DNA from: Adlercreutzia faecimuris
Lineage (GTDB): Bacteria > Actinomycetota > Coriobacteriia > Coriobacteriales > Eggerthellaceae
Assembly (NCBI RefSeq): GCF_022669055.1
Contig: NZ_JAJMLW010000001.1
Coordinates: forward strand, 434,001-498,000
Length of the DNA stretch: 64,000 nucleotides
Direction: 5' to 3'
Every line of letters begins with the position of its first letter. Positions within the stretch are counted from its first letter, which is position 1. Both the position numbers and the translations under genes were made by a program. Below the pieces are notes generated by a model. The model had not been told where the DNA came from and ran no database searches. It saw nothing but the letters and a program-made list of their open reading frames with translations. Of the stretch, positions 1 to 64,000 are shown in pieces.

Positions 1-489
1 GAGGGCATCCCCGTCATGATGCTCACGGCGAAGGGGACGGAATACGACACCGTGGTGGGGCTGGACGCCGGCGCGGACGACTACCTGGCCAAGCCCTTCG
101 GGATGATGGAGCTGGTCTCGCGCGTGAACGCCCTGCTGCGTCGTGCCGAGCGCGAGGCGGCGGCCCCCGCGACGCCGGCGGCGGAGGGGCCCATCGCCCT
201 GGATGCCGAGGCGCATATGGTCACCGCGGGCGGGGTTCCCGTGAGCCTCACCCTTAAGGAGTTCGAGCTGCTGCGCGTGCTCATGGCCAACGAGGGGCGC
301 GTCCTCACCCGCGACCAGCTGCTCGACCAGGTGTGGGACATGGCCTTCGCCGGCGGCACGCGCACGGTGGACGCCCACGTCACCACGCTGCGCCAGAAGC
401 TGGCCGCGGCGTGCCCCGGCGCCGAGGCGCTGGTGGTCACCGTGCGCGGCGTGGGCTACGGCTACCGCCGCGGGGACGACGGGCGATGA
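1..489 (+). CDS. OmpR-family response regulator, C-terminal part (cut by window start)
   Basis: This is the end of a two-component DNA-binding regulator; its start lies before the window. The visible part has the end of the receiver domain, with the conserved Thr in MLTAKG and the Lys in AKPFG that surround the phosphorylation pocket. The phosphorylated Asp is upstream and not visible. A winged-helix DNA-binding domain of the OmpR/PhoB type follows, with LTLKEFELLRVL, a recognition-helix region around TRTVDAHVTTLRQKL and the terminal GVGYGYR wing. Its stop overlaps the start of the kinase gene by 4 bases (ATGA), so the two are translationally coupled and surely form one system. A pst operon lies 2.8 kb downstream, so a PhoP/PhoB-like role is possible, but the sequence does not prove it. 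Confidence 0.93.
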   Translation, partial: EGIPVMMLTAKGTEYDTVVGLDAGADDYLAKPFGMMELVSRVNALLRRAEREAAAPATPAAEGPIALDAEAHMVTAGGVPVSLTLKEFELLRVLMANEGRVLTRDQLLDQVWDMAFAGGTRTVDAHVTTLRQKLAAACPGAEALVVTVRGVGYGYRRGDDGR

Positions 490-2165
490 CCGAGCGCCCC
501 GCACCGTCCGCACCCGCGTCCGCCGCCTCCGAGCTCCGCGCCTCGGGGGACGCCGCCGCGCCGTCTGCGCCGTCTGCGCCCGCCGCGTCCGCCCCGCGTC
601 CCCGCAGCCTGTCGCGGCGCATCTTCGCCAGCGTGCTGGGCTTCACCCTGGCCGTGATGGTCGTGTTCTCGGTGGCCCTCACCTCCATCTACTACGTCAC
701 CTACGAGCAGGACGCCGAGCGCCTGCTCATCGTGCAGGCCCGCGATGCGGCCGCGCGGCTCGATGCCGCGCCCGCCGACGAGCGCGTCGCCGTGCTGGCC
801 GAGCAGTTCTCGGGCCTGGTGCGCTACACCCTGGTCGCGCCCGACGGGGAGGTGCTCTTCGACACGGCGCCCGCCATATCGGGATCGGCCGACAACCACG
901 CCGACCGTCCCGAGGTGCGCGACGCCGCGGCCGCCGGCGAGGCGGCCGTCTCGCGCTACTCCGCCACCCTGAGCAGCGACACGGTCTACGCCGCGGTGCG
1001 CCTGGCCGACGGCGCGGTGCTGCGGCTGGCCGAGACCCGCGAGTCGCTGCTGTCGTTCCTCGGCGGCCTGACCGTGCCGGTGCTCGGTGCCCTGGCGGTG
1101 GCCGTGCTGCTGGTGCTGCTGCTCTCCCGCGCGCTCACCCGCGGCATCCTGCGTCCCTTGGACGACCTGGATGTGGCCAACCCCCTCGCCGCGCCGGTCT
1201 ACGCCGAGATGGCGCCGCTGCTCGAGCGCATCGACTCGCAGCAGCGCCAGCTCCGGCAGCAGAACCGCGCGCTCGCCCGGGCCGAGGGGGCGCGCCGCGA
1301 CTTCTCGGCCAACGTGTCCCACGAGATGAAGACGCCCCTGCAGGTGATCGCCGGCTACGCCGAGCTCATCGAGGGGGGCGTGGCCGACGGCGAGGACGCC
1401 CGGCAGTTCGCCGGCATCATCCACCAGGAGTCCCAGGCTATGCGCGCCCTCATCGACGACGTGCTCACGCTGTCGCGCCTGGACGAGGTGCAGCCCGACG
1501 CGGTGTCGGCCGCGCCTGTGGAGGTACGCTCGGTGGCCGAGCGGGCCGCCCGGCGTCTCGACCACCTGGCGCGCCAGGAGGGCGTGGCGGTAAGCGTGGA
1601 GGGCGATCCGGCGTGGATCATGGGCAGCGAGGCCCTGATGGAGCAGGTCGTCTACAACCTCATCCAGAACGGCATCCGCTACAACGAGCCCGGCGGGTCG
1701 GTGACGGTGGCGGTGGCGACTGAGGCGGCGTCCGCGCCTGCCATCCCCGGCGCGGTTGCCCCCACCTCCGCCTTCGCCTTCGCTCCCGGCACGGCCGCCC
1801 CCGCCCCCGCGGCAGGGGAGGGCGCGCCCGCCGCCCAGGTGGTCATCCGCGTGGCCGACACCGGCCCGGGCGTGCCCGAAGACAAGCGCGAGAAGATCTT
1901 CGAGCGCTTCTACCGCCTGGAGAAGAGCCGCTCGAAGGAGACCGGCGGCACGGGCCTGGGACTCGCCATCGTGAAGCATGGCGTGATGCGCCACGGCGGC
2001 TCCATCGAGGTGGGCGGCCGCGAGGGCGAGGGCGCCGAGTTCATCCTGCGCCTGCCTGCCGCCCTCGCGCCTTCGGGGGCCGCCGCTTCGGCCGCCGCCC
2101 CGCCTGCGCCCGGCAGCTCCGCGCCCGCCGTGCCGCCGGCCGCGGGCCCCATAACGAACCGATGA
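486..2165 (+). CDS. sensor histidine kinase, PhoR-like
   Basis: A membrane sensor kinase of 559 residues, partner of the preceding regulator. The start is the ATG inside the ATGA overlap. A Pro/Ala/Ser-rich cytoplasmic N-terminus leads into TM1 (about residues 47-70), an extracytoplasmic sensor of about 125 residues, TM2 (about 198-215) and a short linker. The HisKA domain has the phospho-acceptor His279 in NVSHEMKTPL. The ATPase domain has the N box (LIQNGIRYNEP), G1 (VADTGPGVPE), the F box (IFERFYR) and G2 (GTGLGLAIVKHG). An Ala/Pro-rich stretch of about 40 residues is inserted in the ATPase domain between the N box and G1, and the C-terminus ends in another Ala/Pro-rich tail. The architecture is that of PhoR/WalK-type kinases. 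The signal sensed is unknown; phosphate is a guess from the nearby pst genes. Confidence 0.92.
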   Translation: MTERPAPSAPASAASELRASGDAAAPSAPSAPAASAPRPRSLSRRIFASVLGFTLAVMVVFSVALTSIYYVTYEQDAERLLIVQARDAAARLDAAPADERVAVLAEQFSGLVRYTLVAPDGEVLFDTAPAISGSADNHADRPEVRDAAAAGEAAVSRYSATLSSDTVYAAVRLADGAVLRLAETRESLLSFLGGLTVPVLGALAVAVLLVLLLSRALTRGILRPLDDLDVANPLAAPVYAEMAPLLERIDSQQRQLRQQNRALARAEGARRDFSANVSHEMKTPLQVIAGYAELIEGGVADGEDARQFAGIIHQESQAMRALIDDVLTLSRLDEVQPDAVSAAPVEVRSVAERAARRLDHLARQEGVAVSVEGDPAWIMGSEALMEQVVYNLIQNGIRYNEPGGSVTVAVATEAASAPAIPGAVAPTSAFAFAPGTAAPAPAAGEGAPAAQVVIRVADTGPGVPEDKREKIFERFYRLEKSRSKETGGTGLGLAIVKHGVMRHGGSIEVGGREGEGAEFILRLPAALAPSGAAASAAAPPAPGSSAPAVPPAAGPITNR

Positions 2166-2204
2166 AGATGCGCGCCGGCGACGGTGCGCGCCGGGCGCTC
2201 CTCC

Positions 2205-2217
2205 TATAATGGGGCCA
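2205..2217 (+). promoter_or_regulatory. -10 box of a probable leaderless transcript for the MscS gene
   Basis: A perfect TATAAT lies at 2205-2210, and the ATG of the next gene starts at 2217, exactly where transcription would start. No Shine-Dalgarno sequence fits this ATG. The simplest reading is a leaderless mRNA, which is common in actinobacteria. No clear -35 box is visible. Confidence 0.5.
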
Positions 2218-3170
2218 TGGAAAAGCTCTACGACATGTTCGACCGGTTCGTCCACTCGGACTGGCTGGCCACCGCGCTCGGGGTCGTCCTCATCCTGGGC
2301 GTCACGGCCGTGCTCTCCCGCGCCGCCATCACCCTCACGCGCAAGATGCTCCGCCGAGGCTCGCTGCTGCCCACCAGCTCCATCTTCGTCAACGTCATCC
2401 GCGTGGGTATCTGGCTCGTGGGCATCAGCTTCATGCTATCCACCTGCTTCAACGTGGACGTGAGCGCCATCGTCACGGGCCTGGGCGTCGTCGGCATCGC
2501 CGTGTCGCTCGGCTTCCAGGACACCATATCCAACCTCATCGGCGGCCTGCAGGTGAGCGTGTCGCGCACCGTCGAGCCGGGCGACAACATCAAGCTGGGC
2601 GTCAGCGGCGTGAGCGGCGTGGTGCGCGACGTGACCTGGCGCTACACCACGGTCGACAACCCCGCCGGCACGCGCATCGTCATCCCCAACTCGCTCATGA
2701 ACACCACGGCCCTCATCAAGCTCGCCGGCCCGGAGAACGTGACCGTCCCCCTCGTGGTCACCGACAGCGAGCAGCGCCTGACCGCGGTCGCCCACCACAT
2801 GGAGGAAGCCGCCGCCAAGGCGCTCAAGCGCGTCGACAAGGTGAAGAAGGGACCGTCGGTGTCGTTCTCGGAGGTGACGGCCCAGGGGTTCAAGGGCTCG
2901 CTCTCCTTCACGCTGGCCGACGTGAGCAAGGTGTCGGCGGCCACCGACGCGGCCATCCGCGCCATCGCCCCCTACTGTCACCCGCATCCCGTCGAGCAGA
3001 TGCTCGGCACCGTCGAGGGCGCGCTGCTCGAGAAACAGGGCCTGCCGAAGGAGAAGGCCGAGGCCACGGTGTCCGCCGACCTCACGGCCACCCAGGTCGT
3101 GCCCACGGCTGACGCGTCTGATCCCGATGTCGCCGCGCCGGCCGCGCCGGCCGATGTTGCCGACAAGTAA
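2217..3170 (+). CDS. small-conductance mechanosensitive channel, MscS family
   Basis: A 317-residue membrane channel that releases solutes under hypo-osmotic stress. Three membrane segments are visible: about residues 14-40, 55-75, and the pore-lining TM3 about 82-110 with the Gly/Ala pattern VTGLGVVGIAVSLGFQDTISNLIGG. The beta domain follows (VEPGDNIKLG, VRDVTWRYTT, IVIPNSLM), then an alpha/beta C-terminal domain. The tail is Ala/Asp-rich. An upstream in-frame GTG at 2184 also opens the frame, but the ATG at 2217 fits the channel start and the -10 box just before it. It sits 51 bases after the kinase gene and may be independent of it. The family call is firm; which paralogue is unknown. Confidence 0.9.
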   Translation: MEKLYDMFDRFVHSDWLATALGVVLILGVTAVLSRAAITLTRKMLRRGSLLPTSSIFVNVIRVGIWLVGISFMLSTCFNVDVSAIVTGLGVVGIAVSLGFQDTISNLIGGLQVSVSRTVEPGDNIKLGVSGVSGVVRDVTWRYTTVDNPAGTRIVIPNSLMNTTALIKLAGPENVTVPLVVTDSEQRLTAVAHHMEEAAAKALKRVDKVKKGPSVSFSEVTAQGFKGSLSFTLADVSKVSAATDAAIRAIAPYCHPHPVEQMLGTVEGALLEKQGLPKEKAEATVSADLTATQVVPTADASDPDVAAPAAPADVADK

Positions 3171-3300
3171 GCTCATCTTTACGCAGATTTGACCGACGCA
3201 GAACGCGTCCTTTACCCATCCTCCCCATCATGGTTAGTGCTTTGAGCGGCATGAGACCAAGCGAGACGTCGAAGGCGCCTCGGAGAGAAAGGGAGGAAAA

Positions 3301-4218
3301 ATGAAGAAGTTGACGAGGGCGCTTGCCCTCTGCGTTGTCCTGGCTCTGGGGGCCTGCGCGCTGACGGGCTGCGCCCCGTCGCCCGGCTCATCGGGAGGCG
3401 CCTCGGCGGGAGGGGCGTCCTCAGACGCATCTGCCCCTTCCGGCCCCATATCCGTCTACGCGCGTGAGGACGGCTCTGGTACGCGCGGGGCCTTCATCGA
3501 GCTGTTCGGCATCGAGCAGAAGGACGCCTCGGGCCAGAAGGTCGACCTGACCATCCCGTCCGCGGCCATTACCAACTCCACCGCCGTCATGATGACCTCG
3601 GTTGCCAGCGACCCCAACGCCATCGGCTACCTGTCCCTCGGCTCGCTCGACGACACGGTGAGGGCCCTCTCCATCGACGGCGCCGAGCCCACGGCGGCCA
3701 ACGTGAAGAGCGGGGTCTATCAGATCGCCCGTCCCTTCAATATCGTGATGACCGAGGACGCCTCCCCGGCGGCCCGGGATCTCGCTGCCTTCATCATGAG
3801 CGCCGAGGGCCAGGCCATCGTCGAGGAGAACGGCTATGTGAGCGTGGCGGAGGGAGACTCCTATGTGCCGTCCGGGATGGAGGGCAAGGTCGTCGTGGCC
3901 GGCTCGTCCTCGGTGACTCCGGTGATGGAGAAGCTGGCCGAGGCGTACCGGGCGGCCAACCCCGGCATGACGGTGGAGGTGCAGCAATCCGACTCGACGA
4001 CCGGCGTGAACATGGCGCTTGAGGGAACGTGTGACATCGGCATGGCCTCACGCGACCTGAAGGACGAGGAGAAGGGCGCGGGCGCCCAGGCCACGGTCAT
4101 CGCCCAGGACGGCATCGCAGTCATCGTTTCGCAGGAGTCCTCGATTGACGACCTCTCGACCGAGCAGGTCATGGAGATATACACCGGCGCCATCACCAAC
4201 TGGGACGATCTGATCTAG
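3301..4218 (+). CDS. pstS: phosphate ABC transporter substrate-binding lipoprotein, PstS-like, apparently circularly permuted
   Basis: A 305-residue lipoprotein that should bind phosphate outside the membrane and hand it to PstCA. The signal peptide ends in the lipobox LTGC (Cys24), followed by a Ser/Gly/Ala linker. The two halves are in the reverse of the usual order. Right after the linker comes the segment normally found in the second half (ISVYAREDGSGTRGAF with Arg55 and Ser59-Gly60-Thr61, then PNAIGYLSLGSL, RPFNIV, EGQAIVEENGYV). The usual N-terminal half then begins at about residue 196 (VVVAGSSSVTPVMEKLAEAY, CDIGMASRDL, IAQDGIAVIV). The protein ends at IYTGAITNWDDLI, exactly where an ordinary PstS would run into the VYAREDGSGTR segment. 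Both sets of phosphate-contact motifs are present. It starts the pst operon with a good GGGAGG ribosome site 5 bases before the ATG. Confidence 0.88.
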   Translation: MKKLTRALALCVVLALGACALTGCAPSPGSSGGASAGGASSDASAPSGPISVYAREDGSGTRGAFIELFGIEQKDASGQKVDLTIPSAAITNSTAVMMTSVASDPNAIGYLSLGSLDDTVRALSIDGAEPTAANVKSGVYQIARPFNIVMTEDASPAARDLAAFIMSAEGQAIVEENGYVSVAEGDSYVPSGMEGKVVVAGSSSVTPVMEKLAEAYRAANPGMTVEVQQSDSTTGVNMALEGTCDIGMASRDLKDEEKGAGAQATVIAQDGIAVIVSQESSIDDLSTEQVMEIYTGAITNWDDLI

Positions 4219-4234
4219 GGCTGAGGGGGGACGC

Positions 4235-5092
4235 GTGAACTCATCGGCTCTGCGTGAGGGGACGGCCCGGGTGCTCTTCAGCGCGGCCGCGGCCGTCTCC
4301 GTGGTGGCGGTGGTCCTGATCTGCCTGTTCCTGTTCGTCAACGGCGTGCCGGCCATGGCGGAGATCGGGGTGCCGGAGTTCCTGCTGGGCGCCATCTGGC
4401 GCCCAGCCAACGGCCTGTACGGCATCTTCCCCATGATCGTGGGGAGCATCTACGTCACGGTAGGGGCGGTCATCGTGGGCGTGCCCGCGGGGCTGCTGTG
4501 CGCGATATTCCTCTCGCGTTTCGCCGGCGCCCGCATGGCGATGCTACTGGCCCCGGGCGTCGAGCTGCTGGCGGGCATTCCCTCGGTGGTCTACGGCTTC
4601 TTCGGCCTCATCATCATGGTGCCGATCATTCGGGGCCTCGCGCCCGGGCACGGCCCGTCGCTGCTGGTGGCGGCGCTGCTGCTGGGCATCATGATCCTGC
4701 CCACCGTCATCACCGTGGCGCGCAACGCGCTTGACGCCGTGCCGCGGCGCTACTACGAGGGAGCGCTTGCCCTCGGTGCCGACCATGAGCGCGCCGTGTT
4801 CTGCGTGGTAGTGCCGGCTGCGGCCTCGGGCCTGCTGGCTGCGGTGGTGCTGGCGGTGGGACGGGCCATCGGCGAGACGATGGCGGTCATCATGGTGGCG
4901 GGTAACCAGCCCGTCATCCCCGGCTCGCTCCTCGATGGCGTGCGCACCCTGACGGCCAACATCGCGCTCGAGATGGGGTATGCGGCCGGACTCCACCGCG
5001 AGGCGCTCGTTGCCACGGGCGTGGTGCTGTTCGTGTTGATTCTGCTCATCACGCTGTTCCTGAACGCAGCGCGGAAGAGGGGAGGCAGGTGA
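4235..5092 (+). CDS. pstC: phosphate ABC transporter permease PstC
   Basis: A 285-residue inner-membrane permease, one half of the phosphate channel. About six membrane segments are visible. The cytoplasmic coupling region has the PstC-type pattern ELLAGIPSVVYGFFGL followed by LPTVITVARNALDAVP and YYEGALALGADHERAV (the EAA loop that contacts PstB), then GRAIGETMAVIMVAGN. The start is GTG at 4235, 16 bases after pstS, with a GAGGGGGG ribosome site. Its stop overlaps the pstA ATG by one base. The partner of PstA and PstB is certain from order and motif; the length is normal for the family. Confidence 0.95.
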   Translation: MNSSALREGTARVLFSAAAAVSVVAVVLICLFLFVNGVPAMAEIGVPEFLLGAIWRPANGLYGIFPMIVGSIYVTVGAVIVGVPAGLLCAIFLSRFAGARMAMLLAPGVELLAGIPSVVYGFFGLIIMVPIIRGLAPGHGPSLLVAALLLGIMILPTVITVARNALDAVPRRYYEGALALGADHERAVFCVVVPAAASGLLAAVVLAVGRAIGETMAVIMVAGNQPVIPGSLLDGVRTLTANIALEMGYAAGLHREALVATGVVLFVLILLITLFLNAARKRGGR

Positions 5093-5937
5093 TGAGGCGG
5101 CTCTCGCGCGTGTTGCGCTGGCTCGTGTACGCCGGCGCGGCGCTCACGGCGGCGGTGCTGCTGGCGATAACGGGGTTCGTGCTGATCAACGGGATTCCCC
5201 ATCTGACGCCGAGCTTGTTCGAGTGGACGTATACCTCCGACAATGTCTCGCTTATGCCCGCGCTGGTCGGCACCCTGCTGATGGCCGCCCTCGCGCTGCT
5301 GATGGCGGTGCCCGTGGGGGTGGGAGCGGCTATCTACCTGGTGGAATACGCCCCGCGGGGCAGCCGCTTCGTGCGGGCCGTGCGGATGACCTCCGAGACG
5401 CTGCAGGGCATCCCCTCCATAATCTACGGCCTGTTCGGGATGCTGCTCTTCGTGACGGCGCTCGGCTGGGGGCTGTCGCTGCTGGCAGGCGCGTGCACCT
5501 TGGCCGTCATGGTGCTGCCCGTGGTCGTGCGCACCACGGAGGAGGCGCTGATGGCGGTGCCCGACGGCTACCGGGAGGGCGGCTTCGCGCTGGGAGCGGG
5601 GCGCCTGCGCGTGGTGGCGCGCTGCGCGCTGCCCTCGGCAGCGCCGGGCATCCTGGGTGGCGTGGTGCTGGCGCTTGGGCGCTGCGTCGGCGAGGTGGCG
5701 GCGCTGCTGTTTACGGCGGGCACGGTGGCGCAGGTGCCCGACCTGCTGGGGGCGGGGCCGGCCGGCCTCTTCGACTCGTGCCGCACCCTCGCGGTGCACT
5801 TGTACGTGCTGGCCTCGGAGGGCTTGCACATCGACGAGGCCTATGCGACGGCGGTGGTGCTGCTCGCGGTAGTGATGGTGCTTAACGGTGTCGCCGCCTT
5901 GGCGACGCGGATGATGGAGGTGAGGGATCGTGGCTGA
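5092..5937 (+). CDS. pstA: phosphate ABC transporter permease PstA
   Basis: A 281-residue membrane permease that pairs with PstC. Six membrane segments are predicted. The coupling loop has [45 protein letters not shown] and [15 protein letters not shown], which match the PstA pattern. A GTG lies at 5089 just before, but the ATG at 5092 has GGAGG 7 bases upstream and overlaps the pstC stop by one base, so it is preferred. The 3' end overlaps pstB by 8 bases. There is no phoU at the end of the operon, which is a small departure from the common pstSCAB-phoU order. Confidence 0.95.
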
Positions 5938-6763
5938 GATGGCCAGTGTGGCGGAGCGCGTGACGGAGGAGGGGAAAGCACCGGCGATGGCGGCATCGAC
6001 TGTCGATCTTGCCCCTGCGAAGATGGCCGTGGCGCACCTCGGCCTGCGCTACGGTGACTTCTCCGCCCTGCGCGATGTGAACCTGGTGTTTCCCGAGCGG
6101 CAGGTGACAGCGCTCATCGGGCCGTCGGGCTGCGGCAAGTCGACGCTCCTGCGGTGCCTGAACCGCATGAACGACCTGGTGGCGGGCTGTCGCGTGACGG
6201 GATCGGTGCTGCTTGACGGACAGGACGCGTACCGGTTCGTCGACGTCAACGATCTGCGGAGGCGCGTGGGCATGGTGTTCCAGCAGCCCAACCCCTTCCC
6301 CATGAGCATCTACGACAACGTGGCCTTCGGCCCGCGCACCCACGGCGTCAAGCGTCGAGCCGACCTGGACGAGATAGTCGAGCGCTCGCTGCGCGATGCC
6401 GCTATCTGGGATGAGCTGAAGGATCGCCTGCGCAAGAACGCGCTGGGGCTGTCCGGTGGCCAACAGCAGCGCCTGTGCATCGCCCGCGCGCTGGCCGTGC
6501 GCCCCGAGGTGCTGCTGATGGACGAGTCGACGAGCGCGCTCGACCCCATCTCGACGGCCAAGATCGAGGAGCTGGTGCGACAGCTGCGGGAGCGGTATAC
6601 GGTGGTGATGGTGACCCACAACATGCTCCAGGCCCTGCGCGTGTCCGACCGGACGGCGTTCTTCCTGATGGGGGAGGTTGTGGAGGCGGGCCCCACCGAC
6701 GACGTGTTCACCCATCCGCGCGATGGGCGCACGGCCGACTACGTGGCCGGACGCTTCGGGTAG
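5930..6763 (+). CDS. pstB: phosphate ABC transporter ATP-binding protein PstB
   Basis: A 277-residue cytoplasmic ATPase that powers phosphate import. Every ABC motif is readable: Walker [11 protein letters not shown]-loop [12 protein letters not shown] (the PNPFP is typical of PstB), signature [16 protein letters not shown], Walker [14 protein letters not shown], and the switch His in VTHNM. The first 25 or so residues are an extra Ala/Glu-rich N-terminus compared with the shortest PstB proteins. GTG at 5930 is preceded by GGAGGTGAGGG, and the gene overlaps pstA by 8 bases. It is the last gene of the operon and runs towards the 6S RNA terminator hairpin. Confidence 0.96.
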
Positions 6764-6777
6764 AGCCCCCGAAACGA

Positions 6778-6808
6778 GAAACCCCGGGCCAGGCGGCCGC
6801 GGGGTTTC
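6778..6808 (-). terminator. Rho-independent terminator for the 6S RNA (possibly bidirectional)
   Basis: GAAACCCC pairs with GGGGTTTC across a GC-rich loop of 15 bases. On the minus strand it is followed by a T-rich stretch (TTTCTCGTTTC) and lies directly after the predicted 3' end of the 6S RNA. On the plus strand it lies 15 bases after pstB but lacks a T-run, so it would be weaker there. Confidence 0.6.
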
Positions 6809-6811
6809 GTA

Positions 6812-6979
6812 GGAGCCCTGTCCCCCGTCAGAAGGATGAACCCACCTCGGAAAGGTGGGTGCTCGCAGCTGGCTTCCTGGCTTTCGCGTCAACGGACGCG
6901 AATCTCCATTCCACCCGCTATCTTGAGCTCCCTCGTGCTATAACGTCGGTCCATCGCGAATATGACAGGAACAGGACCT
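6812..6979 (-). ncRNA. ssrS: probable 6S RNA (SsrS)
   Basis: A stretch without a credible protein on the minus strand has the layout of 6S RNA, which binds sigma-70 RNA polymerase by mimicking an open promoter. Read on the minus strand, CCTGTTCC near the 5' end (plus 6968-6975) pairs with GGGACAGG near the 3' end (plus 6817-6824), closing a rod-like molecule of about 168 nucleotides. Near the 3' side sits the hairpin with arms CACCCACCT and AGGTGGGTT, like the hairpin beside the central bubble in known 6S RNAs. A TATACT box lies 7 bases before the predicted 5' end and a terminator follows the 3' end. The call rests on structure and layout read by eye; a covariance-model search was not possible. 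Confidence 0.62.
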
Positions 6980-6985
6980 GGCCCT

Positions 6986-6991
6986 AGTATA
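6986..6991 (-). promoter_or_regulatory. -10 box (TATACT) of the 6S RNA promoter
   Basis: On the minus strand TATACT is followed 7 bases later by the 5' end of the predicted closing stem of the 6S RNA. No good -35 hexamer is visible at 17 bases. Confidence 0.5.
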
Positions 6992-7202
6992 GGGGAAGAA
7001 GCTTCCAGGAAAAGACTTGACAGGGAATGTAATCGTTTTGTTCGGAAGGGTCCTCCGAGTTGGGGCGGCGCCGACTTCGCGCGATGGGCGCGGCGTTGCG
7101 GACGCCGACCGGGGCTTCGCGCGGGGGAGGGCGGCAGCGGCGCCGGCCGGGGCGGGTGCCCTCTCGTCAACGAAAAGGGGCCGCTTGCGCGACCCCTGGT
7201 GC

Positions 7203-9128
7203 CTACTCGCTGGCGGGCTTGGCGGTGTTGTCGGTTCCGGTGTTGGAGCCGCTGCTGGTTCCGCCGCCGTCGCCCCCGGTGTTTCCGCCGGAGTTGCCGC
7301 CGTTGTTGCCGTTGTTGCCCCCGCTGGGGTTGTTGTTCGGGTTGTCGTCGCCCTCGTTGCCGCCGGGGGTGCTCGGCTTGGGGTCGGGCTCAGGCTCCGG
7401 CTCGGGCTTGGGGCCCTGGCTGATGGTGATAGTCACCGTGGAGCCCTTGTCCTCCTTGCCCGTGGGATCCTGGCTCATGACCGTGCCCTCGGGGTAGTTG
7501 CTGTGGCCGCCCTGCACGACGTTCACCTTGAAGCCGGCGCTCTCCAGCTCGCTCGTGGCCGAGGACTTGCTCTTGCCCACGACGTCGGGCACGGGCACCG
7601 TCTCGATGCCGAGCGACAGCACGTAGGTCACCGTGGAGCCCTTGGCCACCTTGGTGCCGGCCGACGGGTTCTGGCTGACGATGCGGTCCTTGTCCACCTT
7701 GTCGGAGTACTCGGCGGGACCGGCCGTCAGCTTCAGGCCGTACTCGTCGGCGTACTTCTGCGCGTCGGCGGCGGTCATCTCGTAGAAGTTGGGCACGGGC
7801 ACCTGCTCGGTGCCCTGCGATACGAAGACGTTCACCCTCGTGCCTTCGGGCTTCTTCGTTCCGGCCTCGGGGTCCTGCTTGACGATGGTGCCCTCGGGCG
7901 CCTTCTCGTCGTAGACGTAGTTGGTGGTGCCTATCTCGAAGCCGTCGTTCTCCAGCGTGGAGGTGGCGGCCTCGATGGTCATGCCGTTGAGGTTGGGCAC
8001 CGCCTTCTCGTCGGCCCCGCCGTTGCCCAGCAGGGCGAAGGCGATGGCGCCCACGATGACGAGCGCGACGATGGCCGCCACGGCGATGACGATGTTGCGC
8101 TTGGACTTGGGCGGCTCCTCGACGCGGTAGCCCTTGCCGGAGAGCGCGGGGTTGGTGACGGGGCTCACGGCGCCGACGCCGGGCATCGCCTGGGTGGCGT
8201 CCACGGGGGCCATCGGCGGCACCGCGGGCGGCACCGTGCCGATGACGCGGGTGCTGGCGCTGGTGAAATCGGACGCGCCGCCCAGGTTGACAGGGCGGCC
8301 GGCCAGGTAGTCGTTGAGGGCCAGGCGCATGTCGTTGGCCGTGGCGAAGCGGTCGGCCGGCGACTTGGCCATGGCGCACAGGATGATGTCCTCGAGCGCC
8401 GGGTCGATGTTGGGGTTGATGGCGCTGGGGGGCAGGGGCTCGTCCTGCACCTGCATCATGGCGACGCTGACGGCATCCGGCCCGTCGAAGGGCAGCTTGC
8501 CGGTGGTGGCCTCGTACATGACCACGCCGAGCGAGTAGATGTCGCTGGCGGCCGTGAGTTCCTTGCCCTGGGCCTGCTCCGGCGAGATGTAGTGGGCGGT
8601 GCCCAGCACCGCGGAGGTCTTCTGCTTGACGGAGTTCTTCGCCCGCGCGATGCCGAAGTCCATCACCTTCACGTTGCCGTCGGGCTGGACCATGATGTTC
8701 TGCGGCTTGATGTCGCGGTGGATGATGTCCTGGTTGTGGGCCACGGTGAGGGCCTGGCACACCTGGGAGCCGATCTCGGCCACCTTGCGCTGGTTGATGG
8801 CGCCACGCTGGTTGATGGCGGTCTTGAGGTCGGATCCGCGGACGAACTCCATGACGATGAAGTAGGTGCCCTCGTCCTGGCCCCAGTCGTAGACGTTGAC
8901 GATGTAGGGGCTCTGGAGGTTGGCCGCCGCCGCGGCTTCCTGGCGGAAGCGGCGCGTGAACTCGGCGTCGGCGGCGTACTGGGGGAGCATCACCTTGACG
9001 GCCACGACGCGGCCCAGGACGTTGTCCTGCGCCTGGTAGACCTCGGCCATGCCGCCGATGCCGATGCGATCCCGCACCTCATAGCGGCCGCTGAGGGTGC
9101 GCCCCGTCATTGAATCCTGTCCGGTCAC
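7203..9128 (-). CDS. pknB: serine/threonine protein kinase with PASTA domains, PknB type
   Basis: A 641-residue membrane kinase that senses peptidoglycan fragments or lipid II and controls wall growth. The cytoplasmic kinase domain (about residues 14-275) has the glycine loop GIGGMAEVY, Lys45 in VAVKVM, catalytic Asp139 in HRDIKPQN, DFG at 157-159 and a Thr-rich activation loop with GTAHYISPEQ. One membrane segment (about 345-368) follows, then three extracellular PASTA repeats (about 376-440, 441-510, 511-575) and a Pro/Glu then Gly/Asn-rich tail to the end. GTG at 9128 has AAGGAG 8 bases before it and is preferred over the ATG 18 bases downstream. It is the last gene of the fhaA-fhaB-phosphatase-RodA/PBP-pknB block, but a 167-base gap before it may hold its own promoter. 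The low-complexity tail is unusually long. Confidence 0.96.
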   Translation of the reverse strand: MTGQDSMTGRTLSGRYEVRDRIGIGGMAEVYQAQDNVLGRVVAVKVMLPQYAADAEFTRRFRQEAAAAANLQSPYIVNVYDWGQDEGTYFIVMEFVRGSDLKTAINQRGAINQRKVAEIGSQVCQALTVAHNQDIIHRDIKPQNIMVQPDGNVKVMDFGIARAKNSVKQKTSAVLGTAHYISPEQAQGKELTAASDIYSLGVVMYEATTGKLPFDGPDAVSVAMMQVQDEPLPPSAINPNIDPALEDIILCAMAKSPADRFATANDMRLALNDYLAGRPVNLGGASDFTSASTRVIGTVPPAVPPMAPVDATQAMPGVGAVSPVTNPALSGKGYRVEEPPKSKRNIVIAVAAIVALVIVGAIAFALLGNGGADEKAVPNLNGMTIEAATSTLENDGFEIGTTNYVYDEKAPEGTIVKQDPEAGTKKPEGTRVNVFVSQGTEQVPVPNFYEMTAADAQKYADEYGLKLTAGPAEYSDKVDKDRIVSQNPSAGTKVAKGSTVTYVLSLGIETVPVPDVVGKSKSSATSELESAGFKVNVVQGGHSNYPEGTVMSQDPTGKEDKGSTVTITISQGPKPEPEPEPDPKPSTPGGNEGDDNPNNNPSGGNNGNNGGNSGGNTGGDGGGTSSGSNTGTDNTAKPASE

Positions 9129-9295
9129 CTTGGGAACTCCTTTTTACTCACATCTGCTGCGTATCTGGTTCGTGTATGCGGTAAGGCAAATCTACTTCAT
9201 TGTACTAAATGACCGCGCCTTCTCGCATCCTCTCACCAAAAGTCGTAACTACATCATTGCCATTTATCCCGCGATCGGCCGCGCCGATGCCGCGC
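9129..9295 (-). promoter_or_regulatory. likely internal promoter region for pknB
   Basis: This 167-base gap on the minus strand is clearly richer in A and T than the surrounding genes. Read on the minus strand it contains the -10-like TACAAT at about plus 9204-9209, followed by an untranslated leader of about 75 bases to the pknB start and AAAAAGGAG. No strong -35 is seen. It suggests that pknB can be transcribed apart from the upstream wall-synthesis genes. Confidence 0.4.
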
Positions 9296-12070
9296 CTATG
9301 CCAGGCCCTGCACCTGCAGGGCCGTCTCGAGCACCCCGCGGGCCGCGCCGGCGCCTGCCCCCGACTCGCCCTTCTCGATGACGACAGCCACCACCACGCG
9401 CGGGTTGTCCGCCGGCGCCATGCCGACGAACCAGCTGTTGGAGGTGCCGTCGCCGCGCTCGGCCGTGCCCGTCTTGCCGGCCACGTCCACGCCGTTGATG
9501 CGCGCGGCCGTGCCGGTGCCGTCGGTCACGACGCCGCGCAGCACGGTGAGCACGCGGTCGGCCGTGGCCTTCCCCACGGCCTGCCCCAGCTTCGCCGGCT
9601 GGGCCGTGAAGCTGCGCTTGCCGCTGGCGTTGTAGATGCCGTCGACCAGGTAGGGCTGCATGATGGTGCCGTCGTTGGCGATGGCGCAGCCGGCGAGCGC
9701 CATCTCGAGCACCGTGGCCTGGGGGCCGGCGGGGCTCTCGTGCTCGCCGACGGGCTCGCCGCAGGCGGCCCACGCCGTCTCCCACTCGGTCATCTCCGAG
9801 GGCTTGGGCATGAGCGACTTGGCCAGGGGCAGGTCGAAGCTGACGTCCTGGTTGAACTCGAACTTCTCGGCCCCGGCCACCAGCCGGTCGGGCCCTATCT
9901 GCACGCCGAGCTGGCCGAAGACGGTGTTGGCGGACACCTCGGTGGCCCGTGCCAGGGTGACGCGGCCGTAGTCCACGTCCTTGGCGTTGGTCACCGGCGC
10001 GTTGCCGATGTCCATGGTGCCGGGCGCGTCGTACATCGTGTTCTCGTCGGCCACGCCGTTTTCCAGGGCGGTGGCCAGCGTGATCATCTTGAAGGTGGAG
10101 CCGGGCGCGTAGAGGGCCTGGGTGGCGCGGTTGAACAGCACCGACGAGTCGGTCGAGGCTGCCGCGCCGCTCCCGGCCGCGCCGGCGATGATGTCCTCCA
10201 CGTCGGCGGCGTCGTAGGTGGGGGCGCTGGCGAGCGCCAGCACGGCGCCGGTCTCGGGGTCGATGGCGACGCAGGCGCCCACGCGCCCGTTGAGCGCGTC
10301 CTGGGCCGCCTGCTGGATCTTCGAGTTGACGGTGAGGGTCACGTCGTTGCCGGGTGCGTTGACGCCGGCCAGCGAGTTGAGCGCGTCAGACCAGGTGGCG
10401 AAGTTCTCCTGACCCTTGAGGGCCGTGTTGTAGGCGGCCTCGATGCCGCTGGTTCCGTACTTCTCGGACGCATAGCCGACGATATGGGCTGCCAGCGTGC
10501 CGGCGGGGTAGACCCGCTCGTAGGACCCGTTCTCGTTTTGGACGCTCTGGGCCAGCACCACGCCGTCGTAGGTGGATATGGTGCCGCGCTCGGTCTTGGC
10601 CTCGCGGGCCATGGTGTGGCCGTTGCCGGGCAGGTTCTGGTAGTAGTCGGCCTGGATGACCATGATGAAGGTGAGGTTGGCCACCAGCACGGCGAACAGC
10701 GCCGAGAACATGATCATGGTGCCGGTCAGGCGCTTGCCCAGGGCCACGCGGCCCAGCACGCTGTTGGCGGACAGCGCCGTGGTGGCCTGCTTGACCTCCT
10801 CGCCGACGCCGGTGCCCTCGTCGCCGCAGCGCAGAAGGCAGCCCACGATGACGAAGCTGGCGATGAGCGACGAGCCGCCCTGGCTGATGAAGGGCAGGGT
10901 GATGCCGGTCAGGGGGATGACCCGCGTGACGCCGCCCACGATGATGAAGGCCTGGAGCACGATGATGGATGTGAGGCCCACGGCGATGAACGAGCTGACG
11001 TCGGACTTCGCGCGGGCCGCCGTCACCATGCCGCGGATGGCGAAGCACAGGTACAGCAGCAGCACGCCGGCTGCACCGAGCAGGCCGACCTCCTCGGCGA
11101 TGACGGGGAAGATGAAGTCGCTCTCAGCCACGGGGATGACGCTGGCGCCCATGCCGCGTCCGATGCCCGTGCCGAACAGGTCGCCGTCGGCCATGGAGTA
11201 GATCGACTGCACCAGCTGCAGGCCCTTGTTCTGGGCGTCGGCGAAGGGGTCGAGCCAGATGCTCACGCGCGTCTGGACGTGGCCCATCATGAAGTACAGG
11301 GCCACGGCCGCCACGGCCGCCAGCCCCAGGGACACCACCAGGTAGAACTTCTTGCCCGTGGCCACGTAGAGCATGACCACGAACACGGCGAACAGCACGA
11401 GCGCCAGGCCGAGATCCTTCTCGAGCACCACGACGAGGAACGCGAGCGCCCACATGACGATGAGCGGCAGCAGGGTGGGAAGCGACGGCAGGCGGAAGGG
11501 CCCGACATCCCAGGTGAACACCGACAGCATCTCGCGGTTGGCTGCCAGGTAGCCGGCCAGGAAGACGACGATGAGTATCTTGGCCAGCTCGCCGGGCTGG
11601 AAGCTGAAGGAGCCCACCCGCAGCCACAGCTGGCCGCCGCCCGACTCGGACCCGATGCCCGGCAGAAGCGGCGAGAGCAGCAGCAGGATGCCCACCACCA
11701 TGAGGGTGTACTTGTAGTTGGCTACCTTGTCGAGGTTGCGGATGAACGCCAGCACCAGCACCATGAGCGCGATGCCCGCGTAGAGCCACATGAGCTGGCG
11801 CACGGCCAGGTCGGGCACGATGCGGGTGACGAACGCGATGCCGATGCCCGACAGCGCGAAGGAGATGGGCAGGATGGCCGGGTCGGCGCCCGGGGCGAAG
11901 CGGCGCACGGCCAGGTGCGCGATGACGAAGGCCACGAAGATGCCGATGGGCACGCCCAGGGTGTTGAAGGTGAGCTCCTGGCCGCCGTTGACCACCATCA
12001 TGCCGAACAGCACGATGACGATGGGCGCGGCGATGCAGAGGAGCAGCAGCTCGAGGTTGCGGCGGGTCAT
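9296..12070 (-). CDS. natural fusion of a RodA/FtsW glycosyltransferase with a class B penicillin-binding protein
   Basis: A 924-residue membrane protein joining two enzymes that usually act as a complex. Residues 1 to about 415 are a SEDS polymerase with about ten membrane segments and the conserved loop RVSIWLDPFADAQNKGLQ, followed by SDFIFPVIAEEVGLLG and LPFISQGGSS. After a short linker, a membrane anchor (about 450-472) starts the transpeptidase, with the N-terminal region ERGTISTYDG. Its catalytic motifs are Ser658-xx-Lys661 (GSTFK), Ser713-Ala-Asn715 (SAN) and Lys866-Thr-Gly (KTGT). It would both polymerise lipid II and crosslink the glycan. In many actinobacteria rodA and pbpA are adjacent genes in the pknAB operon; here they form one frame without a frameshift. 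The start is 4 bases after the phosphatase stop, so they are co-translated. It could serve elongation or another SEDS-PBP role; the operon favours RodA/PbpA. Confidence 0.94.
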   Translation of the reverse strand: MTRRNLELLLLCIAAPIVIVLFGMMVVNGGQELTFNTLGVPIGIFVAFVIAHLAVRRFAPGADPAILPISFALSGIGIAFVTRIVPDLAVRQLMWLYAGIALMVLVLAFIRNLDKVANYKYTLMVVGILLLLSPLLPGIGSESGGGQLWLRVGSFSFQPGELAKILIVVFLAGYLAANREMLSVFTWDVGPFRLPSLPTLLPLIVMWALAFLVVVLEKDLGLALVLFAVFVVMLYVATGKKFYLVVSLGLAAVAAVALYFMMGHVQTRVSIWLDPFADAQNKGLQLVQSIYSMADGDLFGTGIGRGMGASVIPVAESDFIFPVIAEEVGLLGAAGVLLLYLCFAIRGMVTAARAKSDVSSFIAVGLTSIIVLQAFIIVGGVTRVIPLTGITLPFISQGGSSLIASFVIVGCLLRCGDEGTGVGEEVKQATTALSANSVLGRVALGKRLTGTMIMFSALFAVLVANLTFIMVIQADYYQNLPGNGHTMAREAKTERGTISTYDGVVLAQSVQNENGSYERVYPAGTLAAHIVGYASEKYGTSGIEAAYNTALKGQENFATWSDALNSLAGVNAPGNDVTLTVNSKIQQAAQDALNGRVGACVAIDPETGAVLALASAPTYDAADVEDIIAGAAGSGAAASTDSSVLFNRATQALYAPGSTFKMITLATALENGVADENTMYDAPGTMDIGNAPVTNAKDVDYGRVTLARATEVSANTVFGQLGVQIGPDRLVAGAEKFEFNQDVSFDLPLAKSLMPKPSEMTEWETAWAACGEPVGEHESPAGPQATVLEMALAGCAIANDGTIMQPYLVDGIYNASGKRSFTAQPAKLGQAVGKATADRVLTVLRGVVTDGTGTAARINGVDVAGKTGTAERGDGTSNSWFVGMAPADNPRVVVAVVIEKGESGAGAGAARGVLETALQVQGLA

Positions 12071-12074
12071 GGCC

Positions 12075-13205
12075 CTACGCTCCCTCGGCCGGGTCGGACG
12101 TGCCCGCCGGGTCGGCGGCGTCGTGGGCCTGGCGCGCGGCTATCTCGTCGCGGTAGCCCTGCACCAGGTCCTGGGCGTCCTCCACGCTGTCGGTCTTGAT
12201 GCCGTCGGCGCGCAGGCGGTTGGCCAGGCCCGGCTGCAGGTCGTCCACCGCCACGTCGGTGACCTCCACCAGCTCGGAGGTGGACAGCCCGAACACGTCG
12301 CCCTGGAGCCCGCGGTAGACGGCCACGTAGCCGTCGTCGTCGGCCAGGTAGGCCGAGTTCGAGGTGAGGAAGTTGAAGATGCCCACGGCGCCGGCCACGA
12401 TGGCGGCCAGGAGCAGCACCAGCAGCGCGGCGGTCACCTTCGTCTTGCGGGCCACCTTGCGGCGGCGCGCCTCGGCGAAGCCGGTCACGTCGGCCACCAC
12501 CACGGTCACGTTGTCGTAGCCGCCGTTGGCGATGGCCTCGTTCACGAGCAGCGCGGCGCAGCGCTGGGGGTCGGCCGTGCGCGCCATGATGGACTCGATG
12601 TCGGCGTCCTCCACCATGCCCGACAGGCCGTCGGAGCACAGCAGCAAGCGGTCGCCCGTCTCGACGTTGATCTCGAAGAGGTCGGGGACGGTGCGCGGGT
12701 CGCTGCCGAGCGCGCGGGTGATGACCGAGCGCTGGGGGTGGACGCGCGCCTCCTCCGGGGTGATCTTGCCGGCCTCGATGAGGTCGGTCATGAGCGAGTG
12801 GTCGCGGGTGAGCTGCTGGAGGCGCCCGTTGTGCAGCAGGTAGGCGCGCGAGTCGCCCACCTGGGCGATGACCAGGCGTTCGTTTTCCAGCAGCGCGGCG
12901 GTGCAGGTGGTGCCCATGCCCTCGCGACCGGCGCCCTCGCGGGCGGCGCGGATGATGGCCAGGTTGGCCTCCTCGACCGCCTGGCCCAGGGCCTCGGCGT
13001 CGGGATGAGCCGGCGCGCGGCTGGCGATGACGTCCACCGCTATCTCGGACGCCACCTCGCCGGCGGCATGGCCGCCCATGCCGTCGCAGACGGCGAACAG
13101 CGGGGGCGCCACCACCAGCGAGTCCTCGTTGTGGTCGCGCACGCAGCCGATGTCGGTGCGGCTCCCGAAGGTGGAGCTGGCCTTGCGGCCGCCGCGGGCG
13201 GTCAT
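12075..13205 (-). CDS. PP2C-type serine/threonine phosphatase (PstP/PrpC type)
   Basis: A 376-residue membrane-anchored phosphatase that should reverse PknB phosphorylation. The metal-binding PP2C motifs are present: GCVRDHNEDS, FAVCDGMGGHAAGE, IAQVGDSRAYLL, LLLCSDGLSGMV and GGYDNVTVVV, all within the first 235 residues. A basic stretch (ARRRKVARKTK) leads into one membrane segment (about 260-285), then an extracytoplasmic domain of about 90 residues of unknown function. Its start overlaps the fhaB stop, either at GTG 13208 or ATG 13205. The ATG is 8 bases after GAGGT and is chosen here. Kinase, phosphatase and FHA genes in one operon match the mycobacterial pstP-fhaB-fhaA arrangement. Confidence 0.94.
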   Translation of the reverse strand: MTARGGRKASSTFGSRTDIGCVRDHNEDSLVVAPPLFAVCDGMGGHAAGEVASEIAVDVIASRAPAHPDAEALGQAVEEANLAIIRAAREGAGREGMGTTCTAALLENERLVIAQVGDSRAYLLHNGRLQQLTRDHSLMTDLIEAGKITPEEARVHPQRSVITRALGSDPRTVPDLFEINVETGDRLLLCSDGLSGMVEDADIESIMARTADPQRCAALLVNEAIANGGYDNVTVVVADVTGFAEARRRKVARKTKVTAALLVLLLAAIVAGAVGIFNFLTSNSAYLADDDGYVAVYRGLQGDVFGLSTSELVEVTDVAVDDLQPGLANRLRADGIKTDSVEDAQDLVQGYRDEIAARQAHDAADPAGTSDPAEGA

Positions 13206-13618
13206 CACAGGTACCTCACGCGGATGGCCACGTCGCCGATGGTGACTACGTCTTTGTTGCGCAGGGCCGTGGGCTCGGTGATGAGGCGACCGTTGACGTA
13301 GGTGCCGTTGGTGGATCCCAGGTCCTCGACGAACAGGTTCTGGCCCATCAGCTGGAACCGCGCGTGGCGCCCCGACACGAAGCCGGCGCCGATGACGATG
13401 TCAGCCCCGGGCGAGCGGCCCACGATGACGGGGCCGTGGACGGCGATGGACACGCCGCGCAGCTCCTTGGGGCCCTTCTCGACCGAGAGGTTCCAGGTGT
13501 GCTCCTTCTTGCGCTGGCCGCGCACCAGGCCGATGCCCGTGCGCATGATGGCGAATAGGAAGAGGTAGAGCAGCGCGACGAACAGCAGGCGCGCTATGAG
13601 CAGGACGACGTCGATCAC
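13205..13618 (-). CDS. fhaB: FHA-domain membrane protein, FhaB/FipA type
   Basis: A 137-residue protein with one N-terminal membrane segment (about residues 3-27) and a C-terminal FHA domain that binds phosphothreonine. The FHA core is clear: VGRSPGADIVIGAGFVSGRHARF and LGSTNGTYVNGRLI, each with the conserved Arg, Ser-x-x-His and Asn. In mycobacteria FhaB is phosphorylated by PknB and recruits wall-synthesis proteins; the same operon position suggests the same job. GTG start at 13618 with AAAGGGA upstream. It overlaps the phosphatase gene by a base or more, so coupling is likely. Confidence 0.92.
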   Translation of the reverse strand: MIDVVLLIARLLFVALLYLFLFAIMRTGIGLVRGQRKKEHTWNLSVEKGPKELRGVSIAVHGPVIVGRSPGADIVIGAGFVSGRHARFQLMGQNLFVEDLGSTNGTYVNGRLITEPTALRNKDVVTIGDVAIRVRYL

Positions 13619-13655
13619 TGGATTGTCCCTTTCGCGGTTTCCCGGCCTCCGGCGC

Positions 13656-14594
13656 CTAGATCAGCTGGAACTCGACGCTGGTGGTGCCCAGGGTCAGCCG
13701 GTCGGCGTCCTGGAGGGGGGCCGACTTGATCTGGCGGCCATTGACGAAGGTGCCGTTGGTGGAGCCCAGGTCGGATATGACCCAGGCGCCCGTGGCCTCG
13801 CGGCGGATCTCGGCGTGCTGGCGCGACACGTTGATGTCGGGGATGACGATGTCGTTGCGCGACTCGCGGCCGATGATCATGACACGGCCGTCGAGCGGGA
13901 AGGCACGGTCGTTGGTGATGTCGTAGAGGTAGGCCTGCTTCTGCGGCTGGCCGGCCGCCGCGCCGCCGTTGGGGTCGAAGACCATGGTCTGGGGTGCGTC
14001 GCCGTAGCCATCGGCGGGGTTCTCGTAGAAGCCGTCCTCGCCGTAGGACTGGCCGTAGGCGCCGTCGCCGGCGTAGGCGTCGCGCTCGTCGTAGCCGTAG
14101 CCGCCGGCCGCGGGCGCCGGCGCGGCGGCCGGGGCGGAGGGGCGGTAGCCCACGCCGCGGGCATTGGGCGAGCCGGCCAGGCCGTAGCGCTCCATCTCCT
14201 CCTGGCGCAGCTGGGCGATGAGGGGGGCGGCCACCATCTCGGCGATGACCTCGAACTTGCCGTGGCGCAGCTCCTCGTCGACGATGAAGCGCACAAGCGG
14301 CTGGCCGTCCATGATGAGGCCGTGCTCGCTGGCCTTGGCGGCCAGGTACGTCTCGGTCTCGCCCGCGAGGGTGGGGTAGTAGCCGAAGAGGCGCTCGTCG
14401 TCGTCGGCGTTGACGAGCACGGTGTAGAGGGTGGGGGCGTACTGCTTGCCCGCGCCCACCATCTTCTCGCGGCGCATCTGCTTCTCGGCCTTCTTGGCTA
14501 TCTGGACGGGGGAGAGGGGCGTGCCCCCCATGCGGTCGGCGGCACCTTCCACGGTGTCCTCCATCTTGCCCTCGACCTTTGAAAAGAAGCCCAT
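13656..14594 (-). CDS. fhaA: DUF3662 and FHA-domain protein, FhaA type
   Basis: A 312-residue cytoplasmic phosphothreonine-binding protein and first gene of the wall-signalling operon. The N-terminal part (about 1-120) matches the DUF3662 domain of mycobacterial FhaA (MGFFSKVEGKMEDTVEG, ISPxQIAKKAEKQM-like text). A low-complexity Ala/Pro/Tyr/Asp linker (about 140-215) separates it from the C-terminal FHA domain (about 225-312), with IIGRESRNDIVIPDINVSRQHAEI and LGSTNGTFVNGRQI. In mycobacteria FhaA binds the pseudokinase MviN and regulates lipid II flipping. ATG at 14594 follows AGAGGAG. The upstream region contains element A and the divergent molybdoenzyme locus. Confidence 0.93.
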   Translation of the reverse strand: MGFFSKVEGKMEDTVEGAADRMGGTPLSPVQIAKKAEKQMRREKMVGAGKQYAPTLYTVLVNADDDERLFGYYPTLAGETETYLAAKASEHGLIMDGQPLVRFIVDEELRHGKFEVIAEMVAAPLIAQLRQEEMERYGLAGSPNARGVGYRPSAPAAAPAPAAGGYGYDERDAYAGDGAYGQSYGEDGFYENPADGYGDAPQTMVFDPNGGAAAGQPQKQAYLYDITNDRAFPLDGRVMIIGRESRNDIVIPDINVSRQHAEIRREATGAWVISDLGSTNGTFVNGRQIKSAPLQDADRLTLGTTSVEFQLI

Positions 14595-15226
14595 GGGTAC
14601 TCCTCTGACTCGCGGCTGTTCCTACGCCTGAACATGGTAAGTCTCCATCTTGCCATAAACGCTGAGCAGCCTGCTGTTTCTTTACGCAACTAACAAAATG
14701 CCGTAACGCGGGGCCAGGACCCCGCGCAGGGGAGGGCGAAACCCCGAGCAGCCCCGTGGAGGGGGGCGACCTCGTAAATCCGGGCGCCAACTGCAAATTG
14801 GGACGGTTTTGCACCCGGGCACTCTCATCGAAGGCAGCAAAGAGGCCCGAAAACGCGGGATTTCAGCCCTAAATCGGCCCCTGAGGCGAAAAGCACCCTG
14901 CGTCAGAGTGCAAAACCGTCCCAATTTGCAGCTGGCGCCCGAAAACACAGGGCGGAGGCTATTGACGGGGCGAGTGTGAGCTTTTGACCAGGGGATACGA
15001 GGACGCCTTATCTGTTTTGGCTAGGTGGGGAGCCTAGGCAAGACTATCATCCCCCCAGTCTTAATTGGTCGCTTTCTCCTGATGAACGATCTCCCGCTTC
15101 GCCGTACGTTGTCGGCAGCGCGAGGTGGTGGCGCCCCGGCGCTGCCCGAGGGCATCCCCCACGCCGGGGCACCGCCTCCTCGCGATCCGGACAGGACAAG
15201 GGAAAGAGGAGAGGAAGGAGAGAGGT
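14595..15226. other. 632-base divergent intergenic region with an inverted-repeat element
   Basis: No credible gene is seen here. Next to fhaA is an A/T-richer stretch (14630-14700) that probably holds the minus-strand operon promoter. The middle holds the 161-bp inverted-repeat element described separately. On the right, before the molybdoenzyme gene, 14942-15050 is again A/T-richer (TTGACGGGG at 14963, TATCTG at 15008), and 15195-15225 is a purine-rich leader with GGAAAGAGGAGAGGAAGGAG. Confidence 0.6.
14781..14941. repeat. inverted-repeat element, copy A (161 bp)
   Basis: Two 34-base arms face each other with one mismatch: left 14781-14814, containing TGCAAATTGGGACGGTTTTG then CAC, and right 14908-14941 as its reverse complement. 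The 93-base interior differs from the other copies. Copy B at 43901-44066 shares the core TGCAAATTNGGACGG and TTTTGCAC in both arms, but the N is G here and C there, and each copy changes both arms together. There is no reading frame inside. No target-site duplication is evident by eye. Confidence 0.85.
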
Positions 15227-17491
15227 ATGCACAAAGACTTGCCAACAACGTGGGAAGAAGACGGCTACGTCGTCACCCGCACGACGGCATGGTCCGCGCC
15301 GGGCTGCCATTCCGGCTGCGGCATCATCTGCTACGTGAACAAGGAGACCGGCAAGCTTGAGAAGGTCGAGGGCGATCCTGAGCATCCCTACAACCAGGGT
15401 CACATCTGCCCGCGCTGCGCCGCGCTGCCCGACGTGGTGAACAGCGAGGAGCGCCTGCTCTACCCCATGAAGCGCGACCCCGAGCGCCGCGGCGACCCGG
15501 ACGCGTGGGAGCGCATCAGCTGGGATGAGGCGCTCGACCTGGTGTACGACACCATGACCGCGCTGGGCGATCAGTACGGCAAGCACACGCTTCAGACGTT
15601 CTGCGGCACCGGCCGCGACATCCTGTGGCAGTCGCAGCGCCTGGCCTACTCGATGGGTACCCCGCACGTCGAGAGCTACTCCTCGGGCCTGGCCTGCTGG
15701 ATGCCGCGCCTCATGTCCTACAACGTGAGCACCGGCGGCTACATGATGCCGGACTGCTCCGAGTGCCACGAGGACCGCTACGACAACCCCGAGTACAAGG
15801 ATCCCGAGGTCATCGTCGTGTGGGGCAACAACTGCGTCGCCTCCAACTCCGATGGCTTCTTCGGGCAGTGGGTGGTCGAGGTGGTCAAGCGCGGTGCCAA
15901 GATGATCGTGGTCGACCCGCGCCTCACCTGGATGGCCGCCCGCGCCGACCTGTGGATCCAGCCGCGCCCCGCGGTCGACTCCGCGGTGGCCATGGCCATG
16001 CTCAAGGTCATCATCGAGGAGGACCTCTACGACCATGACTTCGTCGACCGCTGGACCTACGGCTTCGAGGCCCTGGTCGAGCGCTCCCGTGAGTACGACT
16101 TCGACGAGCTGTGCGAGCGCGCCTGGGTCGATCCCGAGAAGATCCGCAAGGCCGCCCGCATGATCGCCGCCGGCAACCACACCGCCGTGCAGCTGGGCCT
16201 GGCCGTCGACATGCAGCGCAACGGCATCGGCGCCGTGCGCTCCATCATCGCCATGCTCGCCATCTGCGGCGACATCGACCAGCCGGGCGGGCAGATCTTC
16301 ACGCCCGAGCCCTATGACTTCCACTACTTCAGCTGGGGCTTCAAGGAGCTCCCCGAGGACGTGCAGAAGATGGTCGTCGGCTATGACGAGTACCCCTTCA
16401 TCCGCATGGGCATGGTGCTTGACCAGCCCGACCTGGCCGTCGTCCAGGCCGAGACCGAGGAGCCCTACGGCTTCACCGGCGCCATCATGATGGGCACCAA
16501 CCCGCTGTGCTGCATGAGCAACGCCGACCTCAACCGCGTCTACCCCGTGCTGCAGAAGCTGAAGTTCATCTGCGTCTGCGACTGGCGCATCACCCCCACC
16601 ATCCAGGCGCTGGCCGACGTGGCGCTGCCCGTGGCCATGTGCGTGGAGAAGACGGGCATGATCGCCAAGCGCACCGGCGCCTGCGCGATGTCGCCCATCG
16701 CCGGCCTGGACATCCAGGGCGAGCCCAAGTCCGACGCCGAGATCACGCTGCTTCTGGGCAAGCGCTTCAACCCCGAGATGTTCCCCTGGGACACCGTCGA
16801 GGAGATCTACGACTTCCTGGTGAAGGACTCCGGCTGGTCGTGGCAGGACATCCGCAAGATGAACTGGGCGTGGCCCGGCCAGGAGTACCGCCGCTACGAG
16901 AAGGGCCTGCTGCGCGCCGACGGGCAGCCCGGCTTCAACACCTCCACCGGCCGCATCGAGCTGTACTCCCCGTTCGCGGAGAGCATCGGCGAGAACGTGC
17001 TGCCCTACTACGACGAGCCCTACTACGGCCCCTACACCACGCCGGAGCTGTATAAGGAGTACCCCGTCATCACCATGACCGGCTCGCGCAACATCCAGTT
17101 CTTCCACAGCGAGCACCGCGACGTGAAGAAGCTGCGCGAGATCCAGCCCGACCCGCTGGTGGAGATCAACGACGTGTGGGCCAAGGAGCAGGGCTTCGAG
17201 GACGGCGACTGGCTGTGGGTCGAGGACAAGATCGGCCGCATCAAGCACCGCGCCAAGTGCACGCCCATCGTCAAGTACGGCATGGCCAACGTCAACTCGG
17301 GCTGGTGGTTCCCCGAGACCGATCCGCACGAGGATCCGATGTACGGCTGCTGGGACGTGAACCCCAACGTCCTGAGCGAGCTCGGCCAGCAGGGCCCGAC
17401 CGGCTTCGGCGCCGACGTCAAGGCCCTTCTCTGCAAGATCTACAAGTGCGACGAGGAGGATGCAAATGTCAAAGCAAGCACTGCTCATTGA
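15227..17491 (+). CDS. molybdopterin oxidoreductase, catalytic subunit (DMSO-reductase superfamily), locus 1
   Basis: A 754-residue molybdenum (or tungsten) bis-pterin enzyme. There is no Tat signal, so it should be cytoplasmic. The N-terminal Fe-S site has Cys27, Cys31, Cys35 and Cys61 (GCHSGCGIICYV then HICPRC). Cys157 in SGLACWMPR lies where the family places its metal ligand. Other cofactor motifs are VVWGNNCVASN, VVDPRLTWMAARADLWI, LGLAVDMQRNGIGAV and GWWFPETDP. Overall it resembles the branch with pyrogallol transhydroxylase and the catechol dehydroxylases of gut Eggerthellaceae, also cytoplasmic or signal-poor enzymes with a small Fe-S partner; the exact substrate cannot be read. The ATG at 15227 follows GAAGGAGAGAGGT. 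The Fe-S subunit overlaps its 3' end, and transporter and regulator genes follow. Confidence 0.9.
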   Translation: MHKDLPTTWEEDGYVVTRTTAWSAPGCHSGCGIICYVNKETGKLEKVEGDPEHPYNQGHICPRCAALPDVVNSEERLLYPMKRDPERRGDPDAWERISWDEALDLVYDTMTALGDQYGKHTLQTFCGTGRDILWQSQRLAYSMGTPHVESYSSGLACWMPRLMSYNVSTGGYMMPDCSECHEDRYDNPEYKDPEVIVVWGNNCVASNSDGFFGQWVVEVVKRGAKMIVVDPRLTWMAARADLWIQPRPAVDSAVAMAMLKVIIEEDLYDHDFVDRWTYGFEALVERSREYDFDELCERAWVDPEKIRKAARMIAAGNHTAVQLGLAVDMQRNGIGAVRSIIAMLAICGDIDQPGGQIFTPEPYDFHYFSWGFKELPEDVQKMVVGYDEYPFIRMGMVLDQPDLAVVQAETEEPYGFTGAIMMGTNPLCCMSNADLNRVYPVLQKLKFICVCDWRITPTIQALADVALPVAMCVEKTGMIAKRTGACAMSPIAGLDIQGEPKSDAEITLLLGKRFNPEMFPWDTVEEIYDFLVKDSGWSWQDIRKMNWAWPGQEYRRYEKGLLRADGQPGFNTSTGRIELYSPFAESIGENVLPYYDEPYYGPYTTPELYKEYPVITMTGSRNIQFFHSEHRDVKKLREIQPDPLVEINDVWAKEQGFEDGDWLWVEDKIGRIKHRAKCTPIVKYGMANVNSGWWFPETDPHEDPMYGCWDVNPNVLSELGQQGPTGFGADVKALLCKIYKCDEEDANVKASTAH

Positions 17492-17813
17492 TTATGAGTT
17501 CTGCTCCAACTGCCACACCTGCGAGGTGGAGTGCAAGATGGAGCACGGCTTTCCCGAGGGGGCCGCGAACGGCATCAAGGTGTTCGAGGTAGGCCCCTGG
17601 CAGATCGAGGGCGACCGGTGGCAGCTCACCTACCTGCCGACGCCCACCGACATGTGCGACCTGTGCGCCGAGCGCACGGCCAAGGGCAAGCTGCCGGCCT
17701 GCGTGCACAGCTGCTACACCGGCTGCATGAAGTTCGGCACGGTGGAGGAGCTCTCCGCCGAGCTCGAGCGCAAGAGCCGCCAGGTGCTCTTCGTTCCGCT
17801 GCAGGAAGACTAG
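17466..17813 (+). CDS. small 4Fe-4S electron-transfer subunit, locus 1
   Basis: A 115-residue ferredoxin-like partner of the preceding enzyme (DmsB/NrfC type, but short). Two cysteine sets are visible: a classic C-x2-C-x2-C-x3-C near the N-terminus (EFCSNCHTCEVECKMEHG), and a second set, CDLCAERTAKGKLPACVHSC then C. Each can hold a [4Fe-4S] cluster. DmsB usually carries four clusters, so this is a reduced form. The gene overlaps the catalytic gene by 26 bases. ATG 17460 is too close to GAGGAGG, and the ATG at 17466 is 7 bases away, so 17466 is chosen. It should carry electrons to the molybdenum site from a soluble or membrane donor. Confidence 0.92.
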   Translation: MSKQALLIDYEFCSNCHTCEVECKMEHGFPEGAANGIKVFEVGPWQIEGDRWQLTYLPTPTDMCDLCAERTAKGKLPACVHSCYTGCMKFGTVEELSAELERKSRQVLFVPLQED

Positions 17814-17907
17814 GGGGCCGGGCGCGCGCCGCGTCGGCGGATGACCGCCCGGCGCGCCCGCGCGCCCGTGCTCAGACACCGTTATCTCGAAAGGAAAGGG
17901 GGACGCA

Positions 17908-19206
17908 ATGGGTGCTGAATCCGAGAAGAAGGGGATTCACTACGCGTGGTTCATTCTCGTGGCCTGCTGCTTCATGTTCGCGGGCTCGATGGCGCTCATC
18001 AACTCCATCATCAGCGTGTACGTCCTGCCCGTGACCGAGGCTCTGGGCTGCAAGCGCGGCGACTTCACGTTCATGCTGACCACCCAGGCCATCTCCATCG
18101 TTCTGACGATGCCCCTGTGGGGGAACATCTTCAACAACGAGAAGATCAACATCAACCTGGCGCTCACGCTGGGCGCGCTGTGCATGATCGCCTGCCCGCT
18201 GCTGTGCTCGTTCGCCACCGACCTCATCCTGTTCTACGTGGCCGGCTTCATCGGCGGCGTGGGCATCGCGGCCTGCTTCACCATGGCGACGCCGGTCCTG
18301 TGCGGCAACTGGTTCGCCAAGAAGTACCGCGGCAAGATGATCGGCATCGCGTCGGCCTTCGCCGGCGTGTCGACCATCTTCTGGGCCCCGCTGTTCCGCT
18401 GGGTCATCGCCGAGTACGGTTGGCAGACCTCCTATATGATCAACGCCGTCCTCATGGCCGTGCTCATCCTGCCCTGGACGCTCTTCGTCATCAAGCGCCA
18501 GCCTTCCGACAAGGGCTTGCAGCCCTTCGGCTACGACCCGAACGAGCAGGATGCCGTCGCGTCCAACCAGAGCTTCGGCGTGAAGGCCGCCGACGCCCTC
18601 AAGACCCCCGCGTTCTGGATCATCATCGCCGGCGTCATGCTGACCGCCCTGGGCATGGGCTGGAACAACAGCCAGTCCGGCATCGCCAAGGAGCTTCTGG
18701 CCGGCACGCCCGACGAGGCGAACGCCGCCGTCGTGGGCGCCACCATGGTGTCCGCCGCGGCCCTGGGCAACCTGCTCTCCAAGCTGAGCATGGGCGCGAT
18801 GATCGACAAGTTCAAGCTCAACGTCACCTTCATCACCTTCCAGGTGGTGTGGCTGCTCGCCTTCGTCATGTGGTACTTCTTCGGGACCACCCCCGCCGTC
18901 CTGGTGGCCGGCGGCTTCTGCCTCGGCTTCTGCAACGCGCCGTCCCGCGTCGGCTGGCCGATGGCCATCCGCAAGATCTTCGGCAACGCCGACTACTCCA
19001 AGATCTGGGGCTACATCGCCACCGGGTCCTCCATCATCGGCGGCATCTCGACCTCCCTCATGGGCTGGTGCTACGACTACCTGGGATCCTATACCCCGAC
19101 GCTCATCATCGGCATGGTCGTCGTGGTGCTGATCGCCGTCCTGGCCGTCGTATCCTCTACCTATGTGGGCAAGTACGAGTGGAAGGACATCGAGCCGACC
19201 AAGTAG
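17908..19206 (+). CDS. MFS transporter, oxalate/formate-antiporter-like
   Basis: A 432-residue major-facilitator protein with about twelve membrane segments; the MFS loop motif is weak (LWGNIFNNEK region) and the family resemblance is to organic-anion antiporters. Segments begin at about residues 12, 50, 78, 105, 140 and 168, then after a central loop (KRQPSDKGLQPFGYDPNEQ) at about 232, 270, 305, 335, 370 and 400. It follows the Fe-S gene by 94 bases, with GGAAAGGGGG before the ATG. Position suggests uptake of the enzyme's substrate or export of its product. The substrate is not readable. A GC hairpin follows. Confidence 0.88.
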   Translation: MGAESEKKGIHYAWFILVACCFMFAGSMALINSIISVYVLPVTEALGCKRGDFTFMLTTQAISIVLTMPLWGNIFNNEKININLALTLGALCMIACPLLCSFATDLILFYVAGFIGGVGIAACFTMATPVLCGNWFAKKYRGKMIGIASAFAGVSTIFWAPLFRWVIAEYGWQTSYMINAVLMAVLILPWTLFVIKRQPSDKGLQPFGYDPNEQDAVASNQSFGVKAADALKTPAFWIIIAGVMLTALGMGWNNSQSGIAKELLAGTPDEANAAVVGATMVSAAALGNLLSKLSMGAMIDKFKLNVTFITFQVVWLLAFVMWYFFGTTPAVLVAGGFCLGFCNAPSRVGWPMAIRKIFGNADYSKIWGYIATGSSIIGGISTSLMGWCYDYLGSYTPTLIIGMVVVVLIAVLAVVSSTYVGKYEWKDIEPTK

Positions 19207-19224
19207 CGAGGCTCGCCAACGTGC

Positions 19225-19260
19225 GGGCGTGGCGCGGGCCGAGGGGCGTGCGCCACGCCC
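19225..19260 (+). terminator. GC-rich hairpin after the MFS gene
   Basis: GGGCGTGGCGC (19225-19235) pairs perfectly with GCGCCACGCCC (19250-19260) around a 14-base loop, 19 bases after the MFS stop. There is no T-run, so it may act as a weak terminator or mRNA stabiliser between the MFS and symporter genes. Confidence 0.4.
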
Positions 19261-19339
19261 CGGCATTTCGAAACACCGGCGTGTATCCCCCGCCTCCCCG
19301 TTGGTCGGGAGGCCCAGTCGATACCTGAAAGGCCTCGAA

Positions 19340-20827
19340 ATGATTACCTTTGCTATGGTCGTCGGCTACCTGGCCGTGACCCTGACCGTCGGCCTGGTGA
19401 TGAGGCGCCGCGCCGGCAGGGACAAGACGGTGCGCAACTTCTTCGTGGCGAACGGGCGCATGCCGCTGTTCGCGGTGACGACGATGCTCTTCGCCGACCT
19501 GATCGCCGCCTCCACCACCACGGGCACGGCGGGCACCGGCTACAGCACCGGGCTGGCCGCGCTCTGGGGCATCTGGAGCTCGAGCTTCGGGTGCATCCTG
19601 TTCAGCGTGTGCTTCTGTCGCTTCTTCTTCGAGATGCGGCGCACCGGCGCCATCACGGGGCCGGAGGCGTTCGGCATCCGCTTCAGCCAGAAGATCCGCT
19701 ACCTGGTGCTCGTCTTCACGCTCATCCCCCTGTTCATCGTGTTCTCGGCGCAGATCACCGCGGCCAGCATGTACCTGGCCAGCATGCTCGGCATCGACGA
19801 GGGCGTGGCGACCATCGCGGTGTTCGCCCTGTTCCTGGCCATGGCGCTTCTGGGCATCACGGGCATCGCGGAGATGAACAAGGTGCACGCCTTCGTCCTG
19901 CTGTTCGGGCTGACCTTCGCCGCCATCGTGTGCCTGAACCACGTGGGCGGGCCCCAGGCGCTCGTCGAGCGGCTGCCCGCCGACCACCTCAACCTGTTCT
20001 CCATCGGGCTGCCCACGGTGCTCGCGCAGTTCGTGGGCGGGGCGCTCGGGTTCTCGATATCGGTGACGTCCATCAACATCGGCTACTGCGCCAAGGACAT
20101 CAAGACCGCCGAGCGCAGCCACGTCATCGTCGCCGTCATCAGCGCCCTGTTCGCGTTCGCGCCCGCCATCATCGGCCTGTGCGCCGCCGTGTCGCTCGAC
20201 GGCATCCGCAACGACAGCGCCCTGTTCGCCATGACGAGCGCCATATCGCCCGAGCTGGCCGGCATCGCCGTCATGGCCGTGTTCGCCGCCATCTTCTCCA
20301 CCGGCCCGTGGTTTCTGCTGGCCACGGCCAAGCTCGTCGTCCAGGAGCTCTACGTGCCGATCGGCGCGCGCCTGGGCAGGGAGGTGTCCGACCGGGCGGC
20401 GCTGCGCATGTCGCGCGCCGTCATCGTGGCGACGCTCGTGCTGGCGGTCCTTGCCAGCGGCACCAACGTGTCGCTGCTCAACTCGCTCATGAGCGCCTCG
20501 CAGATCAAGTCCATCGCGGTCATCCTGCTCTTGTTCGGCATCTACTGGAAGCGCACCTCCAACGCCGCGGGCTTCGTCGGGCTGCTGGTGGGCGGCACCC
20601 TGTCGACGGCCTGGTACGTGCTGGGCAGCCCCCTGGGCGTCCAGCCGTTCTGGCCCGGCGTCGTGTCGTCGGTCGCCATCATCGTGGTGGGCAGCCTCAT
20701 AGCCGGGCACGGGCCGGTGTCCGACGACTACGTCGCCTACGAGCAGAGGCTGGCCGCCGCCCAGGAGGAGTTCGCCGAGCGCCGGCGCGCCTACGACGAG
20801 CAGGCCGCGCGCGAGGCCGCCGGGTGA
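19340..20827 (+). CDS. sodium:solute symporter (SSS family)
   Basis: A 495-residue membrane transporter with about thirteen segments, of the SLC5/SSS type. The early region has FFVANGRMPLFAVTTMLFADLIAAS, the usual sodium-solute pattern, followed by TAGTGYSTGLAALWGIW and EAFGIRFSQKIRYLV. The C-terminal half has SASQIKSIAVILLLFGIYWKR. The tail is charged and Ala-rich. The start is the ATG at 19340 with GAAAGG upstream; longer frames upstream run through the hairpin and are unlikely. Expected role: sodium-driven uptake of an organic acid or similar solute for the neighbouring molybdoenzyme. The substrate is unknown. Confidence 0.88.
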   Translation: MITFAMVVGYLAVTLTVGLVMRRRAGRDKTVRNFFVANGRMPLFAVTTMLFADLIAASTTTGTAGTGYSTGLAALWGIWSSSFGCILFSVCFCRFFFEMRRTGAITGPEAFGIRFSQKIRYLVLVFTLIPLFIVFSAQITAASMYLASMLGIDEGVATIAVFALFLAMALLGITGIAEMNKVHAFVLLFGLTFAAIVCLNHVGGPQALVERLPADHLNLFSIGLPTVLAQFVGGALGFSISVTSINIGYCAKDIKTAERSHVIVAVISALFAFAPAIIGLCAAVSLDGIRNDSALFAMTSAISPELAGIAVMAVFAAIFSTGPWFLLATAKLVVQELYVPIGARLGREVSDRAALRMSRAVIVATLVLAVLASGTNVSLLNSLMSASQIKSIAVILLLFGIYWKRTSNAAGFVGLLVGGTLSTAWYVLGSPLGVQPFWPGVVSSVAIIVVGSLIAGHGPVSDDYVAYEQRLAAAQEEFAERRRAYDEQAAREAAG

Positions 20828-20879
20828 GGAGGGTGGCTTAGAATACGGGGACACGTTTCGACGAAGGGGGAGAGCTAAG

Positions 20880-22418
20880 GTGGCCGAACCGCGTGCTGTG
20901 ACGGAAGTTGACGGAGGCGCGGCGCCCTGCGCCGCGACGGAGGCCGGGGGAGCCCGGGAGGCCGGGCGCCCCCTGATCGCCCACGCGAGCGACGGCTGGG
21001 GCATCGCCGGGTTCGGGCTGTGCCTGGCATGGGTCTACCTGATGATGACGTGCTCGGTCGCCGACGGCACGCGCATCCCCCAGTTCACGGCGACGCTGCT
21101 GGTGGTCGTGTTCCTGGTCGGCGAGGCCGCCGCGGCGGCGCTGGTGGCGTCGAGCGCCTCCCGCCTGGCGAGCCACCGGGCCATCCGTACCCTCTCGTGG
21201 GTGGCCGCCCTGCTCCTCACGCTGCCGGGGCTGGCGGCCCTGGTGCCCCTCTCCGAGACGCTCCTGTTCGCCGCCTGGTTCCTCTCGGGGTTCGGGTCGA
21301 TGCTCCTGCTGTCGCTGTGGGGGTTCTTCCTGGCCCGGCTGGCCCACAGCTACGCGCCCTTCTACACGGCGCTTTCCGCGCTTCTGGGCGCCGCGCTGCT
21401 GGTGCTGGTGCGCGTCTGCCTGAAGGAGGACGTGTTCCCCTTCGCCAACATCGTCATCGGCATCCTGTCGGTGGTGCTGTTCGCCGTGTGGTCGCGCCAC
21501 CTGCGGGCCGAGGGCAACTTCGCCTTCCCCGAGAAGACGCGCCCGCCCGACCTGTTCGCCCTGCTGCACTCGGCGGTGGCGATGGTGGCGAACAACTTCC
21601 TGCTGGGCTTCGGGTTCTACGCCGTTGCCGTGTCCACCGGGCTGGTGGGCGGGGGCGGCCTCATCGTCTGCGGGCTGGTCGTCGCGGCCCTCTACAAGGT
21701 CATCGACACGCGGACGCGGCTGATCTACCAGGTGGACGTCATCGTCAAGGTCATCGCGCCGGTGGCGGCCATCTGCATCCTGCTTCTGCCCTTCGTGTCG
21801 GTGCCCGTGCGCTACGGGCTGCTGTTCTGCCTCATCGTCATCGCCATGATCGACGAGATCGTCTGCTGGTCGGCTGTCGCGGAGTACATGTACATCCACC
21901 AGGTGCAGCCCTTCGCCAACATGACGTTCGGGCGCTTCGGCGAGATCGTGGGGCTCCTGCTCGGCTTCTGCTCGGGCGGCGTCATCTTCGGCGCCTCGCT
22001 CGACGGGCCGGTGGAGCCGAGCCTGTTCGCCAGCTGCGTCGTCATCGCCTTCATCTGCATCCAGGCGTTCTTCTTCCGGGATAACTACACGCCCTTCGTC
22101 GAGCACCGCGAGATGGACGAGGAGCTTTCCGTCCCCTCCGTCGACGACGCGGCCCCGCGCGAGGAGCGCGGGTCGTGGGAGGCGAGCTGCCGGGGGTTCG
22201 CCGAGCACTACGGCCTGACGCCGCGCCAGACCGAGGTGCTGCTGCTCCTGACGAAGGGGTACTCCATGGGCGCCATCGAGCAGCAGCTCGTCGTGTCCAT
22301 CCATACCGTGAAGGCTCACGTCTACGGCATCTACCAGAAGGCCGACGTACACTCGCGCCAGGAGCTCATCGAGAAGATCAAAGCCGAGGAGGACGCCCCC
22401 GCGCCGCTCGCGTCGTAG
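20880..22418 (+). CDS. LuxR-family regulator with polytopic membrane domain, locus 1
   Basis: A 512-residue protein with about twelve hydrophobic segments (residues 40-410) and a C-terminal LuxR/NarL helix-turn-helix (about 440-500): YGLTPRQTEVLLLLTKGYSM, then IEQQLVVSIHTVKAHVYGIY and KADVHSRQELIEKI. Such membrane-anchored LuxR proteins are greatly expanded in Eggerthellaceae and often sit beside catabolic or respiratory loci. It probably senses a small molecule through the membrane domain and controls the locus. GTG at 20880 follows GGGGGAGAGCTAAG; TAGAAT at 20839-20844 could be its -10 box. No receiver domain or autoinducer domain is present. Confidence 0.92.
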   Translation: MAEPRAVTEVDGGAAPCAATEAGGAREAGRPLIAHASDGWGIAGFGLCLAWVYLMMTCSVADGTRIPQFTATLLVVVFLVGEAAAAALVASSASRLASHRAIRTLSWVAALLLTLPGLAALVPLSETLLFAAWFLSGFGSMLLLSLWGFFLARLAHSYAPFYTALSALLGAALLVLVRVCLKEDVFPFANIVIGILSVVLFAVWSRHLRAEGNFAFPEKTRPPDLFALLHSAVAMVANNFLLGFGFYAVAVSTGLVGGGGLIVCGLVVAALYKVIDTRTRLIYQVDVIVKVIAPVAAICILLLPFVSVPVRYGLLFCLIVIAMIDEIVCWSAVAEYMYIHQVQPFANMTFGRFGEIVGLLLGFCSGGVIFGASLDGPVEPSLFASCVVIAFICIQAFFFRDNYTPFVEHREMDEELSVPSVDDAAPREERGSWEASCRGFAEHYGLTPRQTEVLLLLTKGYSMGAIEQQLVVSIHTVKAHVYGIYQKADVHSRQELIEKIKAEEDAPAPLAS

Positions 22419-22540
22419 GGGCGGGGGATTTCCCGTGGAGGGGTCGACGGGTTTTCGGTTGCCACGGTACAATCTCGGGGAGCGCGGCGCGCGGCGTCGC
22501 GGCTCTGCGGAATGGCGCTGTAGGTAAGTGAGGAACCGCG

Positions 22541-23665
22541 ATGACGATGGGTGGGAAGGCTGCTGCCGCGGCGATGCCGCGCGGCGCCCGCGTGCGCGCC
22601 GGGCTGGCGCGCCTGCTCGCAGCCGGCCTGGTGGCCGGCGTCCTCGCGCTGGCGCCGATTGCGCCCATCGTCTTGGGCGCTGGCGCGGCGGGTTCTGCTT
22701 CCGCCGGCGCTTCCGCCCCCGCGCCGGATGCCTTCGCGGCTGCGGCCTGGGCCGCCCCGGCCAAGGGGGCCGACCAGGAGGAGGCGCCCTACTGGGTGAG
22801 CGTCACCTACCAGGGCGACGGCTCGGCCGAGGCGTCCGCCCGCGTCGAGCCCTACGACAACCACACCGTGCACTGGAAGGCCGACCCCGGCGCCGAGGTG
22901 GTGTCGGTGCAGGTGGACGGCCGGGACCGCCCCGACCTGGTGGCCGACGGGCAGGCCGGCCACGTCGACTTCTCCGGCATCACGGCCGATCATTCCGTCG
23001 ACATCCGCTTCTCGGCGGCCGACCCGGCCGCGACCGGCATCCTCTACGCCATCGACACCGCGATCGAGGGCGGCCCCGGCTGGATCACGGGCGCGGGGAT
23101 GGTGCCCAAGGGCGGCAGCCGCGTGGTGTCGTGGGAGGCCGAGGAGGGCTGGTCGGTGGCGGCCGTCATCGTGGACGGCACCGCGCGCAACGACCTCATC
23201 GGCGCCGGCTCCACCATCTTCCAGCGCATGGGCGGCAACCACTCGGTCACCGTGGTGGTGAGCCCCGACGAGGCCGCGGCCGCCGCCTCCGGCGCCGACG
23301 CCGAGGGCGACGCCCGCGAGGCCACCCTGTTCGCCCAGCGCAAGGCCGTCTCGCCCACGAGCCCCTTCCCCGAGCCGGAGGGCGGTGCCCCGCGGCTCGT
23401 CTACGATCTGGTGTCCGCCGTGCACGGCGGGGGCATCGTGTCGCTGGTCGTCGGCGTGGTGGCGTTCGCGGCGCTCATGGCCGGGGCCCACGTGATATCC
23501 GACCGGCGCCGCTACTACGAGGAAGACCGCCAGGAGGCCGAGGAGGCCGCCGCGGCCGAGCGCGCCGAGAAGGAGGCCGAGGCCGACGCCTACCTGGCCG
23601 GCTACTACGATGCCTGCCTGGCCGCCCGCGGCGAGGACGCGTCCGACGACGACTCCGCGCGCTAG
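22541..23665 (+). CDS. secreted, membrane-anchored protein with two homologous beta repeats
   Basis: A 374-residue protein of unknown function. It has a long N-terminal hydrophobic signal segment (about residues 20-45), then two related domains (about 85-165 and 166-245). Each contains the pattern of a surface repeat: a gly-rich start, G-V-x-VDG and a closing HSVxVxx strand (VVSVQVDGRDRPDLV with HSVDIRFS; VAAVIVDGTARNDLI with HSVTVVVS). A membrane segment (about 295-318) and a Glu/Ala-rich cytoplasmic tail end it. The organisation suggests a surface adhesin or sensor with the repeats outside. The ATG follows GTGAGGAACC. It lies alone between the LuxR gene and the UbiB-like kinase and is not obviously in an operon. 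Confidence 0.75.
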   Translation: MTMGGKAAAAAMPRGARVRAGLARLLAAGLVAGVLALAPIAPIVLGAGAAGSASAGASAPAPDAFAAAAWAAPAKGADQEEAPYWVSVTYQGDGSAEASARVEPYDNHTVHWKADPGAEVVSVQVDGRDRPDLVADGQAGHVDFSGITADHSVDIRFSAADPAATGILYAIDTAIEGGPGWITGAGMVPKGGSRVVSWEAEEGWSVAAVIVDGTARNDLIGAGSTIFQRMGGNHSVTVVVSPDEAAAAASGADAEGDAREATLFAQRKAVSPTSPFPEPEGGAPRLVYDLVSAVHGGGIVSLVVGVVAFAALMAGAHVISDRRRYYEEDRQEAEEAAAAERAEKEAEADAYLAGYYDACLAARGEDASDDDSAR

Positions 23666-23855
23666 GCGAGCGCCCCGCGCCCGCCCCGCGTCCCGCGCCA
23701 CGCCCTGCGCCGGTCGCCCCGCTTCCGCCCGCGGCGAGGAGGGAAACGGCTCGTCATCATCCCAGCTCTGACCTGCGCGGTCTGCTTTTCCCGCTGCTAG
23801 CATGGAGGGACGCCGGGCCCGAGGGCGCCCGCCGTGCGAGCGGAAGGAGGAGCCG

Positions 23856-25508
23856 ATGCCCACGTTCAGGGAGTTCCTGCGCGTCGCGGAGATCACCGCG
23901 AAGGACAAGACGTCCTCCAAGCGCATGGGCGAGATCGTGTCCATCATGCGCCGCTACCACGTGGCCCGCGGCCTCACCCCCGAGAAGGCGGTGGCCGTGC
24001 TCGAGGCGCTCGGCCCCACCTACGTGAAGATCGGCCAGCTGGCCTCGAGCCGATCCGACCTGCTGCCGAAGGCCTATTGCGACGCGTTCGAGCAGCTGCA
24101 CGACCACGTGGCGCCGCTGCCCTACGCCGAGGTGCTGGGCTGCATCGACGACGCCTACGGCGTGCCGTGGACGACCGTGTTCTCCTCCATCGACGAGGAG
24201 CCGCTCGGCGCCGCGTCCATCGCCCAGGTGCACCGCGCGACGCTTCTGGACGGCACGGTGGTGGCCGTGAAGGTGCGCCGCCCCGGCATCGTCGAGCAGA
24301 TGGCCGAGGACATCACCCTCATGAAGCACCTGCTGGCCCTGGCCGAGCTCACCACCACGTCGCACCAGACCATCATGCTGAGCCTGGACAACGCCCTGGA
24401 GGAGCTGGAGCGCACCACCGCCAACGAGGTGGACTTCACCGTCGAGCTGCGCAACCTCGAGCGCTTCCAACAGGAGCTGGCCGACCAGGAGGGCGTCACG
24501 TCGCCCATGCCCTACCCGGCCCACTCCACCGACTCGGTGCTGGTGATGGAATACGTCGAGGGCGTCGAGATCGACGACGTGGCGGCGCTGCGGGCGCGCG
24601 GCGTCGACCCGGCCGCGCTAGCCGGGCGGCTGGTGCAGAGCTACGTCACCCAGGTGCTCGACGACGGCTTCTTCCATGCCGACCCGCACCCGGGCAACAT
24701 CCTGGTGCGTGACGGCGAGATCGTCTGGATCGACCTGGGGATGACGGGTAGCCTCACCGCCAGCCAGCGGATGCTGGTGGGGCGGATGTTCCGCGCCGTG
24801 GCCACGAACAACGCCTACGACCTGAAGGAGGCCGTGCTGGGGCTGTCCACCGTGCGCGGCGAGGTCGACCACGGGGCGCTGCTCTCCCAGATGAGCAGCC
24901 TGCTGGAGGAGTACGGCACGGCGGATCTGAGCGACATCAACATGGGCGCCGTGTTCCAGGAGCTGGTCGAGGTGCTGCGCACGCAGAACCTCATCATGGC
25001 GCCGTCGGTGACGATGCTGGCCCGCGGCGTGGTGACCCTTGAGGGCGTCATGGCCGCCATCGACCCCGGCGCCAACGTGGTGCAGATCGTGTCCAAGCAC
25101 GTGGTGCGCCAGTCGCTGTCGCCGCACCACATCGAGGAGCGCGTCGTGTCGCTGCTCACCGCGTCGGCGGAATCGGCCGAGGCGATGACGCGGCTGCCGC
25201 GCCAGGTATCCAACGCGGTGGAGATGCTCAACCGCGGCGAGCTGTCGGTGACGGCCGACATGAAGGTGCCGGCTAACGCGCTGGCGACGCTCTATGCCGT
25301 CTGCGGGCGCATCGCGCTGGCGATGATATCCGCCGGGCTGTTCATGGGGTCGTCCATCCTGTGCACGACCAACATGGAGCCGCGCATCCTGGAGGTGCCG
25401 GTGCTCGGCGCGCTGGGATATCTGGGCGCGCTGGTGCTGGGCGTGTACGTGATCTACCGCACGCTGGCGAGCCGCCACCGGATGCGCAACGACGAGGAGC
25501 TGCGGTAG
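23856..25508 (+). CDS. ABC1/UbiB-family atypical kinase (AarF type)
   Basis: A 550-residue atypical protein-kinase-like ATPase tied to quinone biology in other bacteria. Family motifs are clear: the KxGQ helix (YVKIGQLASSRSDLLP), the Ala-rich nucleotide loop (AASIAQVHRA), the Lys in VAVKVRRPG, Glu in ELERTTANEVDFTVE, catalytic FFHADPHPGNIL and the DFG-like WIDLGMTG. Two C-terminal membrane segments (about 495-545) anchor it. The ATG at 23856 has AAGGAGG 7 bases before it and is preferred to the ATG at 23802. The organism makes menaquinone (menF and menD in this window), which gives UbiB a plausible setting, but the true substrate is unknown. The next gene follows after 27 bases. Confidence 0.93.
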   Translation: MPTFREFLRVAEITAKDKTSSKRMGEIVSIMRRYHVARGLTPEKAVAVLEALGPTYVKIGQLASSRSDLLPKAYCDAFEQLHDHVAPLPYAEVLGCIDDAYGVPWTTVFSSIDEEPLGAASIAQVHRATLLDGTVVAVKVRRPGIVEQMAEDITLMKHLLALAELTTTSHQTIMLSLDNALEELERTTANEVDFTVELRNLERFQQELADQEGVTSPMPYPAHSTDSVLVMEYVEGVEIDDVAALRARGVDPAALAGRLVQSYVTQVLDDGFFHADPHPGNILVRDGEIVWIDLGMTGSLTASQRMLVGRMFRAVATNNAYDLKEAVLGLSTVRGEVDHGALLSQMSSLLEEYGTADLSDINMGAVFQELVEVLRTQNLIMAPSVTMLARGVVTLEGVMAAIDPGANVVQIVSKHVVRQSLSPHHIEERVVSLLTASAESAEAMTRLPRQVSNAVEMLNRGELSVTADMKVPANALATLYAVCGRIALAMISAGLFMGSSILCTTNMEPRILEVPVLGALGYLGALVLGVYVIYRTLASRHRMRNDEELR

Positions 25509-25535
25509 GGCCGCGGACGAGGAAGCGAGGAGAGC

Positions 25536-26597
25536 GTGCTAGCCGAGAAGATATGCGACGAGCCCGAGGTGTGGCAGCTGCGGGTGCCCTTCGCCAACGT
25601 CGTGACCACCGAGACCAACGTCTACGTGGTGCGCGACGGCGACGACGTGCTGGTGGTGGACGCCGGCGCCCCGACGGAGGGCGCGGCGCTCTACTTCGCC
25701 ACGGCGCTCGAGGAGCTGGGGGTCGACCGGCACCGGGCGCGCTACTTCCTCACGCACCTGCACTACGACCACGCCGGGCTCGTGGGCGGCTTCGTCCCCG
25801 ACGACGCCACGGTCTATGTGTCCCGCGGCGAGCTGGAGGCGGCGTCCCCCGACTTCAGCGAGCGGAGCGCCCACTACTCCTGCGAGCGCTTCCAGGAGGA
25901 GGGCCTGCCGCAGGCCGCGGCCCTGCGCGCCCATGCCCCGCTGCGGGTGGCCACGCCCATCGACGTGGAGCGCCGCCCGGTCGTGGTGGTGGGCGAGGGC
26001 GACGAGGTGGCCGTGGGACGGCACCGCTTCCGCGTGGTGGAGGTGCCCGGCCACACCCGCGGGCACGTGGCGCTGCTGCACCCCGACACGGGCGCCTGCT
26101 TCACGGGCGACCACGTGCTGTTCATCATATCGCCCGGGCTTTCGCTGTTCCTGGATGGGACGGACTCGCTGCGCGCCTACATCGACAGCCTGGACAAGCT
26201 GGCGGGGCTCGGGTGCTCGCGGCTGTTCATCTCGCACGGGGACAACCGTCCCGACTTCCCCGAGCGCATCGAGGCGCTCAAGGCGCACCACGCCAAGCGC
26301 CTGGACGCCATGGTGCGCGAGGTGGCCGACGCTGCCGCGCGGGGCGAGGAGCCGACCGGCGTCCAGATCATCCGCGGGCTGCGCTGGCGCGTGCCCTTCG
26401 CCAGCATCGACGAGTGCGAGCCGCTGCAGCAGTGGAGCATCTACACGCTGGGGATCGTGCTGCTCGACCACCTGGTGGGCGAGGGGCGCCTGGAGCGCCG
26501 GGTCGACAGCGAGGGCGTGCACCGCTACCGCCTGGGCGCGGCGGGCTATAATGGAGGAGACGCGCCGGAATGCGCGTCTGATCAGGCCATCGGTTAG
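25536..26597 (+). CDS. metallo-beta-lactamase-fold hydrolase
   Basis: A 353-residue cytoplasmic hydrolase. The zinc site has the THLHYDHAG motif (HxHxDH), then the later His in VPGHTRGHVALL, Asp in FTGDHVLF and His in FISHGDNRPD. The C-terminal part (about residues 255-340) is helical with a winged-helix look (VLLDHLVGEGRLERR), as in the lactamase-B associated C-terminal domains of LACTB2-like enzymes. The GTG start follows AGGAGAGC and is 27 bases after the kinase-like gene, so the two may be co-transcribed. The final codons contain AGACGCGC and GCGCGTCT (26559-26580), a strong hairpin just before uspA. Substrate unknown. Confidence 0.88.
   Translation: MLAEKICDEPEVWQLRVPFANVVTTETNVYVVRDGDDVLVVDAGAPTEGAALYFATALEELGVDRHRARYFLTHLHYDHAGLVGGFVPDDATVYVSRGELEAASPDFSERSAHYSCERFQEEGLPQAAALRAHAPLRVATPIDVERRPVVVVGEGDEVAVGRHRFRVVEVPGHTRGHVALLHPDTGACFTGDHVLFIISPGLSLFLDGTDSLRAYIDSLDKLAGLGCSRLFISHGDNRPDFPERIEALKAHHAKRLDAMVREVADAAARGEEPTGVQIIRGLRWRVPFASIDECEPLQQWSIYTLGIVLLDHLVGEGRLERRVDSEGVHRYRLGAAGYNGGDAPECASDQAIG
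26547..26552 (+). promoter_or_regulatory. possible -10 box for uspA
   Basis: TATAAT lies inside the last codons of the MBL gene, 55 bases before the uspA start. It is a perfect -10 hexamer in very GC-rich DNA, but no -35 is visible. Confidence 0.35.
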
Positions 26598-26606
26598 GAG
26601 GGCATG

Positions 26607-27077
26607 ATGTACAAGAAGGTACTGGTTCCCTACGACAAGTCCGATCCGTCGCGGCGGGCGCTGGCCCAGGCGCTCGAGCTGGTGGCCGGCGTGCCCGACG
26701 CCGAGATCACCGTCCTCACCGTGGTGGACTGGCACGACTTCAACGCCGAGACCTTCAAGATCGCCTCGCGCATGTCCGGCGTGATGGGCGACTCCGTCGA
26801 CATGATCGCCATCGCCGACGTGGGCGAGCAGGCTGCTCGCGAGGAAAGCGAGCGCGTGGCCGAAGACATAGCGGACGTGATCGGCGACGCCGACATCGTG
26901 TCCATCGCCATCGTGAACGGCTCGCCGCACGACTCGATCACCGCCTACGCGGACGAGGGCGGCTACGACTGCATCGTCATGGGCCACCGCGGCCTGGGCG
27001 CCATGCGCGGCATGCTCGGCAGCGTCTGCTACTCGGTGCTGCACAAGACGTGCATGCCGGTGCTCGTGGTGAAGTAG
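26607..27077 (+). CDS. universal stress protein, UspA family
   Basis: A 156-residue single-domain stress protein of the ATP-binding type. The N-terminal strand KKVLVPYDKSDPSRRAL and the nucleotide motif G-x2-G-x9-G-S (GHRGLGAMRGMLGS) are both present. Two adjacent ATGs exist at 26604 and 26607; the second gives 5 bases from GGAGG and is chosen. It ends 24 bases before a strong bidirectional terminator. Confidence 0.93.
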   Translation: MYKKVLVPYDKSDPSRRALAQALELVAGVPDAEITVLTVVDWHDFNAETFKIASRMSGVMGDSVDMIAIADVGEQAAREESERVAEDIADVIGDADIVSIAIVNGSPHDSITAYADEGGYDCIVMGHRGLGAMRGMLGSVCYSVLHKTCMPVLVVK

Positions 27078-27100
27078 GGCGCGCGGCACCCAGCACGCAA

Positions 27101-27134
27101 GCGGCGCCCCCGGTCGTCTGACCGGGGGCGCCGC
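27101..27134. terminator. bidirectional terminator between uspA and pspA
   Basis: GCGGCGCCCCCGGT pairs with ACCGGGGGCGCCGC around a 6-base loop. It sits between convergent genes and is followed by GTTCTTCCC on the plus strand. Confidence 0.75.
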
Positions 27135-27164
27135 GTTCTTCCCGCTGCTCTTCTCGTCGGGCGC

Positions 27165-27851
27165 CTACTGGATGCCCATCTCGGCCTTCATGCGCGCCAG
27201 CTCGTCGTCGACGGCGGCGGTCGATCCGGCCTCCTCGTACTTCTTCTCCAGCTCGGCGGCGGGGTCGGCCGGCTTGGCGCTCAGCTCGGCCATGGCGTTG
27301 GAGCGGTCGAGCATCTCGTCGGCCTTGGCCTCCATGCGGTTGAAGGCGCCGATGGCATCGGCCGCGCTGTCGCCGGCGGAGGTGAGGTCGTTCACCTTGT
27401 CCTGGGTCTTGGCGACGGCCACCTTCGCCTTGATGGACTGGCGGCGGCCCTGGAGCGTCTCGATGTCGCTGACCAGCTTGTCGTGCATCTGGCGCATCTT
27501 CTCGGCGTTGTCCTTGGCCGCGTTGTAGGCGATCATCAGGCCCTCGTTGTGGGCCTCGAGCTGCTGCTTCTTGGCCAGGAAGGTGCGGGCGTCGGCCTCG
27601 CTGCCGGCCTCGAGGGCCTTGCGGGCCAGCCCGTCGTAGCGGTCGATCTCGGCCTGGTTCTCGTCGACGACGCGCTTGCAGCGGGCCTCCTCGGCCATGA
27701 CGCCGGCGGTGGCCTCGCGCACCTCGGCCAGGCTCTCCGTCAGCTCGCGCAGGTACTGGTCGACCATCTTCTCGGGGTCTTCCGCCCGGTCGAGCAGGTC
27801 GTTGATGTTGGCCTTGATGATGGAGGTGAAGCGATCGAGGATTCCGCTCAT
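27165..27851 (-). CDS. pspA: PspA/IM30 family membrane-stress protein
   Basis: A 228-residue, almost wholly coiled-coil protein of the phage-shock/Vipp1 family (ESCRT-III superfamily) that polymerises on damaged membranes. The start, SGILDRFTSIIKANINDLLDRAEDPEKMVDQYLREL, is cited here in short pieces: IIKANINDLLDRAEDPE is the canonical N-terminal helix and membrane-binding region. Long heptad helices fill residues 30-185, and a flexible Ala/Pro segment precedes a short final helix. ATG at 27851 follows CAGGAGAG. The next gene downstream in the transcription direction is uspA, convergent. The upstream neighbour (27928-29355) is on the same strand, 76 bases away, so a two-gene stress operon is possible. 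Confidence 0.93.
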   Translation of the reverse strand: MSGILDRFTSIIKANINDLLDRAEDPEKMVDQYLRELTESLAEVREATAGVMAEEARCKRVVDENQAEIDRYDGLARKALEAGSEADARTFLAKKQQLEAHNEGLMIAYNAAKDNAEKMRQMHDKLVSDIETLQGRRQSIKAKVAVAKTQDKVNDLTSAGDSAADAIGAFNRMEAKADEMLDRSNAMAELSAKPADPAAELEKKYEEAGSTAAVDDELARMKAEMGIQ

Positions 27852-27927
27852 GGGTTCTCTCCTGTCTGGCCCGCGGGCCGGTCGTGTTCCCGCGCGTGCG
27901 GGGATTGCGTTGCCTGAAGGGGCGCGC

Positions 27928-29355
27928 TTAGGCGTCGGGCCCCTTGGTGCCGGGGGTGGGGGCGCCCGCGTCGGGCGTCGGGGTAGCGCCGCCGGGTGCT
28001 TGCGCGGCGGCCGGGGCGGGCGCGTCGGGCGTCGGGGCGGTCGGCGTCGGCGTCGCCGGGGCCGCGGCGCTGGCGCCGGTGCTGGGCGTCGGGGTCGCGG
28101 CGTTGGCGGCGGTGCTGGGCGCCGGGGCGGACTCGTACTTGGCGGCGAGGTCCTCGGCCGCCGTGTCGCCGAACTTCTCCAGCGGCGTGTTGAGGATCTG
28201 CTCCATGCGGCGCGACTCGCGCTCGCGCTGGTCGCGGTTGCGCTTGACGATGATGACGACGGCCGCGATGGCGATGATGACGACCGCCGCGATGGCCAGC
28301 GGCACGACGGGCGACTTCGTTACCGTCATGATGCGCTCGCCGGTGTCGGCGAAGGCCCGCGAGAAGATCTGCTCCTCGGAGAGGGACTGGTCCTGGTAGT
28401 AGCGGTCGAGGTAGTCGGCCAGCACGGCCACGGCCTCGTCGTCCATGATCGTCTTGGCCTGGCTTCCCACGGCGTAGCCGGCGTTGAACGAGCCGTCGCC
28501 GTCGTCGCAGAACACCAGCAGGAAGTGGGCCTCGTCGTCGAAGAGCTCGCCGTAGAGCCGGTCGGCCATCTGGGCCAGCTGCTCGGTGGAGGCGGCGGTG
28601 CCGTTGGGCAGGATGTAGACGTAGGGCCACACGCCCGTCTCGTCGTGGAACTGGCGCAGGCCGTCCTCCAGCGCGTGCGGCGTGCGGATCCAGTCGCCGT
28701 CCTCGTCGGTGTAGTAGGGGGTGACGAGCGCCGCGTCGGCGGGGAGCGCCTCGCGCTCGACCGAGGATCGCGTGATGGAGTCGGCCGAGCAGCCGCCGCC
28801 GAACGCGCCGAAGATGAGCAGAGCGAGCGCGATGGCGGCCACGATGATGAAGGCGACGCCGCAGCCGGACTTGCTGGCGCTGCCGGCGCCCGGGCTGCCG
28901 GGGCTTGCGGGGCCGTTGGGGCCGCTGGGTGTGCCGTAGCCGGCGGGGTTGGCGCCGGGCGTTGCGTTGGCGGGGGCGCCGTAGCCGGCGCCCGCAGGAT
29001 TGGCGGGGCTGCCGGGAGCGCCGGCCTGCGGGTCGGCGGCGTAGGGCGCGCCGTCCGCGTAGGGGGTGGCGTAGGGAGACTGGCCGGCGCCGGGCTGCTG
29101 GGGGTAGGGCTGCTGCGCCGGGGGCGCGGTCGTGCCGCCGCCGATGTTGATGCGCGGCGCGAAGATGGTGGGGAACCCGCCGAACAGGCCGCCGAAGCCG
29201 CCGCCGCGGTAGGGGGATCCGCCGCGCGGGCTGCTCCCCAGGCTGCGGCCGCCGCTGCGGCGCCCGCCGGAGAACCCGCCGGACGACCGCCCGCCGCCGG
29301 AGAACCCGCCGAAGCCCCCGCCCCCGCTTCGCCCTCCGCCGCTCGATCTGCCCAT
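27928..29355 (-). CDS. membrane protein with Gly/Ser-rich N-terminus and extracytoplasmic TPM-like domain
   Basis: A 475-residue protein. The N-terminus (1-55) is a Gly/Ser/Arg-rich segment, followed by Pro/Ala/Gly/Tyr-rich low complexity (about 60-165). One membrane segment (about 172-192) leads to an exposed domain (about 195-350) with WPYVYILPNGTA, EQLAQMADRLYGELF, FLLVFCDDGDGSFN and DYLDRYYQDQSLS, resembling the TPM/YgcG domain. A second membrane segment (about 353-375) is followed by a basic stretch and a Thr/Pro/Ala-rich tail. ATG at 29355 follows AAGGAG; the frame extends further upstream but without a ribosome site. The position before pspA suggests envelope stress. The function is not known. 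Confidence 0.75.
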   Translation of the reverse strand: MGRSSGGGRSGGGGFGGFSGGGRSSGGFSGGRRSGGRSLGSSPRGGSPYRGGGFGGLFGGFPTIFAPRINIGGGTTAPPAQQPYPQQPGAGQSPYATPYADGAPYAADPQAGAPGSPANPAGAGYGAPANATPGANPAGYGTPSGPNGPASPGSPGAGSASKSGCGVAFIIVAAIALALLIFGAFGGGCSADSITRSSVEREALPADAALVTPYYTDEDGDWIRTPHALEDGLRQFHDETGVWPYVYILPNGTAASTEQLAQMADRLYGELFDDEAHFLLVFCDDGDGSFNAGYAVGSQAKTIMDDEAVAVLADYLDRYYQDQSLSEEQIFSRAFADTGERIMTVTKSPVVPLAIAAVVIIAIAAVVIIVKRNRDQRERESRRMEQILNTPLEKFGDTAAEDLAAKYESAPAPSTAANAATPTPSTGASAAAPATPTPTAPTPDAPAPAAAQAPGGATPTPDAGAPTPGTKGPDA

Positions 29356-29595
29356 AGGAGCTCCTTCCCGATCCCAGCGCATCCAACCACGCCGCGCGTT
29401 CGCAAGCGCCATGTGCTCGCGTGCCGAAGCGCGCCGCTTCCGCCTATTATGAGGGAGTTGCCCAGCATTCCCCGCGTGCCCGCGCGCTTGACGCGAAACC
29501 GATAAGTTCGCCCGCTCCCCCCGCGTCTTTCCCTGGCTGCTTCCTTCCGCCCCCCCTCATCCCCGCCCCCGCTTCCACTCCCCCCCCCGCTTCCA

Positions 29596-29713
29596 CCCCC
29601 CCCATCCATCCCCCCCCATCCATCCCCCCCCATCCATCCCCCCCCATCCATCCCCCCCCATCCATCCCCCCCCATCCATCCCCCCCATCCATCCCCCCCA
29701 TCCATCCCCCCCC
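29596..29713. repeat. C-rich tandem repeat (CCCCCCCATCCAT)n
   Basis: About eight copies of a 13 to 14-base unit of the form CCATCCATCCCCCC, differing mainly in the length of the C run. The minus strand carries many GGGGGGG runs separated by ATGGAT, so it can form G-quadruplexes. Slippage in replication is likely. Confidence 0.9.
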
Positions 29714-29784
29714 ACCTCTGCCCCCCCATCTGTCCTTCGTTCCCGGCCCTCTCCTTCCCTCTCTTCTCCCGCATTTCGGCAAAA

Positions 29785-29800
29785 TGTTTCACGCGAAACA
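29785..29800. promoter_or_regulatory. degenerate parS (ParB-binding) site
   Basis: TGTTTCACGCGAAACA differs from the palindromic parS 16-mer at one central base. Two perfect copies lie 0.8 and 1.3 kb further on. Confidence 0.6.
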
Positions 29801-29819
29801 CTCTGGAGCTAGATCAAAA

Positions 29820-29853
29820 TTCAGGGTGCTACGAAATTTCGTAGCACCCTGAA
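29820..29853 (-). terminator. perfect 34-bp palindrome, probable terminator of the Nudix gene
   Basis: TTCAGGGTGCTACGAAA is followed directly by its reverse complement. On the minus strand it lies 65 bases after the Nudix stop and is followed by ATTTTGATC, as in a Rho-independent terminator. Perfect symmetry without a spacer is unusual. Confidence 0.5.
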
Positions 29854-29918
29854 GGGAGGTACCCATGTAGCGGGCGTTGCCGGTTGTGGGGACACGAGGC
29901 GGGGATGCGTCCCCGCGG

Positions 29919-30536
29919 CTAGTCGAAGGGCGGGATCCAGGTGGGGGAGCGGTGGGCCTCGAGGCACAGGCGGATCTGCTCCTCGGTGTTCTTCCCGGCC
30001 GAGAGCTCGGGCAGCTCGTCGAGGGCGAAGTAGCGGGCGTCGGTGGTCTCGCTGTTCGGCGTGAACGCGCCCCCGAGCGCGGTGCACTCGACGAACGCCT
30101 TCGTCACGCCGTAGGCCGACCGGGGGTGGTTGCGCCGCCCGCCGTCGTGGAGAGCGATGAGGCGCTCGGCGCGCACGTCGAGCCCGGCCTCCTCCTTTGC
30201 CTCCTTCACCGTGTTCTCGCCGATGGAGAGGTTCACGTCGCACCAGCCGCCCGGGAGCGACCAGCGGCCGTCCCTCTCGCGCACCAGCAGGATGCGGTCG
30301 CCGTCGAAGATGGCCGCCCGCGTGTCGAGCTTGGGGGTCTGGTAGCCGGTCTCGTTGCAGAAGAGGCCGCGCACCGTGGCGATGGGGAGGTCGGACAAGG
30401 CGGCCATCATCTCGGCGGCGATGGTGCGGATGCGCTCGTAGCGCTCCAGGTCGAAGTCGTCGCGCCCGTAGAAGAGCCCGGCCTGCGCGAGGCTCTGTAG
30501 CTCCACCGTCCAATCGAGCCAGGGGTTGTCGCTCAT
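29919..30536 (-). CDS. Nudix hydrolase
   Basis: A 205-residue hydrolase of nucleoside-diphosphate derivatives. The Nudix box is SLPGGWCDVNLSIGEN then TVKEAKEEAGLD, containing the Gly, Glu-rich and Glu-Glu-x-Gly elements; the usual Arg of REUxEE is replaced by Lys (VKEAKEE). A helical N-terminal domain (about residues 1-60) of the Nudix-N type precedes it (WLDWTVELQSLAQAGLFYGRDDFDLERYERI). Such proteins include ADP-ribose and sugar-nucleotide pyrophosphatases; the substrate cannot be fixed. ATG at 30536 follows GGAAAGGAGC. It lies in the parS cluster. Confidence 0.92.
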   Translation of the reverse strand: MSDNPWLDWTVELQSLAQAGLFYGRDDFDLERYERIRTIAAEMMAALSDLPIATVRGLFCNETGYQTPKLDTRAAIFDGDRILLVRERDGRWSLPGGWCDVNLSIGENTVKEAKEEAGLDVRAERLIALHDGGRRNHPRSAYGVTKAFVECTALGGAFTPNSETTDARYFALDELPELSAGKNTEEQIRLCLEAHRSPTWIPPFD

Positions 30537-30598
30537 GGCCGCTCCTTTCCGTCACGTCCAACATAGCACGCAGGACCGTTGTGGCGATAGGCGGGGAG

Positions 30599-30614
30599 TG
30601 TTTCACGTGAAACA
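30599..30614. promoter_or_regulatory. parS site (perfect)
   Basis: TGTTTCACGTGAAACA is a perfect 16-bp palindrome matching the well-known ParB-binding centromere consensus. It lies 63 bases upstream of the Nudix start. parS sites mark the origin-proximal part of bacterial chromosomes. Confidence 0.85.
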
Positions 30615-30691
30615 TCCGGGGCGAGAGATGCGCGCGGAGCGAGGGACGTATGCGTGGCGCGCGGCGACGGAGGGGTGGCGCGACGGGAACG

Positions 30692-30865
30692 CTAGTTTTG
30701 CGGCGGGACGCCCTTCTCCTGCTCGATGAGGCGATGGGCCTCGAGGATGCCGTTCTTCACCGCGGCCTTCACGAGGAAGTAGCCGATCACTAGCAGAATC
30801 GCGATCGGGATCAGGTACACGAGCAGCACAAAGACGTCCACGACGCTAAGCCCCATGATTTTCAC
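30692..30865 (-). CDS. 57-residue single-pass membrane protein
   Basis: A short gene. GTG at 30865 has GGAGG 5 bases upstream (a good ribosome site), while an in-frame ATG 9 bases later is too far from it. The product has a hydrophobic segment from about residue 8 to 32 (VVDVFVLLVYLIPIAILLVI), then a basic, helical tail (AAVKNGILEAHRLIEQEKGV). Codon use and the ribosome site support a real protein; an N-out or N-in orientation is not decided. Small proteins of this look are common but the family could not be named with certainty (DUF6019-like at best). It has no operon partner. Confidence 0.68.
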   Translation of the reverse strand: MKIMGLSVVDVFVLLVYLIPIAILLVIGYFLVKAAVKNGILEAHRLIEQEKGVPPQN

Positions 30866-30954
30866 GAGTTCCTCCTCAATCTCTGCGAAGCCTTTCCCTT
30901 TTTCGACAACCTACCATGCCGCGCAGGCCGAAATGAGCACGGAGCCAGGAAATT

Positions 30955-30974
30955 CCCCCCCCGGGGGGGGGGGG
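30955..30974. repeat. C8-G12 homopolymer tract
   Basis: Eight C followed by twelve G at 30955-30974, flanked by AAATGAGC (30931-30938) and its reverse complement GCTCATTT. Slippage is expected. It lies about 90 bases upstream of the small membrane protein gene. Confidence 0.9.
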
Positions 30975-31103
30975 CTCATTTGCCTTCCTCAGCGGCGTCA
31001 CGCGGCGATTGGGCACCCAGGCCCAACTGCCGCGCGCGGGCGGTGCGCGAGGGCGTCCGCGACGACATGCCGACAAACTGCCGCAATCCGCCAACCAAAC
31101 GAA

Positions 31104-31119
31104 TGTTTCACGTGAAACA
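31104..31119. promoter_or_regulatory. parS site (perfect)
   Basis: A second perfect TGTTTCACGTGAAACA, 505 bases from the first. The two perfect sites plus the degenerate one at 29785 form a cluster within 1.35 kb. Confidence 0.85.
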
Positions 31120-31318
31120 TTTTGAACGCGTGCGGCGCGTGGGAGGGCGTGCGAGGCGCGCGGCGCGTGGCGGTGAGAGGGGCCCGAAGGGAACGCGGGA
31201 TGGGCATGCGCGTGGGGAAGGTGCGGGAGGGTGTGCGGGATGCGCGGAGCGGAGTGCGGGGTGCGCGTGCAGCATGAAGCACGTATGGTGCGGGGCGAGG
31301 TTTGGGGGTGAATGCGAA

Positions 31319-31340
31319 GCGGCCCCCAGATGGGGGCCGC
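31319..31340 (-). terminator. terminator of the original tRNA-Thr gene
   Basis: GCGGCCCCCA and TGGGGGCCGC form a hairpin, followed on the minus strand by TTCGCATT. It lies just beyond the displaced tRNA 3' end, so the integration separated it from the tRNA by 6 kb. Confidence 0.65.
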
Positions 31341-31349
31341 TTGGTTTCG

Positions 31350-31395
31350 TGGAGCCAACGAGCGGACTCGAACCGCTGACCTGCGCATTACGAGT
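31350..31395 (-). repeat. left attachment site: displaced tRNA-Thr 3' end
   Basis: 46 bases identical to the last 46 bases of the intact tRNA-Thr gene at 37314-37359, including the CGT anticodon-arm 3' half, T arm and CCA. It lacks the 5' half, so it is not a tRNA gene. The original host terminator lies beside it at 31319-31340. Confidence 0.93.
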
Positions 31396-31425
31396 CACCA
31401 AAACACCAGATCAGATAGGGTTTTT

Positions 31426-31520
31426 ATAGTGATCTGCGCTCGCAAGATGCCCTATTGATAGTGATCTGCGGTGATTCGCAATCGTCCGTAATCGTGCGCA
31501 TTCGCAGACGATTCGCAGAT
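31426..31520. repeat. direct repeats near the left att site (probable integrase arm sites)
   Basis: ATAGTGATCTGCG occurs twice (31426-31438 and 31458-31470). A further 23-base repeat, GCATTCGCAGACGATTCGCA and then GAT, at 31498-31520 recurs at 37222-37244 near the other end in the same orientation. This is the layout expected for arm-type binding sites of a tyrosine recombinase and its excisionase. Confidence 0.7.
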
Positions 31521-31560
31521 GCTTTTTGGCTCCGGAGTGCTTACCTTGAAAGGTGGTTGG

Positions 31561-31818
31561 ATGATCGCAGAGAATGAAGGGCTGTGTACCCGAGAGGACT
31601 TCCGCGACGAGCTGGAGCACGGAGGAGGGGCGCAGTACGCAACTGGGATGTTGGAACAGGCCGACGAGCTGGCGCTGCTAATCTCCGTAGGGCTCGACAA
31701 GGCGGCGTACGACTCAAACAAGGAAGATATGTGGAAGCTCACCGCCATATGCTCGCGGCTGGCATTCGAGGCCCACAGATCGCTTCAGGTGGCTGCCGAC
31801 CTGCTGGCTGACCTATAG
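31561..31818 (+). CDS. hypothetical protein, element left end
   Basis: An 85-residue, mainly helical, acidic protein with no recognised family (GLCTREDFRDELEHGGGAQY ... LTAICSRLAFEAHRSLQVA). An upstream ATG at 31519 exists, but GAAAGGTGG lies 6 bases before the ATG at 31561, and that start also avoids the recombination repeats. It is transcribed towards the terminator at 31849-31875. Function unknown. Confidence 0.6.
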   Translation: MIAENEGLCTREDFRDELEHGGGAQYATGMLEQADELALLISVGLDKAAYDSNKEDMWKLTAICSRLAFEAHRSLQVAADLLADL

Positions 31819-31848
31819 GCGAAACCTCCCCAAAGCCTCACCATTGCA

Positions 31849-31875
31849 AAGGCCCCGGCACGATGCCGGGGCCTT
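31849..31875. terminator. bidirectional terminator inside the element
   Basis: AAGGCCCCGGCA and TGCCGGGGCCTT close around a 3-base loop between convergent genes, followed by GGTGTTTTA. Confidence 0.75.
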
Positions 31876-31881
31876 GGTGTT

Positions 31882-32448
31882 TTACGCGGCGCCTTCCATG
31901 GTGGCTCGCTCGGATTCACGCCGTCCCTCAAACTCCCGTACCTTGGCGGCTATGCGCTCCTTGCGCTTCTGCGCGGCCTTCAGCTTCCGGCGTGCTTTCC
32001 TTGCCTCCCACTCGCTGCGGGATGCGAGATAGGCCGTCTGGAGGGCCACGGCGGCCCTAGGAGGGGCGTTGAGGGTATCGGGTGGGGTCGGGGCGGGTTC
32101 GTGCCTTGCGGAGCCCCTCTCGGCCTCCCTGGTGGCATAGTCCTCAACTTTGTCCCACGGCAGCCGCTTCAGCAGGGCGGCAGTCCTCGCCTCGACTTGC
32201 TGGAGCTGCCGGCGATAGGCGCACTTCCAGCACATGCCGGAGGGGTGCAGGCGCCCGGTGAGGCTCGCGCACTCGTCGCACCACCAGAGCGGGGTGCCCA
32301 GAAACACGATGGGCACCCCGAGCCTTCCGGCCTCGCTGGCCACCTCGCGCCAATCGCGGTGAAGGTGCTCGGCTATGACCGACAAGGGAAGCGCCCCGGC
32401 CCAGTCCCTCACGTAGAGCGTTTCCCTCAGCGTCCAGTCGCGCCCCAT
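31882..32448 (-). CDS. helix-turn-helix protein with a zinc ribbon
   Basis: A 188-residue protein. The N-terminal half looks like a DNA-binding helix-turn-helix (SVIAEHLHRDWREVASEAGRL), followed by a four-cysteine zinc ribbon (WWCDECASLTGRLHPSGMCWKC). The C-terminal half is a basic, Arg/Lys/Glu-rich helix. The ATG at 32448 follows GAAGGGAC, and a longer frame upstream has no ribosome site. Probably a regulatory or DNA-binding protein of the element. Confidence 0.65.
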   Translation of the reverse strand: MGRDWTLRETLYVRDWAGALPLSVIAEHLHRDWREVASEAGRLGVPIVFLGTPLWWCDECASLTGRLHPSGMCWKCAYRRQLQQVEARTAALLKRLPWDKVEDYATREAERGSARHEPAPTPPDTLNAPPRAAVALQTAYLASRSEWEARKARRKLKAAQKRKERIAAKVREFEGRRESERATMEGAA

Positions 32449-32617
32449 GTCCGTCCCTTCCCTCGTTAGTGGCTTGTCTTCTGCCTGGCCTGGCCTTAGC
32501 GGAGTCTTAGCGGTGCCGTGAGGCAGCGAGTCGCCTTTCCTCCGTCGGTTTGACCTTGCCCGAAACCCGTATCCCCCAGGGAGCGCCTTGCGGAAACCTT
32601 GGGCAGTGCCGCCGAGC

Positions 32618-33247
32618 TTACTCCGCCCCGAACCGCTCCACGGCGGCCTCGGCGTCCCGAAACACGTCCCACACCCGCTCCATGTCAAGCACGGTGAAGT
32701 AGTTGCCGCTCACGTTGCCGCTGTGGAGGTCGATAACACCATAGCGCCGGATGTTCAGGGCGGTTGCCTTGCGGTACTCCTCCAGGCCGTCGGCGATATC
32801 CTGGAGGGGCGGCATGGGTGCACCAGCGTTCAGCGGCGCGTCGGCTATGCCGTGCTTCCCCGCGAGGTCGCGCAGCGCAGAAAGGGCAACGGCGTTCCCC
32901 GCCATGACCTTCTCGGCCGCCTGGATGTCCCCTGGCGTCAGCGAGGACTTCAGGGACAGCGTTTGCAGGTACGCGAGCTGGTCACTTGATGGCGGCTCCG
33001 TCACGACCTTCTCCACCTCGGCCAGCAGGTCGGCGAACAGCCGGGCCTCGGCCTCCACGGCCTCCTCGTGGCGGGCGCTGATGCGCGACCGGTAACGCTC
33101 CACAATTTCCGGCATGCGCTGCGCCCGCACGGGTTGCACGAGGTTCAGGGCCTCGTCGCGCTCGCGCTCGAACTGGGCCACGATGGCGTCAACGTCCCTC
33201 ACCATGGCATCCTCCACGGCCTTCTTACGGTCTATCCACTTTCCCAT
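32618..33247 (-). CDS. hypothetical coiled-coil protein
   Basis: A 209-residue, mostly helical protein with heptad-like helices (KAVEDAMVRDVDAIVAQFER, then EALNLVQPVRAQRMPEI) and no recognised domain. ATG at 33247 follows AAAGGACG. It is the third gene of the minus-strand block. Function unknown. Confidence 0.6.
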   Translation of the reverse strand: MGKWIDRKKAVEDAMVRDVDAIVAQFERERDEALNLVQPVRAQRMPEIVERYRSRISARHEEAVEAEARLFADLLAEVEKVVTEPPSSDQLAYLQTLSLKSSLTPGDIQAAEKVMAGNAVALSALRDLAGKHGIADAPLNAGAPMPPLQDIADGLEEYRKATALNIRRYGVIDLHSGNVSGNYFTVLDMERVWDVFRDAEAAVERFGAE

Positions 33248-33503
33248 TTGCTTTCGTCCTTTCTTCCTGGCGGCTTTGCCTCGCTTGCCGCCTACTCACT
33301 AACAAGGTTGACCCCCTCGCCTTCTTCACTGCCGGCCCTTCCTCTGGGTTCTGCCTCTGGGTATTATGGGTAGTGCAAAAGGTGCCCAGTTCAGAGGGGT
33401 TGAGGTGTGTACCAATCAGGCCCCAACTGTGTACTAATCTTCCGAAACTGTGTACTAATCGAGGGCCGATGGGTACACGAAAAGGCGGCTTTCTGTGTAT
33501 CTA
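33248..33503. other. 256-base gap with iteron-like repeats
   Basis: No gene. It holds three TGTGTACYAATC direct repeats, described next, and possibly the promoter of the coiled-coil gene (CATAAT on the minus strand at about 33365-33370). Confidence 0.6.
33406..33460. repeat. three phased direct repeats, iteron-like
   Basis: TGTGTACCAATC at 33406-33417, TGTGTACTAATC at 33428-33439 and again at 33449-33460, spaced 22 and 21 bases, about two DNA turns. An inverted relative (GTGTACCCATC) lies on the minus strand near 33466-33477. The layout is that of plasmid iterons or of a cooperative operator. Confidence 0.7.
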
Positions 33504-33914
33504 TTACGGGGGCGCCAGGGGCTCGACGACGTATACGGAGGAATGGCCGCGCCAGCCCTTCACGGCTCGCGTTAGGATGCCCCCGACCTCCCAGGCGGAT
33601 ATGGCTCGGGTGACGGCCTCCCTGTGGCCCAGGATGTCCACGAGGTCGCCGTAGTTGGGTTGAACCACCTGCACGTCTTCCAGCTCAACGTCGCGCATGC
33701 CCTTGCCGTCTAGCCACTCGCGCAGCGCCAGGGCCTCCTTGTGGGCCAGGTTGCCCCCGCTGGTCATGTTCGTGACCAGGTAGGGGAGTAGGGCGGTGAA
33801 CCACCCCTGGCTCCTGCCCGCCTCCAACGCCTGGGCCATGAGGGCGGCGGTGGAGCCTCGCAGCATGCCCCATCGCTCGCAGCCGCGCCATCTCTCGGGG
33901 TCTATGCTCGGCAC
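33504..33914 (-). CDS. hypothetical protein with a C-terminal winged-helix-like end, possible replication protein
   Basis: A 136-residue protein. The last 50 residues (LGHREAVTRAISAWEVGGI, then GWRGHSSVYVV) look like the winged-helix end of plasmid Rep proteins, but this is a weak similarity judged by eye. GTG at 33914 lies just after the TAG of the upstream gene (33916-33918), so the two are translationally coupled. The iteron-like repeats lie downstream of it. No Rep catalytic motif is seen. Confidence 0.5.
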   Translation of the reverse strand: MPSIDPERWRGCERWGMLRGSTAALMAQALEAGRSQGWFTALLPYLVTNMTSGGNLAHKEALALREWLDGKGMRDVELEDVQVVQPNYGDLVDILGHREAVTRAISAWEVGGILTRAVKGWRGHSSVYVVEPLAPP

Positions 33915-33915
33915 C

Positions 33916-34434
33916 CTAGTCGGCCTCGTCCACCATCGAGCGGCGCAGCGTCACGAAGGGCCGCATTCCCGGATGCTTGCGCACCAGGGCGCGGGCGATG
34001 GCCGGCGCTATAACGTTGTTGATCTTGGTTCCCCTGCCCGCCCGGTCGGCGAAGTCCTTCTTGCGGGCCTCCTCCAGCAGAAGGCGCACGGAGAAGCGGC
34101 GTTTCGCCGCGGCCTCCTCCAGGGCGCGGCGCTCTATGTAGCGCATGGCGTCCGGGTTGTCGCGCATCCACGCTGTAGCCATGGCCTCGATCTCGGCCCC
34201 CCGCCCTTTGCGAAGCTCGGCGAAGGCTGCCCGAATTTCAGCCATTCCGCACGCTATTTCGGCGCGAGTGACTTGCTGCGCGTTCGCTTGGACACCTGCT
34301 GCAGCATTGCCCAAGGGAAGGCTTTCGCCGGCCTTCCGAACCTCGGGTGTGGTACCATCGCGGTGCCCGATCAGGGCGGGGGCGGCCGCTGCGCTCGCCA
34401 AAGTCTGGCGGTCTGCCCCTTCTCTATGCTGCAT
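33916..34434 (-). CDS. hypothetical helical protein
   Basis: A 172-residue protein with an Ala-rich N-terminal part and a basic, helical C-terminal half (ARKKDFADRAGRGTKINNVI then ALVRKHPGMRPFVTL). ATG at 34434 follows GAGGGGGCTGG and overlaps the excisionase gene by 11 bases. No recognised family. Confidence 0.6.
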   Translation of the reverse strand: MQHREGADRQTLASAAAAPALIGHRDGTTPEVRKAGESLPLGNAAAGVQANAQQVTRAEIACGMAEIRAAFAELRKGRGAEIEAMATAWMRDNPDAMRYIERRALEEAAAKRRFSVRLLLEEARKKDFADRAGRGTKINNVIAPAIARALVRKHPGMRPFVTLRRSMVDEAD

Positions 34435-34687
34435 CGCCCAGCCCCCTCTCGATGAACTTAACAAGCTCGCTCTTCGGCGTGTACCAGCGCCTGCCGATGG
34501 GGCAGGCGGGTATCTCCCCGTGTGCCATGAGCCGGCGCACGGTCTGGGCGCTCTGCTGGATGATCTCTGCAACGTCCCTGGTGGTCAGGAGGTCGCCGTA
34601 GTCCTCAAACCACGTCGGCGGCTGCGGGGCAGCGGGAGCCTCCACGATCTTGCAGCCCGGCGGGAGCTGCACCGCCTGGGCGCTCAT
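34424..34687 (-). CDS. excisionase-like helix-turn-helix protein (Xis)
   Basis: An 87-residue protein with the MerR-like DNA-binding pattern of excisionases: LLTTRDVAEIIQQSAQTVRRL, then GEIPACPIGRRWYTPKSELVKFIE. It would bind near the att sites and direct the integrase towards excision. It overlaps the genes on both sides by a few bases. Confidence 0.8.
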   Translation of the reverse strand: MSAQAVQLPPGCKIVEAPAAPQPPTWFEDYGDLLTTRDVAEIIQQSAQTVRRLMAHGEIPACPIGRRWYTPKSELVKFIERGLGDAA

Positions 34688-34887
34688 GCGGCATCAACCT
34701 CTTCGAAAAGCTCCATAGGATCGCCCTTCCAGCCCACGGCATCCGCGATACGACGCGCGCGGAGGGGCCAGGGCGGTTCCTTTCCCGCTTCGATGCGGCT
34801 AATGGAAGAGGGGTTCGCGCCGATTTTTCGAGCCAGTGCCGCCTGGGACAGTCCGAGCCTTCGGCGCTCCTGGACTACTGCCATCAC
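34684..34887 (-). CDS. XRE/Cro-CI-type repressor
   Basis: A 67-residue single helix-turn-helix protein: RRRLGLSQAALARKIGAN, then SSISRIEAGKEPP. It is divergent from the plus-strand Zn-finger gene, with about 100 bases between, so it probably controls the element's switch between the two transcription directions. GTG at 34887 with AGGG 9 bases upstream; an ATG follows directly. Confidence 0.82.
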   Translation of the reverse strand: MMAVVQERRRLGLSQAALARKIGANPSSISRIEAGKEPPWPLRARRIADAVGWKGDPMELFEEVDAA

Positions 34888-34911
34888 TTTTCATCACCCT
34901 GCCTTTCAGTA

Positions 34912-34940
34912 TTGACTTCATGAACGATGACCCCTATAGT
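34912..34940 (+). promoter_or_regulatory. sigma-70 promoter of the plus-strand block of the element
   Basis: TTGACT at 34912-34917, 17-base spacer, TATAGT at 34935-34940. Transcription would start near 34947, giving a 41-base leader to the ATG at 34988. The divergent XRE gene (to 34887) reads away from it, and TCATCAC repeats around 34884-34897 are possible operators. Confidence 0.75.
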
Positions 34941-34987
34941 TTGCCTCGTCGATGGTCATCAATCACAGTATTTTTTGGGGTGACATT

Positions 34988-35869
34988 ATGAAAAGCAATT
35001 TGGAATGGTTGGACGAGCCTCTTTTCAGCGAACGCCAAATTGTCAAAGTCTTTAACATGCCAGAAGACGACGCCGAAACACAGGTATGCGCGCTCCCTCT
35101 CGCGTGGGTTGCAGGAAGGACAAAGGAAGATGACAAGGGTTTTTTGCTGTGGCCAGAAAGGCGCATTTCTTCGATTCCGGTAGAGTTCTGGAATCATCAG
35201 CTAATGGAATTCCCGCTAGATGACCCTTCAGCTTTAGCTGAATTTGTGAGCACCTGGGGTATCCCGTATCACCCTTTCCGCAACCTTTCATATCTATCTG
35301 GAGATATGCGCGAGTTTTGCGGAATTAAGGCGACTGAAGAGGATGCGCGGCTTTATATCCCGAGGCCGCATTCCGAGGAGGTGGGAGCGGGGTACTTCTT
35401 CACATCCGGTGGCAGCCCGCGTCTCAGCTTCATATCTGCGGAAGAGCTGCGTCACTCGATCAAAGTTCTTCGGACGTGTGTAAGCGTCCTCGTCCGAGGG
35501 GAAGACTTTGGGATGCCTGCGCTTGTCGCAGACGTTTTGCGGGTGGTGAACTCCGCATCGTGTAATCCTGGGCGATTGGCTCTCTGCAACTTCGCGGATT
35601 CCGTCATGTGGGACAAACAAGGGGAAACGCTTGAAGCCCGCGGGCTCCTTACGTCTGCAATAAGCAACCAACTGGTTTCAGCGTTTGCGGATGATGCGGA
35701 ATGGAAGGTGTGCGCCTGCGAAGGATGCGGGCGAGTGTTCAAGCGCAAGCAGCCCGACTCAATGGTAACGAGGCCGGATAGCGATTCGAAATACTGCTGC
35801 ACGAAGTGCAAAAATCGTCAGGCAAAACGCAACCAACGGGAAGCGGCGAAAAACCGCACGCAACATTAG
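34988..35869 (+). CDS. A/T-richer protein with a C-terminal CGNR-like zinc finger
   Basis: A 293-residue protein. Its GC content is close to half, far lower than the surrounding DNA, suggesting transfer from another host. The C-terminal 45 residues contain a zinc-binding cluster: CACEGCGRVFKRKQ, then SKYCCTKCKNRQAKRNQRE, very like the CGNR zinc finger of ABATE-type transcription factors. The N-terminal part (residues 1-240) has no recognised motif. ATG at 34988 follows GGGGTGA; ATG 34952 lies too close to the transcription start. Its position beside the repressor, under a strong promoter, suggests cargo or control function; an immunity or stress role is possible but unproven. Confidence 0.72.
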   Translation: MKSNLEWLDEPLFSERQIVKVFNMPEDDAETQVCALPLAWVAGRTKEDDKGFLLWPERRISSIPVEFWNHQLMEFPLDDPSALAEFVSTWGIPYHPFRNLSYLSGDMREFCGIKATEEDARLYIPRPHSEEVGAGYFFTSGGSPRLSFISAEELRHSIKVLRTCVSVLVRGEDFGMPALVADVLRVVNSASCNPGRLALCNFADSVMWDKQGETLEARGLLTSAISNQLVSAFADDAEWKVCACEGCGRVFKRKQPDSMVTRPDSDSKYCCTKCKNRQAKRNQREAAKNRTQH

Positions 35870-35936
35870 CCAAACTCGCCCGCTAGGGCGTTTGGGATAG
35901 ATGCGAGCGCAGAGCGATTAAGGAGGTGAGTTGATT

Positions 35937-37214
35937 ATGGCGAAAGGCGATGGAACCATCATCGAGAAGGCGCGGGGCGTCTACGAGGTGCAGGTGTCTC
36001 TGGGGCGCGACCCCATCACGGGGCGGTACCGGCGCAAATCGCGTACCGTGCATGGCACCAAGGCCGACGCCAGGAAGGCCCGTGACCAGATCAGGCGCGA
36101 GCTTGAGGACGGGCTGAGGCCGGACGGGGACAAGATGACCTTCATGGACTTTGTCCCGCTCTACTCGGAGGCCCGGCGGGCCGCAGGAAGGGCCTCGGAG
36201 GCCCGCATAGTCCAGGACGAGAAGCGGCTGCGGTTCGTGGGCGGCATCTTGGGCGACCCGCCGCTATGCAAGGTGGACGCCCAGGCCCTGGAGGCCCTCT
36301 ATCCGGAGATTCGGCGGCGCAGGCTGTCCCAGGGCATCAGCTGCGGGAACACCACCCTTCACGCCTACCACGTCATGCTGAAGGCGTTCTTCCAGAAGGC
36401 AGCGGACTACGACTTCATAGCCCGCAACCCCTGCAACCGCGCGGAGGCTCCCAGGCCGAACAGGCCCGAGCGCCGGGCGCTGTCCGTAGACGAGGTGCGG
36501 CGCCTGTCAGCCTTCGCGGACGAGGAGGAGAAGCGGGTGCTTGGGGAGCTGGTGGCGAAGGAGCGCCGGCAAGCCGAGTGGGGCGTGGCCGAGGAGCGCG
36601 ATTCGCTGCTGGGGATGCGCGAGGTATGCCACGTGCTGGCCGTCAGGCTGGGAATAGCCACCGGTATGCGCCAAGGCGAGGTGCTGGCCCTCACGTGGGG
36701 CGCAGTCGATTTCCGGAACGGGGTGCTGACCGTGGTCCAGTCCCTGGGAAACGATGGGAGGCCGAAGGAGCCGAAGACGGCCGCCGGCAAGCGAGCCGTT
36801 GCGGTTGACGCGGTGACCATGGCGCACCTGAAAGCCTGGAAGGCGCTCCAGACGGAGCTTCTGGATACGCTGTGCATAGACGTTGACGAGGCAACCCCGG
36901 TGCTGTGCTCGGCCACGGGCGGCTGGCTCGGCAAGGCGAACTTCGGGCACTGGTGGCGGCGCTTCCGCGAGCGCGCGGGGTTCCCCGGCCTCCGTTTCCA
37001 CGAGCTGCGCCACACCCAGGCCACCCAGCTTCTGGCCCAGGGCGTGGACGTGAAGACGGTTCAGGCCCGCCTGGGGCACTCGGATGCGTCGCTTACGCTG
37101 AACTGGTACGCCCATGCGGTGCCCGAGAACGACCGGGCCGCCGCCGACCTCGTGGGACAGATGTTCCGCGAGGAGCCGGCGCCGTGCCGAATCGTCGAGC
37201 TGAAAACGGCGTGA
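35937..37214 (+). CDS. int: tyrosine recombinase (integrase)
   Basis: A 425-residue site-specific recombinase. An AP2-like N-terminal DNA-binding part (GVYEVQVSLGRDPITGRYRR) precedes a SAM-like core-binding domain (about 65-175) and the catalytic domain. Catalytic residues are Arg245 (TGMRQGE), His355-x-x-Arg358 (FHELRHTQA), His381 (LGHSD) and the nucleophile Tyr391 (NWYAH). ATG at 35937 is 8 bases after GGAGGTGA, while the TTG 6 bases before it is too close. It ends 99 bases before the right att site, the usual position for an integrase. Confidence 0.95.
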   Translation: MAKGDGTIIEKARGVYEVQVSLGRDPITGRYRRKSRTVHGTKADARKARDQIRRELEDGLRPDGDKMTFMDFVPLYSEARRAAGRASEARIVQDEKRLRFVGGILGDPPLCKVDAQALEALYPEIRRRRLSQGISCGNTTLHAYHVMLKAFFQKAADYDFIARNPCNRAEAPRPNRPERRALSVDEVRRLSAFADEEEKRVLGELVAKERRQAEWGVAEERDSLLGMREVCHVLAVRLGIATGMRQGEVLALTWGAVDFRNGVLTVVQSLGNDGRPKEPKTAAGKRAVAVDAVTMAHLKAWKALQTELLDTLCIDVDEATPVLCSATGGWLGKANFGHWWRRFRERAGFPGLRFHELRHTQATQLLAQGVDVKTVQARLGHSDASLTLNWYAHAVPENDRAAADLVGQMFREEPAPCRIVELKTA

Positions 37215-37221
37215 TTTTCGG

Positions 37222-37244
37222 GCATTCGCAGACGATTCGCAGAT
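37222..37244. repeat. right copy of the 23-base arm-type repeat
   Basis: Identical to 31498-31520 in the same orientation. It lies 8 bases after the integrase stop and 69 bases before the right att site. Confidence 0.75.
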
Positions 37245-37313
37245 TTAGGAATGAAGGAACGTTGAAAAGAAAACAGGCCAGCAAGCTTTATACCTGCTGA
37301 CCTGCCGATACTC

Positions 37314-37359
37314 TGGAGCCAACGAGCGGACTCGAACCGCTGACCTGCGCATTACGAGT
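37314..37359 (-). repeat. right attachment site within tRNA-Thr
   Basis: The 46-base copy that restores a complete tRNA-Thr 3' end after integration. It is identical to 31350-31395. Confidence 0.93.
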
Positions 37360-37389
37360 GCGCTGCTCTACCAACTGAGCCACGTTGGC
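37314..37389 (-). tRNA. tRNA-Thr (anticodon CGT)
   Basis: A complete cloverleaf on the minus strand: acceptor GCCAACG with CGTTGGC, D arm GCTCAGTTGGTAGAGC, anticodon arm GCGCACTCGTAATGCGC (anticodon CGT), T arm AGCGGTTCGAGTCCGCT, encoded CCA. The 3' 46 bases come from the integrated element. A promoter lies upstream at 37417-37445. Confidence 0.97.
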
Positions 37390-37416
37390 GTGGTGCTTCT
37401 CGCGAAGCGAAACCGT

Positions 37417-37445
37417 AGTATAGCGAATCGCCCCGTCGCGCGCAA
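37417..37445 (-). promoter_or_regulatory. promoter of tRNA-Thr
   Basis: On the minus strand TTGCGC (plus 37440-37445), a 17-base spacer, and TATACT (plus 37417-37422). Transcription would start about 21 bases before the tRNA. Confidence 0.7.
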
Positions 37446-37521
37446 GGAGCAGCGTGGCGTCGTCCCGCATGGGGTGGACACTGCGATCGCTGCGCCGGGC
37501 GGGGACGCTTTTGTGCCCTTG

Positions 37522-37688
37522 GATGGCAAGATAGCGAGGTTTGGCATACTCGTGAGCGTGCTTGTGCGATAAAAAGTTAGTTTAGGGGAACCTTGACCTG
37601 GGAAAACAGCGTCGCTCTAGTCGATGGCGAGCTGAGAAGGGCGTTTCCAGGGGCACGAGAGTATGCCAAACCTCGCTATCTTGCCATC
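37522..37688. repeat. inverted-repeat element, copy C (167 bp, diverged)
   Basis: Perfect 30-base arms: left 37522-37551 and right 37659-37688, with a 107-base interior. The core GCAAGATAGCGAGG and TTTGGCAT aligns at about 15 of 22 positions with GCAAATTCGGACGG and TTTTGCAC of copies A and B. Total length and interior length are nearly the same as the other two copies. No reading frame inside. Confidence 0.8.
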
Positions 37689-37804
37689 GCGCCTCCCCAA
37701 AGTGTCCGCGGGCGCCCGCTGCGTCGCCTCGCCGCGCCCGTCGCCGCCCTGCGTCGCCTCGCCCGTCCCGCCCGTCGTGCGCCCGCCGCGTCGGCGCGTC
37801 GGCG

Positions 37805-39079
37805 CTAGGCGGGCGGGAAGCGGAGGGCCAGGTAGGCGGCGGCTAAGGCCACCGACAGCAGCATGAGGGGGAAGCCCACCCGCAGGTACTGGGCGAAGGT
37901 GATCTCGTGGCCGTTCTTGCGGCTGATGTCGGACAGCACCACGTTGGCGCTCGCCCCGATGAGGGTGCCGTTGCCGCCCAGGCACGCGCCGAGCGACACC
38001 GCCCACCACAGCGGCGTCACGTCGATCCCCGCCGAGCCCATCGACAGCAGGATGGGGATCATGGTGGCCACGAAGGGAATGTTGTCCAGGAAGCTGGATA
38101 TGAGCGCCGACCCCACCAGCAGCACCATCATGGTGAGGAACACGTCGCCGCCGGTGGCCCCGACCAGGGCGTTGGCCAGCATCCCGATGACGCCCGTCTC
38201 GGTGAGCGCGCCCACGATGACGAACAGCCCCAGGAAGAACGTGAGCGTCGTCCACTCCACCTCGGCCAGCGCGCGCTCGATGCTCTGCCTCGACACCAGC
38301 AGGATGAGGCCGGCGGCGCCCAGCGCGATGACGCAGGACTCCAGCCCCAGCGCCGCGTGGAACATGAACCCCGCCACCACCAGCGCCGTCATCACGGCGC
38401 TCACGGCCAGCAGCCGGCGATCCTTCACGTAGCTGGCCGGCTCGAGCGCCATCACCGCCGCGCGAGCCTCGGGCGACACGGCCATCTTCCGGCCGTAGAG
38501 CAGGTAGAACGCCCCCAGCACGGCCGCGAGGATGACCGCCACGGCCGGTGCGTCGTAGGCGAGGAAGTCAGCGAAGCTGAGCCCCGCCGCCGAGCCGATC
38601 ATGATGTTGGGCGGGTCGCCGATGAGCGTGGCGGTGCCGCCGATGTTGGACGCCATGATCTCGGCGAGGAAGAACGGCACGGGGCCCACCTCCAGCAGCC
38701 GGCACAGGGTGAGCGTCATGGGGCCGACGAGCAGCACCGTCGTGACGTTGTCCAGGAACGCCGACAGCAGCGCCGTCAGCAGCACCAGCAGCAGCATGAT
38801 GCGCCACGGGTCGCCCTTGGCCAGCCGCGCGCACGCGACGGCCAGGTACTCGAAGACGCCCGACAGCTTCACCACCGAGACGAACATCATCATGCCGAGC
38901 AGCACGCCCAGGGTGTTGAAGTCGACGTGGCCGACCGCCTGCTCGAAGGTGACCACGTGCGCCGCCAGCAGGATGACGGCGCCCACGAGCGCCACCAGGG
39001 CGCGGTGCACCTTCTCGGACATGATGAGGCCCAGCGCGACGACGAAGACGGCGACGGATATGATCTGACTTGCGTCCAT
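37805..39079 (-). CDS. NhaD/ArsB-type (ion-transporter superfamily) membrane transporter
   Basis: A 424-residue membrane protein with about eleven or twelve segments. Both halves contain the conserved re-entrant helices: SAFLDNVTTVLLVGP and later SSFLDNIPFVATMIP, and each half has a GTATLIGDPPN or GNGTLIGASAN loop. These repeated motifs are diagnostic of the ArsB/NhaD family (sodium-proton antiporter or arsenite efflux). The Asp-Asn pairs are the presumed ion sites. ATG at 39079 follows GGGAGG. A longer upstream frame crosses the divergent promoter region and is not used. No ars genes are adjacent, so a sodium-proton antiporter is as likely as arsenite transport. Confidence 0.88.
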   Translation of the reverse strand: MDASQIISVAVFVVALGLIMSEKVHRALVALVGAVILLAAHVVTFEQAVGHVDFNTLGVLLGMMMFVSVVKLSGVFEYLAVACARLAKGDPWRIMLLLVLLTALLSAFLDNVTTVLLVGPMTLTLCRLLEVGPVPFFLAEIMASNIGGTATLIGDPPNIMIGSAAGLSFADFLAYDAPAVAVILAAVLGAFYLLYGRKMAVSPEARAAVMALEPASYVKDRRLLAVSAVMTALVVAGFMFHAALGLESCVIALGAAGLILLVSRQSIERALAEVEWTTLTFFLGLFVIVGALTETGVIGMLANALVGATGGDVFLTMMVLLVGSALISSFLDNIPFVATMIPILLSMGSAGIDVTPLWWAVSLGACLGGNGTLIGASANVVLSDISRKNGHEITFAQYLRVGFPLMLLSVALAAAYLALRFPPA

Positions 39080-39136
39080 GGGCCTCCCGCCGGGCGCGCC
39101 ACGCAGCAGCCGGGCGCGCCTTCTGATAATTGGGTG

Positions 39137-39170
39137 ATTATAGTATGCGCGCGAAGGCGGACGGTATACT
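39137..39170. promoter_or_regulatory. divergent -10 boxes between the NhaD-type and MurT-GatD genes
   Basis: TATAAT on the minus strand (plus 39137-39142) would serve the transporter gene, and TATACT on the plus strand (39165-39170) the fused MurT-GatD gene. -35 boxes are weak. Confidence 0.45.
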
Positions 39171-39257
39171 GAACGGCTGGTAAAGCGAAACGGAACCGAC
39201 GACGAGCGCCGTGTCATCCCAGATGGGAAGGGCGCTCGGGAAGAGAAGGTGCGCGTC

Positions 39258-41549
39258 ATGAGCTTGCGGCTGACGATGGCGAAGGCGGTTGGGAACACGC
39301 TCACGTGGGGGCTGCAGAAGGTGGCGCACCGTCCGGGCGGCACCATCCCGGGGAAGGTGGGGCTGCGCATCGACCCGCAGCTGATCGCTGATCTGCGTGG
39401 GAAGGTGGGCGCCGGCAGCGTCGTGGTGGTGGGCACCAACGGCAAGACCTCGGTGACGAACCTGATCGCGGACGCCTTCGAGGCCGATGGGCGCAGCGTT
39501 ATCTGCAACCGCACGGGCGCCAACATGGGGCCCGGCGTGGCCTCGGCGCTTCTGCAGGCGCGCCCCGCGCAGTGGGGCGTCTTCGAGAGCGACGAGCTGT
39601 GGCTGGCCCGCATCCTGCCCCAGCTGCGCGCCGACTACGTGCTGCTGCTCAACCTCTTCCGCGACCAGCTCGACCGCTGCGGCGAGATCAGCCGCATCCA
39701 GGAGAGCATCGCGGGCGCGCTGGCGTCGTCGCCGGACACGACGCTGGTCTACAACGCCGACGACCCGCTGTGCGAGGCCATCGCGCGGAAGGTGCCCAAC
39801 CGCGTGGTGCCCTTCGGCGTGGCCGAGGACATGGGCCTGGCCCAGAACACGGTGGCCGACGCGCAGATGTGCCAGGAGTGCTCGGGCATGGTGGAGTACG
39901 GCTACCGGCAGTACGGCCAGCTGGGCGACTACCGCTGCCCGGCCTGCGGCTTCGCGCGGCCCGCGCTGGAGTTCGCCGCCACTGACGTGAGACTGGACGC
40001 GCGCGGCGCCTCGTTCGAGGTGACCGGCAGCGCCACGGGACGCGTCGACCGCGTGTCCACGGGCCAGCCGACGCCGTACCTGGTGTACAACCTGCTGGCC
40101 GCCGACGCGATCATGCAGCTCACCGGCGTGGACGGGGCCGTCTTCCAGCGTGCCGTCGACGCCTTCGACCCCCGCAACGGGCGCCTCCAGCGCTACGTCA
40201 TCGACGGGTACCCCGTGCTGCTGAACCTGGCGAAGAACCCGACGGGCTTCAACCAGAACCTCAAGATCATCGAGCGCGACGCCGGCCCGAAGGCCATCGC
40301 CTTCTTCGTGAACGACTACGAGGGCGACGGGCGCGACATCTCGTGGATCTGGGACATCGACTTCGAGGAGCTGGCCGGCCACGGCCCCCTGGTCGTCTTT
40401 TCCGGCGGCACGCGCTCCTACGACCTGCGGGTGCGCCTGAAGTACGCGGGCATCGACGCGCGCCTCATCGAGGGCGTGGAGGACGTGTTCGCCGCGCTGC
40501 CGGGGCTCGTCGCCGAGGGGGCGCTGCCGGCGGACGCGGGCGTGTACGCCATCGCCAACTACACGGCGCTGCCGCCGGTGCATGCGGCCCTCGACCGCCT
40601 GGCGGCGACGCGGGGCGGGGCAGGCGCGGCGTTGGGGGAGAGCGCGCCGGCGCCGGCCGCCGGCGGGGCGGATGCGAGCGCGGTGCCGGGTGCGGCGCTG
40701 GCGGCCGGCGAGGCGGATGCGGAAGGCGCGGCGCCGGACGCCGGTGGCCCCACGCCCACGGGCGTCCCCACTCCCGCCCCGGCCTCCGACCAGCCGCCCG
40801 TGGTGATCGCGCACCTGTTCCCCGACCTGCTCAACCTGTACGGCGACGGCGGCAACGTGCGCGTGCTGGAGCAGCGCCTGGCGTGGCGCGGCATCCCCGT
40901 CGAGATCCGCCGCGTCCACTACGGCGACGTGGCCGACCTGGCCGCGGCCGACCTCGTGTTCCTGGGCGGCGGCCCCGATCGCGAGCAGAAGCTCGCGAGC
41001 GAGAAGCTGGCCGAGATGCGCGAGGAGCTGGCCGCCTACGTGGCCGACGACGGCCCGCTGCTGGCCATCTGCGGCGGCTACCAGATCCTCGGCAGGCAGT
41101 GGCTGTGGGGCGACGAGCTGGTGCCCGGCCTGGGCATCATCGACGCGGAGACGCGCCGCCCCGGCACCTCGGCCGACCGCCTCACCGACAACCTGGCGCT
41201 GCGGTCCCCCCTGGCCAGCCACCCGGTGGTGGGCTACGAGAACCACGCCGGGCGCACCTATCTGGGCCCGAGCGTCGAGCCTCTGGGCGCGGTGGCGTCG
41301 AAGGCCGGCCACGGCAACAACGAGGACGACCGCGCCGACGGCGTGCGCTTCCGCAACGTGGTGGGCACCTACTCCCACGGCCCGCTGCTCTCCAAGAACC
41401 CCGAGGTGGCCGACTGGCTGCTCGCGCGCGCCCTGGAGCGCCGCGCCCGCCGCGCCGGCGTCGAGCCGGCCCCGCTCGTCCAGCTCGACGACGCCGTCGA
41501 ACTGGCCGCCAACGCCTGGATGGCCGAGAAGCTGGGAGTCGCGAGCTAG
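39258..41549 (+). CDS. fused MurT-GatD: lipid II isoglutaminyl synthase
   Basis: A 763-residue fusion of the two subunits that amidate D-glutamate in lipid II. Residues 1 to about 450 are MurT: Mur-ligase ATP loop VVVGTNGKTSVTNL, NCRTGANMGPG-like text, a four-Cys zinc ribbon (CQECSGMVEYG ... YRCPACG) and LAKNPTGFNQNL. An Ala/Gly/Pro-rich linker (about 455-515) leads to GatD: glutaminase fold with the catalytic Cys in LLAICGGYQILG, and His in GTYSHGPLL. GatD would supply ammonia to MurT. In other Gram-positive bacteria the two are separate neighbouring genes. ATG at 39258 with AAGG 8 bases upstream is preferred to GTG 39249. Downstream is an LCP-family gene, fitting wall assembly. Confidence 0.94.
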   Translation: MSLRLTMAKAVGNTLTWGLQKVAHRPGGTIPGKVGLRIDPQLIADLRGKVGAGSVVVVGTNGKTSVTNLIADAFEADGRSVICNRTGANMGPGVASALLQARPAQWGVFESDELWLARILPQLRADYVLLLNLFRDQLDRCGEISRIQESIAGALASSPDTTLVYNADDPLCEAIARKVPNRVVPFGVAEDMGLAQNTVADAQMCQECSGMVEYGYRQYGQLGDYRCPACGFARPALEFAATDVRLDARGASFEVTGSATGRVDRVSTGQPTPYLVYNLLAADAIMQLTGVDGAVFQRAVDAFDPRNGRLQRYVIDGYPVLLNLAKNPTGFNQNLKIIERDAGPKAIAFFVNDYEGDGRDISWIWDIDFEELAGHGPLVVFSGGTRSYDLRVRLKYAGIDARLIEGVEDVFAALPGLVAEGALPADAGVYAIANYTALPPVHAALDRLAATRGGAGAALGESAPAPAAGGADASAVPGAALAAGEADAEGAAPDAGGPTPTGVPTPAPASDQPPVVIAHLFPDLLNLYGDGGNVRVLEQRLAWRGIPVEIRRVHYGDVADLAAADLVFLGGGPDREQKLASEKLAEMREELAAYVADDGPLLAICGGYQILGRQWLWGDELVPGLGIIDAETRRPGTSADRLTDNLALRSPLASHPVVGYENHAGRTYLGPSVEPLGAVASKAGHGNNEDDRADGVRFRNVVGTYSHGPLLSKNPEVADWLLARALERRARRAGVEPAPLVQLDDAVELAANAWMAEKLGVAS

Positions 41550-41729
41550 GGGGTAGGTGCGAGTCCGTGGGGAACTTGTGGAGCAGATGGCGACGTCCTG
41601 TGGCTTTTGAATGGGTTGGCTGCGGCGTTTGTTGCCAACGAAACAGCGGCCTATCAGAATGAAGCTTCGTGAACAGTGTAATCGTCGCTGGCCATAGCGC
41701 TCGGGATACGAGGAACGGAGTCTCGCACC

Positions 41730-43301
41730 ATGGCTAAATCGTACAACCGGAACTCCTACGGCTCGGGCGCGCGCTCGGGCAGCTCGCGTTCCCGCTACTC
41801 CACCTCCAGCTTCTCGCCGGTGGGGTCGCACATGAAGTCGGCCCGCGCCCACGAGCGCCAGCGCACCGAGCAGGGCTACGCGCCCGCATCCGGGCGCTCC
41901 GGCGCGCCGGGCTACCCGGCCGGTCCCACCAACCCCTACTCGCGCGGCTCGCACAGCGAGACCTACCAGGTGGGCAAGGCGAAGAAGCGCAAGCGCAAGA
42001 AGATCGCCCTCATCTCGCTCATCGTGGTGCTGGTGTTGGCCCTGGGCGGCGCTGGCGCGGCCTTCGCTTACGTGAGCAGCATCCAGTCCAACATGCAGCG
42101 CAACGTCGATCCCGAGATGATGAAGGTCTTGGAGCAGACCACCCCGCCGGGCGACCCGTTCTACATGGTGCTCATGGGCACCGACGGCTCGGCCGAGCGC
42201 GACGCGTCGGCGGAGTACGCCGGCGACAACTACCGCACCGACAGCCTCATGCTCGTGCGCGTCGACCCCAAGCAGAAGAAGGTCACGCTCGTCTCGCTCA
42301 TGCGCGATACCAAGATCGACATGGGCAAGCACGGCATCCAGAAGCTCAACGCGGCCCACGCCATCGGCGGCGCGCCCATGACGGTGCAGACGGTGTCGCA
42401 GCTGGCCGGCGTGCCCATCACCCACTACGCCGAGATCAACTTCGACGGCTTCAAGGAGGTCGTGGACGCCCTCGGCGGCATTGAGGTGGACGTGCCGGTG
42501 AAGATCGCCGACCCGCGCGCCGGCTACCTGGAGGCCGGCCCGCAGCTGCTCGACGGCGACGGCGCCCTGGTGCTGTGCCGCTCGCGCCACACCTACGACG
42601 ACCTGGGCGACGGCGACGGCTACCGCGCCGCCAACCAGCGCATGGTCATCAGCGCCATCGGCAAGAAGATCCTCAACAGCGACCCGGCCACCATGGCCGC
42701 CACCATCGAGGCGCTGTCGAAGTACGTGACCACCGACATGGGCGTCATGGACATCATCAGCCTGGCCACCAACCTGCGCGGCATGAACATGGAGACCGAC
42801 TTCTACACCGCCGTCGAGCCCACCACCTCGGAGTACAGCAACAACGTCTGGTGGGAGATCCTCAACAAGAACGAGTGGAAGAAGATGATGGACCGCATCA
42901 ACCAGGGCCTGCCGCCCACCGAGGAGGACATCGTCGACGAGGCCACCGGCATCGTCATCGCCAGCGCCGGCGGCGGGGCCATGTCCGACGACGAGGGCAA
43001 CACGGCGCGGTCGCGGGCGAAGCGGTCGGGCACCGTGTCGGTGCGCAACGGCTGCGGCGTGGCCGGCGTGGGCGCCGAGGCGGCCGAGGCCATCACCGAG
43101 CTGGGCTACAAGACCGAGGCCGGCAACGCCAACCACAGCGACTACACCGAGACGGTCGTCGTCTACGGCAAGGACGAGCAGCAGCAGGACGCGCAGGAGA
43201 TCGCCGATCTGCTGGGCAAGGGCCGCATCGTCAAGAACAACAACGAGTACATCTACAGCAGCGACTTCCTCGTGGTCATCGGCAAGGACTGGGTGGAGTA
43301 G
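41730..43301 (+). CDS. LytR-CpsA-Psr (LCP) family ligase
   Basis: A 523-residue membrane enzyme that attaches secondary polymers to peptidoglycan. A basic, Ser/Tyr/Gly-rich cytoplasmic N-terminus (1-90) precedes one membrane segment (about 92-113). The LCP core (about 135-330) has YRTDSLMLVRVDPKQKKVTL, SLMRDTKIDM, KLNAAHAIGG, ITHYAEINFDGF and CRSRHTYDDLGDGDGYRAANQR, with the conserved Arg and Asp residues. A C-terminal LytR_C domain (about 430-510, VSVRNGCGVAGV and VVYGKDEQQQDAQ) closes it. ATG follows GGAACGGAGTC. In context with MurT-GatD, a wall-polymer role is certain in kind; the polymer is unknown. Confidence 0.94.
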   Translation: MAKSYNRNSYGSGARSGSSRSRYSTSSFSPVGSHMKSARAHERQRTEQGYAPASGRSGAPGYPAGPTNPYSRGSHSETYQVGKAKKRKRKKIALISLIVVLVLALGGAGAAFAYVSSIQSNMQRNVDPEMMKVLEQTTPPGDPFYMVLMGTDGSAERDASAEYAGDNYRTDSLMLVRVDPKQKKVTLVSLMRDTKIDMGKHGIQKLNAAHAIGGAPMTVQTVSQLAGVPITHYAEINFDGFKEVVDALGGIEVDVPVKIADPRAGYLEAGPQLLDGDGALVLCRSRHTYDDLGDGDGYRAANQRMVISAIGKKILNSDPATMAATIEALSKYVTTDMGVMDIISLATNLRGMNMETDFYTAVEPTTSEYSNNVWWEILNKNEWKKMMDRINQGLPPTEEDIVDEATGIVIASAGGGAMSDDEGNTARSRAKRSGTVSVRNGCGVAGVGAEAAEAITELGYKTEAGNANHSDYTETVVVYGKDEQQQDAQEIADLLGKGRIVKNNNEYIYSSDFLVVIGKDWVE

Positions 43302-43388
43302 CGCGCGGCCGCCCCGCGGCGGCTGCGGTGAGTGAAGACGAGGGGGCGCCGCCGGGCGCCCCCTTTCCGTGGAAGGGGGGGGAGCGCC

Positions 43389-43859
43389 GTGCGGATTACT
43401 GTCGTGGCGGTGGGCAAGCTCAAGGAGCGCTTCTGGGCCGACGCCTGCGCCGAGTACCTCAAGCGCTTGGGCGCCTACGCCAAGGTGGGCGTCGTGGAGG
43501 TGGCCGACGTCGACCCGGGCCGCGCGGGCGGTGTCGACGCGGCGCGCGCCAAGGAGGGCGACGCCATCCTGGCGGCCCTGCCCGCCGGCGCCCACGTGGT
43601 GCTCATGGCCATCGAGGGGCGGCAGCGCTCGAGCGAGGCGCTCTCCCGCCGCATCGACGACCTGGCGCTTTCTGGCACGAGCGACATCGCCTTCGTCATC
43701 GGCGGCAGCGACGGGGTGAGCCGCGCCGTCTACGACCGTGCCGACGAGACGCTGTCGTTCGGGCCCATCACGCTGCCCCACAACCTGGCGCGCGTGGTGC
43801 TGCTCGAGCAGGTCTACCGCGCCTTCAAGATATCCCGCGGCGAGCCCTACCATAAGTAA
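43389..43859 (+). CDS. rlmH: 23S rRNA (pseudouridine1915-N3)-methyltransferase RlmH
   Basis: A 156-residue SPOUT methyltransferase. The start GTG at 43389 follows GGGGGGAGC; longer frames upstream give a basic nonsense extension. The SAM/knot region is SDIAFVIGGSDGVS, and the terminal family signature ARVVLLEQVYRAFKISRGEPYHK is cited in part (RVVLLEQVYRAFKI and EPYHK). It modifies helix 69 of 23S rRNA. Confidence 0.96.
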   Translation: MRITVVAVGKLKERFWADACAEYLKRLGAYAKVGVVEVADVDPGRAGGVDAARAKEGDAILAALPAGAHVVLMAIEGRQRSSEALSRRIDDLALSGTSDIAFVIGGSDGVSRAVYDRADETLSFGPITLPHNLARVVLLEQVYRAFKISRGEPYHK

Positions 43860-43900
43860 GGAGGCCGTTTCGAGCCGTCGCCCCCGGAATGCGCGCCTGA

Positions 43901-44066
43901 TTTGCAAATTCGGACGGTTTTGCACCCCCACTCGAGCGCCGTCGCCGACAATGGGCACCGCTGCTCTCGTAGATCCCCAGGTCACGGTAGCGCGATGCAG
44001 GCGCGGCACCGTCGCGGCGGAGCACAAGGGCCGGTGGAAGAGTGCAAAACCGTCCGAATTTGCAAA
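43901..44066. repeat. inverted-repeat element, copy B (166 bp)
   Basis: Perfect 25-base arms: left 43901-43925 (TTTGCAAATTCGGACGG then TTTTGCAC) and right 44042-44066 as reverse complement, with a 116-base interior. Compared with copy A, position 10 of the arm is C rather than G in both arms. It lies between rlmH and the exonuclease III gene. Confidence 0.88.
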
Positions 44067-44160
44067 GGAAGGCCGATTCGGGGAGATTTAAGCCGATTCG
44101 CGAGCGAGGATCGGCTTCTCTGCTACGCTTGCTCATGCTGAAAATACGGAAAGGAGCCCC

Positions 44161-45027
44161 ATGCGCCTCATATCGTGGAACGTCAACGGCCTGCGCGCCG
44201 TGCTGAAGAAGGGCTTCCTGGAGACCTTCGATGAGTTCGGCGCCGACGTGTTCGCGCTGCAGGAGACCAAGCTGCAGCCAGGCCAGGTCGACCTGGACCT
44301 GCCGGGCTACTGCCAGTTCTGGAGCTACGCCCAGAAGAAGGGCTACTCGGGCACGGCCGTGTTCTGCAAGGAGCGCCCGCGCCAGGTGCTCCACGGGCTG
44401 GGCGACGACTACCTCGACGCCGAGGGGCGCATCGTGGCGGCGGAGTTCGCCGACTTCTGGTTCGTGGACGTGTACACCCCCAACGCTCAGGACCAGCTGG
44501 CGCGCATCGACCACCGCATGCAGTGGGACGACGCCTTCCGCGACTTCTGCAAGGGGCTCGAGGACGGCGTGCTGCCGGCGGGGGTGCCCGTGGAGCGCGA
44601 CGGCGACGAGGGCTTCGGCGTGGGCCATGCCGCCGACGACCTGCCGCTCACCCAGCCGGGCGAGACGGCCGACCCCAAGCCGGTGGTGATGTGCGGCGAC
44701 TTCAACGTGGCGCACGAGGACATCGACCTCAAGAACCCGGGCCCCAACCGGGGCAACGCCGGCTTCTCCGACGAGGAGCGCGGCAAGCTCACCGAGCTCA
44801 TCGACGCGGGTTTCACCGACACGTTCCGCCTGCTGCATCCCGACGTGGCGGGCGCCTACTCCTGGTGGAGCTACCGGTTCAAGGCGCGGCAGAACAACGC
44901 GGGGTGGCGCATCGACTACTTCCTGGTGAGTGACGAGCTGCGCGACGCCGTGGAGGGCGCGTCCATCTACAGCGAGGTGATGGGCAGCGATCACTGCCCG
45001 GTCGGCATCGAGCTCGATCTGGGCTGA
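44161..45027 (+). CDS. xth: exodeoxyribonuclease III (AP endonuclease, ExoA/XthA type)
   Basis: A 288-residue DNA-repair enzyme cutting at abasic sites. Signature regions: ISWNVNGLRA, FALQETKL (metal Glu), FVDVYTPNAQ (Tyr), MCGDFNVAHEDIDL (Asp-Asn), and the C-terminal SWWSYR, GWRIDYFLVS, and YSEVMGSDHCPVGIEL (catalytic His). ATG follows GGAAAGGAGCCCC. An insert of about 30 residues (residues 140-175) carries Asp/Glu/Gly-rich text not in the E. coli enzyme. folE follows, then a second AP endonuclease on the other strand. Confidence 0.95.
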   Translation: MRLISWNVNGLRAVLKKGFLETFDEFGADVFALQETKLQPGQVDLDLPGYCQFWSYAQKKGYSGTAVFCKERPRQVLHGLGDDYLDAEGRIVAAEFADFWFVDVYTPNAQDQLARIDHRMQWDDAFRDFCKGLEDGVLPAGVPVERDGDEGFGVGHAADDLPLTQPGETADPKPVVMCGDFNVAHEDIDLKNPGPNRGNAGFSDEERGKLTELIDAGFTDTFRLLHPDVAGAYSWWSYRFKARQNNAGWRIDYFLVSDELRDAVEGASIYSEVMGSDHCPVGIELDLG

Positions 45028-45152
45028 CGCCGGCGCGGCGCGCGGGCCCTCCCGACCTGGCGCGGCCGTGGTAAGATAGGCGCCGCTCGCTGCGGCGGGC
45101 CTTTCGCGGGCGCGCGTCGCGCATCCCGCGACCAACTTGAAGGAGCGAAGAG

Positions 45153-45713
45153 GTGGACAAGCAGAAGATAGAGGAGGGCGTGCGCCTGATCCTGGAGGGC
45201 GTGGGCGAGGATCCGGATCGCGAGGGGCTGCTGGAGACGCCGGCCCGCGTGGCGCGGATGTACGAGGAGATCTTCGCCGGCCTGACCGAGGATCCTGCGC
45301 GGCACTTCGAGACCACCTTCGACGAGCATCACGACGGCATGGTGCTCGTGCGCGACATCCCGTTCTACTCGATGTGCGAGCACCACCTGGTGCCCTTCTT
45401 CGGGCGCGCGCACGTGGCCTACATCCCCGGCGCCGACGGGCGCGTGTGCGGGCTCTCCAAGCTGGCGCGCCTGGTGGACGCCTTCGCCAAGCGCCCGCAG
45501 GTGCAGGAGCGCCTGACCACCCAGGTGGCCGACACGCTGGTGGCCGAGCTCAACCCCCAGGGCGTCATCGTGGTGATGGAGGCCGAGCACATGTGCATGT
45601 CGATGCGCGGCGTGCGCAAGCCCGGCGCCAAGACGGTCACGAGCGTCATGCGCGGCGTCTTCGAGGACGCCGCCACTCGCGCCGAGGCCATGGCGCTCAT
45701 CATGCGCGACTAG
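45153..45713 (+). CDS. folE: GTP cyclohydrolase I
   Basis: A 186-residue enzyme that makes 7,8-dihydroneopterin triphosphate, first step of tetrahydrofolate synthesis. The N-terminal [17 protein letters not shown], the zinc Cys-His pair in [40 protein letters not shown] and the third ligand Cys in [13 protein letters not shown] are all conserved. GTG at 45153 follows GGAGCGAAGAG. It ends 14 bases before the convergent endonuclease IV gene stop. Confidence 0.96.
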
Positions 45714-45727
45714 CGGATGCGAGCGCG

Positions 45728-46573
45728 CTACCCCTTGTGGGCGGCGTAGTACGCCTGGAAGCGGGCGATGTCCTTCTCGTACATGACGAGGTCGGCCTTG
45801 GGCTCCTCCAGGTAGAAGGGGACGTCGGCCAGCGCCGGGTGCACGGTCAGGGCCGCCAGGGCCTCGAAGCCGATCTGGCCCTCGCCGATGGGCGCGTGGC
45901 GGTCGGCGTCGGAGCCGAGCGCCTCCTTGATGTCGTTGAGGTGCACGGCCTTCAGGCGGTCGAGCCCGATGGCCTGGTCGAACTTGCCTAGCACGCCGTC
46001 CAGGTCGTTCTTGAGGTCGTAGCCGGCGGCATAGGCCGACGAGGCGTCCAGCAGCACGCCGACGGGCGCGTCCTTGCCGATGCCGTCCAGGATGGCGGCC
46101 AGCTCCTCGAAGGTCGAGCCGATCTGCGTGCCCTCGCCGGGCATGTTCGCCAGCAGCAGCGGCACGTCGCGGCGGGTCTCCAGCACGTGGCGGAAGGCGG
46201 CCGAGGCGTTGGCGATCCCCTGGTCGCGCGGGGTGTCGCCGATGGATCCGGGGCGCACCAGGTAGCGCGACCCGGGCATGAGTGCCAGGCGCTCCAGGTC
46301 TTCCAGCATCACCATGCGGGCGAAGTCCTGCTTGGCCACGTCTCCCTCGCCGGGATCCACGTCGTAGGGCGCGTAGCCCATGACGTCGCGCACGCCGTGG
46401 GCGGCCGCGTAGGCGTTGAAGGCGTCGACGTCCTTCTGGTCGAGGGCCCGCTGGGCCCCGCCGCGCGGATTGCGGGTGAAGTACTGGAAGGTGCTGCCCT
46501 TGATGGAGACGGTCTCCTCCGCCATGCGGAGGTAGCCGTAGTGGGTGGAGAGGTGGCTGCCGATGGTGAGCAT
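45728..46573 (-). CDS. nfo: deoxyribonuclease IV / sugar-phosphate-isomerase-like TIM barrel
   Basis: A 281-residue TIM-barrel protein of the endonuclease IV family (AP endonuclease with three metals). Motifs: GSHLSTHYGYLRMAEE (first His), FQYFTRNPRGG, LLANMPGEGTQIG (Glu), VGVLLDASSAYAAGYDL (Asp, Ala-Tyr region), LKAVHLNDIKEALGSDADRHAPIGEG (His and Asp ligands) and YLEEPK at the last strand. The usual ...LETP at the end is EEP here. ATG at 46573 follows GGGAGAACCC; the longer upstream frame is rejected. With exonuclease III this gives two AP endonucleases within 2.5 kb. Confidence 0.88.
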   Translation of the reverse strand: MLTIGSHLSTHYGYLRMAEETVSIKGSTFQYFTRNPRGGAQRALDQKDVDAFNAYAAAHGVRDVMGYAPYDVDPGEGDVAKQDFARMVMLEDLERLALMPGSRYLVRPGSIGDTPRDQGIANASAAFRHVLETRRDVPLLLANMPGEGTQIGSTFEELAAILDGIGKDAPVGVLLDASSAYAAGYDLKNDLDGVLGKFDQAIGLDRLKAVHLNDIKEALGSDADRHAPIGEGQIGFEALAALTVHPALADVPFYLEEPKADLVMYEKDIARFQAYYAAHKG

Positions 46574-46721
46574 GGGTTCTCCCTTCGATTGGATGCGCGC
46601 CGGGGCGCGCCGGCCGGGCGCCCGATGGCCGCGGTGGTGCGGCGGCGCTCGTCCGTCCATCGTAGGCGCGCCGGAAAGCGCCGCCTAAGCCGCGCCCGCA
46701 TCCGTGGGCGATCCGTTGAGC

Positions 46722-46727
46722 TAGAAT
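46722..46727 (+). promoter_or_regulatory. -10 box before the ACT protein gene
   Basis: TAGAAT at 46722-46727, 80 bases before the ATG. No -35 stands out. Confidence 0.4.
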
Positions 46728-46806
46728 TACCTTCGTAACGAACCGATGCCCGCAGCCGCCCGGCCGAGCCGTCGCCGGCGGCGCGACGACCCCCAAGGAG
46801 AACCCC

Positions 46807-47082
46807 ATGAAGTGCGTTATCTCGGTACTCGGCAAGGACCGCAGCGGCATCGTGGCCGCCATCGCCACCACCCTGGCGGAGTGCAGCGCCAACATCGACG
46901 ACATCAGCCAGACCATCCTCGGCCAGGGCGACATCTTCTCGATGACCATGCTCACCACGCTGGCCCCCGAGGCCTGCGACTTCAACACCGTCCAGGAGAA
47001 GCTCGAGAAGGTGGGCGCCGACCTCGGCGTCCAGATCATCATCCAGCGCGAGGACGTCTTCCAGATGATGTACAAGATCTAG
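46807..47082 (+). CDS. ACT-domain protein (UPF0237 type)
   Basis: A 91-residue single ACT-domain protein (KCVISVLGKDRSGIVAAIAT, NIDDISQTIL, FSMTMLTTL). This small family is a stand-alone regulator-like ACT protein, probably binding an amino acid or other small ligand; the ligand is unknown. GGAG at 46797 fits the ATG at 46807. No partner enzyme is adjacent. Confidence 0.93.
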   Translation: MKCVISVLGKDRSGIVAAIATTLAECSANIDDISQTILGQGDIFSMTMLTTLAPEACDFNTVQEKLEKVGADLGVQIIIQREDVFQMMYKI

Positions 47083-47127
47083 TCTGTTCCGCCGTTGCTG
47101 ACGCAACGGTGGCGAACTCGACGCTGC

Positions 47128-47228
47128 GAGGCCCTGGGACGCCTGCCCTTGGCGCTTTTGCGCTTGCCCTCACGCACCGAAGTGCGTTCGGCCGCGCAAC
47201 GCGCCAATGACAGGCACCCCAGGGCCTC
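47128..47228. repeat. inverted repeat with GC-rich arms
   Basis: GAGGCCCTGGGACGCCTG (47128-47145) faces its near-perfect reverse complement (47211-47228, two mismatches) across 65 bases that include a CGCACCGAAGTGCG hairpin. A smaller hairpin, CCGTTGC and GCAACGG, precedes it at 47092-47109, 10 bases after the ACT gene. They may end transcription of either neighbour. It does not share the arm sequence of elements A to C. Confidence 0.6.
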
Positions 47229-47274
47229 TCGCTGTCTTCCTTGGGCGAACCGGTGAGAAAAACGCGGACGCTTC

Positions 47275-47502
47275 CTACTGCCCGGGCGCCTTGGGGGCCG
47301 GGGGCATGCCGGGCGCCGCGGGGGCACCGGGAGCGCCGGGGGCCGCGGGAGCGCCGGGCGCGCCGGCGCCGGGCACCGCGTAGGGGCTCGCCTCGGGCAG
47401 CTCGGCGCCGCAGGCGGGGCAGGCCGTGGCGTCCGCCGGGCACTTCCCGCCGCATTCCGGGCAGCTTCTCTCGATCTCAACCGCTGCTGGTCTGAAGCAC
47501 AT
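47275..47502 (-). CDS. small zinc-ribbon protein with collagen-like tail
   Basis: A 75-residue protein: zinc ribbon CPECGGKCPADATACPACG near the N-terminus, then a Pro/Gly/Ala-rich repeat (GAPGAPAAPGAPGAPAAPG). ATG at 47502 follows GAGGAGGTTTCC, and the longer frame has no ribosome site. Function unknown; it would bind one zinc. Confidence 0.75.
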   Translation of the reverse strand: MCFRPAAVEIERSCPECGGKCPADATACPACGAELPEASPYAVPGAGAPGAPAAPGAPGAPAAPGMPPAPKAPGQ

Positions 47503-47798
47503 GGAAACCTCCTCAGGGTCGTGGGCCAGGGGGCCGCGCACGCGCCCCCGCCGGCACTATAAGCGGCGTCGCCCGCTCAGGGGAAGCGCCGTTTTCGCGA
47601 CGCCGGCGTGTCGCGTCCGGACACAGCGGCCGGACGCATCTTCCCCGCGTAGGGCCTGAAAACCTGTTTCCGTTTTGGACACAGGAATAACGCCTCTTCG
47701 TTGATTCCCTTTCCCTCCTCCGCTCCGTATCGTGTGCCGTAGGGTGCACCCCCTGATACCGCTCAGGCAGCCGGGCGGAAACGGAAAGAGGAGGAAGA

Positions 47799-50144
47799 AT
47801 GGAATTCAAGGACGATTTGGGCAAGCCTTGGCGCTATGAGGACGACGGCCTCACGGTGACCCGTTCCTGCGTGTGGTCGCCTCCGGGGTGCCATCCCGTG
47901 GGATGCGGCGTGAAGTTCTACGCCGACGAGGACGGCACGCTGGTCAAGGTCGAGGGCGACGAGAACCAGCCCGTCACCAAGGGGCGCCTCTGCCCGCGGT
48001 GCCTGACCCTGAAGGACTACGTCAACCATCCTGACCGCATCAAGTACCCCATGAAGCGCGACCCGAAGTACCGCGGCCAGGCCGACAAGTGGGAGCGCAT
48101 CACCTGGGAGGAGGCCTTCGACCTCATCGAGTCGGAGTGGAAGCGCATCACCGCCAAGTACGGCCCCACCTCGGTGGCCGTGTGGGCCGGTACCGGTCGC
48201 GAGGGCGGCACGTTCATGCCCTACGCCGCGGCCATCTTCGCCACCCCCAACTACTGCTACACCCAGTCGGGCTACGCATGCTACCTGCCCCGCATGGCCG
48301 CGAGCGCCTATGTCCTGGGCGCCGTCTACCCGGAGATCGACTTCGCCGGCGGCCTGGAGGGCACCTACGACAACCCCGAGTTCAAGGTTCCCGAGGTCAT
48401 CATGCTGGTGGGCAAGGACCCGCTGCCGTCTAACCCCGACGGCTTCTTCGGCCACTCGGTGGTCGACCTCATGAGGCGCGGCGCCAAGCTCATCACCATC
48501 GACCCGCGCACCAACTGGGTGTCCACCCGCGCCGCGTACAACCTGCGCCTGCGCCCCGGCACCGACACGGCCCTGCTCATGGCCATGCTCAACGTCATCA
48601 TCAACGAGGATCTCTACGACCACGACTTCGTGGAGAAGTGGACCTACGGCTTCGACCAGCTGGCCGAGCGCGTGCAGGCCATCCCGCCGGCCAAGGCGGC
48701 CGTCATCTGCGACGTGCCCGAGGAGGACATCATCGCGGCGGCTCGCATGTACGCCAACGCCAAGCCGGCGTCCATCGCCTGGGGCCTGGCCACCGACCAG
48801 AAGGCCAACGGCCAGCAGATGGCCCACTGCGTGATGGCGCTCATGGCCATCACCGGCAACATCGACATCCCCGGCGGCAACATCATCGGCGGCTTCGCCG
48901 ACTCGCTGAACGAGCCCGGCTTCGGCTTCTCCACCATGACCGACGAGACGAAGGACGCCCTGCTCGGCCTGCACGAGTACCCGGCCTACTGCGGCATGCT
49001 GCTCAACGCCCACGCCGACCTCATGCTCAAGGCGCTCGAGACCGAGGAGCCCTATCCCATCAAGATGGGCCTCTACGCCGGCAACAACCTGCTGGCCGGC
49101 ACCTGCGCCGCCGAGCCGCGCCGCTGGCACGACGCCATGATCAAGAGCCTGGAGTTCAACATCGGCTTCGACGTGTGGATGACCCCGTCCACGCAGTCGA
49201 CCTGCGACCTCATGCTGCCCCTGACCACGGTGGCCGAGCGCGACGGCGTGGTGTTCACCCACTACAGCTCGCTGCCGGTGACCTACGGCATCATGACCCC
49301 GGCCATCAAGCGCATCGGCGAGACGAAGTCGGACATGGAGCTCGGCTGGGAGCTGGGCCGTCGCCTGCAGCCGGAGTTCTGGTCGCAGTACACCGACTTC
49401 GAGGACTTCGTTTCCAAGTTCCGCCTGATGGGCAAGATGTCCCTGTCCGAGGCGCGCGAGAAGGTGTGCATCCAGCGCGGCCACACCTACCGCAAGTACG
49501 AGAAGGGCCTGCTGCGCGGCGACGGCCAGCTGGGCTTCAACACCCCCACCGGCCGCGTCGAGCTGTGGTCGACCATGTTCCAGCGCTTCGGCGACGACCC
49601 GCTGCCCTACTACGAGGAGCCGCAGTACAGCCCCGTGTCCACCCCGGGCCTGCTCGACGAGTTCCCCTTCGTGCTGACCACGGGCGCCCGCCGCTACGAG
49701 TACTTCCACTCCGAGGGCAAGCAGATCCCCTACCTGCGCGAGATCCACCCCGAGCCCACCTTCGACATCAACCCCGCCGACGCCGAGGCCCTGGGCATCG
49801 CCCAGAACGATATGTGCGTGCTGCGCAATCAGTTCGGCGTGTGCGAGCTGCGCGCCAACGTGTCGCCCATCGTCAAGCCGGGCGTCGTCCAGGCCGATCA
49901 CGGCTGGTGGTATCCCGAGGAGGATCCCAACGAGCCGCACCTCTACGGCGTGTGGCGATCCAACATCAACAGCCTCATCCCCAACTTCCACACGGGGAAG
50001 ATGGGCTTCGGCGCCCCCTTCAAGTGCATCCTGTGCAGTGTGAAGAAGGGCAGCCTCGCTGACGAGATGAGCCACGAGGAGCTCATCGCCGGCGGCTACG
50101 ACCGCCCGGCCCACCTGGATTGGAAGGAGGGGCGCAATGCCTAG
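47799..50144 (+). CDS. molybdopterin oxidoreductase, catalytic subunit, locus 2
   Basis: A 781-residue paralogue of the locus 1 enzyme, also with no Tat signal. The Fe-S region differs: Cys24, Cys31, Cys36 and Cys65 (RSCVWSPPGCHPVGCGVKF, then RLCPRC) replace the Cys27/31/35/61 set. Cys161 in SGYACYLPR lies at the presumed metal-ligand position. Other cofactor regions are IMLVGKDPLPSNPDGFFGHS, ITIDPRTNWVSTRAAYNLRL, AWGLATDQKANGQQM and HGWWYPEEDPNE. WSPPGCHPVGCG text recalls the gut catechol dehydroxylases such as dopamine dehydroxylase, but the substrate cannot be fixed from sequence. ATG at 47799 follows AGAGGAGGAAGA. An 8-base overlap with the Fe-S subunit gene shows tight coupling. Confidence 0.9.
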   Translation: MEFKDDLGKPWRYEDDGLTVTRSCVWSPPGCHPVGCGVKFYADEDGTLVKVEGDENQPVTKGRLCPRCLTLKDYVNHPDRIKYPMKRDPKYRGQADKWERITWEEAFDLIESEWKRITAKYGPTSVAVWAGTGREGGTFMPYAAAIFATPNYCYTQSGYACYLPRMAASAYVLGAVYPEIDFAGGLEGTYDNPEFKVPEVIMLVGKDPLPSNPDGFFGHSVVDLMRRGAKLITIDPRTNWVSTRAAYNLRLRPGTDTALLMAMLNVIINEDLYDHDFVEKWTYGFDQLAERVQAIPPAKAAVICDVPEEDIIAAARMYANAKPASIAWGLATDQKANGQQMAHCVMALMAITGNIDIPGGNIIGGFADSLNEPGFGFSTMTDETKDALLGLHEYPAYCGMLLNAHADLMLKALETEEPYPIKMGLYAGNNLLAGTCAAEPRRWHDAMIKSLEFNIGFDVWMTPSTQSTCDLMLPLTTVAERDGVVFTHYSSLPVTYGIMTPAIKRIGETKSDMELGWELGRRLQPEFWSQYTDFEDFVSKFRLMGKMSLSEAREKVCIQRGHTYRKYEKGLLRGDGQLGFNTPTGRVELWSTMFQRFGDDPLPYYEEPQYSPVSTPGLLDEFPFVLTTGARRYEYFHSEGKQIPYLREIHPEPTFDINPADAEALGIAQNDMCVLRNQFGVCELRANVSPIVKPGVVQADHGWWYPEEDPNEPHLYGVWRSNINSLIPNFHTGKMGFGAPFKCILCSVKKGSLADEMSHEELIAGGYDRPAHLDWKEGRNA

Positions 50145-50661
50145 CTACGGACTCCTGATCGACTACGAGTACTGCTCGGGCTGCCATGCCTGCGAGGTGG
50201 CCTGCAAGGAGGAGCACGGCTTCCCCGTCGGCAAGTTCGGCATCCGCGTGTACAGCGACGGCCCCTGGCAGATCAACAACCGTCAGACCAACTGGAACAA
50301 GGTGCCCGTGCCCACCGACCTGTGCGACCTGTGCGCCGACCGCGTGGCGGCCGGCCGCAAGCCCACCTGCGTCCACCACTGCCTGGCCAACGTGATGAAG
50401 TTCGGCACCATCGACGAGCTGGCCGAGGACCTCAAGCGCAAGGACAAGCAGGTGCTGTTCGTGCCGCGTCCCGGCGGCGACCTGGACTGGCGCGAGGAGA
50501 TCGACACGACGAGCGTCGTCGACAAGCTGCGCGGCGCCGACATCGCGCTCGAGTACTCCGTCGCCGACGACTCCGCCCTCGACGGCGCGTCCAACGCGAG
50601 CTTCAAGCTGGCCCTCCAGCGCGAGGAGCACAAGCTGGACGACCGCCAGAAGGTCGACTAA
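50137..50661 (+). CDS. 4Fe-4S electron-transfer subunit, locus 2
   Basis: A 174-residue partner of the preceding enzyme. It has the same two cysteine sets as the locus 1 subunit (EYCSGCHACEVACKEEHG; CDLCADRVAAGRKPTCVHHC), followed by a C-terminal extension of about 60 residues without Cys. ATG at 50137 is 6 bases after GGAGGGG. The extension is absent from the locus 1 protein and may serve docking. Confidence 0.93.
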   Translation: MPSYGLLIDYEYCSGCHACEVACKEEHGFPVGKFGIRVYSDGPWQINNRQTNWNKVPVPTDLCDLCADRVAAGRKPTCVHHCLANVMKFGTIDELAEDLKRKDKQVLFVPRPGGDLDWREEIDTTSVVDKLRGADIALEYSVADDSALDGASNASFKLALQREEHKLDDRQKVD

Positions 50662-50670
50662 GGGGGAGCC

Positions 50671-51084
50671 ATGACCGTCGTGACGTTTCACTACCAGGGC
50701 CGCACCGCCGACGGCGAGGTGTTCTATGACAGCCGCAAGGGCGAACCGTTCGAGCTCACGCTGGGCACGCACATGGTGATGCCCAAGCTGGAGGAGGGCC
50801 TGGCCGGCCTGGCCGCCGGGGATCGCTGCTCCATCCCGGTGGGGATGGCCTACGGCGAGCGCGACGAGGGCGCCGTCCAGACGCGTATCTTGAAGGAGAC
50901 GATCGAGGACGGCGAGCACCTGGAGGAGGGGATGGAGGTCATGTGGACGAGTCCGCGCAACCCCCACAAGCCCATTCCGGCCAAGATCGTTCGCGCCGAC
51001 GACCGTTCCTTCGACATCGACTTCAACCATCCGCTCGCGGGCGAGGAGATCGTCTACGACGTGGAAGTGCTCTCGGTGTCCTAG
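50671..51084 (+). CDS. FKBP/SlyD-type peptidyl-prolyl isomerase
   Basis: A 137-residue chaperone-isomerase: FHYQGRTADGEVFYDSRKGEPFELTLGT, then the FKBP core (MVMPKLEEGLAGLAAGDRCSIPVGMAYGE), an inserted-in-flap domain typical of SlyD (residues 70-120), and NHPLAGEEIVYDVEVL. There is no His-rich metal tail. Placed 9 bases after the Fe-S gene, it is probably dedicated to folding or cofactor insertion in this enzyme, which is an inference. Confidence 0.94.
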   Translation: MTVVTFHYQGRTADGEVFYDSRKGEPFELTLGTHMVMPKLEEGLAGLAAGDRCSIPVGMAYGERDEGAVQTRILKETIEDGEHLEEGMEVMWTSPRNPHKPIPAKIVRADDRSFDIDFNHPLAGEEIVYDVEVLSVS

Positions 51085-51096
51085 GGGGCGGCCACC

Positions 51097-51411
51097 GTGT
51101 GCTGGGGTTGCAATCCGCTGTGCGGGGGCTGCCGGCCCCCGCGCCAGAAGGCCGTGCAATGCCCGGCGCGCGGGTGGTATAACGTCTTCGACGTGCAGTG
51201 CAAGGGAAGGCCCCGTGAGGTCGGATGCGTCCGGTGCCATCATGACCTCACGGAGCAGTCCGTGTCCCAGGCGGCGATGTGCGAGCGCTTCGGCGTCGCC
51301 TGCGCCAACCCGTGCGGCCTGGCCTCCCAGGTGGAGGCGGGCCGCGACCTGGGGCGCTGCCAGAACCGGGTGGAGCCGGATGAGTGGCACGCCCTGCGAG
51401 ACGCCGTCTGA
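51097..51411 (+). CDS. small cysteine-rich protein, locus 2
   Basis: A 104-residue protein with twelve cysteines, several in CxxC pairs (MCWGCNPLCGGC, GCVRC, CANPCG). The family is not recognised. It starts with GTG 12 bases after the FKBP gene and is followed by the LysR gene, so it is probably co-transcribed with the molybdoenzyme genes. Cysteine spacing would suit a zinc or Fe-S site. A role in metal delivery or as an extra electron carrier is possible. It is short and no homologue was checked, hence moderate confidence. Confidence 0.6.
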   Translation: MCWGCNPLCGGCRPPRQKAVQCPARGWYNVFDVQCKGRPREVGCVRCHHDLTEQSVSQAAMCERFGVACANPCGLASQVEAGRDLGRCQNRVEPDEWHALRDAV

Positions 51412-51460
51412 GGATGCTTCGGGACGCGCCGCCGCCGGCGGCAGAGGGGATGGTCGTGGC

Positions 51461-52336
51461 ATGGAGATCCAGTGGCTTCGGGAATACGTCCAGCTCTGCA
51501 AGACGCTCAACTACCGGAAGGCGGCCGAGCAGCTGTTCATCACGCCCTCCACGCTGAGCAAGCACGTCATCCTCATCGAGAAGGAACTTGATGCCCAGCT
51601 CCTCGTCCGCGATACCCGCTCGGTGTCGCTCACCGAGAGCGGCCGGCTGTTCCGCGACAGCGCCGTCAACGTCCTGCGCGAGCTCGACATGGTGTCGAGC
51701 CAGCTGAGCCGCGGGTCCTCCGTCCAGGGGGAGCTGCGGATCGGGGGCGGGCTGCGCTTCACCAAGCTCAACGAGATCATCTACCCCATGGTGTCCCATT
51801 TCGAGAAGAAGTATCCGGATGTCAACCTCTACGTGGAGGACATCCAGTATCACGACTATCGGGAAGACCTGATGAAGAACGCGTTCGACATCGTGTTCTC
51901 GCTGCGGCTTCCCACCATGAACGAGGAGGGGCTGGTCTACCACGACCTGTTCACGCTGCCGCTGTGCGCCTGGGTCGCGGGCGGCAACCGCTATGCCGAC
52001 GCCGAGTCCGTGACGCTCGCCCAGCTGTCGGAGCAGCGGTTGCGCATCCTCGAGGAGGAGCGCTGCCCCGCCTACGCCGCCTACCTGCGCGACCTGTTCG
52101 CCGCCCGCGGGCTGCCCCTGCGGGTGGGGAAGTCGCTCAACCAGGCCATGGCGCTCGACGGCGATTCCTTCGGGATCACCCCCGAGTTCGTGCCGACCAG
52201 CCACTTCGGGTTCGGCATGGGGTCGATCCCCATAGCCGACGGCGAGGACGTGCTGTTCAGCCTGGTGAGGCGCAGCGGGAACCCCAACCCGATAGTCGAC
52301 CTGTTCTACGAGGAGTTTACGCACGCCTACGGGTGA
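51461..52336 (+). CDS. LysR-family transcriptional regulator
   Basis: A 291-residue regulator. The N-terminal winged helix-turn-helix (LREYVQLCKTLNYRKAAEQL, then FITPSTLSKHVILIEKELDAQLL) is typical; a ligand-binding periplasmic-like domain follows (VQGELRIGGGLRFTKLNEII onward, residues 90-285). ATG at 51461 is a distance of 12 from GAGGGG; a longer frame upstream begins in the Cys-rich gene. It is likely the regulator of locus 2, responding to a small organic ligand. Confidence 0.9.
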   Translation: MEIQWLREYVQLCKTLNYRKAAEQLFITPSTLSKHVILIEKELDAQLLVRDTRSVSLTESGRLFRDSAVNVLRELDMVSSQLSRGSSVQGELRIGGGLRFTKLNEIIYPMVSHFEKKYPDVNLYVEDIQYHDYREDLMKNAFDIVFSLRLPTMNEEGLVYHDLFTLPLCAWVAGGNRYADAESVTLAQLSEQRLRILEEERCPAYAAYLRDLFAARGLPLRVGKSLNQAMALDGDSFGITPEFVPTSHFGFGMGSIPIADGEDVLFSLVRRSGNPNPIVDLFYEEFTHAYG

Positions 52337-52370
52337 CGGGTCCGTCGCCCCGGGCTGAAGAGGAGGATGC

Positions 52371-52850
52371 ATGAAATTCGTCTGGGGAGTTATCGTCAAC
52401 CTTGTCCTGTCCTTCGTGCTGTCCCTGACGGTGGGCATCGCCACCACGGCGTTCAACGGGATGCCGGTGAACTGGGACACCATATCGATGCCGCTGCTCT
52501 ACGGCACCATCATCGGCACCATCACCACCACCGTCATCCCGGTCAACGTGCTGGGGATGAAGTTCGCCGCCTTCAACAACGCGCCGCAGGGGACGGCCCT
52601 GTGCGCCATCTACAAGAACTTCGTCATCCTGGCCATCATGATTCCCATCATGAACTTCTTCGTCACGGGGCTGATGATCGGGTTCTTCACCCAGGAGTTC
52701 GTCAACGGGTGGCTCTACCCCATTCCCGCGGTGTACCCCGTGGGCTACGTGACCGCGCTGCTGTTCGAGCCGGTGGCCATGGGCGTGGCGAGCTTCGTCA
52801 CCCGCTTCAAGCCGACTCCCGCGGTGGCCGAGGACGCCCTGGCCGTGTAG
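52371..52850 (+). CDS. small membrane protein, DUF2798-like
   Basis: A 159-residue membrane protein with four hydrophobic segments (about residues 5-27, 42-66, 84-110 and 122-145). The text KFVWGVIVNLVLSFVLSLTV and NGWLYPIPAVYPVG is not matched to a named family with certainty. It follows the LysR gene by 34 bases and may serve in transport for locus 2. ATG follows GGAGGATGC. Confidence 0.6.
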   Translation: MKFVWGVIVNLVLSFVLSLTVGIATTAFNGMPVNWDTISMPLLYGTIIGTITTTVIPVNVLGMKFAAFNNAPQGTALCAIYKNFVILAIMIPIMNFFVTGLMIGFFTQEFVNGWLYPIPAVYPVGYVTALLFEPVAMGVASFVTRFKPTPAVAEDALAV

Positions 52851-53101
52851 CGCGCGGTGGGCGCCGGGCGCGGGGAGGGCGTGACGCGCGGAGTTGCGCG
52901 CGGGCGCTGCGCGGGGGGCTGCGCGTGGAACGCGGGCGTTGCGCGGAAGGTGCCCGCTGGGCGTGGGCCGCAGGTGTCACGGTTTTCTGACTTCCTGGAA
53001 ACGTGAGGTTCTGTGTCCACATATTGTGGTAGTATGTGCGAACCTTACAAGATATGGTGACGTGCCAAAAGGCGCGGCGCTGCGGATGATAGGAGTCACC
53101 C
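52851..53101. other. 251-base gap with GC-rich stretch and promoter of the NrdD-like gene
   Basis: The first 120 bases are GC-rich with GCGCGG-type repeats and no gene. The second half is A/T-rich and holds a CCACATATTGTGG palindrome at 53017-53029 and a TAGTAT at 53030-53035 that would suit a promoter for the next gene. NrdR, which controls ribonucleotide reductase genes, binds boxes of a similar kind. Confidence 0.4.
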
Positions 53102-53413
53102 ATGGAGAACATGATGACCGTCGACGGCGTGAAGGTGCAGGTCAACTACGCGCACAAGGACGACGCGCCCCTGACCGATCCCGAGGTGCAGGCCTACATC
53201 AAGCGCGCCTACGACAAGTACCCGCACGGCAAGCTCGAGTCGCTCGTTCTGGACGTCGACGGCGAGGACGTGGGCATCCACTACGGCCTGGCGCCCGTCA
53301 AGTTCGACCGCATCCGCCGCATCACCGGCTACCTGGTGGGCACCCTCGACCGCTTCAACGACGCCAAGCGCGCCGAGGAGCACGACCGCGTCAAGCACCA
53401 GGTCTGCTGCTAG
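53102..53413 (+). CDS. small protein with the NrdD-type C-terminal glycyl-radical motif
   Basis: A 103-residue protein. Its last 33 residues (RRITGYLVGTLDRFNDAKRA, then EEHDRVKH) match the C-terminal region of anaerobic ribonucleotide reductase NrdD, where the glycyl radical sits in an RVxGYL motif; the matching glycine here is Gly76. The first 70 residues have no zinc Cys4 cluster, unlike NrdD, and no recognised fold. A stand-alone domain of this kind recalls GrcA (YfiD), the spare glycyl-radical domain that repairs pyruvate formate-lyase. An NrdD spare part, or a regulator, is therefore possible. ATG follows GGAGTCACCC. A strong terminator follows at 53437. Confidence 0.7.
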   Translation: MENMMTVDGVKVQVNYAHKDDAPLTDPEVQAYIKRAYDKYPHGKLESLVLDVDGEDVGIHYGLAPVKFDRIRRITGYLVGTLDRFNDAKRAEEHDRVKHQVCC

Positions 53414-53436
53414 CCCGCGCTAAACGAAGCAAGCAG

Positions 53437-53471
53437 CGGGGCCCTCTCGTCGAGAGAGGGCCCCGTTTTTT
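53437..53471 (+). terminator. Rho-independent terminator
   Basis: CGGGGCCCTCTC (53437-53448) pairs with GAGAGGGCCCCG (53454-53465), then TTTTTT. Strong terminator after the NrdD-like gene; it lies before the convergent mscL. Confidence 0.9.
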
Positions 53472-53501
53472 ATACGTGCGATCGCGTTGGGCTTGCTGCC
53501 G

Positions 53502-53969
53502 CTACTCCGCGGGGGTGAAGGTGGGGGTGGCGGGGGCGGGGAGCTCGGCGGCGCAGTGGGGGCAGCGGGTGGCTCCCTCGCGCACCTCCTCCAGGCAGAA
53601 GGGGCACTCCGGCGCCTTCTCGTCCATCACCTCGCCGTTCTTGCCGCGCACCTTCGAGCCGGCGTCCTTCATCTTGTTGAACGCCTTCACGATGAGGAAC
53701 ACCACCCACGCCACGATGAGGAAGTTGATGATGGCGCTGATGAACGCCCCGAAGTCGATGCCGTTCTCGGTGCCGGCGACGGGGATGGTGAGGCCGGCCA
53801 CCTCGGTGCCGTTGCCGCCGGTGATGAGCTTGATGAACGGGTTGATGATGTCGCTGGTGAGGGACGTGACGATGGCGGTGAAGGCGGCGCCGATGATGAC
53901 GCCGACGGCCATGTCCATCACGTTGCCGCGGTTGATGAACTCGCGGAACTCGCTGATCAGGTTCTTCAT
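53502..53969 (-). CDS. mscL: large-conductance mechanosensitive channel with zinc ribbon tail
   Basis: A 155-residue channel. TM1 (VMDMAVGVIIGAAFTAIV) and TM2 (AFISAIINFLIVAWVVFLIV) are typical of MscL. The C-terminal part has a zinc ribbon, CPFCLEEVREGATRCPHC, that the E. coli protein lacks. ATG at 53969 follows AAGGAGC. Longer frames upstream are not used. Confidence 0.95.
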   Translation of the reverse strand: MKNLISEFREFINRGNVMDMAVGVIIGAAFTAIVTSLTSDIINPFIKLITGGNGTEVAGLTIPVAGTENGIDFGAFISAIINFLIVAWVVFLIVKAFNKMKDAGSKVRGKNGEVMDEKAPECPFCLEEVREGATRCPHCAAELPAPATPTFTPAE

Positions 53970-54071
53970 GAGCGCTCCTTCTCGATGCTTCCAGCGCGCC
54001 TGCCGCGGGCGCCGGGCGGCGCACCCGGGGCCGCGCGGGCCGTTGGTACGGGAAGCAGTATAGGGCCGTGC

Positions 54072-54077
54072 TAGAAT
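54072..54077 (+). promoter_or_regulatory. -10 box before menF
   Basis: TAGAAT at 54072-54077, about 60 bases before the preferred menF start. No -35 stands out. Confidence 0.4.
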
Positions 54078-54137
54078 GCACGACGAGTTATGCCTCATTT
54101 GATGATTAGCCGATTACTTCGATTTCCCGAGGTTGCC

Positions 54138-55388
54138 ATGACCAGGATCCACTCGTTCACCGTGCCCGTCGATGCGGATATCGTCGATGCGTTCTGCCTG
54201 ATGCAGAAGGGGTTCACCGACCAGTTCGTCTACTACGCCAAGGATCGTCCTGTGCGCTACCTGGGGCTGGGGCGCTGCATCGCGCTGCCGGCGCTGGAGG
54301 ACGCGGAATGCGAGTACGACGGTCCCGTGCGCGAGGAGGCGGTGTTCTTCTCATTCAACCGCTTCGATGCCGAGAACCCCGCGCCGGCCGACGAGCTGTT
54401 CAGCTCGTTCCCGCGGCTGCGCTTCATGCTGCCTGAGATCGTGCTTCTGGAAAACGAGCGCGGGCGGTTCCTGCAGGTGAACTCGCTGGGGCCGGTGTAC
54501 CCCGGGCGCGTCGAGCGGTTCCTGCGGCTGTGCGCCCAGGCGCCGGCGCGCACGCGCGAGACCATCCCGTACCGGCTGGAGGACGACTCGCGCGAGGAGT
54601 GGCGCCGCGCCATGGGGGCCGCCACGGCGGCCATCGAGGCGGGGCGCGTGCAGAAGGTGGTGCTCTCGCGGCGCAAGCGGCTGGTGGCCGAGCGCCCGTT
54701 CTCGTCGAAGGACCTGCTGGTGAACCTCATCGACGGCGACGCGCGCGGCACGGTCATCCTGTACCGCTACGCCGACGTGTTCTTCTGCGGCTGCACGCCC
54801 GAGCTTCTGGTGCGCAAGCGCGGCCAGCGGGTGGAGAGCATGTGCCTGGCGGGCACGTGCCCCGCCGGCGCCGACGAGGCCGAGCGCGCCCGCCTGGCGG
54901 CGGAGCTGATGGCCGACGAGAAGAACCGCGCCGAGCACGACTACGTGGTGCGCTTCGTGCGCGAGGTGTTCAACCGCGTGTGCTACGACGTGGACGTGCC
55001 GGCCGAGCCCGAGATCATGAGCCTGGCGCACGTGCAGCACCTGCACACGCCGGCCACCGCTCAGGTGCTGGAGGGCGTGGAGCTGTGGGACCTGGTGGGC
55101 GACCTGCACCCCACGCCGGCCACCGCCGGGCTGCCCGTCGGCGAGGCGATGATGCTCATCCGCTCCATCGAGGCCTACAACCGCGGCTTCTACGTGGGGG
55201 CGGCCGGGTTCGTGGACGCGGCGGGGGACGGCGAGTTCTCCGTGGCGCTGCGCACCGGCGTCTTCGACGGCGAGGTCGGCTGGGTGTACGCCGGCTGCGG
55301 CATCGTCGGCGCGAGCGACGCCGATGCGGAGTTCGACGAGATCGACCTGAAGCTGAAGACGGTGCTGTCGGCCTTCGAGGGCGCGTAG
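54138..55388 (+). CDS. menF: isochorismate synthase
   Basis: A 416-residue enzyme, first step of menaquinone synthesis (chorismate to isochorismate). Chorismate-binding motifs: VVLSRRKR, GTVILYRYADVFFCGCTPELL, LAGTCPAGADEAER, KNRAEHDYVVRFV, VQHLHTPA, DLHPTPATAGLPVGEA, GAAGFVDAAGDGEFSVALR and AGCGIVGASDADAEFDE. An N-terminal variable domain (about 1-170) precedes. The ATG at 54138 has GAGG 5 bases upstream; other ATGs lie at 54090 and 54102. menD follows after 191 bases of GC-rich DNA. menF and menD without menB/C/E nearby means the rest of the pathway lies elsewhere. Confidence 0.92.
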   Translation: MTRIHSFTVPVDADIVDAFCLMQKGFTDQFVYYAKDRPVRYLGLGRCIALPALEDAECEYDGPVREEAVFFSFNRFDAENPAPADELFSSFPRLRFMLPEIVLLENERGRFLQVNSLGPVYPGRVERFLRLCAQAPARTRETIPYRLEDDSREEWRRAMGAATAAIEAGRVQKVVLSRRKRLVAERPFSSKDLLVNLIDGDARGTVILYRYADVFFCGCTPELLVRKRGQRVESMCLAGTCPAGADEAERARLAAELMADEKNRAEHDYVVRFVREVFNRVCYDVDVPAEPEIMSLAHVQHLHTPATAQVLEGVELWDLVGDLHPTPATAGLPVGEAMMLIRSIEAYNRGFYVGAAGFVDAAGDGEFSVALRTGVFDGEVGWVYAGCGIVGASDADAEFDEIDLKLKTVLSAFEGA

Positions 55389-55579
55389 CGCGCGGACGTG
55401 CGGCTGCTGGCCGTTGGCGTGCGGGGCGTGCGGCGGCCGCGAGTGGCGCGCGGGGCACGCCGACGTGCAAGCGCGCCCGTGCGGGCGCGTGGGCGTAGGA
55501 AGCCCTCCAATATAAGACTGGCCTTCCCGCAGACGGCGGTTGAGAATGGAGCGAGGACGGGCGAGGAAAGGACGGAACC

Positions 55580-57526
55580 ATGGCGGAACAGGAGCTGACC
55601 CACGCGCAGAAGACGGCGCGGTATCTGGGGGCGTTCTTCGACGAGCTGGTGCGCTGTGGCGTGCGCGACGTGGTGGTGAGCCCCGGGTCGCGGTCGACGG
55701 GCCTGGCGATGACCGCCTTCGAGCTGAGCTGCCGCCGTCCCGATGAGCTGCGCGTGCACGTGGACGTGGACGAGCGCGGCGCGTCGTTCGTGGCGCTGGG
55801 GCTGGCGAAGGCGACGGGGCGCCCGGCGGCGCTCGTCTGCACGTCGGGCACCGCGCCGGCGAACTACTTCCCGACCGTGCTGGAGGCGCAGACCTCGCGC
55901 ATCCCGCTGCTGGTGCTGTCGAGCGACCGTCCCGTCATGCTGCTGGGCCTGGGCGCCCCGCAGACGACTGACCAGGTGAAGCTGTTCGGCGACGCCGTGC
56001 GCCTGTTCCGCCAGATGCCCGAGCCCGAGGGGACGCCCAAGGCGGTCGCCTTCGCGCGCCAGGCCGCCCGCGAGGCGTGCATCGCTGCGCTCGGTCGCGG
56101 GCGCGGGGCGGCGCCGGACGCCGCGCCGGATGACGGGGCGTTTCCCGTGGCGGCGCGCGGGTGCGCGCAGGACTGCGCGCCGGTGCACCTCAACTTCCCG
56201 CTGGACGAGCCGCTCAAGCCCGACTTCGCGGTGGAGGGGCTGTTCGACGCCGGCCTGAGCCCGCTGGCGGCCCTGCCGGCCGACCCCGCCGCGCCCGGCC
56301 CCCTCGTCGGCGCCCGCGCGGTGCCCGACGCGCGGGCCCTCGACGCGCTGGCGGCCCTCATCGCCCAGGGCGGCGTGGCCGTCGCGGCGGGCGAGGGCAC
56401 CTGCGAGACGCTGGCCGAGGCGCGCGAGGTGGCCGCGTGGGCCGAGCGCTGGCGCCTGCCGCTTCTGGCCGACCCGCTCTCGGGCCTGCGCTGCCTGGAC
56501 GCGGCCTGCGTCATCGACAGCTACGACAACCTCTTCGCGCGCGAGGACTGCCCGCTGCCCCGCGCCCTCATCCGCTTCGGGCGTTGGCCGCTCTCCAAGC
56601 GCGCCTTCAACGGGCTGGCCGCCGCGCGGCCCGTCCAGGTGGTGGTCGACGCCGCCGAGACGCGCGACTTCAACCTGATGACCGACCTGTTCGTCCCCTG
56701 CACGCCCCTCGACCTGGTGCGCGCCATGGGCGACGTGCCCGCGCTCGCCACGAACGCGCAGGGCGCGCAAGAGGGGGAGGGCGCGCCCCACGCCGCGGCG
56801 CAGGTGGCCCCCGCCCCCGTGTCCGCCATGGGCGCGCAGGACGCGTACCTGGCGCGATGGGTGGCGCTCAACGAGGCGGAGCGCCCGCGCATCGAGGCGG
56901 CGCGCGACGCCGGCGACGGCTTCGAGGGCGCCTACCTGAGCGCGCTTCTGGCGCGCGTGCCGGCCGGCTCACTCCTCTTCTCGGCCAACTCGCTGTCCGT
57001 CCGCGCACTGGACACGTTTTTGCTCAAGCCCGCGCCCGGCACGGGCGACCGCCCGCTGGCGGTGCTAGCCAACCGCGGCCAGAACGGCATCGACGGCGTC
57101 ACGTCCACGGCCATCGGCGCCGCGTGGGCCTTCCCGCGGGCGACCTTCGTCACAGGCGACCTGACGTTTTTGCACGACCTGAACGCGCTGCACCTCCAGC
57201 GCGAGCTGCTGCACGCGGCGCCGCGTCCGGACGGCACGGTGCCCTCGCTCACCATCGTGCTGCTCAACAACAACGGGGGAGGCCTGTTCGACATGCTGCC
57301 GCAGCAGTCGGAGGAGCCCTACTTCGAGCGGCTGTTCCTGGTGCCGCACGACGCCCGCTTCGGGCACGCGGCCGACGCCTTCGCCGTGCCCTACCGGGCC
57401 GTGGAGCGTGTCGAGGACCTGGTGGCCGCCTACGACGAGCTGTCGGGCACCCCGGGCCTCAGCCTCATCGAGGTGACCGTCCCGCTCGCGGGCGTGAAGG
57501 CACGCTACGCCCCCTACCAAGGATAG
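55580..57526 (+). CDS. menD: SEPHCHC synthase
   Basis: A 648-residue thiamin-diphosphate enzyme that makes 2-succinyl-5-enolpyruvyl-6-hydroxy-3-cyclohexene-carboxylate. Motifs: VVVSPGSRSTGL, VDVDERGASFVALGLAKATG (catalytic Glu), TSGTAPANYFP, VLSSDRPVMLLGLGAPQTTDQ, GDLTFLHDLN and the ThDP loop LNNNGGGLFDMLPQ with EEPYFERLFLVPH. An Ala/Arg-rich insert (residues 170-195) and another linker (about 385-415) lengthen it over E. coli MenD (556 residues). ATG at 55580 follows GAGGAAAGGACGGAACC. Length and inserts are the main oddity. Confidence 0.95.
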   Translation: MAEQELTHAQKTARYLGAFFDELVRCGVRDVVVSPGSRSTGLAMTAFELSCRRPDELRVHVDVDERGASFVALGLAKATGRPAALVCTSGTAPANYFPTVLEAQTSRIPLLVLSSDRPVMLLGLGAPQTTDQVKLFGDAVRLFRQMPEPEGTPKAVAFARQAAREACIAALGRGRGAAPDAAPDDGAFPVAARGCAQDCAPVHLNFPLDEPLKPDFAVEGLFDAGLSPLAALPADPAAPGPLVGARAVPDARALDALAALIAQGGVAVAAGEGTCETLAEAREVAAWAERWRLPLLADPLSGLRCLDAACVIDSYDNLFAREDCPLPRALIRFGRWPLSKRAFNGLAAARPVQVVVDAAETRDFNLMTDLFVPCTPLDLVRAMGDVPALATNAQGAQEGEGAPHAAAQVAPAPVSAMGAQDAYLARWVALNEAERPRIEAARDAGDGFEGAYLSALLARVPAGSLLFSANSLSVRALDTFLLKPAPGTGDRPLAVLANRGQNGIDGVTSTAIGAAWAFPRATFVTGDLTFLHDLNALHLQRELLHAAPRPDGTVPSLTIVLLNNNGGGLFDMLPQQSEEPYFERLFLVPHDARFGHAADAFAVPYRAVERVEDLVAAYDELSGTPGLSLIEVTVPLAGVKARYAPYQG

Positions 57527-57647
57527 TAAGGAGGGGCAGGGGGCGCAGCGCCGGTCGAGGGGGGACGAGGTGATCGCCCCCGCGGCTGCCGGCTCGGGCC
57601 GGGCGCGCGTCGTGCGTTTCCCAGCTCAGCGCGGCAGTCGCGGGGGC

Positions 57648-57685
57648 GGCCCCCGGCGCGCGCGGCTGCCGCGCACCCGGGGGCC
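57648..57685. terminator. hairpin between convergent menD and the amidohydrolase
   Basis: GGCCCCCGG (57648-57656) pairs with CCGGGGGCC (57677-57685), with a nested hairpin of GCGCGG between. No T-run on either strand. It is the only structure in the 167-base gap. Confidence 0.45.
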
Positions 57686-57693
57686 GAAACGCC

Positions 57694-59364
57694 CTAGCGC
57701 TCGTAGACGACGGTGCCGCCCAGGATGGTCTTCTCGGGCGTCACGGTGCGGTAGCGCTCGACGTCGCCCGTGATGAAGTCCTCGTCGAACAGGCACAGAT
57801 CGGCGAAGTTCCCCACTTCCACCGAGCCCATCTTGTCGTCATCGTGGCTGAAGAACGCGGCGTTCTTCGTGTACATGATGAGGGCCTGGATGGGAGTGAC
57901 CTTCGACTCGTCGCCCTTGGAGAGGATCTTGCCCGTGGTCTCGTCCAGGCGGGTGATGGCGTAGTACATGCCCAGCATCGGGTTGGGGGTCACCACCGGG
58001 CTGTCGGAGCTGCCGCCGGCGAGGATGCCCTCGCGGAACATGAGGCCCGGCGACTGGAAGCGCTCGGCCTGCTCGGGCCAGAACAGAGGCTCCTCGCCCA
58101 TCTGGGCGACGATGGTCGGCTGGAGGCACACGCCCACGCCCAGCTCGCGCATGATCGGCCACTGATCCTCGTAGGGCAGCTGGTAGTGGATGAGGTAGTG
58201 GCGCAGCTCCTTCACCGGGCGGATCTTGTTGGCCTCCTGGAAGGCGTGCAGCGCGCGGTCCTCGCTGGCGTCGCCGATGGTGTGGATGCCGAACTGCCAG
58301 CCGAGCTCGGTGGCCTTGCACACCAGCGCGTCGATCTCCTCCTGGCTGTAGATGGTGTCGCCGTAGAAGCCGGGGCGCTGGCGATACTCGCGGCGGCTCA
58401 TGGCGGCCGTGAAGGCGGCGGTGATGCCGTCGAGGGTCACCTTGCAGCCGTTGAGCTTGAGCATCTCGTCGCCGAAGCCGGTGACGCAGTCCATCTCGTC
58501 GAGGCGGCGCAGGTTGTCCTCGAACGACCCGAACTGCGGATCCAGGTAGAACATGAGGTTGGCGCGGTAGCTCAGGCGCTTCTGGCGGTGCGCCTCGTTG
58601 TACATGTGCATCTGCTTGTAGTTGAGGTTCGCGTCGATGACGCTGGTGATGCCGAAGGCGTTGAGCTTCTGGCCGATGAGCTCGATGGACTGGAGGTGCT
58701 GCTCGTCGGTGAGGGCGGGCTTGGTCTTGAGCATGGGCTGCAGCGCGCCGTTCTCCCACAGCAGGCCGTTGAGCTCGCCGTCGTCGTAGTGGCCGATCTC
58801 GGCGCCCTCGGGCTGCGGGGTGTCCTTGGTGTAGCCCACGGCCTCGAGGGCCAGCGAGTTGGCGGCGATGGTGTGCACGGTCATGTGCAGCAGGAACACG
58901 GGGTTGTTCGGGGCCACGGCGTCCAGGTCGCGGCGGGTGATGAGCTCCTGGCTGTCCTCCCAGATGAGCTCGTTCCAGCCGTCGCCCTCGATCCACTCGC
59001 CGGGCTCGGCCTGGGCGGCCTTCTCGGCGATGGCGTCGAGGATGGCCTGGCGGCTCTTGACGCCCATGAAGTCGAGGTTGAGCAGGTTCTCGCCCGTCCA
59101 CTTCGCGTGCATGTGGCACTCGACGAAGCCGGGGGTGAGGATCTTGCCCGTCGCGTCGATGACCTGGGTGTGCTCGCCGATGAGGGGCGCCACCTCATCG
59201 GCGGTGCCCACGGCGATGATCTTGCCGTCCTTGGCGGCCACGCCGCCGTTCTCGATGATGGGGAAGTCGGTCTTGCCGGCCTTGACCTCGTCGCAGGTGA
59301 GGGCGACGGTGTAGATCTTCGCATGCTGGATGACCAGGTCGGCCTCGGGATACCACGTGTTCAT
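57694..59364 (-). CDS. amidohydrolase, YtcJ-type
   Basis: A 556-residue metal-dependent hydrolase. Metal motifs: the first His pair in ECHMHAKWTGE, later HTIGDASEDRALHAF and HYLIHYQLPYEDQ, and a C-terminal Asp in GGSSDSPVV. The N-terminal beta-sandwich (ADLVIQHAKIYTVAL, GKIIAVGTADEVA) and C-terminal return (VEVGNFADLCLFDEDF) are typical of this fold. No Tat signal. The reaction could be hydrolysis of an amide or related bond; the substrate is unknown. ATG at 59364 follows AAGGAG. The divergent membrane protein gene is probably its partner, with a shared operator region. Confidence 0.9.
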   Translation of the reverse strand: MNTWYPEADLVIQHAKIYTVALTCDEVKAGKTDFPIIENGGVAAKDGKIIAVGTADEVAPLIGEHTQVIDATGKILTPGFVECHMHAKWTGENLLNLDFMGVKSRQAILDAIAEKAAQAEPGEWIEGDGWNELIWEDSQELITRRDLDAVAPNNPVFLLHMTVHTIAANSLALEAVGYTKDTPQPEGAEIGHYDDGELNGLLWENGALQPMLKTKPALTDEQHLQSIELIGQKLNAFGITSVIDANLNYKQMHMYNEAHRQKRLSYRANLMFYLDPQFGSFEDNLRRLDEMDCVTGFGDEMLKLNGCKVTLDGITAAFTAAMSRREYRQRPGFYGDTIYSQEEIDALVCKATELGWQFGIHTIGDASEDRALHAFQEANKIRPVKELRHYLIHYQLPYEDQWPIMRELGVGVCLQPTIVAQMGEEPLFWPEQAERFQSPGLMFREGILAGGSSDSPVVTPNPMLGMYYAITRLDETTGKILSKGDESKVTPIQALIMYTKNAAFFSHDDDKMGSVEVGNFADLCLFDEDFITGDVERYRTVTPEKTILGGTVVYER

Positions 59365-59735
59365 AGCTGCTCTCCTTTTCCGGTGCGTAGTCGTGCGCGG
59401 AAAAGAGCGGAGGATCCCGGCCGGCGCGGCAGGCCCCAAGGCCCGCGTCCGTCGGCGGATTCCGTGGCGTATCGTATCATCCCGATCCCCACGATACGCC
59501 CCGCGCGGCGGCATCGGTATCGGCCGGATGGGGGATATCGCGGCGCGTTATCATCCTTTCGGCCGATACCGGACGGCCGCGGCCGTGGGGTAGGATGGCC
59601 GCATTCCAAACCTTCCTCGGAAAACTTCATAGGGCAGCCCGCGAGGGGCGGCCGCGACGCGCCGGGTCGGCGCGCGGGTCGCGAGGGGCCTCGCCGGGCG
59701 CTGCCGCCATCTACGGCAAGAGAGAAGGTGTCACC
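59365..59735. promoter_or_regulatory. divergent control region of the amidohydrolase and membrane protein, with paired CGATAC operators
   Basis: No gene lies in this 371-base gap. It carries two inverted repeats: GGCGTATCG (59466-59474) with CGATACGCC (59492-59500), and GGTATCGGCCG (59516-59526) with CGGCCGATACC (59560-59570). Each arm holds GTATCG or CGATAC, suggesting that one regulator binds several sites. The region is flanked by LuxR-type regulators further right (61041 and 61855), but the binder is unknown. Confidence 0.65.
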
Positions 59736-60974
59736 ATGGAAAACACGTTCCTCGACGAGGACATGGACAAGCAGGTCTACGAATCCGACGCGGGCGGTGC
59801 GGCCGCCCAGGCGGTGTCGCGCCGCGAGATCATGCCGGCGTTCATCGGCACGGTCGTCTTCGCCATCGCGCTGTACGCGCTCATGACCACCGTGCAGCCG
59901 ATGCTCATGGGCAACGATTTCATCTACGACTTCGGCGCCATGATGGCCGGGTGCATGGAGGGCGATCCCCTCTACTACGTGGCCTGGTTCTTCGCCGACC
60001 TGACCGAGGGCTCGTTCATCGCGGCGCTGCCGGCGTCCATCGGCATGATCGTCATGGGCTTCGTGGCGGCGGCGCTCGAGCGGCGCGGGTCGCCCTGGGC
60101 CGGCACGGGCGTGGCGGGCAACGGGAAGATCTTCACCGTCATGTTCGTGACGACGTGCCTGTCGCTCATCCTGGGGCAGGTGCTCTACGACGGCCTGTTC
60201 GCCAGCGGCTGGATCCCCACCTTCGCCACCGTGCTCACGGTGCAGGTGTTCGTCATCTTCTACGGCCCCGAGCTGAAGAAGGTGGCCACCTCGCTCGTCG
60301 TGGGGACCATCGTGACGTGCCCGGTGTGCTACGCGCTGCTCTACGGCATCGTGTCTCCGCTGGGGCTGCCGCTGTTCATCGCGGTGTCCGTCGGCGTGGC
60401 CATCGTCGTGCCGGTGTGCTCGCTGCTGTTCCGCCTGATGCCGTGGATGACCATCCCGGCGCCGGCCGAGGGCGCCAACCCCACCGACCAGCCCAAGGGC
60501 CGTTTCTTCGTGGGCCAGGTGCTCGGCGACATTGGGCAGCTGACCATCTGGGGCAGCACGTGGGCGACCGTCGGCATGTACGTGGGCGGCATCATCTCGT
60601 GGGTGATGAACCCGCTGTCCCCCGCCTACGGGTCGGGCAACTTTCCGCTGCTCATCATGGTGCAGCTGGTCACCGGCGCGCTGGCCATCCTCATCTGGTA
60701 TCCCAAGTGGAAGAAGACGGGCATGGCGTTCACGTTCGCGGGCATCGTGTTCGCGTCGGCCATCGTGAGCACCTATCCGCCGAGCTGGGCCATCGTCATC
60801 CCCACCATCCTCATCGGCGCCGTGGTGTTCGCGCCGCTGGTGGAGTGGGTGTTCAAGGTGTTCCGCTTCAAGGGCGCCTACCACCCCATCTGCCTCATCC
60901 AGCTCGCCATCTTCACCGTCTGCACCGCCTGGTCGTTCATAGTGATGTACGGCGTGATGCCCCTGCTGGGGTAG
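59736..60974 (+). CDS. polytopic membrane protein, possible transporter
   Basis: A 412-residue protein with about ten hydrophobic segments (first at about residue 33-55, then 65-80, 92-112 and so on to 385-405). The text TTCLSLILGQVLYDGLF and FGQLTIWGS-like runs are not matched to a family I can name. The N-terminus (1-28) is acidic and cytoplasmic. ATG at 59736 follows AGAAGG; longer upstream frames are rejected. The strictly divergent neighbour is the amidohydrolase, so it may import that enzyme's substrate. Confidence 0.7.
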   Translation: MENTFLDEDMDKQVYESDAGGAAAQAVSRREIMPAFIGTVVFAIALYALMTTVQPMLMGNDFIYDFGAMMAGCMEGDPLYYVAWFFADLTEGSFIAALPASIGMIVMGFVAAALERRGSPWAGTGVAGNGKIFTVMFVTTCLSLILGQVLYDGLFASGWIPTFATVLTVQVFVIFYGPELKKVATSLVVGTIVTCPVCYALLYGIVSPLGLPLFIAVSVGVAIVVPVCSLLFRLMPWMTIPAPAEGANPTDQPKGRFFVGQVLGDIGQLTIWGSTWATVGMYVGGIISWVMNPLSPAYGSGNFPLLIMVQLVTGALAILIWYPKWKKTGMAFTFAGIVFASAIVSTYPPSWAIVIPTILIGAVVFAPLVEWVFKVFRFKGAYHPICLIQLAIFTVCTAWSFIVMYGVMPLLG

Positions 60975-60988
60975 AAGCGCGAAGCAAA

Positions 60989-61017
60989 GGCGCCCCGGGG
61001 ATCCGGGGCGCCTTTTT
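60989..61017 (+). terminator. Rho-independent terminator
   Basis: GGCGCCCCGGGG and the complementary half close around ATCC, then TTTTT. It ends the membrane-protein transcript before the convergent LuxR gene. Confidence 0.9.
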
Positions 61018-61040
61018 GCGTGGGGGTGGAAGCGCTCCCG

Positions 61041-61454
61041 TTACGCCACGGCGTGGAGGAGGGCCACGAGGGCGGTTCGGTTGGGGACGCCGGCCTTGGC
61101 GTAGATGCTCTGGAGGTGGGTCTTCACCGTGGAGCGGCAGATGTAGAGCCGCCCCGCCACCTGGTCGTTGGTGAGGCCCTCGGCGATGAGCGCTGCCACC
61201 TCGCGCTCGCGGGCCGTGAGGGCGGCCAGGGCGGCGGCAGCGACGGGGGTGGTGGAGGCGGTGGGAGCAGCGGCGCGGCGGTGATCGCTCGCGCCCGCGG
61301 CGGCCTCGAGGGGCTCGGGCAGCGGGATGACGCGGACGGTGAAGGCGCAGGCGTCGACGGGGTCGTCCTCGACCTGGAGGCGGAAGCGCTGCCCCTGGGC
61401 GTTGGCGAAGTCCAGGTGGCGGCCGGTTCCGCGAGCGGGAGCCTGGGTGGTCAT
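61041..61454 (-). CDS. small LuxR-type regulator
   Basis: A 137-residue protein with a C-terminal LuxR helix-turn-helix (TAREREVAALIAEGLTNDQV, then LYICRSTVKTHLQSIYAKA) and a short N-terminal domain (about 1-70) with a possible small beta fold (RFRLQVEDDPVDACAFTVRV). An Ala/Pro-rich linker joins them. ATG at 61454 is 10 bases after GGGAGG; the long upstream frame is not used. It is likely cytoplasmic, without membrane segments. Confidence 0.85.
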   Translation of the reverse strand: MTTQAPARGTGRHLDFANAQGQRFRLQVEDDPVDACAFTVRVIPLPEPLEAAAGASDHRRAAAPTASTTPVAAAALAALTAREREVAALIAEGLTNDQVAGRLYICRSTVKTHLQSIYAKAGVPNRTALVALLHAVA

Positions 61455-61854
61455 GACGATGGCGCCTCCCTTCGGAATGGGCGCTCCCCCTGCGGGAGCG
61501 ACCCGGAGGGGGAGCGGTGGGATGATGCGCAGCCTTCGCTCTTCACGCGAGATTGCGTTGGTTCTGATGCGTCCGGGCCCTGCGTTCCCCCTCCTCACCT
61601 CCTTGTCGCGTCCTTCCTCGGAATGCCGGGGCGGTCGCATGTGCTGGCTCCATCATGGGCCCTTAGGCGGCCGCGCGCCATCCTTCACCCGAGGTGGTTT
61701 GGAGGAAAGCCGCCATCTCACCCCGGTGGGATTAGACGACTCACCCCAGGGTTCGGTATACTCGATCCCAGCAAGAGGGATCACGGGGCCGGTGGGGGCC
61801 GGCGCCGTGAGGTTGCACGCTTTGCTCGAAGACCCGACGAGTAAGGTGGATGAC
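61455..61854. promoter_or_regulatory. control region between two divergent LuxR genes with repeated CACC/GGTG sites
   Basis: No gene is seen in this 400-base gap. Three similar sites lie at about 61684, 61717 and 61740 (TTCACCCGAGGTGG, CTCACCCCGGTGGG, CTCACCCCAGGG). Their centre is CACC, 2-3 bases, GGTG: a small palindrome suited to a LuxR dimer. A TATACT box at 61757-61762 follows the third site, about 92 bases before the membrane LuxR gene. Confidence 0.55.
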
Positions 61855-63336
61855 ATGAACATCGAGGTCACCCGGCGCAACGGCCTGCGACAGGTCGCCC
61901 ATGACGTGCGCCGCCAGCCAGCGCCCTTCCTGCTCTTTACCGCGTACAAGACCTTCGCCGTCCTGCTGTTTCTGCAGGGCTTCTTCTTCGGCGGCACGTT
62001 CGAGGTGGCGGGAGTGGCCCTGCCGTTGCTCGCCGTGTTCCTGCTGGCTTGCGCGGGCGTGTTTCTGTTCTTCGCCCTCTGCTTCAAGCGGATCACGGTG
62101 GTCGACAAGGACGGCTACCTGTGGGCCCTTGCCGCCAGCATGACGCTCGGCGTGTTCTTCCTGTATGTGGGAGGCCACGGCGGCATGATCGACGAGGGAG
62201 TGCGCGCGGCCACGCTGGGGCTGGGCATGGCGATGCTGGCCGGCGGGACGGTGGGCGTCCACGTCGAGCTGGGGCGCCTCTTCGGGATGCTGGGGATGAC
62301 GCCCACGATGACCTACGGGATAGCGTCGGCGCTGGCCACGGGCGTGCTGTCCCTGGCGGTGGCGCTCATGAGCCCGGAAGCGCGCTGGGCGCTGGCCTTC
62401 GTGATGCCGGCGGTCATCGTGCTGGCGTTCTGCCGAGCCCGCGCGAGCGCCTTCCCCGATCGGCGGGCGCTCTACCGCGACTCGACCATCGAGCTGCTCA
62501 TCCCGTACCGCTTCCTGGCCACCTCCGTCACCCAGGGCCTGGCGCTGGGGGTGCCGCTCGGGTTCATGAGCCTGTCGGGCGTCCTGTCGCAGGAGCCGGA
62601 CTCGGTCGGCTACGTGCTGGCGGCGCTGCTGGCGCTTCTGGCCGTGCTGGTGCTTCAGATGGACTTCAACCGCTCCATCTACCAGATCGGGTTCCCCCTG
62701 GCCGCCGGCGGACTCCTGGCCGCGGGCCTGCTGGGCCCGGCGTCGCCGGTGGCGGCGCTCCTGCAGGTGACGGGGTTCCTCTACCTGGACCTGGTGCTGT
62801 GGGGGCTCGGGTCCTACCTCATCAAGAACTGCGACCAGCCGGCCACGTGGCTGTCGTCGTGTCCGAGCGCGGCGCTCATGACGGGGCGCGCCCTCGGCAT
62901 CGTGGCGGGCAGCGTGGCGCTGCAGGTGCTGGTGGGCTCGGCGGAGGTCATGGCGTTCTTCTGCGTGCTGGCCTTCTTGATGCTGATGGCGGCGCTGCTG
63001 CTGACCAACGGCGCGAACCTGCGCACCGGCTGGGGATTCGTGCGCCCCGGCGGCCCGGACGAGGCGACGGGCAGCGCGCGCACCTGCGAGGTCATCGCCC
63101 AGGAGTTCGGGCTGACCCAGCGCGAGGGAGAGATCATGCACAGCATCATCCGCGGCAAGTCACGCAAGGAGATCGCCGAGGACCTGTTCGTCACCCCCAA
63201 CACCATCAAGACGCACCTGCACAACCTCTACGGCAAGCTCGACATCCACTCCGAGGCCGACCTGAAGGCCTTCGTGGCCAAACGCGAGCGCATGTTCTCC
63301 ACCCCCGAGGACTCCCGCCCCCTCCCGCCCGAGTAG
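61855..63336 (+). CDS. LuxR-family regulator with polytopic membrane domain
   Basis: A 493-residue protein with about twelve membrane segments (residues 25-400) and a C-terminal LuxR helix-turn-helix (FGLTQREGEIMHSIIRGKSR, then DLFVTPNTIKTHLHNLYGKL). It is of the same architecture as the 20880 protein. ATG at 61855 follows AAGGTGG; longer upstream frames do not contain a ribosome site. The sensed ligand and target genes are unknown; a role in controlling the amidohydrolase locus or its own divergent neighbour is a guess. Confidence 0.92.
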   Translation: MNIEVTRRNGLRQVAHDVRRQPAPFLLFTAYKTFAVLLFLQGFFFGGTFEVAGVALPLLAVFLLACAGVFLFFALCFKRITVVDKDGYLWALAASMTLGVFFLYVGGHGGMIDEGVRAATLGLGMAMLAGGTVGVHVELGRLFGMLGMTPTMTYGIASALATGVLSLAVALMSPEARWALAFVMPAVIVLAFCRARASAFPDRRALYRDSTIELLIPYRFLATSVTQGLALGVPLGFMSLSGVLSQEPDSVGYVLAALLALLAVLVLQMDFNRSIYQIGFPLAAGGLLAAGLLGPASPVAALLQVTGFLYLDLVLWGLGSYLIKNCDQPATWLSSCPSAALMTGRALGIVAGSVALQVLVGSAEVMAFFCVLAFLMLMAALLLTNGANLRTGWGFVRPGGPDEATGSARTCEVIAQEFGLTQREGEIMHSIIRGKSRKEIAEDLFVTPNTIKTHLHNLYGKLDIHSEADLKAFVAKRERMFSTPEDSRPLPPE

Positions 63337-63697
63337 CCGCGCGCCCCGACACCGTCGTGCGGAGGGGCGGCGCGGGCGAGGGGGCGTCGCGCGCCCCGGC
63401 GCTGCCGCGCGGCGTGGGCGCGAGACGCGCTCCGCTTTCGTGTGGGAGGGCGCCCCCCTCGGCGCTGCCAGGCGGCGCGGGTGACGCGAGCGGGGAGTGC
63501 CCACACCGACGCCGTCGCACGGAGGAGCGGCGCGGGCGAGGAGGCATCGCGCGCCCCGGTGTCGTCGCGCGGGGGAGCGGCGCGGACGCCAGGCGAAAAG
63601 CAGCGCTTGCGCCCCTCTCGCGCGCATGAAGGCTTCACCCCCCCCCCTCGCGCGCACGAGGGCGCCCCCTGCGCCGTGCGGAGGGCATCGGAAGGAG
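63337..63697. repeat. 361-base GC-rich gap with imperfect 45 to 50-base repeats
   Basis: No gene is seen. A unit containing GGAGGRGCGGCGCGGGCGAG then GGGGCGTCGCGCGCCCCG occurs at about 63340-63398 and again at about 63506-63558, with a third partial copy at about 63548-63592. The copies have diverged by several point changes. The stretch contains no reading frame with a ribosome site. Confidence 0.65.
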
Positions 63698-63970
63698 CTA
63701 CACGAACTGGATGACCAGCTTCTTGCCCATGCCGTCGGCGAGCTGTTGCAGCGTCTTGAGGGTGGGGCTGGTCTTGCCCGTCTCCAGCCGGCTGAGGGCG
63801 CTCTGCTTCATGCCGCAGCGCGCCGCCAGCTCGCTCTGGGTGATGCCGAGCTCCTGCTGCGCGTCCAAGATGGCGTTGATAACGGCATACTCCGGCTCCA
63901 GCCGCTCCCATTCCCGAGCGAACTCCGGATCCTTCATCTGCTCGGCAAGATGTTCGTCGAAAGTAGTCAT
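63698..63970 (-). CDS. XRE-family regulator, HigA-like antitoxin type
   Basis: A 90-residue protein with a long N-terminal arm (HLAEQMKDPEFAREWERLEP) and an XRE helix-turn-helix (LGITQSELAARCGMKQSALS, then RLETGKTSPTLKTL). This layout is that of HigA-type antitoxins. Two ATGs are possible; the one at 63970 is 8 bases after GGAGG and is chosen over 63976. A HigB/RelE-type toxin gene, if there is one, would lie just upstream on the same strand, beyond the window end. So pairing is not proven. Confidence 0.8.
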   Translation of the reverse strand: MTTFDEHLAEQMKDPEFAREWERLEPEYAVINAILDAQQELGITQSELAARCGMKQSALSRLETGKTSPTLKTLQQLADGMGKKLVIQFV

Positions 63971-64000
63971 CGGCATTGCCTCCGTTCCCAGTCTCTTTTA

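Follow-up and report, generated by a model that had tools for sequence, protein, structure and literature searches.

At the head of a pst operon in Adlercreutzia faecimuris lies a gene whose product carries the two halves of the phosphate-binding protein PstS in swapped order, which raises the question of whether it encodes a genuine circular permutant, where such a protein came from and whether it still serves phosphate uptake. The window analyzed here is a 64,000-nucleotide stretch of contig NZ_JAJMLW010000001.1, and its relevant features are collected in Table 1; a search of the source genome returned one match to the permuted PstS. The reading we favor, at a probability of roughly 0.9, is that of a PstS-family phosphate-binding lipoprotein that goes back to one ancient permutation event and probably serves, like any PstS, as receptor for the PstCAB importer whose genes follow.

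Table 1. Coordinates of the permuted pstS gene, its segments and its neighbors in the window
Feature	Position	Strand	Evidence or remarks
PhoB-like response regulator, cut by window start	1..489	+	Pfam Response_reg, Trans_reg_C
PhoR-like histidine kinase	486..2165	+	Pfam HisKA, HATPase_c
PHO-box-like direct repeats, 11-bp period	3178..3216	+	TTTACG, TTGACC, AGAACG, TTTACC
Permuted pstS gene, 305-aa lipoprotein	3301..4218	+	Intact ORF; profile matches, phmmer, de-permutation, model
Signal peptide with lipobox LTGC (Cys24)	3301..3372	+	Direct reading
PstS C-terminal half, aa 47–183	3439..3849	+	RED-GSGTR phosphate loop, NAIGY, RPFNIV, ENGYV
Linker of ~11 aa, ancestral C-terminus to ancestral N-terminus	3850..3882	+	
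PstS N-terminal half, aa 195–303	3883..4209	+	AGSSSVTP, QQSDSTTG, DIGMASRDL, DGIAVIV; end TGAITNWDD
pstC permease	4235..5092	+	TIGR02138, 262.5 bits, above cut-off
pstA permease	5089..5937	+	TIGR00974, 255.5 bits, above cut-off
pstB ATPase	5930..6763	+	TIGR00972, 394.7 bits, above cut-off

The product of the open reading frame at 3301–4218 is a circular permutation of a small PstS, as the first-pass annotation had proposed from the order of its motifs. The PstS profile TIGR02136 matches it in two stretches whose order is swapped (E 3e-57), and phmmer aligns residues 196–304 of the query with residues 5–113 of chain 4q8r, and residues 47–182 with residues 117–245. The normal-order PstS 4gd5 is likewise matched in two swapped stretches, whereas 4h1x is matched in a single collinear stretch (query 44–303 to chain 5–263, E 1e-59). 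When the halves are restored in silico, the pattern reverses: 4q8r is matched in one stretch (4–247) at 181 bits, compared with 98 + 71 before, 4gd5, 1twy and 4exl each align in one stretch as well, and the match to 4h1x breaks into two. E-values as low as 1e-60 rule out chance, and since the halves do not follow the normal N-to-C order, the protein is a permuted variant of the PstS family rather than an ordinary member. Its last residues, TGAITNWDDLI, form the joint that usually lies in mid-protein, so the chain does stop where the motif reading had placed its end. Truncation, duplication and assembly artefact were ruled out as explanations by the sequence models, the reciprocal de-permutation searches and the predicted structure (pLDDT 94). 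The permuted PstS scores 194 bits against TIGR02136 as encoded and 204.5 when de-permuted, in both cases just below the curated cut-off of 206.6, so that this profile by itself would not assign the PstS name; PF12849, at 129 bits, is above its cut-off. An ordinary alignment catches one half only, and PstS annotation, structure comparison and tree work can therefore be misled.

An AlphaFold2 model, built from the window sequence together with database sequences, reached a mean pLDDT of 94 and a pTM of 0.84. It superposes end to end on 4h1x (Z 35.7, rmsd 1.2 Å over 256 residues, TM 0.88/0.96); normal-order PstS structures superpose on it by one half only, with shifted numbering, as in the matches of residues 19–159 to 1twy 136–276 and of residues 168–282 to 9l8j 2–117. 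After 4h1x, the next-best full-length Foldseek match is OpuAC (2B4M), which at 10% identity and 6.5 Å rmsd is a relative at the level of the superfamily and was set aside as a close one. As modeled, a single chain is a complete two-lobed PstS-like fold, which makes the domain-swapped arrangement entertained in the first-pass annotation unnecessary.

In normal PstS, lobe I is built from both chain ends; in the E. coli protein it comprises approximately residues 1–75 and 246–321, with lobe II formed by residues 76–245. Mapping onto E. coli PstS, whose sequence was verified against 1IXH, places its residue 75 at residue 268 of the window protein and its residue 250 at residue 140. By this mapping, lobe I of the permuted protein would be one continuous stretch, at about residues 140–268, and lobe II would be split between about 50–139 and 269–305. 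With lobe I continuous and lobe II split, the lipid anchor, carried by lobe I in the normal order, should sit on lobe II after the permutation.

The swapped order is widespread among gut and Gram-positive bacteria. A full-length permuted match was found in 46 of 298 sampled Coriobacteriia genomes, all of them Coriobacteriales and mostly Eggerthellaceae; the remaining Coriobacteriia have mostly half-length matches only, and inspection of 24 such matches showed the normal order in each. Among 299 sampled Bacillota genomes, approximately 10 (10 or 11, counting the center genome) gave a strong match. The best 80 public contigs comprise 79 with a permuted gene and one with a permuted gene broken by a stop codon, from Streptococcus, Granulicatella, Desemzia, Peptoniphilus, Ruminococcus, Blautia, Lachnospiraceae, Negativicutes, Eggerthellaceae and others, and altogether the swapped order was found in 153 permuted ORFs, some retrieved repeatedly, from many independent genomes. 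It is not the order of all PstS relatives (4q8r and 4gd5, for example, have the normal order), and both forms at times share a genome, as in Desemzia, where a permuted pstSCAB is followed by a normal pstS. Nothing was found in favor of the view that misassembly or a recombination artefact in the source genome produced the order. This view is refuted by the occurrence of the order in so many independent genomes and has a negligible probability: the order recurs with a near-constant linker length in the 46 Coriobacteriia genomes and in the best 80 database loci, including the stop-broken one, and a solved structure, 4H1X, has it too. The broken gene, from Streptococcus ictaluri (L073:4896–5774), has an in-frame stop just past GSTSVSP, and its phosphate loop GSGTR is changed to GSGTI; it is probably a decaying gene, the alternative being a sequencing error. 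In another relative, a second, partial match (G036:C1:2164000–2164248) covers query residues 6–85 only, at 58% identity, and is possibly a truncated extra copy.

The same evidence bears on novelty, and the suggestion that a permuted PstS was an unknown form is not supported. The protein in 4H1X (released in 2012), S. pneumoniae SP_2084 (PstS 2), comes from a different phylum and has the same half order, the same end-to-end fold and 41–42% identity to the window protein; together with the wide occurrence in Bacillota and Coriobacteriales, this structure reduces the novelty of the permuted PstS. In the open-access library searched, no paper was found that names 4H1X or describes a permuted PstS, and a description may exist in subscription papers, which lie mostly outside that body of text. 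The window protein thus falls within a lineage that already has a solved structure but seemingly no description. Normal-order small PstS proteins (TIGR02136; 4Q8R, 4GD5 and 4EXL) resemble it in each half, in the phosphate-contact positions and in the pstSCAB setting, but have the opposite half order, with a split lobe I and a continuous lobe II. Permutation has precedents among other binding proteins. Tp0684 (MglB-2) of Treponema pallidum, which with its relatives, mostly from treponemes and Gram-positives, was proposed as ‘Type Ic / Cluster Bc’, is also a circularly permuted, lipid-anchored binding protein of an ABC importer and still binds its ligand (PMC4990184); it is, however, a Type I sugar-binding (glucose) protein of an unrelated subfamily and represents a separate permutation. 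Using CPSARST, glycine-betaine-binding proteins were identified as circular permutants of molybdate-binding proteins and CysB (PMC2395249), a permutation inside the type II binding-protein fold, as with the permuted PstS, but one that links distant families with other ligands through structure only.

The boundaries of the permutation are uniform. The new N-terminus lies upstream of the strand running into REDGSGTR and the new C-terminus directly past TGxITNW; in most permuted ORFs a linker of ~11–14 residues (~13 is typical for the relatives) bridges the ancestral termini, and the chain ends ~3 residues past the N-half. The rearrangement would have fused the ends of an ancestral PstS through a short linker and opened new termini in the loop between the halves, after TGxITNW and ahead of the REDGSGTR strand. 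The first-pass annotation put forward tandem duplication and trimming as a possible origin; the scanned loci were searched for ORFs containing three or four half-domains, and no N-C-N-C, C-N-C or N-C-N intermediate was found. Two loci, from Anaerosphaera (L099:3881–5753) and a Eubacterium MAG (L149:4836–7020), have a tandem pair of permuted pstS genes upstream of pstCAB; these pairs resemble later duplications rather than intermediates.

A tree of 91 de-permuted sequences (57 permuted and 34 normal, the 4H1X sequence not among them) groups all permuted PstS in one clade with a support of 100/98, and a single state change is found in 99% of the bootstrap trees, although the bootstrap had not fully settled. 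The clade joins the window protein with members from Streptococcus, Granulicatella and other Bacillota. In trees of the separate halves, the N-halves and the C-halves each form one permuted clade (SH-aLRT 92 and 94), and the PstC partners of permuted PstS likewise form a single clade (SH-aLRT 100). Single clades for both the receptor and its partner PstC indicate that the operon stems from a single event, with receptor and permease inherited together. The patchy occurrence across Bacillota and Coriobacteriales could speak for several independent origins of the permuted order, yet this is very improbable against one clade for the whole protein, for each half and for the partner PstC, and against identical breakpoints and a similar linker length throughout. 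Within the permuted clade, descended from one event, Bacillota are basal, with Coriobacteriales nested among Clostridia, a placement suggesting that Coriobacteriales acquired the permuted operon by transfer from Bacillota. Coriobacteriales occupy three spots in the tree, as two or more separate transfers into the order might produce, but an AU test does not reject their forming one clade, as a single entry would (p 0.189). Two MAG contigs labeled Avidesulfovibrio (L146) and Lactobacillus (L122) carry permuted PstS sequences that are also nested among Clostridia, reflecting either misbinned contigs or recent transfer.

A tentative and rather doubtful extension of this history is that permutation of the receptor founded, once, a PstSCAB lineage that then co-evolved: an anchor on the other lobe may have altered docking or opening over PstC–PstA, and permuted and normal receptors would not be interchangeable. 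Permuted and normal PstS proteins, with ~40–50% identity per half and sometimes encoded in the same genome, offer a clean test of the role of chain order, and if the shift of the anchor between lobes does affect docking, such a pair would reveal the effect directly.

As to function, the phosphate-contact residues of E. coli PstS are known, and R135, S139, G140, T141 and S38 among them correspond to R55, S59, G60, T61 and S232 of the window protein, which are invariant among the permuted proteins compared. The positions of T10 and F11 are taken by S203 and S204, and that of D56 by a serine, as in normal-order small PstS. Both ligand motifs are therefore kept, in that the phosphate-contact positions of the family are present and invariant in the permuted set. 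The genomic setting agrees with the earlier description of an intact operon headed by the permuted gene: pstC, pstA and pstB all score above their curated NCBIfam cut-offs, the four genes are separated by small gaps or overlaps, and pstC is preceded by a permuted pstS in nearly all loci compared. At 85–123 bases upstream of the pstS start codon, a TTKACS-like unit occurs four times at an exact spacing of 11 bp. When the upstream region was shuffled 200 times, no shuffle attained the score of this array; arrays at 10/200 or better occur upstream of permuted pstS in 75 of 125 relatives, and a pattern derived from the site itself matches nowhere else in the window and in none of 100 shuffles. The repeats point to putative control of the permuted pst operon by PhoB. 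The pneumococcal Pho box ahead of pstS1, TTTACACAATCTTTACA, is likewise an 11-bp repeat (PMC4913102).

In three Streptococcus loci with an intact permuted gene and both regulators visible (L071, L072 and L074), phoB-phoR lies directly upstream of the permuted operon. SP_2084, the protein of 4H1X, is by its locus tags presumably the receptor of the pneumococcal Pst1 system linked to pnpRS. Because this pnpRS-adjacent position matches the arrangement in the three loci, Pst1 was taken as a permuted-receptor system, and the comparison is in keeping with a permuted receptor in S. pneumoniae Pst1. The closest functional evidence comes from S. pneumoniae, in which the pnpRS-linked Pst1 is induced >100-fold under low phosphate and its loss lowers initial uptake in low phosphate by half (PMC4913102).

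By residue conservation and gene context, then, the permuted PstS would bind phosphate and support its transport, the lipoprotein handing the ion to the adjoining PstCAB as an ordinary receptor does; the earlier expectation that it is probably functional is borne out as a prediction, by binding positions, operon and PHO-box-like repeats. It could instead be a PstS-like receptor for another oxyanion, or a phosphate sensor rather than a deliverer, and the coexistence of permuted and normal PstS in some relatives’ genomes leaves room for such a division of labor. Either role is unlikely, however, given binding positions that resemble their counterparts in normal small PstS, an operon shared with pstCAB, PHO-box-like control upstream and a phosphate-regulated pneumococcal relative (PMC4913102). 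Around the operon, a gene for an MscS-type mechanosensitive channel (2184–3170) sits between the phoR-like kinase gene and pstS, and downstream of pstB, on the opposite strand, lies a gene for a serine/threonine kinase with three PASTA domains (7203–9128, minus strand).
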